The translations under genes were made by a program, and so were the position numbers. The notes under the pieces were generated by a model. It saw only the letters and a list, made by a program, of their open reading frames with translations. It searched no databases and was not told where the DNA came from. This document shows positions 1 to 29,931 of a stretch of 29,931 nucleotides of DNA, piece after piece. Every line of letters begins with the position of its first letter. Within the stretch, counting starts at the first letter, position 1. This DNA is from a virus. Where the stretch lies: positions 1 through 29,931 of IMG/VR virus record IMGVR_UViG_3300046010_008663; one strand, written 5' to 3'.

Positions 1-90
1 AATGTAGATGTTCTCTGGTTTCACACAATCACTGTAACTGACTCTCGGTTCAGGTGGTCTAACCACACCACCGTTCTTAAACCATTTCAT
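1..90 (-). CDS. Unknown protein, N-terminal 30 codons only (cut by window edge)
   Basis: An open frame begins with ATG at 90-88, overlapping the TGA stop of the dCTP deaminase gene (ATGA), and runs off the left edge of the window without a stop. The visible peptide starts MKWFKNGGVVRPPEPRVSYS. The four-base overlap is the same coupling seen between most genes here, which supports it as a real downstream member of the deaminase operon. Nothing in the 30 visible residues identifies a family. Confidence 0.55.
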   Translation of the reverse strand, partial: MKWFKNGGVVRPPEPRVSYSDCVKPENIYI

Positions 91-638
91 CTTACCCCCT
101 TAGATGCCTGTACACCAACCTGGGCATTATATTGTCCTTTTACCGCATAACTGGCATGTACCGGCACTGGAGCATGGCGCATGAAGATCGCCTGACCGCA
201 CTTCATACCCGGTCTGATCCGCAGTAGTTGTCTGCTGACGTTATAATACTCCAACGTCAAATTACCACTCCACCCACTGTCCATCCATCCTGCCAGCATG
301 TGATTCAAAGCGTTCCGTGCCAGTGATGATTTCATTACAAATTTAGCCGATATATCGTCCACCACGCTGAAGTCGAACCATTCAGCGGTGGTTGCCAGCA
401 GAAATTCTCCCGGAGCGATGACATAACCTTCCGGCCCCATTTTGAAGGGTATTAAATCGATACCATCCGACTTGTCACACAGATCAATTGGTGGTCGATC
501 CAGGTCAATATCATCCGGTTGAATCAGTAATGTATCACCTAAGGTAAGGTCAATTGATGTTGCGTTGATATGCTCGAAGGGCGCGTTCACCACATCCTTC
601 TCCACTAAAGCCACTAGCTCGTTATAGCTTAAGACCAT
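87..638 (-). CDS. dcd: dCTP deaminase (dCTP to dUTP), phage nucleotide metabolism
   Basis: The 183-residue product has the conserved blocks of the Dcd/dUTPase-like trimeric family in order: SIDLTLG (28-34), PGEFLLATT (76-84), KSSLARNAL (103-111, matching the RSSLxRxGL substrate loop with Ser104-Ser105 and Arg108), AGWMDSGWSGNLTLE (116-130, with Glu130 in the position of the catalytic glutamate) and RPGMKCGQ (142-149). Length fits the family (about 180-195). It would deaminate dCTP to dUTP in the cytoplasm and feed dTTP synthesis during phage replication. ATG at 638 has GGAG upstream and a consensus-like promoter at 668-696. It is the first gene of a minus-strand operon leaving the window. A bifunctional dCTP deaminase/dUTPase cannot be excluded. 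Confidence 0.93.
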   Translation of the reverse strand: MVLSYNELVALVEKDVVNAPFEHINATSIDLTLGDTLLIQPDDIDLDRPPIDLCDKSDGIDLIPFKMGPEGYVIAPGEFLLATTAEWFDFSVVDDISAKFVMKSSLARNALNHMLAGWMDSGWSGNLTLEYYNVSRQLLRIRPGMKCGQAIFMRHAPVPVHASYAVKGQYNAQVGVQASKGVR

Positions 639-667
639 CTTTGTTCTCCAAATTAAAGTGAGATTAA

Positions 668-696
668 ATTATACACTTTTTAAGTTCGTGTGTTAA
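668..696 (-). promoter_or_regulatory. Sigma70-type promoter for the dcd operon
   Basis: On the minus strand TTAACA (696-691) and TATAAT (673-668) are separated by exactly 17 bp. The -10 is perfect and the -35 matches 5 of 6. Predicted transcription would start near 661, giving a leader of about 23 bases before the dcd ATG at 638 that includes its GGAG site. This is the best promoter match in the window. Confidence 0.75.
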
Positions 697-732
697 TATG
701 TTTAACGTCCTTAACACAACTGGAGAACAGAG

Positions 733-954
733 ATGAACGAATATGAATTGAGATTGCAACGTGAAAGAATGAGTCGTGTCGCAGCACAAGAACGATACAT
801 GAATGACCGTCAACGGAAACGCAGTAACCGAGTCTGGTTGATGATCATCATTTTATCGGGGTTGATTTGCTTAGGTGGGCAGCACCTTGTATTCAAGTAT
901 GAAGAGCAAGGTGCGCGTGAAGGTGTGGTGGTGTCGCAGGATGATCTTAAATGA
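733..954 (+). CDS. Small single-pass membrane protein, unknown function
   Basis: The 73-residue protein has a highly charged N-terminal half rich in Arg (1-33), one hydrophobic segment WLMIIILSGLICLGG (about 35-49) and a short polar C-terminal tail. The positive-inside rule predicts a cytoplasmic N-terminus. GGAG lies about 9 bases before the ATG, and the leader GGAGAACAGAG resembles the dcd leader GGAGAACAAAG on the other strand. It is transcribed divergently from dcd and converges on the side fibre gene, overlapping its stop by 8 bases. It is not recognised. An accessory envelope protein is possible but unproven. A weak extended -10 (TGTTAATAT, 691-699) is the only promoter candidate seen. 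Confidence 0.7.
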   Translation: MNEYELRLQRERMSRVAAQERYMNDRQRKRSNRVWLMIIILSGLICLGGQHLVFKYEEQGAREGVVVSQDDLK

Positions 955-1867
955 GTTCTTTCCAGCTTGTGATCAATACTGAACCACTTCCACTAATCTT
1001 GTATGTTGCACCTGGAGGGATTAAATGGGTGAAAGTAAACGAACCTGCTGCGGATGAACCATAAGATGCTATGTTAGTACCATTCACATATAAATCAGCA
1101 CCACCTGATGCTGACAATGTGATCTTAACACTGAGTTGAATAGTTTTACCCGTTGAGTTAGTGTAGTCAGTAGCAGCAACACGACTTCCACCCATATCAA
1201 TCCAAGTCGTACCAATCAAAAACGCAGATGCTTGATACCCATCCAGGGTGTCAGCATCTAACCCGCTACCTGAACCATCGACGGTTTTGATCTTGGTCAA
1301 TATATCTGCGGCAGTATATGTAGATGCTGTGAGCTTCGTATCCACATAGTCTTTGTTTGCCAGATCGGTTCCTAATGTCGGGGCATTAGCGCAAGTCATC
1401 CTGGTGTCACATATCCAGTCACCAGCATCGTTACAGTAGGCACCCCAAGCACCCGCTTGATTTAGGAAACCAACACGATTACCGTTACAGTGAATTACTC
1501 GACTGTTTTCATCTGAATCACTCATGTAGATGCTACTACTATTAGCACCGGCACCCACTATCAACAGACCACCGATGTTTAAATTAAGACTGATATCTAC
1601 ACTTCCTGTTACAAAACCACCCGTCGATGGTAAATAACTACCAGGCTCAATTTTTCGATCGGTCGTACCGTTGTAAAAATAGAGTTCATAAGTGGAAGGT
1701 GATGTGAACTTAGTCCACAAGCCGCCAGCAGTCACATAAGGTGGTCGTGTTGCGTTAGCATGATTCGAACCGATAGCAGGATACAGTCGATTTAATCGTG
1801 CTGCCAACTCTGTACCATCGACGGTGTTTGCATCAATCGGTGAGTCACCTGATGAAATAATAGCCAT
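947..1867 (-). CDS. Putative side tail fibre / receptor-binding protein
   Basis: The 306-residue protein carries short modules typical of phage fibre shafts. One is the PTLGTDLANKDYVDTKL segment (about 162-178), which resembles the 'xxLxxKxYVD' shaft motif of many fibres. Another is a LDADTLDGYQASAF segment (about 202-215), echoed near the N-terminus by DANTVDGTELA. The C-terminal third is Gly/Ser/Thr rich and ends in WKELI, as expected for a beta-rich tip domain. The gene directly follows the TipJ gene (9-base gap), the usual place for lambda-like side fibres. AGGGGA about 6 bases before ATG is a good ribosome site. The receptor cannot be inferred. Confidence 0.8.
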   Translation of the reverse strand: MAIISSGDSPIDANTVDGTELAARLNRLYPAIGSNHANATRPPYVTAGGLWTKFTSPSTYELYFYNGTTDRKIEPGSYLPSTGGFVTGSVDISLNLNIGGLLIVGAGANSSSIYMSDSDENSRVIHCNGNRVGFLNQAGAWGAYCNDAGDWICDTRMTCANAPTLGTDLANKDYVDTKLTASTYTAADILTKIKTVDGSGSGLDADTLDGYQASAFLIGTTWIDMGGSRVAATDYTNSTGKTIQLSVKITLSASGGADLYVNGTNIASYGSSAAGSFTFTHLIPPGATYKISGSGSVLITSWKELI

Positions 1868-1876
1868 AAATTTCCC

Positions 1877-4800
1877 CTATAAGGATGTTGTTTGTTCTTT
1901 ACCCATACCAAGAGCCGCCACATCAATTTGACCTGATACCGCAGTTCCGGCATTATTACGCAACAGTATATCAAACCCGAACCGATCTCGATTTGTAGCC
2001 TCGTATCGAACCGCTGTCGTACTGTTCTCAATCGTGATTGCCAATACAGGGGTTCTGATGAATGCCTGATCAAAGGTCACTCTCAGACCCGTATTGGGTA
2101 CAGAAAGATCAAACGCTTTCCACACCCGATCCACAGCATCAATCTCAATTAACCCATCGTCAACGACCGCCCGAACAGTATCACTGAATGATTGTAGCTT
2201 GATCCTGAACTGAATCATTCGACCTGTAATATCCGCAACCTGAAAAGGTCGCCAGTCTGACCATGTAATACCACTAACCCCGGATATAGGGTCGATGGCG
2301 GCGATGTTCGGTTCCCATTCGCTCAATGTCAATATATCATCGGTGACTCGATACTCAGTGGTTGTATCCCACATTGATCGGTCTGCCACCTTAGCCAGTG
2401 GTTGTTGACTAGCCAATGGAACCCATAACACCATGTCACGTTGCTCAAGTTCACCGTGAGCAATAGTTTTGTTCGTAATCCTGACCTCTTGTACATAACC
2501 GAGATCGTAGGTTGTCGCATAATAGTAATACCCTTCATCAGTAATGTTACCGAACGGGCCTGTCAGTTCAATCACTGTACCGTTTACTTGCACCTGACTT
2601 TTACCACCTGTCCAACCTGGTTGATCGTTCACGGTATCCACCACATTAATATCCGGTAGTTGTTCAATGCTGGTTCGAGTAACAACCGATGGGCCAATGT
2701 TACCGCTGGTATCAACCGCTTGAATGAAATATAAACCAGTGCGTGATCCGACTGTCAACGTGTTAGTCAGATAGTTCGTTGTGCCTACAACCTGACTATA
2801 CTCAATCGTACCATTAACAATATCCGGTGAATAACGAATCACATACTCACGGATATTTACTTCCTGATTCAACTGCCAGAATAGGTTAGTCTGTGAATTC
2901 TGGACGTTGCAACCAAACCCTTGCACAGCAGCAGGTGTGGTTGATACAGTAGCCACAATACCGTTGATAATCCGACTTTGACCTACTCCGTATTGACCAT
3001 AAGGAATGATCTCAACTGTAAATGCTGTACCACCGATTGTTGATTGTTGAACCAGATCGAATTGGAAATCGAAGGATTCAACCAACACTTTATCAGTGCG
3101 AACAACACCATCGATAGTACGAGTTACCACTTCATGATAATCGGCATCGAACGGTAATACTGTCCAGTCAACATAAACATTGACATAAGGGAATCGGTCT
3201 ATGAAAACTAACTCTTGAGTCAGATTACTACCATCGATTCTCAATACTTCGGTATTGATCAATAACGCTTGGGATGCTGTTTTACCCACACCTTGACGGC
3301 CCGATTTACTATATGGGATAAGCTCCACATCAATAGTACCGTAATCGAAATAAGGTATAGACTCGTGAATGATTGTATAACCAAATTCCCGAATAGGGTC
3401 TTGGAAATAATCCAATGTTGCCAATGAATGTTCAATACTTAATGAGAACCAAGATGCTGCAATAGGTTCGGCTACCCATGAGATATTTATGTAGTTCAGC
3501 GTTCGACCGCCTTCATGCTTCAATGTCTGTGTGATGTCCAAGCGGCTCACGTAAAGTGATGTGACACCATCTTCACCCAATAGATCATCACCAAATGTAG
3601 GGTTCCAGGGTGGGATAGGTAGATTGTCCACATTGTAGATTTCCTGAACATATCGATACATGCTCAATGTCGCGGTTAGGTCTTTGTCAGGCTGCACCGC
3701 TGATACAATGTACGGAGTGGTGATTCGATTCGTGATACCTAACACAATCAGATCGTCAACGTTCATGCCTGTGGTGTTATCCACGATGAATGTATCTTCA
3801 TCAATCATCTGTACCACTAGACCAGTACGCACAGTACCGTTGACCAGTCGAATCGAATAGCCTGTCGGTGCAACTGATAGCAACTCAGTGACTTGGATTT
3901 GGTTACTGGTGATCGCTTTAATCCGACAAGGCACTCCGCCTATTTCTGGTACATCGTGCGCCACCAGCACCAGATCACCACGGCTACAGACCAAATTCTC
4001 AACATCCATGGTGACGGTGAATATCTCAGATCGATGGATACCCTGCGCCAACATGTACCGACCATACGACCAAGCAGATGAATAGTTGGTGATTCCGAAC
4101 GTGCCTATTTCTTCAAACAAAGTTGCGTTCGACTCACTGTAACCGTTGTTATAGACAATAATCTCGTTTTTCTGCCAATCGGCCCGACCTGATCCGGCTA
4201 TTGCATCTCCATCAATATAACTGACTCTCAACGCGTGAGGAATATCGGAGAATGTGCGAGTACCACTGAACCCCCATGAATTTGCCGGGGTAATAAGTTG
4301 TCGAGGGATGGACTTTTCTTCATCCAGCATCACACCGTATTTACCCTGATTGGTGATCTTCAACGATGCTCTACAAGCGGAGAGTACCGATAATAGTAGT
4401 TCTTGGACGGTAGTGGTGTAATCCACAACAAAATCAGCAGTATATCGAGGTTTGGTGATACTCACACCGTTGATTGTGCGCGTTACCAGTTCATCGCACT
4501 TACCCGCAAAGTAAATCCATGAAGGCCAATCGATCATGGTATCCGGTAATGGGTTAGGAGTGGATACACCTGTCATGATGTCCACGCAAATCCAGGCCGG
4601 GTTGCGAGTTGGAATTTCAATAAAGGTTGTACCGTTGGTGGTTGTTCGCAATATCGATGTTGCATAGGTACTCAAGTTCTGCACAACACCGTTGAGCTTA
4701 TTGTTTGCTTGAACCAACATCTCCAACATCGTATGAGGTCGTGTCAAGTTCAGCACATTACCTGCAATTCTGCTTTCCAACAACACCAACTGAGTGACAT

Positions 4801-5884
4801 CGTAATAATTTGCAACAGTAGCAATGGTGGTATATCGAATGAATCTGATTTCATAAGTACCTGGAACCCCTTCGAAATCGAAGTTAGCTAAAACCGTAAT
4901 AGGAATAGCAGAGGATGATTTAATTCTGACTGAGAACGTGCCATTGTTACTCAAGGATGCCCCTTGATAATCCTTTGCCACCAATCGTTTCCACTCCGTC
5001 GTTCCTATAGGTCGCCACCAGCAATTCACCAGAATCTCATGTTCTACAACTTGATTTGATTTTTTGTTGAAGTGATACAACCCTTGAGGGAAGTAAATAT
5101 TCAACTGAGCACCTATAGATTGTGGTTTCGTTGTGAATTGATAATTTACCTCTTTAAGTGTGTTTATTGTCAGATTCTCAAATCCATACCGGGCTGTGAC
5201 ATACTTCAACTGTGGAGTTTTGGTGTTCTGATGTAGTTGGAAGTTCTCCGTTTTGGTGTAGGTAGTAGAGGAGGTTTCACCGATTTTGATGTTATTCAAA
5301 TCAATGTCAACATTCCCGTACCCAAAATCATAAAGCACGGAGAATTTAGATTTTGTACCAGTTGTTGTGATGGATGGGTTCGCCGCCATCAACGGGTAAT
5401 ACTTCACCCGACCATAGATTCGAGGTACTGTTCCGTAAGGTCTACCTTCGTTACTTTGACCTGTTACCATGTAGTTTGCGCCTGGATTCATCCCTGACCC
5501 GCTTGTGCTGAGTGACGGGGGTTTGATCAGTGCATTGATCACCAGTCCACCCACCATCGATACAGCAACACCCGCAACAGCACCAAGCAATGGGCCATAC
5601 GCAGCAGTCACCCATGCACCAACATAAGCTGCAACTACTGCAACTACTACCATCAGGATCGTACCGAGAATATTCTTCTTACCTCCACCACCCCCACCAC
5701 CTTGAGGGTTGACACCAATGATCAGTTCGTCACCACGCAGGACTCTAAACCCTTCAATATCGGTAACATCGGTTCCACCCAGGTACACCCTCGCCATAGA
5801 TCGGTGGGTTGGATCATGTATACATTGCTCTAATACCTGAGCGATGGTAAGTCCTTCTTGCACTACATAGCGATTTTCAGACAT
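1877..5884 (-). CDS. Central tail-tip protein, TipJ/gpJ family (host specificity)
   Basis: At 1335 residues it is by far the largest gene and closes the tail-tip cluster. Residues 1-60 look like the ubiquitin-like fold at the start of lambda gpI/TipJ proteins. A seven-glycine run follows (about 62-68), then two hydrophobic segments (about 71-91 and 94-119). After that comes the long beta-rich J body, including repeated fibronectin-III-like stretches in the second half. In lambda, gpJ forms the tail tip and contacts the outer-membrane receptor, and gpI is a separate assembly protein. Here the I-like part is fused to J, as is common in TipJ proteins. The ATG overlaps the stop of the NlpC/P60 gene by 8 bases. 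Confidence 0.93.
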   Translation of the reverse strand: MSENRYVVQEGLTIAQVLEQCIHDPTHRSMARVYLGGTDVTDIEGFRVLRGDELIIGVNPQGGGGGGGKKNILGTILMVVVAVVAAYVGAWVTAAYGPLLGAVAGVAVSMVGGLVINALIKPPSLSTSGSGMNPGANYMVTGQSNEGRPYGTVPRIYGRVKYYPLMAANPSITTTGTKSKFSVLYDFGYGNVDIDLNNIKIGETSSTTYTKTENFQLHQNTKTPQLKYVTARYGFENLTINTLKEVNYQFTTKPQSIGAQLNIYFPQGLYHFNKKSNQVVEHEILVNCWWRPIGTTEWKRLVAKDYQGASLSNNGTFSVRIKSSSAIPITVLANFDFEGVPGTYEIRFIRYTTIATVANYYDVTQLVLLESRIAGNVLNLTRPHTMLEMLVQANNKLNGVVQNLSTYATSILRTTTNGTTFIEIPTRNPAWICVDIMTGVSTPNPLPDTMIDWPSWIYFAGKCDELVTRTINGVSITKPRYTADFVVDYTTTVQELLLSVLSACRASLKITNQGKYGVMLDEEKSIPRQLITPANSWGFSGTRTFSDIPHALRVSYIDGDAIAGSGRADWQKNEIIVYNNGYSESNATLFEEIGTFGITNYSSAWSYGRYMLAQGIHRSEIFTVTMDVENLVCSRGDLVLVAHDVPEIGGVPCRIKAITSNQIQVTELLSVAPTGYSIRLVNGTVRTGLVVQMIDEDTFIVDNTTGMNVDDLIVLGITNRITTPYIVSAVQPDKDLTATLSMYRYVQEIYNVDNLPIPPWNPTFGDDLLGEDGVTSLYVSRLDITQTLKHEGGRTLNYINISWVAEPIAASWFSLSIEHSLATLDYFQDPIREFGYTIIHESIPYFDYGTIDVELIPYSKSGRQGVGKTASQALLINTEVLRIDGSNLTQELVFIDRFPYVNVYVDWTVLPFDADYHEVVTRTIDGVVRTDKVLVESFDFQFDLVQQSTIGGTAFTVEIIPYGQYGVGQSRIINGIVATVSTTPAAVQGFGCNVQNSQTNLFWQLNQEVNIREYVIRYSPDIVNGTIEYSQVVGTTNYLTNTLTVGSRTGLYFIQAVDTSGNIGPSVVTRTSIEQLPDINVVDTVNDQPGWTGGKSQVQVNGTVIELTGPFGNITDEGYYYYATTYDLGYVQEVRITNKTIAHGELEQRDMVLWVPLASQQPLAKVADRSMWDTTTEYRVTDDILTLSEWEPNIAAIDPISGVSGITWSDWRPFQVADITGRMIQFRIKLQSFSDTVRAVVDDGLIEIDAVDRVWKAFDLSVPNTGLRVTFDQAFIRTPVLAITIENSTTAVRYEATNRDRFGFDILLRNNAGTAVSGQIDVAALGMGKEQTTSL

Positions 5885-6269
5885 GTGTATAGATTCCTGT
5901 GAGTCGGTGCCGCCAGTTGATGTCGTTCATTTCTTCAATTGTACTATTCCGACCAGGGAACGAGTGCATAAAATAATTATTACCTATGTAAATCCCTACA
6001 TGAAGATCGTACCCTTTAACTTTGAACACTAGCACATCCCCCTCATCTGGATTGTCCTTCTCGACCCACACTTCACCTAATTGCAATCGTTGCTGAACGA
6101 TATTATCAATAGCAAACTCACGTACTGTTTCCGCGGTGTAAAAATACTCAGGTAAAGGGTTTCCGAATTCTTCATCACTGACCCACCTAACGAAAGTCCA
6201 GCAGTCAGCCGATTCAGGAGGATTACCGTGTGGTTTGTAGGGTATACCAATGTACTGACGAATATCCAT
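5877..6269 (-). CDS. NlpC/P60-family tail-tip cysteine peptidase (gpK-like)
   Basis: The 130-residue protein shows the NlpC/P60 signature: Cys23 in ADCWTFVRWV, then GDVLVFKV (77-84), and His90 in DLHVGIYIG, with a further His at 102. These fit the Cys-His catalytic core. In siphophages this protein sits at the tail tip, just before J, and is thought to trim peptidoglycan or process tip proteins. It lacks the JAB/Mov34 N-terminal domain of lambda gpK, so it is the short single-domain form. Start is coupled to the previous gene by TAATG. It is more likely structural than the lysis endolysin, because of its position between minor tail genes and TipJ. Confidence 0.9.
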   Translation of the reverse strand: MDIRQYIGIPYKPHGNPPESADCWTFVRWVSDEEFGNPLPEYFYTAETVREFAIDNIVQQRLQLGEVWVEKDNPDEGDVLVFKVKGYDLHVGIYIGNNYFMHSFPGRNSTIEEMNDINWRHRLTGIYTHV

Positions 6270-6727
6270 TAGAACATTGCCGGGAACTGGACTGGTGTGT
6301 AATTGTCAGCCGGGAACTGACGGTTGAGAATGTTGACAATGTTCATCACACCGCTAATTTGAATAGCGTCATAAGTTGCAGACCGCATCACCATCTCCTC
6401 GACCGATACTTCAACCACATCAGGTTGAACATTCGTCACCAGTTCCAATTTCATCTTCAATGGTTCGGTGATGGAGCGAATCCCCTCAATCAATACATTG
6501 TCAAAGTTTTGAATCGTAAGGGTGATTTTTGGTAGCGACTCACCATCATCAGCAGGAAACGTGAAGTTGAATGGGAAAGGGGTGTATGGTTCACCTCGAC
6601 TCACAATCTCCACAGGGTTGTTCACAAATCGTTGTGTGGCACCTGGGATGTACAGGGTGAGCAACCCTAACCACACCACATCGGTAGATGTAGCTTGAGC
6701 AGCAGCAATGGCGGTAGATGATGGCAT
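6269..6727 (-). CDS. Minor tail protein, DUF1833-like
   Basis: The 152-residue protein has the pattern of the phage DUF1833 family: a strand ending RFVNNPVEIVSRGEPYTPFPFN (about 33-54) followed by LPKITLTIQNFDNVLIEGIRSI (64-85). In phages with TipJ this gene lies directly before the NlpC/P60 gene, as here, in the place of lambda gpL. A role in building the tail-tip ring is inferred from position. The four-cysteine iron-sulfur motif of lambda gpL is absent (no Cys). Confidence 0.8.
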   Translation of the reverse strand: MPSSTAIAAAQATSTDVVWLGLLTLYIPGATQRFVNNPVEIVSRGEPYTPFPFNFTFPADDGESLPKITLTIQNFDNVLIEGIRSITEPLKMKLELVTNVQPDVVEVSVEEMVMRSATYDAIQISGVMNIVNILNRQFPADNYTPVQFPAMF

Positions 6728-6728
6728 G

Positions 6729-7103
6729 TTATAATCCTATCCATTCAGGGAGTTGTTCAATCTGAATCGATACCAGAAACGCTTTCGCACTCCGATCCCA
6801 TTCAAAGGTTGGAGGCTTACTGAATCGCCATACTTCCTCAATACCTGACCCCGGCATCTTGATCCTTGTGGGATGAACACCTTGAGCACATCGAATGTAG
6901 AACCAATCAACCATATCCTGATACTTATCCCTGGTCAGAATAAACGCACCGTTGGCAATACGTAGTGTTTGTGTTGTGCGTCTACGTGTCTTGACCGCAC
7001 CATTCTCCATCTTACTCTTGAGTAGGGATTCTTCCCAAGACTCACTGAGCGTTTGCAGACACCCGCTAATTGTTGAGGGTCTAGTGGCAATGGTTAAACT
7101 CAT
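6729..7103 (-). CDS. Minor tail protein (gpM-like position)
   Basis: The 124-residue protein follows the tape measure gene and overlaps it by 4 bases (ATGA). Its second half (DMVDWFYIRCAQGVHPTR, then EEVWRFSKPPTFEWD) reads like minor tail proteins of lambda gpM type, which cap the distal end of the tail tube around the tape measure. Assignment rests mainly on synteny (tape measure, this gene, DUF1833, NlpC/P60, TipJ). No catalytic motif is visible. Confidence 0.75.
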   Translation of the reverse strand: MSLTIATRPSTISGCLQTLSESWEESLLKSKMENGAVKTRRRTTQTLRIANGAFILTRDKYQDMVDWFYIRCAQGVHPTRIKMPGSGIEEVWRFSKPPTFEWDRSAKAFLVSIQIEQLPEWIGL

Positions 7104-9580
7104 GCTGCCGATCTCCTGAGATTGAACGATGAACGGAATTGTGAATCAAGACTTCCGTCACTCACCATTGTACGGACTTTTCGGGCAATCTGCACTTCCA
7201 GTACCGTCTGCATATCTGGCCCGGTGTAACTGTTCGCCGTGACCTCAACATCCTGTGAAGCGTTGTTGTTGATGATCACGTTGACTGGTGAACCTTGCAC
7301 ACCGAGATCACCTGAACGAGTTCTACGAAGTGGTACGATGGCTTCAGGCCCGGCCTCACCCGCCACACCCGCACCGAACGCACCACCTTTAGCGAATGCG
7401 CGGAGTCCTGCACCCTTCATTGGGAACATGATCGGTTGGTTGATCACACCTTGAGGGAGTCCAAGTGAGTTGAAAGTATTACCCTTCGCTGATGGCATGA
7501 TTCGACCGTTGGAATTGGCACCAAATTGATCAACACCGAAACCCTTTAATGAATTACCTAACGCCTCAACCAATGGTTTCACAATCAGTAATTGAGTGAT
7601 CATTTTGGCGATGTCTTTCAAGAACGATGTGGCGAAATCGGTAATAGAGAATTTGGTTTTTCCAATCCCATCGATCAGACTATCGAAAGCACCTGTGAGT
7701 GTGTTACCTACTTTGTTGTTGATGTCGTTCAACAAATTAAGCATGGTGTTATCCTTGGTCGCTTGATCATAAGCATCACGCAGCTTAGCTAACTTCTCGA
7801 TGTAGAGATTCAGAGATGCAACACTATCAATAGTGATAGTGTCGGTCAATTCTTGAACAGCTTTGTTGAAATCTTCAGCAGGACTTGTTGATGACTTCAA
7901 CTTCTCAGCCATGTTATCGAATTCTTTCGATATGGTCTGAATCATCGGATCAAGTTTCTGAAGTTCCTCAGTCAAGACTCGGAAGTAACCTGTATCAGTT
8001 TGCCCGGTTGCCTGGAGGTTAGCGATAGTGGTTCGCAAAAACTCAATCTTTGGTGCGGTGTTATCGATCTCCTGACCGGATGTAACCAGAGCCTCTTTCC
8101 ACTTGATCGTTGACTTGGTGATCTCATCAGCAGTGTCAGCAATCGCTTTGTCGTAAATGCGTTTGATGATCTCAGGATTACCAATATCCGCTTTGGTAAA
8201 CTCGCTAATTTTCGCAAGTAACTCAGCCCGTTTTTCCTCTGGTGTCCGAATCGCTTCGTACATGCTGAGGTATTCATCACGCAATTTTTCAACAGCTTTA
8301 GTTTGTTCACTGACAAGTTTCGATGTCTCCTTGACAGCAGATGCACCACCTCCACCTGTTGATTTACCTGTGGGGATCAAATCAACCGGGCCAGCTTTAC
8401 CCATATCCTTGAACGTCTTTTCCAGAGCATCTGCGGTACGTTTAGCTTCTTCTTGTTGTAATGATAAGTTCAACAATTCTTTGGTGGTCGCACCAAGCGC
8501 AGGAGACATCACCTGTACTGATCGGGTGATCTGATTAACCGCTTCACTACTGTTGATTGCACCATTACTCAGGTTTTTCAATATCGGTACAACTTTCTGA
8601 GCTTCTTTGACAGTGTAACCAGTAGCATCAGCAAACTTTCTCAAACCGATGGCGTCAGCAGAAAAATCAGTGCCTTGAGGTAAAAAGGTGAAGTCCTTCC
8701 AACCACTCAATAAATCGGATTTTGCATTTTCTAACTGCTTCTTCATTGCAGATTGCAATTCAGAGTTCGCCCGAACAATGTCAGTTTTCAGAATTGCCAG
8801 TTGTGCCTGAGTGCTTTCACGCATCAAGTTCCTGGCAGCAGCACTTGCTTTATTGAACGATTCAACTAACTGATCAGTATTGACCTTGTTGAATGCTGTA
8901 CCAAGTGAGTTAATGTTCGTACTTAAGTCGGATGCAATTTCACCGAGTTTTTTCGCAGGTGTTGCAGCCTCAAACATCCGAGCGATAAACGGGCCAAGCA
9001 GTGACGCTACAAGACCAAGAGCCGCACCCCAGGCACCGAAGGCACCCAAGAGTTGAGGCAACTGTTGACCGAGCGCTACGGAGGCTTTTGTGCCACCTTG
9101 TACCGATACGATAAAGTCAGTGATCTGGAATGATGCATTCTGAACCTGACCGCGGAGACTTTGAATCCCTGTACCGAACTGACTGGTTCCACCTGTCAAT
9201 CGGTTAAGTTGATTCTGATAGGCAGCAAACTCAGCAGTGTTCTGTTTACCAGCAGTCGCCAATTGACTGAGTGCTGTTTTGAGACTGTTAATCTTATTCG
9301 GTAGTGCTTGAGCTTGAGCACCGATCTGAGCCATCTCACGGTTGAACTCAAACATGATCTGGTCAGTGGATTTAACCACCTTGCTCCAATCATCTAGTTT
9401 AACACCCGCTTTTTGAAACCCTTGCGCGTTGGCTACGGTATTTAAACCTAACTTCTCAATCTGACTATCGAGTTTCTTTATCCCATCGGTGATCTTCTTC
9501 AGATCATCCTTCATCTTGACGCTTACATCGATGACAAACTCTTTAGTTGCACCTTGTACTGATATACTGTTATCTGCCAT
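7100..9580 (-). CDS. Tail tape measure protein
   Basis: At 826 residues it is close to lambda gpH (853). The N-terminal half is helical and coiled-coil-like (1-150, Gln/Lys/Ala rich). A hydrophobic stretch at about 171-203 (LPQLLGAFGAWGAALGLVASL within it) could cross the host inner membrane during DNA ejection. A C-terminal motif AGEAGPEAIVPLRR is typical of lambda-type tape measures. By the known rule of roughly 0.15 nm of tail per residue, the tail tube would be about 120 nm. It starts 2 bases after the preceding gene and is coupled to the next by ATGA. Confidence 0.95.
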   Translation of the reverse strand: MADNSISVQGATKEFVIDVSVKMKDDLKKITDGIKKLDSQIEKLGLNTVANAQGFQKAGVKLDDWSKVVKSTDQIMFEFNREMAQIGAQAQALPNKINSLKTALSQLATAGKQNTAEFAAYQNQLNRLTGGTSQFGTGIQSLRGQVQNASFQITDFIVSVQGGTKASVALGQQLPQLLGAFGAWGAALGLVASLLGPFIARMFEAATPAKKLGEIASDLSTNINSLGTAFNKVNTDQLVESFNKASAAARNLMRESTQAQLAILKTDIVRANSELQSAMKKQLENAKSDLLSGWKDFTFLPQGTDFSADAIGLRKFADATGYTVKEAQKVVPILKNLSNGAINSSEAVNQITRSVQVMSPALGATTKELLNLSLQQEEAKRTADALEKTFKDMGKAGPVDLIPTGKSTGGGGASAVKETSKLVSEQTKAVEKLRDEYLSMYEAIRTPEEKRAELLAKISEFTKADIGNPEIIKRIYDKAIADTADEITKSTIKWKEALVTSGQEIDNTAPKIEFLRTTIANLQATGQTDTGYFRVLTEELQKLDPMIQTISKEFDNMAEKLKSSTSPAEDFNKAVQELTDTITIDSVASLNLYIEKLAKLRDAYDQATKDNTMLNLLNDINNKVGNTLTGAFDSLIDGIGKTKFSITDFATSFLKDIAKMITQLLIVKPLVEALGNSLKGFGVDQFGANSNGRIMPSAKGNTFNSLGLPQGVINQPIMFPMKGAGLRAFAKGGAFGAGVAGEAGPEAIVPLRRTRSGDLGVQGSPVNVIINNNASQDVEVTANSYTGPDMQTVLEVQIARKVRTMVSDGSLDSQFRSSFNLRRSAA

Positions 9581-9582
9581 GA

Positions 9583-10332
9583 CTATACTCTGATGTTTGC
9601 GTATTCAATGATGATGACCCATGCACCCCTTCTAGCATCTTCTGCGGTGCGTTGGATGTACTTACCGCCTGGACGTTTCACCAATGGGATGTAATCCAAG
9701 GCTCTGCGAGAACGACCCGCAATGACTCTGATTGGTGAGTTCTTCTTGCCGATCTTCAAAACGCCTCGAATGTTCGCCGCAGTCTTACCCATCCAACCTT
9801 TAGCACCACCCCATGTTTGAGACAATCTTTTATCCGGGTCTGGATTCTTGACGTTCGAGTATTGCTGAGTACCGAACATCGGAACCATGTATATTTTATC
9901 ACCTGGACGGAAGTTCGTAATCTCTGATGAGTTCGAGATGGGCGATGAAGTGTTGGTTTCCCTACTATAATAGAAAATCTTTATCTCTTGAGTAGCAATC
10001 TGATCTTTCTGTATCCATCCCCTTGGTGAAGCGAAGTTGCTGATATTCTTCCTCATCATTCGAGTCATCTCCATCAGACCAACTCGAACAGCCTCTTGGA
10101 TGAAGTGGATTGTGACTCGCTTTTTAGCGGTACTGATAGCGGATCGATTGGGTGCATTGCGACCATCGACGGTGATAGAGTACGGAGTATCACCGTACTT
10201 TCTCAGATGCTCATCGAGTAATTGATTAGCGGTGTTGCGGAGTAGAGGATAAACCTCTTTATTCAGAATCTTATCTACTTCAGCACGGAAGTCGATGATC
10301 GGTGTAATGATTTCAACATTGACATTGATCAT
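9583..10332 (-). CDS. Unknown tail-module protein between chaperone and tape measure
   Basis: The 249-residue basic protein has no motif I recognise. It begins with a helical segment (1-60), contains a stretch with helix-forming VRVGLMEMTRMMRKNI (about 82-97), and ends with a beta-like segment WVIIIEYANIRV. It starts inside the last codons of the T-like gene (4-base ATGA overlap) and lies directly before the tape measure gene, so it is probably expressed with the tail morphogenesis set. A tail assembly or minor structural role is inferred from position only. Confidence 0.75.
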   Translation of the reverse strand: MINVNVEIITPIIDFRAEVDKILNKEVYPLLRNTANQLLDEHLRKYGDTPYSITVDGRNAPNRSAISTAKKRVTIHFIQEAVRVGLMEMTRMMRKNISNFASPRGWIQKDQIATQEIKIFYYSRETNTSSPISNSSEITNFRPGDKIYMVPMFGTQQYSNVKNPDPDKRLSQTWGGAKGWMGKTAANIRGVLKIGKKNSPIRVIAGRSRRALDYIPLVKRPGGKYIQRTAEDARRGAWVIIIEYANIRV

Positions 10333-10516
10333 CCGAACATCCGAGCCAGATCATCAGCGCCAGCAGTGGCGAGGTCAACCGGTTTCTCAGCCGGTCTTTG
10401 CATATACTTGAGCCAGCCCATGAACTCACTCATGGGCATTTCAGCCATCAGTCGATAAACGGGTGTGTGTAACCGATCCGCGACTGCATACAGAGTGAAC
10501 TGCCAATCATCCCGCA
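10329..10516 (-). CDS. Tail assembly chaperone T-like partner (overlaps G-like gene in another frame)
   Basis: From ATG at 10516 this encodes 62 residues. The start MRDDWQFTLYAVADRLHTPV, then MAEMPMSEFMGWLKYM, resembles the conserved part of lambda gpT (a long helix followed by MSSxEYxxW). The frame opens at a TAA stop just before 10535, where a TTG start is also possible. It overlaps the 3' end of the G-like gene in the +1 (equivalently -2) frame. In lambda the T part is made only as a G-T fusion by -1 slippage. Here I see no obvious slippery heptamer, so independent initiation coupled to the G stop (ATG lies 7 bases before that TGA) is equally possible. Confidence 0.75.
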
Positions 10517-10791
10517 TTGCCTGTAGCTTCCGCAATTAGACTGGTTACAGACTCATCTTCACCACTGTCCAAACCATTGACTTTCATCGATGCTTTGATC
10601 AGATCACCTAGGTACGGAACTATCTGAGCCATTGACTCATTGGTGATCGGTTGACCATTGAGTGATACTGTTTGCAGTACCAACTGCTTCTGGAACTCAG
10701 CAGGGTTTTCAGACAACAGTGGAAGCAGGTTGAAACCCTGACCGACTGTTAATCCAGTGACCACGTATGACCCGACTTGTATTGTTTCCAT
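10507..10791 (-). CDS. Tail assembly chaperone, G-like
   Basis: ATG at 10791 (METIQVGSYVVTGLTVGQGF) gives 94 residues. The open frame extends 30 bases upstream to a TTG at 10821, but the ATG has an AGGG site at good spacing and is preferred. Its size, location between the tail tube gene and the tape measure gene, and the overlapping small downstream frame match the G/T chaperone arrangement that holds the tape measure soluble during tail assembly. It is not part of the virion in lambda. A stem-loop at 10828-10879 lies between the tail tube gene and this gene and may lower its expression. Confidence 0.8.
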   Translation of the reverse strand: METIQVGSYVVTGLTVGQGFNLLPLLSENPAEFQKQLVLQTVSLNGQPITNESMAQIVPYLGDLIKASMKVNGLDSGEDESVTSLIAEATGNAG

Positions 10792-10827
10792 AGTTCTAGC
10801 CCTATGTTGTTCTAGCCCCAATAGGAA

Positions 10828-10879
10828 AACCGGTTGCAGCCGATGGAGCTAGTCATCGGACGTTTATATGCAACCGGTT
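10828..10879 (-). terminator. Nested stem-loop after the tail tube gene (weak terminator or attenuator)
   Basis: AACCGGTTGCA at 10828-10838 is repeated exactly inverted as TGCAACCGGTT at 10869-10879. Inside the loop a second stem CCGATG/CATCGG (10840-10845, 10854-10859) closes an 8-base loop. On the minus-strand RNA the outer stem is followed by a short U-rich run (TTTTCC). This begins 7 bases after the tail tube stop region and precedes the chaperone gene, so partial termination between an abundant and a scarce product is the likely role. Confidence 0.6.
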
Positions 10880-10885
10880 AATCGG

Positions 10886-11539
10886 TTATGGGTGTACCCA
10901 GCGAATCTTGTCAGATTGATTGCCTGTTGCAGTAAATGCAATGGCACCCTCAATAGGTGTCGATGGTGAGAAACCTGCAATGGTGACAGCACCTACCAAA
11001 CTACCAAGAGCAGTGCTTGGTAATTCAATCTTGAACGCTCTGGTCAGACCATCATCATCCGCCTTAATCAACTCATCCAACCCTGCATCAGAAGGGTCAA
11101 GATAACCACTGACTGAGATACCACCGAGGGTTGTTTTACCCAAGATCGTTTGGTCAGTGCAGAATGTACCAGCATCAATCTGATTGGTGGATGATGGGTC
11201 GATGGTTAATTCACTCAAACACAACCGAACCATATCCGACTTCTTGGTAATTTTTACAGAAGGAGTCGCACCTAAACTGTTCAATGAACCAGTGGTGTCT
11301 GAACCGGTTAGAACTAATGTCGTACTTGTGACAGTACCGACTGTGAATGTTTTACCGTCGATTTCAGTGAACCCTGTGTTCTCTGGCTTGACAACATCGC
11401 CAGCAGTGACACCTGTAGTCGATGCAACAGTCACAACCGCTGGTTTCGCTTTACTGATAGCAGTCGTTGTCAGCGTCACAAGGGTTGCAGTGGATCGGGC
11501 TAAGTATACATTTAGCCCCTTGGTTGAATAAGCAGTCAT
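10886..11539 (-). CDS. Major tail tube protein
   Basis: The 217-residue Thr/Ser/Val-rich protein has the usual tail tube features: an N-terminal TTAISKAKPAVVTVASTTG segment with the downstream GDVV and SDTTGS turns (about 30-85). In many siphophages this is a small beta domain inserted near the tube protein's start. The C-terminal half is beta-rich, with GKTTLGGISVSGYLDPSD. It lies directly before the chaperone pair and tape measure, the standard place for the tube gene. It has its own extended -10 promoter (11572-11580), and a stem-loop follows it, both consistent with high expression. Confidence 0.9.
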   Translation of the reverse strand: MTAYSTKGLNVYLARSTATLVTLTTTAISKAKPAVVTVASTTGVTAGDVVKPENTGFTEIDGKTFTVGTVTSTTLVLTGSDTTGSLNSLGATPSVKITKKSDMVRLCLSELTIDPSSTNQIDAGTFCTDQTILGKTTLGGISVSGYLDPSDAGLDELIKADDDGLTRAFKIELPSTALGSLVGAVTIAGFSPSTPIEGAIAFTATGNQSDKIRWVHP

Positions 11540-11571
11540 GCGATTTACTCCAAAATGATCATTTCGATTCG

Positions 11572-11580
11572 ATTATAGCA
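11572..11580 (-). promoter_or_regulatory. Extended -10 promoter for the tail tube gene
   Basis: On the minus strand TGC followed by TATAAT is a perfect extended -10 element (TGnTATAAT). No good -35 is present at 17 bp, which extended -10 promoters tolerate. Transcription would start near 11565, about 26 bases before the ATG at 11539. A perfect 12-bp palindrome AAATGATCATTT (11553-11564) sits at the predicted start site. Confidence 0.6.
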
Positions 11581-11589
11581 TTATTAATG

Positions 11590-13728
11590 TTAGGCTGATA
11601 TTGCACCAAAAGTTTTCCATGTACCAGGAGTACCAGCGGTAACGCATACCCAACCAATAGTCCCACTAGCCGATGGTGCAATGTTATATACAATATCTCC
11701 GACTGCATATGTTCCGGTAGTAGGTGCTGCTGACGCCCAGTTAATATTAGGTTGTGCTTTTTGCAAGGCTTTATTAATATTACCATAAATATTTGTAACA
11801 GTAAGCCCGCTGGTACTATTTGATATACCTGCGGTATTATTATAAACATTGCCGTATAAGTTAGTTATATTTATAGTGGTAAGTAGTCCTGTATTTACTG
11901 TAAATAGTCTTAAACTCATATTGTTGTTTTCACAACGATCTATATTTAACGTACCGTTATTACTACAACGTGCAAGCGCATCTAAACCTTTTACAGTGTT
12001 ACCAACAAAGTTAATTGTTAAGTTAGTGGTAGGCCCGTTCCCATAAAATAAACCATTAACAGCAGTAGCAGAGGTTATATTAAAGTAATTATCATATATG
12101 TCTAAAACTGCTCCGGGATTAGCAGGATATACAGGTGTTGCAAATACATACTGACCATTTATACTACCATTAAAGATATTGTTACGTATAATAGATGTAT
12201 GGTGGTAATGACCATACGTACTAGAACCACTGTTAAAGAAGGAATTTTTAAATGAATTGCCTTCAATTAATAGGAATGCATCTGTATTAACTGTGTCTAC
12301 TCCAAAACTCCAAGTATGTGTATTTTGAATACTACTAAATGTATTATTTCGTAGTATCCATTTAGTAGAGTAGCCAGAGCTTATAGCACTTGGATTAGCT
12401 GCCTTCGGGTCATATACGTTACTTGTGTATGATTTTTGTATAGCTATTAGTTGTTTTGCGGCGGTTGAGTTATTTACTTCAAAATTACAATTCTCTATAG
12501 TTACTTCATGGTTTATTGCACTAAGCGAAATTGCTTGGTCTGAGCCACTATGTTCACAATTGCGGATTGTAACAAAGCAAGCTCTAAAGACATTAAATCC
12601 AGCTTCTCCTATTGAAGCACAGTTATCATAGTATACATTCCATACACCGTTGTGTGTCGAGAAACCTCCACTACATCTTTCGGTAACACAGTCACTATAA
12701 AAACTGTGCATCTGACCATAAGTATCATCAAAACAATGCCATCCGTGTTTACCCACACAATTATCTGTTTTACTGATCCAATTACGCTCACGCAAGATAC
12801 CGTAACCATATTCATTAGGTGAGCCGCTTACAAGGGGTGCAACTGTACCTATATCATTGGTATATCCAAAATGGTTAAATGTACTATCAGAAACCATATC
12901 GTAAGCATTGCGACGTATGTATATCTGTGTTCTACAGTGTCCATCTACGGTAAAGTTATCTAACCATAGATGTTTGCAACCATTAAACTCTAAAGCACCT
13001 GTAATTACTCCTGCTGTATCAGAGACAATAATATTAGTATTAACCCAATTGATAGGCTCATTCAAATGGTATACGTTTACAGTAAAAGACGCAATCGTAC
13101 CGCTACCACCACTTGCTATTATCTGCGCTACTGATATATCAGCTACAGCACTACCTTCAATATAAACCTTGTTACCTGTTAATTCATGTGCTACATAGTA
13201 ATGTAGTGAGTCTGTCTTATCCGGTCCTGACTTATATGGACATACAATTTCGATGAAATCCCCAGGTACTATACCTGCTACACTAGTAAGGTCGAGGTAG
13301 GTTCTACCTCTTGTTACCTCAGTTGTCATAGTAGTAGTTAGAAACGCAGATGGCATTGTAAACTTCAACGAAGCGTTGTCACAGAATACAGTAGCCCCCC
13401 CTAAATCCACATTTAGTTGATTATGACCTGATCGATTTAATGTCTTGTTAGTCGCCAATCGATATGTCTTACTACTATCTGATACAAGTTTGATTCCATT
13501 TTGGGAACAGTATGTTATCGCCGATAAGAATGCCGTACTATCATCTGTTACACCATCACCGACACAACCGAAATCTTCAGGTGTTCTGACTGATCTGCTA
13601 TCAAGTGTATCTAATCGACCATCCAACGTGACCAGCGTACCTTCGACAGCATCCAACCGAGTATCTAAAGGACTCACATCATCCAGTATAGTGTTAATCT
13701 GTGCTGTTGTTTTATTAATTATACTCAT
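11590..13728 (-). CDS. Beta-helix tailspike (pectate-lyase-like), putative receptor-binding or depolymerase protein
   Basis: The 712-residue protein has a short helical head with three LDxRLD-type turns (21-42), then the classical tailspike entry motif PEDFGCVGDGVTDDSTAFLSAI (50-71) that starts right-handed beta-helices. A long Asn/Thr/Gly-rich repeat-like body follows. A C-terminal module ends WVCVTAGTPGTWKTFGAI, a terminal motif common in phage spikes. Such proteins bind and often cleave surface polysaccharide. Catalytic residues cannot be assigned by eye. The start ATG overlaps the tail terminator stop (ATGA). The DNA looks clearly more A+T-rich than its neighbours, and the gene sits between two core tail genes, so acquisition by transfer is likely. 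Confidence 0.88.
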   Translation of the reverse strand: MSIINKTTAQINTILDDVSPLDTRLDAVEGTLVTLDGRLDTLDSRSVRTPEDFGCVGDGVTDDSTAFLSAITYCSQNGIKLVSDSSKTYRLATNKTLNRSGHNQLNVDLGGATVFCDNASLKFTMPSAFLTTTMTTEVTRGRTYLDLTSVAGIVPGDFIEIVCPYKSGPDKTDSLHYYVAHELTGNKVYIEGSAVADISVAQIIASGGSGTIASFTVNVYHLNEPINWVNTNIIVSDTAGVITGALEFNGCKHLWLDNFTVDGHCRTQIYIRRNAYDMVSDSTFNHFGYTNDIGTVAPLVSGSPNEYGYGILRERNWISKTDNCVGKHGWHCFDDTYGQMHSFYSDCVTERCSGGFSTHNGVWNVYYDNCASIGEAGFNVFRACFVTIRNCEHSGSDQAISLSAINHEVTIENCNFEVNNSTAAKQLIAIQKSYTSNVYDPKAANPSAISSGYSTKWILRNNTFSSIQNTHTWSFGVDTVNTDAFLLIEGNSFKNSFFNSGSSTYGHYHHTSIIRNNIFNGSINGQYVFATPVYPANPGAVLDIYDNYFNITSATAVNGLFYGNGPTTNLTINFVGNTVKGLDALARCSNNGTLNIDRCENNNMSLRLFTVNTGLLTTINITNLYGNVYNNTAGISNSTSGLTVTNIYGNINKALQKAQPNINWASAAPTTGTYAVGDIVYNIAPSASGTIGWVCVTAGTPGTWKTFGAISA

Positions 13729-14279
13729 GGTAATGCCTCTAAAGGTGAACCGTTAATATCGAATAATTGGTTTCCGTCAATGTCAAACAGGTAATACGGG
13801 TTATCTGTCGTAAATTCATGGTAAACCTGTAGAGGTGAACCATTGATGTCGAATAGATAATTTCCATCAATGTCTTGTAACTGATCAACCGCATAGTAAT
13901 TATCATAGAATTCATAATCCACCATAAACTCCACAACAAACCATTCACCCTGGCGAAAGTCCATCGGTGCTGATATATTTGTCAAAGTCAATACACCACT
14001 GACATCCATTTGCCGATATAGGAATTTCATATCAGCTTCAGCAGCGGTTAGTAGTACATCATCACCGATACCCGGTTGACCGAAGAATGCGACGGTGAAG
14101 TTCCCTTCTTCAATCGTATCGCCGCAGAATGTCGCAGTGTTTTTGATCGGTATGTTGTACTCGACTGTGGCCCACATGTTATCAGTAGGGTCTTGCTCCA
14201 TATTGACCGTGTTGTAGAACGGTGTGCTCATTAACCCCATCCACGTTTCAACCTGTCTGCGAACCAATCGACTAGACAT
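13725..14279 (-). CDS. Tail terminator/completion protein (gpU-like, DUF4128-like) with repeat tail
   Basis: Residues 1-125 fit the small tail terminator family: an N-terminal helix with the WMGLMSTPFYN segment and a beta sheet (CGDTIEEGNFTVAFFGQPGIGDD). The last 50 residues hold two copies of a 16-residue unit, DIDGNYLFDINGSPL and DIDGNQLFDINGSPL (136-150, 166-180), absent from typical members of about 130-140 residues. The protein would cap the head-proximal end of the tail tube. AGGAG precedes the ATG by 7 bases. It is coupled to the tailspike gene by ATGA. Family assignment rests on position and general character. Confidence 0.75.
   Translation of the reverse strand: MSSRLVRRQVETWMGLMSTPFYNTVNMEQDPTDNMWATVEYNIPIKNTATFCGDTIEEGNFTVAFFGQPGIGDDVLLTAAEADMKFLYRQMDVSGVLTLTNISAPMDFRQGEWFVVEFMVDYEFYDNYYAVDQLQDIDGNYLFDINGSPLQVYHEFTTDNPYYLFDIDGNQLFDINGSPLEALP
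13741..13879. repeat. Imperfect direct repeat encoding the DIDGN-LFDINGSPL units
   Basis: Two copies of about 48 bases, 13741-13789 and 13831-13879, are 90 bases apart. Both read on the minus strand as D-I-D-G-N-x-L-F-D-I-N-G-S-P-L. They differ mainly at third codon positions, so the protein repeat is conserved more than the DNA. They lie at the junction with the tailspike gene. Confidence 0.75.
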
Positions 14280-14436
14280 TCCCGTGCTCCTGAGCTGCGA
14301 CTAATGTGCGATGGTTGGTCACTTCACCTTTGTGATACAACAGATAGTGGATACCACCCATCCGAGGGCAGTTGTCCATGATGATCGTTGAGTCACCACT
14401 GATCCAGGTTCTGTCGTTCACTTGTGTCCAGGTCAT
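14272..14436 (-). CDS. Small unknown protein (54 aa) between stopper and tail terminator genes
   Basis: ATG at 14436 overlaps the stop of the preceding head-tail gene (ATGA), and TAG at 14274-14272 lies just inside the next gene's start. The 54-residue product begins MTWTQVNDRTWISGDSTIIM and contains NCPRMGGIHYLLYHKGEV, reading like a small beta-rich domain. It fills what would otherwise be a 150-base gap in a tightly packed operon, and its frame shows no stops. It is not recognised. A structural role is suggested only by the neighbours. Confidence 0.72.
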   Translation of the reverse strand: MTWTQVNDRTWISGDSTIIMDNCPRMGGIHYLLYHKGEVTNHRTLVAAQEHGNV

Positions 14437-14756
14437 ATTTTACCCTTCGTATGACACCGGAAACCCACAGTGTCACCCACCACATGATCGTAAATCGGTG
14501 ATACCGCTTCAATGACATAGTTCGTTCCATCGATCACCACCTTGTCGAACTTCTCCGGTACGACATTCAGCGAGCTTTCCAAAATAGTGATCTGCTTCCC
14601 GTGCACACCGAAAGTGTTGATGATCGACTCAGCAGCACGACCATTCGACTGTACCAGTGCTTTAATGTTGGTCACAGTGTTGGGTGATTTGGTCTGCTTG
14701 AAGATCACCGGGATCGCCAATTGACCGAACACCAACGTCAGTTCAGCACGGGTCAT
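14433..14756 (-). CDS. Head-tail joining protein (stopper-like)
   Basis: The 107-residue protein contains a long helical start and then IKALVQSNGRAAES followed by VVIDGTNYVIEAVSPI, a pattern like small head-closure or head-tail joining proteins. It lies between the adaptor-like gene and the tail terminator gene, where HK97 and lambda carry the stopper, which closes the filled head and binds the tail. It is coupled to both neighbours by ATGA overlaps. The exact family is uncertain. Confidence 0.7.
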   Translation of the reverse strand: MTRAELTLVFGQLAIPVIFKQTKSPNTVTNIKALVQSNGRAAESIINTFGVHGKQITILESSLNVVPEKFDKVVIDGTNYVIEAVSPIYDHVVGDTVGFRCHTKGKI

Positions 14757-15346
14757 GATGACATCCTACGATGCGGTTGCAGGATCGCAATCATACCCCC
14801 TGAAATCGGGCCAAAATCACTCGCTGAGACTGTGTCACTCTGAGTCTGGAACTCAGTGACCATACCATCAATGCTCAAGCGTTTAAGTGGCTGTCCGGTC
14901 GATGTAGCACCGACTCCTTGAAGTTGATCCCACAACGATTTAAACGTGCTGAGAATAACCACCAGTAAGTCAGGTGGGAATGTTTGATACCCACCATCAT
15001 ACGTCACAGTGACTTGATGATCACAAATCCGACCATCGGCATGAAGCATCCCGGTTTCTTCATCGGCATGATACGCAACACTGTTCCCATCAGACAAAAG
15101 TGCTGAGGTTACAGAATCGATTGGGTAATATTTCAACGATAAAGTGTTGCCGGTTTTATGGGTGAATTTCTCGATGATGTCAGTGGTGTGTCGCAAACCC
15201 CGATCCAGATAACTCTCAATCGTGCTGATGGTTGCTTCAAACACAGCTTCCAATTCATCGTCTTGGGTCGCATCAGTCACCAGTAACCCGGCTTTAGTGC
15301 GGAGTGTTTGAATAAGAATACCACCAAGGGGGTTTGTGATGACCAT
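14753..15346 (-). CDS. Head-tail connector/adaptor protein (HK97 gp6-like)
   Basis: The 197-residue protein shows the adaptor pattern: helical N-terminus with DDELEAVFEATISTIESYLDRGL (29-51), a beta insertion with YPIDSVTSALLSDG, then TVTYDGGYQTFPPDLLVVILSTFKSLWD (112-139), the hallmark 'Y.aGyp..P..l...v..l' region of gp6-like connectors. It would dock under the portal ring. It starts directly after the BppU-like gene and is coupled to the stopper gene by ATGA. At 197 residues it is longer than HK97 gp6, with a C-terminal extension ending near ILQPHRRMSS. Confidence 0.82.
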   Translation of the reverse strand: MVITNPLGGILIQTLRTKAGLLVTDATQDDELEAVFEATISTIESYLDRGLRHTTDIIEKFTHKTGNTLSLKYYPIDSVTSALLSDGNSVAYHADEETGMLHADGRICDHQVTVTYDGGYQTFPPDLLVVILSTFKSLWDQLQGVGATSTGQPLKRLSIDGMVTEFQTQSDTVSASDFGPISGGMIAILQPHRRMSS

Positions 15347-15348
15347 GA

Positions 15349-15651
15349 TTATGCCTCAGCGTTTGGAGCAACCGGTAAACTCATCACCGTACTTGAGAAA
15401 TGTTCACCTGTTTTGCCGTTTATGATTTGCAGGGTGTAATCACCTGACTTATTGAGATCACCCGTCACACATTGATAAGTTAATTGTCCTGTTGTGCCAC
15501 CACTCACCTTCGTCGGTGTTTTGGTGAGGACGGTGAAATCAGGACGAATGATTTTGAGAGTGATTGTGTAACCTGACAAATCGACAATTGTGTTCGTTTC
15601 ATCACGCACTGTGAACTTCAGCAATGTTGTGTCATCTTGATGTACAGTCAT
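15349..15651 (-). CDS. Small Ig-like protein, BppU N-terminal-domain-like
   Basis: The 100-residue protein consists of one predicted beta-sandwich: DDTTLLKFTVRDETNTIVDLSGYTITLKI at the start, then GQLTYQCVTGDLNKSGDYTLQI. This pattern (tolerance of 'v...dG..vdLsgy' and 'pG.Y...i') resembles the N-terminal Ig-like domain of phage upper baseplate proteins (BppU) and small phage Ig-like proteins. It follows the LamG-repeat gene by 2 bases. A capsid-decoration or fibre-anchoring role is possible. The sequence does not decide. Confidence 0.7.
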   Translation of the reverse strand: MTVHQDDTTLLKFTVRDETNTIVDLSGYTITLKIIRPDFTVLTKTPTKVSGGTTGQLTYQCVTGDLNKSGDYTLQIINGKTGEHFSSTVMSLPVAPNAEA

Positions 15652-15653
15652 TC

Positions 15654-17087
15654 CTATCTCTCAATGGTAAACGATACAGACCGATTAATATCTGTTGTGA
15701 AACTTGTCATTCGGTCAATCCCGGTATCAAAATTCATCTCACGTTGAATCATTGTATCAAAATTCACGATTTCAGGCATGACAACAAGAATACCATCACC
15801 GGTAATAGCATGATTATAGAAAATCTGACTATTTGTAAATATACTGGATTGGGTTAATTTAACCGATCCAGGTGATACAGTATGCGAGTAGAAAGTATTA
15901 GTATTTGTTAATAATGGTGGTTGTAGCGTTATTCCGCTGCCAACAGTGATGGCTGCCGAATAAAACGCGTTATTATTAACAAAGTACGGCGATGTTAAGG
16001 CAACACTACCGACACTAACAGCATGACTGTAAAACGCGTTGCTATTGTTAAATATCGATGATTGAACAAGGCTTCCGCCAGCTACGATTGTGTGACCGTA
16101 GAATGAAGCGCTATTATCAAATCTTGCTGATTGGCTGAGTGTTACACTGCCAAACGATAAAGTAGGCGCATAGAATGACTGACTATTGCTGTAAAGCGAT
16201 GCTGTCAGGGTTTGTGGCGCTCCACCTTGTGTTAGTGCGTGAGTGTAAAAACTGTTGATATTTGTGAATAGCAATGGGCTTAGATTAACCGCCCCAGGCG
16301 TTACAGTTGTAGAATAAAAGTTGTTGGAGTTGTCAAAACGGCTAGACTGTGTAAGTGTTGTTGCTCCGCTGCCCGACGACGCAAAAAAGAAAGGACGCTG
16401 TTCCGGCTCAAATATTTGCCAAGGGTTTTTTGTTAATTGTTTGCATACTTCGTCTGGAATGGCTCTGCCTGTAAAGTATAATGAAATACCTCCATCGAAT
16501 GACCCACCAAAACCTGACCCTAGATACTCATTTGTGGAATCTCCTATCCAGGTAGAAGAATCTGTTGCATACGTCCCTCTACTTGTCCATATTTTAACTA
16601 CCTGCGCAGACCCAACTGCAATCCTAGAGCATTTAATAATAACAGTTTGTAGTTTATTTTCTGCAAAACTCCCAATGTCGATTGATCTATAAGCTCCACC
16701 GAAATAGAACCTCAAAGAGCTATAATGGTGTTGTATTAGAAATGACGTATTGCCATCAGTGGCATTACTACCTAGTGAGTATAAGGCTTTTGTCCCTGTA
16801 TATTCTGGTATATAAAATTGAAACCCTATAATGAAGTCATTATTGATTCTACCTACTGGATTCTGCCTGTATAGATGACTTCCAGACGTGAACGTAGTGG
16901 TTTCAGTTCCGGCAATATTTACCTTACCTGTTGTGCCAGACTTTATGAAACCAACAGGTGCTACAATTTCCTTTAAAAACCCGTTTATAGGGATAACAGC
17001 ACTGGTTATATTTTTATACTGTTGTTGTATATCAACAACAGTATCAGGCTGTTTTATCCTTTTATCAGGCAGTATCAGCAAAGACAT
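15654..17087 (-). CDS. LamG-like protein with FY-repeat domain, putative adhesin or decoration
   Basis: The 477-residue protein has three parts. Residues about 55-210 look like a concanavalin/LamG sandwich (DFIIGFQFYIPE, LRFYFGG, GGISLYFTGRAIPDEVCKQL) ending in the phage linker NPWQIFEPEQRPFFF (221-235). Residues 244-434 are eight repeats with F-x-N-x-x-x-F-Y-x-x-x-(V/I/L) cores spaced 23-25 residues. Residues 441-477 are a second repeat with F443, F453, F463 and F473 exactly 10 apart. LamG domains often bind sugars or proteins. Whether it sits on the head or tail is unknown. It starts at ATG 17087, next to the split gene's stop. Confidence 0.85.
   Translation of the reverse strand: MSLLILPDKRIKQPDTVVDIQQQYKNITSAVIPINGFLKEIVAPVGFIKSGTTGKVNIAGTETTTFTSGSHLYRQNPVGRINNDFIIGFQFYIPEYTGTKALYSLGSNATDGNTSFLIQHHYSSLRFYFGGAYRSIDIGSFAENKLQTVIIKCSRIAVGSAQVVKIWTSRGTYATDSSTWIGDSTNEYLGSGFGGSFDGGISLYFTGRAIPDEVCKQLTKNPWQIFEPEQRPFFFASSGSGATTLTQSSRFDNSNNFYSTTVTPGAVNLSPLLFTNINSFYTHALTQGGAPQTLTASLYSNSQSFYAPTLSFGSVTLSQSARFDNSASFYGHTIVAGGSLVQSSIFNNSNAFYSHAVSVGSVALTSPYFVNNNAFYSAAITVGSGITLQPPLLTNTNTFYSHTVSPGSVKLTQSSIFTNSQIFYNHAITGDGILVVMPEIVNFDTMIQREMNFDTGIDRMTSFTTDINRSVSFTIER
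15786..16358. repeat. Eight tandem 69-75 base coding repeats (FY repeats)
   Basis: On the minus strand the repeats encode units such as LTQSSIFTNSQIFYNHAITG. Phe-Tyr pairs fall at residues 257, 280, 305, 329, 352, 375, 399 and 423 of the host gene, so spacing is 23-25 residues. Nucleotide identity between copies is only moderate, implying an old array under protein-level selection rather than recent expansion. Confidence 0.85.
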
Positions 17088-17521
17088 TTAAGCAATATCC
17101 GCCAAATAGGTAATGTAATGCAGCGTATTTCCCGTGCTTAGAGTGGTTCCAGTTGAGTTTTTAATTACTATCTTAAAATGTGGCGGAATAAAGCCTAATG
17201 CTTGTCGTACATTAAATGCTTTACGTTGTAAGGTGTTATCAGGTGATAAAGGTAAATAGTCTATATAGTACAAATCAGGCTCTGATGTTGTAGTCGAACC
17301 GGATTCAGGGCCGCTGGTATAAGTTACCCCACCATCAAATGATACTTTAGCAAACACATATACTGCTTCATCACCTGATGTCACGCCAGGAGTAATAGCC
17401 AGTTCAATCACTAGATCAACGGGGTCGATAGCTGACACATCAATTGCAGGACTAATCGCGTAGTTGCCGACCCTGATAAAGTAACTGCTGTGCGAGTGGG
17501 CAAAAGTTTCCCAGTAGCCAT
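17088..17521 (-). CDS. Unknown beta-rich phage protein, reading frame split by an apparent -1 shift
   Basis: ATG at 17521 has a strong AGGGAG site 8 bases upstream and opens a frame starting MATGKLLPTRTAVTLSG that ends after 36 codons. The -1 frame carries the rest, beginning VGNYAISPAIDVSAIDPVDL and running 116 or more codons to 17088. The only start in that frame is a GTG at 17438 with no ribosome site. Joining the frames at GGG (17473-17471) gives one 144-residue protein with no awkward segment. Either a one-base deletion or sequencing error in the G run, or ribosomal frameshifting, would explain this. The product looks like a small beta-sandwich. Function is unknown. Confidence 0.65.
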
Positions 17522-17967
17522 TAGATTAACTCCCTAGCCTGCGCTATGTCTTGTGCTGTGGCATTTAGACCAATTTCATCCAACCGACTCACTTGCTCAG
17601 TAGCAATCGCCAACAAGGTTGCCTTATGCTCTTCAGTGAAATCGGGAATCAACGTTTCTGCGACCAAAGCATCCAACAAAGCGATAAATTTAGCTTGAAC
17701 CGCTGGTATGGTTAGATCGAATACCGGAAAGTCCTCTAGCGCCAATGTTACTGCTTTACAAGCTGGGGCCGTGCTTTCCATGATTGGGATTCTGACATCT
17801 ATCAAAGATAAGTATTGTTTGATGTCATGAGCTGTTATCTTACCCAATCTCGATATGTCTTTGCGTTGCAGCACAGCAAGCACGGCCCCATCGTTACCTT
17901 GCGCCAAATCAAATGCTATTTCTTGTGACAGTTGGCCATTGATCAATTCATCAATTAACGTTGGCAT
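17521..17967 (-). CDS. Unknown helical phage protein
   Basis: The 148-residue protein looks almost wholly alpha-helical, with no Trp, signal or membrane segment. It contains LAQGNDGAVLAVLQRKDISR (21-40) and a long C-terminal helical pair ending DIAQARELI. It follows the signal-peptide gene by one base and its stop overlaps the next ATG (TAATG). GAGG precedes its ATG. I do not recognise the function, but its constant company (this gene, the 172-residue gene, the 138-residue gene) suggests a conserved accessory structural block. Confidence 0.75.
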   Translation of the reverse strand: MPTLIDELINGQLSQEIAFDLAQGNDGAVLAVLQRKDISRLGKITAHDIKQYLSLIDVRIPIMESTAPACKAVTLALEDFPVFDLTIPAVQAKFIALLDALVAETLIPDFTEEHKATLLAIATEQVSRLDEIGLNATAQDIAQARELI

Positions 17968-17968
17968 T

Positions 17969-18487
17969 TTATGGCCTCATGATTGACGGAACGTCATTGA
18001 CGTTAATTGCCCCCTCAAACGTCAACAATCCCGGTGTCCCGTTTGTGCCTGTGCCTGTTGCCAGTGCTCTTTCAGCGTTGGTGGCGTTGCGTTTAGAGGT
18101 TGCTGTAGCTGCTGTAGTGGTTGCGCTGGCTGCGCCAAATGCATCAATAAAGCCTTGGCGAACATTTATTTTGCTTGGATTGATAAAGTTATCCAAACAC
18201 ATCCATTCCCATATACGCGCCTTACCGTTTGTCAAAGCGTCTACTGCCGTCCAAACAATTGCCGTTTCTCGATACTCTTTGCACGACACGCTTGTTCGCC
18301 ATACGACAAAGCTGGACTGAGTGTTTAACCATGTCGCAACCGCTGTGTCATCCCCGTTCTGAATCGCAGTTGTCAGTGTCGGCTCTGCTAATGCCGCTGT
18401 TTTTAGCGTGGCTTTTTGTGTGTTATCCAGCGCCAAAACACCGAAAGTCATACTTAACAACAAAATGAAATATAGGATTCTTTTCAT
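17969..18487 (-). CDS. Phage family protein with an N-terminal signal peptide
   Basis: Residues 23-172 belong to a family common among siphophages near the head genes: GDDTAVATWLN (45-55), VVWRTSV, GKARIWEWM, then AERALATGTGTNGTPG and LLTFEGAINVNDV at the end. Its function is unknown. Unusually, this copy begins MKRILYFILLLSMTFGVLA followed by LDNTQ. That is a textbook Sec signal peptide: two positive residues, a hydrophobic core and a VLA cleavage site after residue 19. GGAG lies before the ATG at 18487. If cleaved, the protein would be exported to the periplasm, odd for a supposed virion component. It could instead be anchored by an uncleaved helix. Confidence 0.85.
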   Translation of the reverse strand: MKRILYFILLLSMTFGVLALDNTQKATLKTAALAEPTLTTAIQNGDDTAVATWLNTQSSFVVWRTSVSCKEYRETAIVWTAVDALTNGKARIWEWMCLDNFINPSKINVRQGFIDAFGAASATTTAATATSKRNATNAERALATGTGTNGTPGLLTFEGAINVNDVPSIMRP

Positions 18488-18496
18488 GTTGACTCC

Positions 18497-18913
18497 TTAA
18501 AGTGCAAAAATGCCTGAAGCATTGAAAGTTAAATTAATGTCTCCGCCATTTGGATTGACTGGTAGGTTAGTTACACCGGTATCGATGAATGCCACCAATC
18601 GCCAAGTGGTATTGGCCCCAGCGTTTCTGCGATAAATAACCAGTGCTTCTGCGGTTGCGCCTGTTACTGCTGTGAATGTCACGTCACCACCATCAAAAAC
18701 ACCGTTGGTGTAAGATTTGGTTGCACCAATCTCAACAGGTGTACCAACAATGCCAGATAATGACGAATAAAATTCGTGTGCTGCACTGTAGGTATAGGTT
18801 CCGGTATCAACCAGGGCAACATATACCCCTGTTGTTCCTGACCCGTCTAAATCGGAATCAGCGCTATTTTGTAAAAGCGCTTCTTTCCATTTGGGATATA
18901 TCGCATTTGCCAT
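18497..18913 (-). CDS. Conserved phage structural-region protein, unknown function
   Basis: The 138-residue protein strongly resembles a widespread siphophage family: MANAIYPKWKEALL start, YVALVDTGTYTYSAAHEFYS (31-50), NGVFDGGDVTFTAVTGATAEALVIY (69-93), FIDTGVTNLPVNPNGGDINLTF and an IFAL end. The order and spacing of these blocks are complete, so it is intact. It is beta-rich and often found near head or fibre genes. Whether it is a virion component is not established here. It begins one base after the preceding stop. Confidence 0.85.
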   Translation of the reverse strand: MANAIYPKWKEALLQNSADSDLDGSGTTGVYVALVDTGTYTYSAAHEFYSSLSGIVGTPVEIGATKSYTNGVFDGGDVTFTAVTGATAEALVIYRRNAGANTTWRLVAFIDTGVTNLPVNPNGGDINLTFNASGIFAL

Positions 18914-18914
18914 A

Positions 18915-19265
18915 TCATGACCCTCTTGTCAAAAATTTAATTCTGTCAATTATACGCACTGTTCGAACAACCTCAGAGTCTTTTTTATGTCGTTCCCATG
19001 ATGCTGTTTCAGTAGTCGGTTCTGCTTCCAGCAGTCTGAGCCACATATCCAACTGATGGTACTTCTCAAATTTACCTCGCTGAAATACCATTCGAGTGAT
19101 GTGACAGTTACCATCCAACAATCGCATCGAACAACTCCCATCGTAAACAGGTCTCACATTAAACGGTAATGATGCATCAACAGGGTCGTGATAAAACCGT
19201 GCTGAATACATCAACCCATCAGCACAACCACGACACTCCTTATGAAGAATGCAGTATGTTTTCAT
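18915..19265 (-). CDS. Unknown cysteine-containing cytoplasmic protein
   Basis: The start is set at ATG 19265 because it overlaps the stop of the preceding 49-residue gene (ATGA). A longer frame reaching 19349 would run through that gene. The 116-residue product begins MKTYCILHKECRGCADGLMY, with Cys5, Cys11 and Cys14 and His8 close together, and two later cysteines. A small zinc site is conceivable but unproven. The C-terminal half is charged and helical (KFEKYHQLDMWLRLLEAEP). No family is recognised. Confidence 0.72.
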   Translation of the reverse strand: MKTYCILHKECRGCADGLMYSARFYHDPVDASLPFNVRPVYDGSCSMRLLDGNCHITRMVFQRGKFEKYHQLDMWLRLLEAEPTTETASWERHKKDSEVVRTVRIIDRIKFLTRGS

Positions 19266-19411
19266 TGAGGGGTAGACACCAGCCAATGAATATACACCAA
19301 TGCTGACCACATGATGAACAGAGTTCCCATTGTTACAATGAGCTGCCATCTTTTTGATCGGTCTGTAGAACGTCTTGAGTGTGTTCTTTTTTCAACATAG
19401 CATTCGTTCAT
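19262..19411 (-). CDS. Small single-pass membrane protein (49 aa)
   Basis: ATG at 19411 overlaps the stop of the holin-like gene (ATGA), and its TGA at 19264-19262 overlaps the next ATG in the same way. This double coupling argues strongly that it is translated. The product has a basic N-terminus (KRTHSRRSTDRSKR, 8-21) and one hydrophobic segment QLIVTMGTLFIMWSALVYIH (23-42), so it should be an inner-membrane protein with N-terminus inside. It could be part of a lysis set (antiholin or spanin-like), though it is short for an inner spanin. Confidence 0.75.
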   Translation of the reverse strand: MNECYVEKRTHSRRSTDRSKRWQLIVTMGTLFIMWSALVYIHWLVSTPQ

Positions 19412-19770
19412 TTCGTAACCTCTGAAAAGAACTTCTCGATGATTTTTTTCGGCATGTGTTTCAGTGCCGTCAATGTTTCTTCAGCAAAACACGCGAAGAA
19501 CCCAGCGAACACTATCGATGGGTGAGTCGGTATCAGCATCCAGGCAGCGACACTGACCATCAGAAAACTGACACCCATTGCCATCATCAGAAATCGCATC
19601 CACCTTCGAAAGCATACAGTGTGCGAACTTCCACAACTATCTTCAAACGCTGTCCTAGTGAAACTAGCCACGAATGCGATGACAAATGCACCCCAGTACG
19701 GGCCAGTCATGAATGTTGTGACCAATCCAGCCGATATGGTCAAGACTGTTTCTGAAAAGGGTGTCGCCAC
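19408..19770 (-). CDS. Three-helix membrane protein, putative holin
   Basis: The 120-residue protein starts at GTG 19770 (TAGTG overlap with the lipoprotein stop, GGAG upstream) and has three hydrophobic segments at about 8-36, 57-80 and 82-101, then a basic helical tail KHMPKKIIEKFF. This topology and size fit class I holins, which open the inner membrane at the end of infection. Supporting context is a lipoprotein gene upstream and small membrane genes on both sides. No endolysin gene is present in the window, so the holin call is moderate. Confidence 0.65.
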   Translation of the reverse strand: MATPFSETVLTISAGLVTTFMTGPYWGAFVIAFVASFTRTAFEDSCGSSHTVCFRRWMRFLMMAMGVSFLMVSVAAWMLIPTHPSIVFAGFFACFAEETLTALKHMPKKIIEKFFSEVTK

Positions 19771-20033
19771 TATTTCACTCCTTTTGCTGCACCTTCAACG
19801 ATAAGACTCAAACCTTCATTAATTTGCTTCATACCTTCCACCCTATCGGCGTTGTAACCGTCCAATTTCAATAACCTTGAACCATCAGCACGGGTTTCAA
19901 ATCGTGCACCTTCCAGTGCTTGAGTCGTGCCGAATTCCCACCCTTCGGCTTTTGTGCTGCCGTCAGGGTGAGCTTCGTATGTAATGTGGCTACATGCAGA
20001 TAAAAACAGGAATAGGCTAGTTTTTAGAATCAT
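19770..20033 (-). CDS. Small lipoprotein (lipobox LSAC)
   Basis: The 87-residue protein begins MILKTSLFLFLSACSHITYE: a signal with lipobox LSAC and the lipid-modified Cys at residue 14. Ser follows Cys (position +2), which favours sorting to the outer membrane in enterics. The mature part is short, polar and beta-like (YEAHPDGSTKAEGWEFGTT), then GLSLIVEGAAKGVK. Next to a holin-like gene, an outer spanin (Rz1-like) is conceivable, but it is not proline-rich and no clear inner spanin is seen. Superinfection exclusion is an alternative. Confidence 0.82.
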   Translation of the reverse strand: MILKTSLFLFLSACSHITYEAHPDGSTKAEGWEFGTTQALEGARFETRADGSRLLKLDGYNADRVEGMKQINEGLSLIVEGAAKGVK

Positions 20034-20187
20034 CAGACATTACACCCATACCACCAGCAACGGTAGCACCTAGATACATTAAATCCTGAATCGATATATT
20101 GCCCCAGGATTGTATTAAGCCAGCAACGCCAACAACTAGCCAGATTGCACCCCGTAGGGTGCTTGGTTGATTCCAATGGATTTTCAT
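20017..20187 (-). CDS. Small two-helix membrane protein (56 aa), holin-like
   Basis: ATG at 20187 lies 3 bases after the SGNH fibre stop, and TAG at 20019-20017 lies inside the lipoprotein start. The product begins MKIHWNQPSTLRGAIWLVVG and has two short hydrophobic stretches, about 13-27 and 36-50 (LMYLGATVAGGMGVM), with a polar end SDDSKN. Similar small proteins (basic start, 'STLRG', two helices) accompany lysis genes in other phages. A pinholin- or antiholin-like role is suggested by size and neighbours only. Confidence 0.75.
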   Translation of the reverse strand: MKIHWNQPSTLRGAIWLVVGVAGLIQSWGNISIQDLMYLGATVAGGMGVMSDDSKN

Positions 20188-20190
20188 AAA

Positions 20191-23016
20191 TTAACTCTGG
20201 ATAATGATTTTTTGTAAATCGACTGCTATCATATCTGCACCAGTTTGATTAACATGATAATTTGTGGTTCCGTCACTAAAAGCCGTAGCAATTACATAAG
20301 GGTCAGCAGCATCACCTATCGATTTTTTAAAATCGTAAAATGAACAATCATAAGATGCACTCAATGCTCTTATTGCCATATCGATCTTTTGATAAGCGAG
20401 ATATTGACCATCTGTTATCCAACCGGTCAAACCTGATTTTCCAGGTTGAACACTGGTCAATATCGGTTTCAAACCTTTACTGATCGCAAATTTAACAGCG
20501 TTTTCAATCGCCAATAGATCAGTCGTTATTCGATCATCTTGATTTGCCAATGTTGACCCAATCACTGTGTTTATTGATGATTGTATTAATACAAATGCTG
20601 GCATCTGATTGGTATCAATAAGTCTCTGAATTTTTGAATTGAAATTCGAAAGATAAGAGTTTGGTCTAGTTCCAGCTACGGTAGCACCTGCTACTGTTTG
20701 TCTCTGCGCATATACTGCAATTTTAGGATTAGCCAACAAGCGTAGTCGTTGCGGATAATCAATTGTGTCATTGACCCATGAGTCACCGAATATAGCGATG
20801 CTGAACTTATCACCCTTGATTCGATTTCGTTTTGTTTCAACTACCATCCCTTTAGTAGCAGTACCGACCATCGATGCCTCATATTCATACAGAATAGGTG
20901 CTGACTGTAAACCATCGCAAGCAGGGGGAGGAACGGGCAAACTGATTTCGCTCAAATCAACGCATTGAATTTCGCTTAGAGTACAGCTTGCTGTTACTGC
21001 ACCCGATGTCACTGCATTGGTTCCAAATCCCAGCCTCCATGCGATTGTCTGAGAAGTAGTAGGTTGGAATATTACACAATATGTACCATCACCAGTCATA
21101 TCAGTAGTACCGATGGATAAATCACCAAAGTCTAATGTAGGGACTGTACCTGTAGTAGCCAAAAATGGTGAGTTAGTGCTAGTCGGTAATACCAAATCAG
21201 TCACTTTGAAAGATACTGCATATATATGTCCAGCAGTAAACGTCTTAGCTGTTGAAAACAAACTTAAATAACCACGACCACCAGAAGCGCATTCTAAATA
21301 TAGTGATTGCGTTGCATCGTCTGCGGTAACGGTTCCGCCTGTCAATTGCGTTTTAGATATTTCTGAAACAAATTCTTTATCCAATATATTTTCAGCAATC
21401 ATGATGTTGCGTAGTTGCACATCCGACCCTGATATTACACCACCACCACCACTGCGACTCACACCACCAGTCATTTTGGCCCAGGTGCTCTTGTCACCCA
21501 ACCCACCGTTACCTTCAGACTGCTTGACATAAGCAACACCGTAAGATGTCACTACATCACCACGCGTGTAATCGTTACCTTCAACGTACTGACCTTTGTA
21601 GGCTCTCAGTGGTACAGAACCATCGTTGATCTCAGTCGGTTGAAGCAACAGATCGACCACATCTTTCTCAAGCGATTGAATGCGCTGACCTTGATCTTCG
21701 ATGACTGCTTTATTCTGCACCAGGACATCTTCAATCAGACCGATTGACTTCTGTGAGTCAGCGTGAAGTTCGTGATACTTGAGAACCGTGTCCTGAATCT
21801 TTTTGAATTCTTTATCGAACTCAACTTTGGTGAACGGTTTGGCAGCGAACAGGCGATGGTTCACACCATCATAAAAGAATGTTGAACCGTCTTTGTGATA
21901 GAAGTCACCCGGTTCATAGTCGTGTTTGTCTTTGAATCCACCCGTATCACGTAGACCGTGAGTACCGATTCGTTTCCAGTGAGTCGAGTCACCCGGTTCT
22001 TCGGTCGTATCTTGCATGGCGATATATTCACGCCCGGTAAAGTGCTTGACCACCGAACCTTCACGATAGACACCCACTGACCAAGGTTCTGAGTGGATCA
22101 CTTCTTTAACCAGACCGATGAACTTCTGATCGGACACCAGTTTCTCAGCCACCAATCGTTCATCAGCATCACGACCCGGTTTCCCGCGAATCGCTTCACC
22201 GTGTTTCAACATCAACTCACCGACGACTTCAACCACATCGACGGGATCAGCGTCTTTACCGGGATCACCTTTCAATTCATCACCATGACGTTTGATCAGT
22301 GTGTCGGCTACGACAACAGGATCAACCGGTTCAGGTTTCACCATCTCCGCAAAAGTTTTGTCACGCAGGATGTGTTTCGCTACTTCAGTCGGACTTGGTG
22401 ATTTGCCGGGTTCCCCTTCATCACCTTTCGCACCTTTCAACAGATGACCATGTTCATCAAGAATACGGTTCATCACGGTATCGACGTTGAACGACTCAGC
22501 AATTGACTTGCGTATGTTGGTCAGTTCTTTCGCAAAGCGATCAGCGTGATCAGCAATAGCACCATCCATGTTCGCCCATTTCTTCTCGAACGAATCAATC
22601 ACGGTTTTCACCCGGTCAATATTCGCCCGTTCATTGTCTGACAGTTTCTTGGTGAATTCGTCATGCAACCCTTCATTGACTCGCAGCTTCTCACCGAACT
22701 CCGACTTCAAATCATCGACGATCTGATTCACGGACTTGCTGAGGACATCTTGAATCAGACCCTTGAGTGATTTAATCTCAACGTCGAAGATGCTTTTTTG
22801 AGCCTCCATCAGCGTTTTCTGGTGTCCGATTTGGGAATCAACCGCTAACCATTTTGACTCAAACTCATCGACGATTCGACGGATTGAAGTCACTGATTCA
22901 GCAGTAAGGGAAAGGTTGGAATTGAATTCATCTCGTAGTTGACTAACCTGAGATTTCAACGCTGTCGCAAATTCGGTAGAAATCGATTTGGCGATTTGAA
23001 TAGTATCTTGACTCAT
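20191..23016 (-). CDS. Long tail fibre with collagen-like segments and C-terminal SGNH esterase domain
   Basis: The 941-residue protein has five regions. Residues 1-190 are coiled coil. Residues 195-285 hold three short collagen-like inserts (GAKGDEGEPGK, LKGDPGKDADP, IRGKPGRDADE) between helical repeats. Residues 305-400 and 470-517 hold CBM5/12-like modules with WSVGVYREGSVVKHFTGREY and YTRGDVVTSYGVAYVKQ. Residues 530-690 form a beta-rich domain. Residues 735-941 form an SGNH hydrolase, with FGDS (Ser746), QSSIN (Asn816) and DGTTNYHVN (His921). The last domain could remove acetyl groups from surface polysaccharide. The DxxH block is stretched, so activity is uncertain. It has its own promoter within the portal gene's end. 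Confidence 0.9.
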   Translation of the reverse strand: MSQDTIQIAKSISTEFATALKSQVSQLRDEFNSNLSLTAESVTSIRRIVDEFESKWLAVDSQIGHQKTLMEAQKSIFDVEIKSLKGLIQDVLSKSVNQIVDDLKSEFGEKLRVNEGLHDEFTKKLSDNERANIDRVKTVIDSFEKKWANMDGAIADHADRFAKELTNIRKSIAESFNVDTVMNRILDEHGHLLKGAKGDEGEPGKSPSPTEVAKHILRDKTFAEMVKPEPVDPVVVADTLIKRHGDELKGDPGKDADPVDVVEVVGELMLKHGEAIRGKPGRDADERLVAEKLVSDQKFIGLVKEVIHSEPWSVGVYREGSVVKHFTGREYIAMQDTTEEPGDSTHWKRIGTHGLRDTGGFKDKHDYEPGDFYHKDGSTFFYDGVNHRLFAAKPFTKVEFDKEFKKIQDTVLKYHELHADSQKSIGLIEDVLVQNKAVIEDQGQRIQSLEKDVVDLLLQPTEINDGSVPLRAYKGQYVEGNDYTRGDVVTSYGVAYVKQSEGNGGLGDKSTWAKMTGGVSRSGGGGVISGSDVQLRNIMIAENILDKEFVSEISKTQLTGGTVTADDATQSLYLECASGGRGYLSLFSTAKTFTAGHIYAVSFKVTDLVLPTSTNSPFLATTGTVPTLDFGDLSIGTTDMTGDGTYCVIFQPTTSQTIAWRLGFGTNAVTSGAVTASCTLSEIQCVDLSEISLPVPPPACDGLQSAPILYEYEASMVGTATKGMVVETKRNRIKGDKFSIAIFGDSWVNDTIDYPQRLRLLANPKIAVYAQRQTVAGATVAGTRPNSYLSNFNSKIQRLIDTNQMPAFVLIQSSINTVIGSTLANQDDRITTDLLAIENAVKFAISKGLKPILTSVQPGKSGLTGWITDGQYLAYQKIDMAIRALSASYDCSFYDFKKSIGDAADPYVIATAFSDGTTNYHVNQTGADMIAVDLQKIIIQS

Positions 23017-23045
23017 CTGAGCGCTCCGACTGGTATTTGGAGCGT

Positions 23046-23074
23046 ATTATCGGTTATCCGACTCAGTGAGTCAA
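23046..23074 (-). promoter_or_regulatory. Sigma70-type promoter for the SGNH fibre gene
   Basis: On the minus strand TTGACT (23074-23069) and GATAAT (23051-23046) are 17 bp apart, each 5 of 6 to consensus. The -35 overlaps the portal stop codon. Transcription would start near 23040, about 24 bases before the ATG at 23016. The spacer contains two dyads, ACTCAGTGAGT (23061-23071) and CGGTTATCCG (23051-23060), that could bind a regulator. Confidence 0.6.
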
Positions 23075-24522
23075 TGTAACGACTTATTAATAGTATCCCT
23101 AACGATTTGTGTCAGTAATTCAGGATTAGTGTTCTCAATCACCGGTTGATCGCATATCCCTTTTATCGTATCTCGAACCATTAAACTGATCATATCAGGA
23201 TCGGATTTTGCTGCCGGTTCTGGAGGTGGTGCAGCAGGTTCGGGTGCTGGAGGTGGTGCTAACTTAGCCGCTAAATCCGCTTCATTGAGTGCCTGGAGCT
23301 GATTCACAGGAGTCATCTGACGTTGCATGTACAGTTGGTCGTCACCTTCACCGGCAACATGACCATACCCTTCTTTCGAACGTGCTTCAAACGGAGTCAA
23401 TAGACCACCTTGAACCGCTTTCACTAGCCCGTTGATACGACCTTCAAAGTCAACGCGGAGCAATGGTGTTGGGTCAAGTTCGATTTTATCGTTCGGGCCA
23501 AAATCGAACGCACGTTCCAGGAACTGCTCAATACACTCAAGCATTGATCCAAGACCTACCGATAGGAAATGCGAGATCAGTGCTTCAGTAGCACCTTTTG
23601 TACCGGTTGAACCATCGGACATCAGACCGGCTGGAACACCGTAGATGTTGTAAATCTCAGTGGCACTCAATTTCTGTTGTTCGATCAGTTGTGAGTCAGC
23701 TTGTGACACATTGACCGGTTGAAACTTTAAACCGCTTGCCAAGATAGGTACACCACCCTGTTCCCACATCCGAGATTGTTCGTTGAAGGCTTCCCGCAAC
23801 TCCCGAATCTGGACTTTATTCAAAGCCATATCGGTAGTTAGAACACCGGATGGACGGTTCATGTTATTGAAGAATGCCAACTGTGACCGACTTAGACCGA
23901 CGTGAATACCAGCCGCCAACGCAGCCGCTACTAGCAAACTTTCACCCACTAGAGGATGTCTCGGACAAGACTGTCTGAAATGGATGCAGTCACGAGCCGG
24001 GATCAACATCTGAGCATCCTGGAAGATGTTACCAGTTACATCCGATTTACTGACCGCATAAAATATCGCACCGGTTTCATGATCAACATACGGACTCCAC
24101 ATCCCTTTGGGAATGCGATGGAGTGATGATGGTGCAAAACGATTGTCACGGATGATGACTACAAGGGATTCACCATTCAGAATGTCTTTCGTGACATTCG
24201 TAATGAACAAAGCCCATGTCTCATAGTTGTTCGGTTTCCGAAGAATACGAGCCGCAGGAGAAGTGATATTCTGCACAAACCCATCGTTGCCGTCGCGGGT
24301 CATGTGTTTCCCTTCACACTGACTCACTGATCGTGAAATCAAATTCGTAGTTGCGGCAATCGGTGCAGTGTGTTCCAAATCCACATAAGGAGTCGCTCGA
24401 TCCAACCCACGTTGCCAACCCTGCCACGGATCGATTTGCATAGCAAAGTCAGGCATGGTTCCACGAGGGGTCATGCCGAATGCTGACTTAATACCGGAAA
24501 CAACAGCTTTGAGATTAAACAT
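23071..24522 (-). CDS. Portal protein, HK97 family
   Basis: The 483-residue protein fits HK97-type portals: TAPIAATTNLISRSVSQ near the start (about 52-68), LRKPNNYETWALFI, the LNGESLVVIIRDN strand (about 115-127), then LSATEIYNIYGVPAGLM (about 288-304), the conserved 'I...fgvP..ll' region, and GLLTPFEARSKEGYG (about 373-387). The C-terminus has a proline/alanine linker (PPPAPEPAAPPPEP) and a short helix. It forms the dodecameric DNA gate of the head. It lies downstream of the capsid gene rather than upstream, and its ATG overlaps the preceding small gene by 8 bases. Confidence 0.95.
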   Translation of the reverse strand: MFNLKAVVSGIKSAFGMTPRGTMPDFAMQIDPWQGWQRGLDRATPYVDLEHTAPIAATTNLISRSVSQCEGKHMTRDGNDGFVQNITSPAARILRKPNNYETWALFITNVTKDILNGESLVVIIRDNRFAPSSLHRIPKGMWSPYVDHETGAIFYAVSKSDVTGNIFQDAQMLIPARDCIHFRQSCPRHPLVGESLLVAAALAAGIHVGLSRSQLAFFNNMNRPSGVLTTDMALNKVQIRELREAFNEQSRMWEQGGVPILASGLKFQPVNVSQADSQLIEQQKLSATEIYNIYGVPAGLMSDGSTGTKGATEALISHFLSVGLGSMLECIEQFLERAFDFGPNDKIELDPTPLLRVDFEGRINGLVKAVQGGLLTPFEARSKEGYGHVAGEGDDQLYMQRQMTPVNQLQALNEADLAAKLAPPPAPEPAAPPPEPAAKSDPDMISLMVRDTIKGICDQPVIENTNPELLTQIVRDTINKSLH

Positions 24523-24763
24523 CGTCAGCTTTTTTAGCAGTTGATTTACGACTTGGTTTCATCACATTAGTCTCATATCCCTCATCTTTACTACCGCGGA
24601 ATACTGGAACATTAGTGATGTGTTTGAAGTTGAGGTGTCCAATCGTGAGACTCTGAACTTCATCATTCTCAATTAATCGGTTCGCTAGTGCTTCATCGGG
24701 TACTTCAACGAAGCCTGTTTTAAACTCCAACTCAGGGAGTGGTTGATACGCCCATACCAGCAT
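24515..24763 (-). CDS. Unknown small protein between capsid and portal genes
   Basis: The 82-residue protein begins MLVWAYQPLPELEFKTGFVE and ends in a lysine-rich tail (KPSRKSTAKKADDV). TAGGAG 7 bases before ATG at 24763 is a strong ribosome site, and the gene follows the capsid terminator-like hairpin. The end overlaps the portal start by 8 bases. The composition (short beta-like core, VPDEALANRLIENDEVQSL helix, basic tail) resembles small head-region accessory proteins. No defined family is recognised. Confidence 0.75.
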   Translation of the reverse strand: MLVWAYQPLPELEFKTGFVEVPDEALANRLIENDEVQSLTIGHLNFKHITNVPVFRGSKDEGYETNVMKPSRKSTAKKADDV

Positions 24764-24783
24764 GTGATTCTCCTAATAGGAAA

Positions 24784-24803
24784 TTGGGGGCCGAAGCCCC
24801 CAA
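24784..24803 (-). terminator. Strong stem-loop with UUCG tetraloop after the capsid gene
   Basis: TTGGGGGC (24784-24791) and GCCCCCAA (24796-24803) form a perfect 8-bp stem. On the minus-strand RNA the loop is UUCG closed by C-G, the exceptionally stable tetraloop. It lies 6 bases after the capsid TAA. Only a short TTT follows, so termination is probably partial. Protection of the capsid mRNA 3' end is another possible role. Confidence 0.75.
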
Positions 24804-24808
24804 CCAGA

Positions 24809-26806
24809 TTACCAAGTCACTGAATCTAAGGCAGCAACAGTACCGGCATAAGTCATGCCCCAACCTACAGGCATCACCAAACGGATAGCTAATGCATATT
24901 GTTGGAACAGTGAAATACCAGTCAAGCCAACAAAGGCCGCACCAGCACCAGCACCCAGGATTTTACCACCACCGTCAGCAGGTACTTGTTCAGCAGTACC
25001 GATGACACCTGAACCGTTATCCGCTTGGGTAGGAGCAACACCGGAAGCGTTCGCCATGGACAGTGTAGCTTGTTCTGACACATCGATCTCAGGGGAGTCG
25101 AATGCGCCAGCGAAGTAAGCAGCATCTACCAGGATGACACGGTTTGAAGGAACACGGTTTGAAGCGATGATAGGCACACCACGCAACATACCGTTCGCCA
25201 CTTCTTCAGCAAAGGTAAATTCACCCAAAGCAGAAGTCATCACGGACAAACTTAGTTTGGTTGCAGTGTTCATGATCAACACTGGTTTCGCACCGACATT
25301 GGCAGTGATGAATGCGCCAAGTAATGTTTTGATGTCAGCCGTTACAGCCGCTACACCACCACCAGATGCACCAGTACCGATGGTTACACCGTTCAGCAGA
25401 CCTTTAGGGCGTACACCTGATACAGCAGCAGTATTCCCGATGACTGCGGTATCTAATGCGTTGGCAGTGTCTTGCATCAACATACGACGCAACAACTCAA
25501 CACTGTCAGGATCGGAAGCGCGTTCCAATTCTTTAGTGATGGTTGTGATTACACCCATTTTGAAAGCCTCGATAGACAGCGAACTGACTACACCTTCTTT
25601 CACAGGAATCACACCGTTCTCACCGACGAATGCGCCAGCCAAGTTGGTGGTGTTATTACTCATACTCGGCATGGTGATTTTACGAGCACCATTGAAGTTC
25701 AGATAAGTACCTTGACCAGCCAGTGTAGCAGCAATAGAGATTGGAGCCAAATCGCCCATGATCATACCACGCAGTTCTTGGCGAACCAGTTCTTGCGCCC
25801 AACCGGAAGTGGTTGTGTCAGCAACACGAGTAGCCGCTTTGACAATTGCCATTGTTGCCTTTTCACCAGGGAACATTTTTTCGGCAACCGCTTCTTCAGA
25901 AGAACGGTCACGATAAGCTGATGCTTTGACCAGTGCCAAACGAGCCAAGTGGGTGCCAGGAGCAACCGCTTTCTCTTGATATGTTTGTCTGTTGATCATC
26001 GGAGTACCGACTGCTTTAGCAGTAGTACCGGCAGTCAGTTTTTCCAAACGGGTCAATCGTTCGACTTCAGCATCGGCTTTCTCAACTGCATCCATTGCAG
26101 TGTCCAATGCTTTAGAGACATCTTCACCCGATGCCATTCTTGATTGTAAATTGACCAATTCGTCACGAGTTGTGACAGAATCAGCCTGTGCTTGTTTGAT
26201 TTGATCTTGTAAGTTCATGGCTTGATGCCCTATATGTTTAAAGGTTGTGTTGTGCGCGGCATCTGCCTTTCTGCGCGTTAGATCATTCACGGTAGATGGT
26301 GAGACTTCACCGGAACCGTTTCTGAAAATTCGTTTCTCATCGGCACCGAAGGATCGGGCGATGACTAATGCTCCAGGTGAGCAAGGTACGGAAACCAACG
26401 AGGCTTCCAATAATTCAATATCTGTGAAGGTGTGTCGGTCATACTGCTCATCTTCTTGGTACTTGAACGCGTTGAATCCAATCGATATGGCGCGGAGGAT
26501 ACCCTGCTTCACCATTTCACGAATTGCATCGATCTCAGAGGATGTGCCAGCAGCAGCCAGTTTGAAAGTACCCAGTAACTGATCACCAATTTGTCTGACA
26601 TTCGACCATGTTCCGATTGGCGCATTGTGATCGTGTTGATACAGCATGATCGGATTCTTGTTGAAATTCTCTAACCGAATAGCGCCGGGAGCAATAGCAT
26701 CACCTACTCGGTCATATCCGCCAGCCCACATGACCGCATCAATCCCCTTATCAGGGTCAAGTGCTTTGGTCACATCAATGTGTGCAATTTTCGTAATGTG
26801 TTTCAT
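24809..26806 (-). CDS. Prohead protease fused to HK97-fold major capsid protein
   Basis: The 665-residue product joins two proteins. Residues 1-155 are an HK97-type (U35) maturation protease: AVMWAGGYDRVGDAI, LYQHDHNAPIG (His58), ISIGFN and ELLEASLVSVPCSPGA (Ser136). Residues 197-280 are a helical scaffold (delta) domain starting MNLQDQIKQAQADSV. Residues about 280-665 are the capsid fold, with LNALDTAVIGN-like and GVPIIASNRVP segments. The protease cuts the scaffold during maturation. ATG at 26218 (Met197) has AGGG upstream and could also give a separate capsid precursor, as in phages where the genes are split. It is followed by a stable hairpin. Confidence 0.93.
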   Translation of the reverse strand: MKHITKIAHIDVTKALDPDKGIDAVMWAGGYDRVGDAIAPGAIRLENFNKNPIMLYQHDHNAPIGTWSNVRQIGDQLLGTFKLAAAGTSSEIDAIREMVKQGILRAISIGFNAFKYQEDEQYDRHTFTDIELLEASLVSVPCSPGALVIARSFGADEKRIFRNGSGEVSPSTVNDLTRRKADAAHNTTFKHIGHQAMNLQDQIKQAQADSVTTRDELVNLQSRMASGEDVSKALDTAMDAVEKADAEVERLTRLEKLTAGTTAKAVGTPMINRQTYQEKAVAPGTHLARLALVKASAYRDRSSEEAVAEKMFPGEKATMAIVKAATRVADTTTSGWAQELVRQELRGMIMGDLAPISIAATLAGQGTYLNFNGARKITMPSMSNNTTNLAGAFVGENGVIPVKEGVVSSLSIEAFKMGVITTITKELERASDPDSVELLRRMLMQDTANALDTAVIGNTAAVSGVRPKGLLNGVTIGTGASGGGVAAVTADIKTLLGAFITANVGAKPVLIMNTATKLSLSVMTSALGEFTFAEEVANGMLRGVPIIASNRVPSNRVILVDAAYFAGAFDSPEIDVSEQATLSMANASGVAPTQADNGSGVIGTAEQVPADGGGKILGAGAGAAFVGLTGISLFQQYALAIRLVMPVGWGMTYAGTVAALDSVTW

Positions 26807-26839
26807 GACAGAAACCCTAGATATAGTAGCTTTGGTTGA

Positions 26840-26848
26840 ATTTTATCA
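26840..26848 (-). promoter_or_regulatory. Possible extended -10 promoter for the protease-capsid gene
   Basis: On the minus strand TGA followed by TAAAAT fits an extended -10 (5 of 6 in the hexamer). No good -35 is present at 17 bp. It would start transcription near 26833, about 27 bases before the ATG at 26806. It makes sense because the opposing plus-strand cassette separates this gene from the terminase transcript, but the match alone is modest. Confidence 0.4.
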
Positions 26849-26876
26849 CTATTTCAAAAAAAGATAAAAATAATGC

Positions 26877-26905
26877 TTGACTGTTACAATTAACGGTGAT
26901 TTAAT
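26877..26905 (+). promoter_or_regulatory. Sigma70-type promoter for the plus-strand small-gene cassette
   Basis: TTGACT (26877-26882) and TTTAAT (26900-26905) are 17 bp apart, each 5 of 6 to consensus, and TGA directly before the -10 adds an extended -10. Transcription would start near 26912. A near-perfect anti-SD match GGAGGTGA (26923-26930) follows within 20 bases. Confidence 0.7.
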
Positions 26906-26931
26906 GCAGTCGTACTTGTAACGGAGGTGAA

Positions 26932-27063
26932 GTGAAAATATTTTTAATAGTCATGATGATTCACAGTCTTTTAGAGGCTCTGGATGATCTTCGGTTTGGT
27001 GATGTGAAGTTGACTTCATTCATCATTTTTATTTGGGCAGCTTGGTTATATTGGAGTATGTGA
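26932..27063 (+). CDS. Small membrane protein (43 aa), first gene of plus-strand cassette
   Basis: GTG at 26932 sits just behind GGAGGTGA, an eight-base match to the 16S anti-SD, though spacing is short (4 bases after GGAGG). The product MKIFLIVMMIHSLLEALDDL continues to a second hydrophobic segment FIIFIWAAWLYWSM at the C-terminus (about 30-43), so one or two membrane helices are likely. TGA at 27061-27063 overlaps the next ATG by one base. It is not recognised. A start at ATG 26953 would be too far from the ribosome site. Confidence 0.65.
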   Translation: MKIFLIVMMIHSLLEALDDLRFGDVKLTSFIIFIWAAWLYWSM

Positions 27064-27236
27064 TGAACATTAAAAAATTAGAGGACGATCTGATCATCTT
27101 ATTAGAAGAGCACGGTATTCGTGTCACAGAAGGTGTGAAGTTGCAATTCAACTCTCCTCGGTTACATTTAGATCAATCAATCAGGTCTAACTACGAAGTA
27201 GAAATTGAAATTATCGGGAAATCAGATGGCAACTAA
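27063..27236 (+). CDS. Unknown small acidic protein (57 aa)
   Basis: ATG at 27063 overlaps the preceding stop (TGATG) and has GGAG 6 bases upstream. An upstream in-frame start at 27033 lies inside the previous gene and is less likely. The product begins MNIKKLEDDLIILLEEHGIR, a helix, and then has beta strands (VKLQFNSPRLHL, YEVEIEIIG), so a small alpha-beta domain is plausible. No family is recognised. It overlaps the next gene by 11 bases. Confidence 0.68.
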   Translation: MNIKKLEDDLIILLEEHGIRVTEGVKLQFNSPRLHLDQSIRSNYEVEIEIIGKSDGN

Positions 27237-27414
27237 CGCAGAAAGACAGGCCCGGTATCGGGCAGAACGATTGAAAAACGGTGAACGTGAGTTGAAAGGT
27301 CTTTATGTACCTGAACACTTACACGGTCACATCAAGGAAATGATCAGAGGTTTGCTGGTAAGACTTGATGATGATAGCTTGGAGGAAATCACTATTATCT
27401 ATAAGAGGACTTGA
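27226..27414 (+). CDS. Small basic protein, possible DNA-binding (RHH-like)
   Basis: From ATG at 27226 the 62-residue product begins MATNAERQARYRAERLKNGE and then has KGLYVPEHLHGHIKEMIRGLLVRL. The 'NAERQARYRxRR' start followed by a short strand and two helices is common in small phage and plasmid proteins with ribbon-helix-helix-like features. It could be a local regulator of the cassette or a replication accessory. This is inferred from the pattern only. A longer in-frame start at 27205 is possible but less well supported. Confidence 0.7.
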   Translation: MATNAERQARYRAERLKNGERELKGLYVPEHLHGHIKEMIRGLLVRLDDDSLEEITIIYKRT

Positions 27415-27415
27415 A

Positions 27416-27790
27416 ATGATCAACATTAACAAAAAATACAGAACCAGAAGTGGTTGTGAAGTGCGAATCTACGCAATTGATGGTGGTGGTGACTACCCGA
27501 TACACGGTGCTGTGAAATATGAAGGTGATCAATATTGGTCTCCTAGAAAATGGAAAGATTCCGGCAAGGAATGTTGGGCAGACTCAAGTGATTTGATTGA
27601 AGTGTCACCTTATGAGGACTTTAAAATTGATGATAAGGTTTTGGTATGGGATGAAGGTGGTTTAAAGCATCGGAGGTATTTTGCAGGTGTTAGTATTTCA
27701 GGTAAACCAATGGCTTTTGTTGATGGTAATACATCTTGGAGTACAAAGTATGAGGTGCCTTATGATTGGGATTATTGTGAGAGGTGGTGA
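27416..27790 (+). CDS. Unknown conserved phage protein (124 aa)
   Basis: ATG at 27416 follows the previous TGA by one base, with AGAGGA at good spacing. The product begins MININKKYRTRSGCEVRIYA, continues IDGGGDYPIHGAVKYEGDQYW and ends KYEVPYDWDYCERW. It looks like a small beta-barrel protein, rich in Trp and Tyr. Proteins with the 'G.eVRiyaiDGgg.yPiHGAv' start recur in phage early or accessory regions with unknown function. The longer frame starting at 27365 lies inside the preceding gene and is not used. Confidence 0.78.
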   Translation: MININKKYRTRSGCEVRIYAIDGGGDYPIHGAVKYEGDQYWSPRKWKDSGKECWADSSDLIEVSPYEDFKIDDKVLVWDEGGLKHRRYFAGVSISGKPMAFVDGNTSWSTKYEVPYDWDYCERW

Positions 27791-27791
27791 G

Positions 27792-28064
27792 ATGAGTCGT
27801 GAATTATTGAAACGTGCTTTGGATTTCATGGAAGTTGTTGGTTGCTCTGACGATGATATTTATCAGCTTTGTGATGAAATCCAGGACGAACTATCAAAGC
27901 TCGATCCTGAACCATTGTGCTATTTGAGTAATATGGTTGGAACAGATATATTCGAACAATGTGAGCCTGAATATAGTCCTTTCGGTAAACACTGGACAAA
28001 AGCGATTCCTGTTTATCTCAACCAATCAACGCCGACACATCAAACTCATTCGGGGCAATCATAA
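27792..28064 (+). CDS. Unknown phage accessory protein (90 aa)
   Basis: ATG at 27792 has GAGGTGGTGAG upstream and starts one base after the previous stop. The product MSRELLKRALDFMEVVGCSD continues with DDIYQLCDEIQDELSKLDPE and ends with TKAIPVYLNQSTPTH, the helical start plus 'IPVY' end typical of small phage accessory proteins. The last 47 bases overlap the end of the large terminase gene on the other strand, so the last 15 or so residues are antisense to it. Function is unknown. Confidence 0.72.
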   Translation: MSRELLKRALDFMEVVGCSDDDIYQLCDEIQDELSKLDPEPLCYLSNMVGTDIFEQCEPEYSPFGKHWTKAIPVYLNQSTPTHQTHSGQS

Positions 28065-29538
28065 ACACCCCGGTAGCCATTACAGCAGCCACCAGCGGGT
28101 CAATCCGCTGAGTGGATTTGCTCTTATCCAGTTTCCGGTTTCTAGCAGGATCGGTAATCGCTATTGCATTCGCTGCTGCCATGTTCAGTAGCGGGTGCGA
28201 TCCGTGCCTGATGTTTTCCTGAAGCAACATCTTCTCGAAATACTCCACCCTAGGTGATACATCCTTATACCCTTGACCAATCTCCACCCACTCATCCGCG
28301 TAGAAGTCAACTGACTCAGCATCAGCTTTCGCTTGTTTAATGCGCCAGCGATCATAAGCTACCACATCGATATTGATACCCAACGATTCGAAGTGAATTC
28401 GTAACCACTGGAACACATATTTGTAGTCCACTGTAGCACCTGGAACAGCGATCAGTTGTCCATTCTTCACCCATGTCGTGTAAGGTGCCCGATCTCGAAT
28501 CTCCTTCTCATCCAGACCCTTCTCAGGTGTGAAGCAAAATGGTAATAGGTGCAGTACCTCATCGTCATCCTGAGCCGCTAAAACAGCCGCAGTCAAGTCA
28601 TTGGTCTGAGATAAGTCAAGACCCATGGCGACCGGGCGACCATCTGTGAAGATACTCATATCGATTGAACCATTATTGGCTTTCCATACAGTCGGTGCCA
28701 ACCACATCGAGATCAGTGCTATTCTCTGGTTGAGCAGCAAATTCCTTGCTGAATTCTCCATCGCTGGAATACGGGTCGCTTTCTTCAGTTGTTCTTCAAG
28801 GTCTTTCTCAGAGCGAAATATACCAAGAGCAGGGTTTGCCTTTTTCCACTGTTTCTTGTCCAAGAGGTCACAATCTTTATCAGCCTGATAGACGTGACAC
28901 ACAGTATGAGGATCACCGGATGAAATAGCATCATCGATCTGGAGCGATAAGAAATCCGCATCACTGGCTGCCTGAGTGCTGATCATAATGGTCAATGGAT
29001 TGTCGTGTGCACCGGATGAAGTAAGTATCGCATCGATGAAAGGACTACTTGGACCACGCACCTGTCCACATTCGTCCAGGACAGAAAAAGCCAAACTCAA
29101 ACCTTGGTTTTTACTTCCGTCAGCCGATAATGCCCGAAAGTCAGTGTTCGCTTTCAGACCGATCAATCTTTTACTGGACGGAATTACTCGATACAAACCA
29201 TCGAACTTTGGTTGAATCCTGAGCATCTTTTCACACAGGTTGAAAACTAATGCTGCTTGATCCCTGGACAAAGCTCCTGATGCTAGTTGTGAGTTAGTTT
29301 TTCTTTCTGGCCCAATTAAATGGGTCAATATTAAACAAGCGATTAATGCTGTTTTTCCGTTCTTTCTGGCAATAGATAATATTGCTGTTCGAGTACCGTG
29401 AGGATTATCGTAAATCTCTTTAATAAATTTCCGTTGGAATTTATCGAGTTTGATCGGTTGTCCTACTAATTTACCTTCAGGTACGAGAATATACTCATCG
29501 ATAAATCTCAATACTCGACCAGCTCTAGTTTCTTTCAT
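28018..29538 (-). CDS. terL: Terminase large subunit (ATPase-nuclease DNA packaging motor)
   Basis: The 506-residue protein has the HK97-type terminase layout. An N-terminal ATPase carries Walker A IARKNGKTAL (56-65) and Walker B FSVLDECGQV (151-160), with the catalytic Glu in VLDE. A C-terminal RNase H-like nuclease has MGLDLSQTNDLTAAV (first Asp), VVAYDRWRIKQA (central Asp) and RIDPLVAAVMATG (last Asp). It pumps DNA through the portal and cuts concatemers. It is coupled to the small subunit by ATGA. Its 3' end converges on the plus-strand cassette with a 47-base overlap, so the terminase transcript may end inside or read through that cassette. Confidence 0.97.
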   Translation of the reverse strand: MKETRAGRVLRFIDEYILVPEGKLVGQPIKLDKFQRKFIKEIYDNPHGTRTAILSIARKNGKTALIACLILTHLIGPERKTNSQLASGALSRDQAALVFNLCEKMLRIQPKFDGLYRVIPSSKRLIGLKANTDFRALSADGSKNQGLSLAFSVLDECGQVRGPSSPFIDAILTSSGAHDNPLTIMISTQAASDADFLSLQIDDAISSGDPHTVCHVYQADKDCDLLDKKQWKKANPALGIFRSEKDLEEQLKKATRIPAMENSARNLLLNQRIALISMWLAPTVWKANNGSIDMSIFTDGRPVAMGLDLSQTNDLTAAVLAAQDDDEVLHLLPFCFTPEKGLDEKEIRDRAPYTTWVKNGQLIAVPGATVDYKYVFQWLRIHFESLGINIDVVAYDRWRIKQAKADAESVDFYADEWVEIGQGYKDVSPRVEYFEKMLLQENIRHGSHPLLNMAAANAIAITDPARNRKLDKSKSTQRIDPLVAAVMATGVFMIAPNEFDVSALIG

Positions 29539-29931
29539 ATTAAATCATCATCCATTTCTGATAGGCTCGCGCGCACCTGCGCGTCAGATTTATTCCGAGT
29601 TTTTTGCTCTGGTGTCGATAATCCTTTCTGGCTTGCTGTCATCCCTAAAGCCTTCATTTGATTAATCACTGAATTAGTTAATTGGGTCTTTACACCGACC
29701 ATTGGGTTCGGTGCAGGCCAACCTTTATCAGTCAGGGTTTGCATACCATTTAAGGATATATCAAGGTTCGCTTCGTCGAGTTGAACGAGGGTTTTGGCGA
29801 GGTTAGCGGCAAATATCAGGTGTTGCATTGACCATGCTTGTGCTTCCCGATCCTGAACGATTGAATCAAAGTAGAACCTCTCTCGGTCTGTTAGAGCAAT
29901 TGGTGATTCAATAATCTTTTGCAACCAATTC
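29535..29931 (-). CDS. terS: Terminase small subunit, P27-like (N-terminus cut by window edge)
   Basis: The frame is open to the last base of the window, reading NWLQKIIESPIALTDRERFY, so the true start lies outside. A TTG at 29924 is in frame but need not be the start. The visible 131 or so residues are helical, with LTDRERFYFDSIVQDREAQAW and, near the C-terminus, NPMVGVKTQLTNSVINQMKALGM, the 'NP......a...i......lG' pattern of P27-family small terminases, and an acidic end (EMDDDLI). It recognises the packaging site and stimulates TerL. Position directly before terL agrees. Confidence 0.85.
   Translation of the reverse strand, partial: NWLQKIIESPIALTDRERFYFDSIVQDREAQAWSMQHLIFAANLAKTLVQLDEANLDISLNGMQTLTDKGWPAPNPMVGVKTQLTNSVINQMKALGMTASQKGLSTPEQKTRNKSDAQVRASLSEMDDDLI

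Follow-up and report, generated by a model that had tools for sequence, protein, structure and literature searches.

Phages encode exported proteins that act at the envelope, among them Lom and Bor of phage lambda and Llp of phage T5, and exported phage lipoproteins such as Llp block re-adsorption from the periplasm. On the virion side, gp80 of podophage GP4 is described as a part of fibre I in PMC13243795 (citing Zheng 2023). The same paper presents gp34-36 of LSH1 as an extra virion module found by mass spectrometry, which includes a GP4-fibril-like protein and sits downstream of the lysis genes (PMC13243795). The terms 'signal peptide', 'signal sequence' and 'periplasm' were absent from the searched text of PMC13243795, and among the titles and abstract beginnings covered by a literature search none dealt with signal peptides of tail or fibre proteins.

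The window analyzed here is a 29,931-nucleotide stretch of virus DNA (IMG/VR record IMGVR_UViG_3300046010_008663, positions 1 to 29,931). An earlier sequence-only reading had pointed to an ORF on its minus strand, termed the target below, and the position, ATG start and length of 172 aa were as given there. The features of the target and its surroundings are as follows.

17969..18487, minus strand: target ORF, 172 aa, ATG start; member of an orphan-fold family among virion genes, with a predicted signal peptide
18431..18487, minus strand: signal peptide, residues 1-19 (MKRILYFILLLSMTFGVLA), predicted from sequence with cleavage after Ala19
17972..18430, minus strand: mature domain, residues 20-172; of 70 aligned rows, the window protein and L002 alone have Cys69 and Cys97
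18493..18498, minus strand: Shine-Dalgarno sequence AAGGAG, which overlaps the upstream gene at its stop codon; same in L002
18497..18913, minus strand: 138-aa tail protein (phrog_644) directly upstream of the target; related to 'tail wing arm, gp31' (PDB 9d93)
17521..17967, minus strand: 148-aa distant paralogue of the target, directly downstream, with no signal peptide; profile-profile E 8.6e-6, probability 83
17088..17438, minus strand: remnant of a beta-type protein (150 aa in L001), downstream of the target; 19 nt missing compared to L001, frame shifted
15654..17087, minus strand: 477-aa large protein, last of the module; the protein at the equivalent position in L013 matches the phrog_13352 minor tail protein
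19408..19770, minus strand: 120-aa membrane protein, possibly a holin (name inferred from sequence; no family match)
19770..20033, minus strand: 87-aa probable lipoprotein, lipobox LSA/C

The target operon, on the minus strand, carries genes for a capsid-protease fusion, portal, head-tail adaptor, tail terminator, major tail protein, tape measure and J-like tail proteins. The neighbours of the target are of virion type. The tail protein directly upstream shares 72.5% identity with one from Pseudanabaena phage Pam2, with other phages far lower, a likeness that may reflect recent exchange or a cyanobacterial host. The frameshift of the beta-type gene relative to L001 (window 17439-17520) reflects a true break in the gene or else a variant of the assembly. 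Further upstream, a 941-aa protein (window 20191-23016) has collagen-like GxY stretches and no significant Pfam or PHROGs match; by its motif, the C-terminal part is a putative SGNH hydrolase.

The sequence-only reading had assigned the core of the target to a common siphophage family. Profile look-ups with the target in Pfam, PHROGs and NCBIfam gave no match above cut-off (best E 0.014 to 0.18), with the best NCBIfam and Pfam matches falling far below the cut-offs of those libraries. No relative was detected by tblastn among cultured phages (50,697 phage records) and plasmids with the proteins of the window, L013, L024 and L020, nor in two genome-contig scans, of which one gave 116 stretches, none a relative, and the other gave 0 stretches. 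A PDB sequence search with the target returned no match of note. By contrast, scans of IMG/VR revealed an identical protein (L001) and relatives of 80% (L002), 58% over residues 46-166 (L032) and 41% (L033) identity. Further IMG/VR scans gave 22 stretches by motif, 48 loci by alignment A2 and the best 80 of 86 loci by alignment A5; collapsing identical cores among near-complete profile matches left 79 distinct members. The target matched the alignment A3 profile over its full length (E 1.2e-60), the window itself being one row of A3, and residues R133, A135, E139, T144 and G159 of the core were invariant in 35 rows. The family is real in IMG/VR, although Pfam, PHROGs, NCBIfam and cultured phages gave no support for calling it 'common'.

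The N-terminus of the target has the features that the sequence-only reading attributed to a complete Sec signal peptide. Within residues 1-19 an n-region with K-R is followed by an uncharged hydrophobic core and by V-L-A at positions -3 to -1, after which the chain continues LDNTQK beyond the predicted cut. By our home-made rules, the target looks like a substrate of Sec and signal peptidase I, with a basic n-region, a hydrophobic core, a small residue at both -3 and -1, and a translated start. A lipobox was not found (the +1 residue is Leu, and the rule output was SP and not LIPO), nor was a Tat twin-arginine motif, the n-region reading M-K-R with no RR. The AAGGAG lies 6 nt 5' of the ATG. 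Signal calls were made by two home-made rules, one strict and one looser. The strict rule recovered 8 of the 10 first-found signals but also passed one signal-less member (L074), and the looser rule was fixed after the first ten signals were known. By the strict rule, 21 of the 486 genes called in these loci passed, of which 6 were target homologues and 15 were other genes.

Comparison of the window with L002 shows that the signal segment is translated, since its codons changed mostly synonymously. Over signal codons 2-19, there were 8 synonymous and 2 nonsynonymous changes among 18 codons (dN 0.045; dS 2.6, which is saturated), compared to 56 synonymous and 32 nonsynonymous among 153 codons of the mature part (dN 0.136, dS 1.53). 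The silent bias was thus greater in the signal codons than in the mature part, and the signal codons are under purifying selection. The same signal is kept in L002 although a different gene lies directly upstream. On sequence grounds, the signal is best explained by export, and the target is very probably exported by a Sec-type route.

The statement that family members normally begin near residue 22 was about right: among the 79 distinct members (from the best 80 of 86 loci), 65 had a start codon no more than 2 codons away from the conserved Leu, which is residue 20 in the window protein, and in the other 14 a hydrophobic export signal ended at or near this Leu. An extension unique to the window, as had been raised, is at odds with this alignment. 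Signals are carried by the window and by L002, L017, L027, L028, L029, L032, L062, L073, L076, L120, L130, L163 and L167, with the chosen start 17-19 (five members), 20-26 (six) or 29 or 30 (three) codons upstream, a span of 17 to 30. For L062, the looser rule picks a TTG 29 codons upstream, and an ATG 16 codons upstream was used in the earlier tree and alignment. The signal of L120 is doubtful and was counted both ways, as an ATG also occurs one codon ahead of the family start in the alignment. A Shine-Dalgarno sequence of at least 4 bases was present at the upstream ATG in 7 of the 10 first-found signal-bearing members, the exceptions being L027, L062 and L073.

On a 70-row tree built on cores minus the signal (9 near-identical rows of the 79, themselves from the best 80 of 86 loci, omitted), the signal label changed 11 times, with at least 8 changes forced by well-supported (starred) branches, or 10 times when L120 was not scored as signal-bearing; these counts do not separate gain from loss. 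A first tree of 35 rows, which omitted the two partial rows L018 and L022 and five near-identical ones, gave 8 changes, at least 6 of them forced. Gain is favoured because most signal-bearing rows are single tips next to signal-less rows.

AlphaFold modeling of the target with 35 rows gave a mean pLDDT of 93.2 and a pTM of 0.82. The pLDDT was about 66 over residues 1-20 and 94 to 98 over nearly all others, which puts the boundary of the fold close to residue 20 and marks the mature part, in the model, as a confident separate domain. The fold had no match by Foldseek in PDB or BFVD. Three cysteine pairs, in six alignment columns, were private to signal-bearing rows, with none of the 56 signal-less rows having cysteine at those columns: C69/C97 in the window and L002, C41/C49 in L017 and L028 (the same two columns, though the two are distant on the tree) and another pair in L163 and L167. 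The number of cysteines in the mature part was zero or even in 12 of the 14 signal-bearing and 27 of the 56 signal-less rows (Fisher p 0.015, uncorrected for kinship). Eleven signal-less rows hold another pair, at columns 137 and 164; therefore, paired cysteines by themselves are no mark of export. The pairs private to signal-bearing members would nonetheless fit an oxidising compartment. With the signal placed where other members begin, its codons conserved and these private pairs present, the suggestion of a predicted exported version of a virion-region family was upheld.

The paralogue at 17521-17967 is predicted by AlphaFold (mean pLDDT 93.4) to have the same order of helices and strands as the target, and it had no Foldseek match in PDB. 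Such a signal-less paralogue was found near 8 of 14 signal-bearing members compared to 2 of 56 signal-less members (p 1.2e-5). For the other 6 signal-bearing members, no paralogue was detected in the sequence covered, which for L076 ends 205 nt downstream. As the seeds came mainly from signal-bearing loci, the search was redone with signal-less seeds alone, by which 5 signal-bearing loci were recovered and no additional signal-less ones. In leave-one-out runs, every omitted seed was recovered. When restricted to loci with 900 bases on each side, the paralogue was present in 7 of 12 signal-bearing and 2 of 48 signal-less cases. Tree-controlled independent pairs numbered 2-3 for the association and 0 against (p 0.25), too few for significance.

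Signals also occur in other genes around the family. Within 5.5 kb of target homologues, 16 of 540 genes passed the strict rule, 4 of 120 near signal-bearing and 12 of 420 near signal-less members (p 0.76). A reading in which the whole neighbourhood is exported was dropped on these counts; the rates being equal, the trait belongs to the target family and to scattered other genes, and not to the module as a whole. The nearest case of a signal-bearing relative of a known virion protein is L032:1571-2083, a 170-aa protein of a different family from the target that matches the podophage GP4 fibre I profile PF23140 (E 3.8e-31) and PDB 8jou. This protein (P0008), encoded upstream of the target homologue, has two cysteines in its mature part. 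In the contig of L062 (G003), six genes in structural/late regions have signal-like starts, the target homologue included; the other five are as follows.

L088:6657-8375: protein with signal-like start
L088:8919-9398: protein with signal-like start
L088:13222-13833: protein with signal-like start
L090:13149-13955: protein with signal-like start
L090:13967-15280: protein with signal-like start

Two of these five match phrog_28171, and two of the five (P0010 and P0012) have several cysteines each. A 162-aa protein with a signal peptide and no family match (L065:8217-8705) also follows the module in the L002 phage.

We propose, with about even confidence, that the target is the exported twin of a virion-type protein, which either works at the cell envelope in late infection or is added to virions as the cell lyses. 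The sequence-only reading had put the exported form outside the virion, but such a protein could still be taken up into virions on lysis. Support at the level of sequence is provided by the signal, its conservation and recurrence, the domain boundary and the paralogue; from these we infer export, cleavage, a disulfide, a division of labour and a site of action. In a siphophage late operon with the module order tail-wing-type protein, target, distant paralogue, beta protein and large tail protein, the target would carry a cleavable Sec signal peptide, leave through SecYEG and be cut by signal peptidase I after Ala19. It would then fold in the periplasm, where Cys69 and Cys97 could pair, and exercise its core function outside the cytoplasm, either at the envelope during late infection or on virions leaving at lysis. 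The binding function is probably unchanged, because the core is conserved and is the same as in signal-less members, and the signal-less downstream paralogue would retain the cytoplasmic (virion) role.

An exported virion part, which matures in the periplasm by disulfide formation and cleavage and then joins virions at cell lysis, is possible but rather improbable: the private cysteine pairs, the signal-bearing GP4 fibre I relative in L032 and the several signal-like starts among the late-region genes of the L062 contig (two with phrog_28171) point this way, whereas the neighbours in general lack the signal trait. We consider it unlikely that the signal remains uncleaved and anchors the domain on the periplasmic side of the inner membrane, where lysis proteins may be its neighbours. 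The hydrophobic segment is short and very hydrophobic, L062, L027 and L073 bear signals without a clear Shine-Dalgarno sequence, and lipoprotein and membrane protein genes lie upstream of the target, but nearly every member has small residues (A, S, G) at the boundary, and there the core begins with little linker. Superinfection exclusion, in which the exported copy would block re-adsorption by binding, from the periplasmic side, to the envelope or the phage receptor, is by analogy a live rival of similarly low likelihood; a virion-type context combined with an export signal in a late operon, and the frequent gain and loss of the signal as suits an arms-race trait, are consistent with it, but members with no detected paralogue would need to manage without a virion copy. 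A real start around residue 20, with the in-frame stretch ahead of it left untranslated, is very improbable, as the TTG that precedes the aligned family start by one codon has no Shine-Dalgarno sequence, whereas the upstream ATG has a good one, the signal codons show synonymous bias and L002 has the same start despite its different upstream gene.

If the target is an exported twin, genes filed as 'structural' would act outside the cytoplasm before lysis, and annotation based on position would misread about a fifth of the target family. Tentatively, tailed phages may repeatedly make virion-type proteins Sec-exported by adding a signal at the old start, often beside a signal-less twin, and such twins may make up a counterpart of the tail-fibre module on the envelope side, masking receptors or dressing virions at lysis. 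Since the signal has been gained or lost repeatedly on an unchanged core, the family offers natural matched pairs, such as L017/L041 or L032 and its sister group, with which to probe the use of export.

In its proposed role, the target resembles the exported morons and exclusion lipoproteins (lambda Lom and Bor, T5 Llp) in being phage-encoded, exported and active at the envelope. To our knowledge, Lom, Bor and Llp are not members of a mostly signal-less family among virion genes. GP4 gp80 (PF23140; PDB 8jou) represents a virion fibre family of which the relative in L032, upstream of a target homologue, also bears a signal; it differs in that the target itself has no match to the PF23140 profile. 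The gp34-36 module of LSH1 may likewise be compared to the context of the target, going by the description given in PMC13243795.
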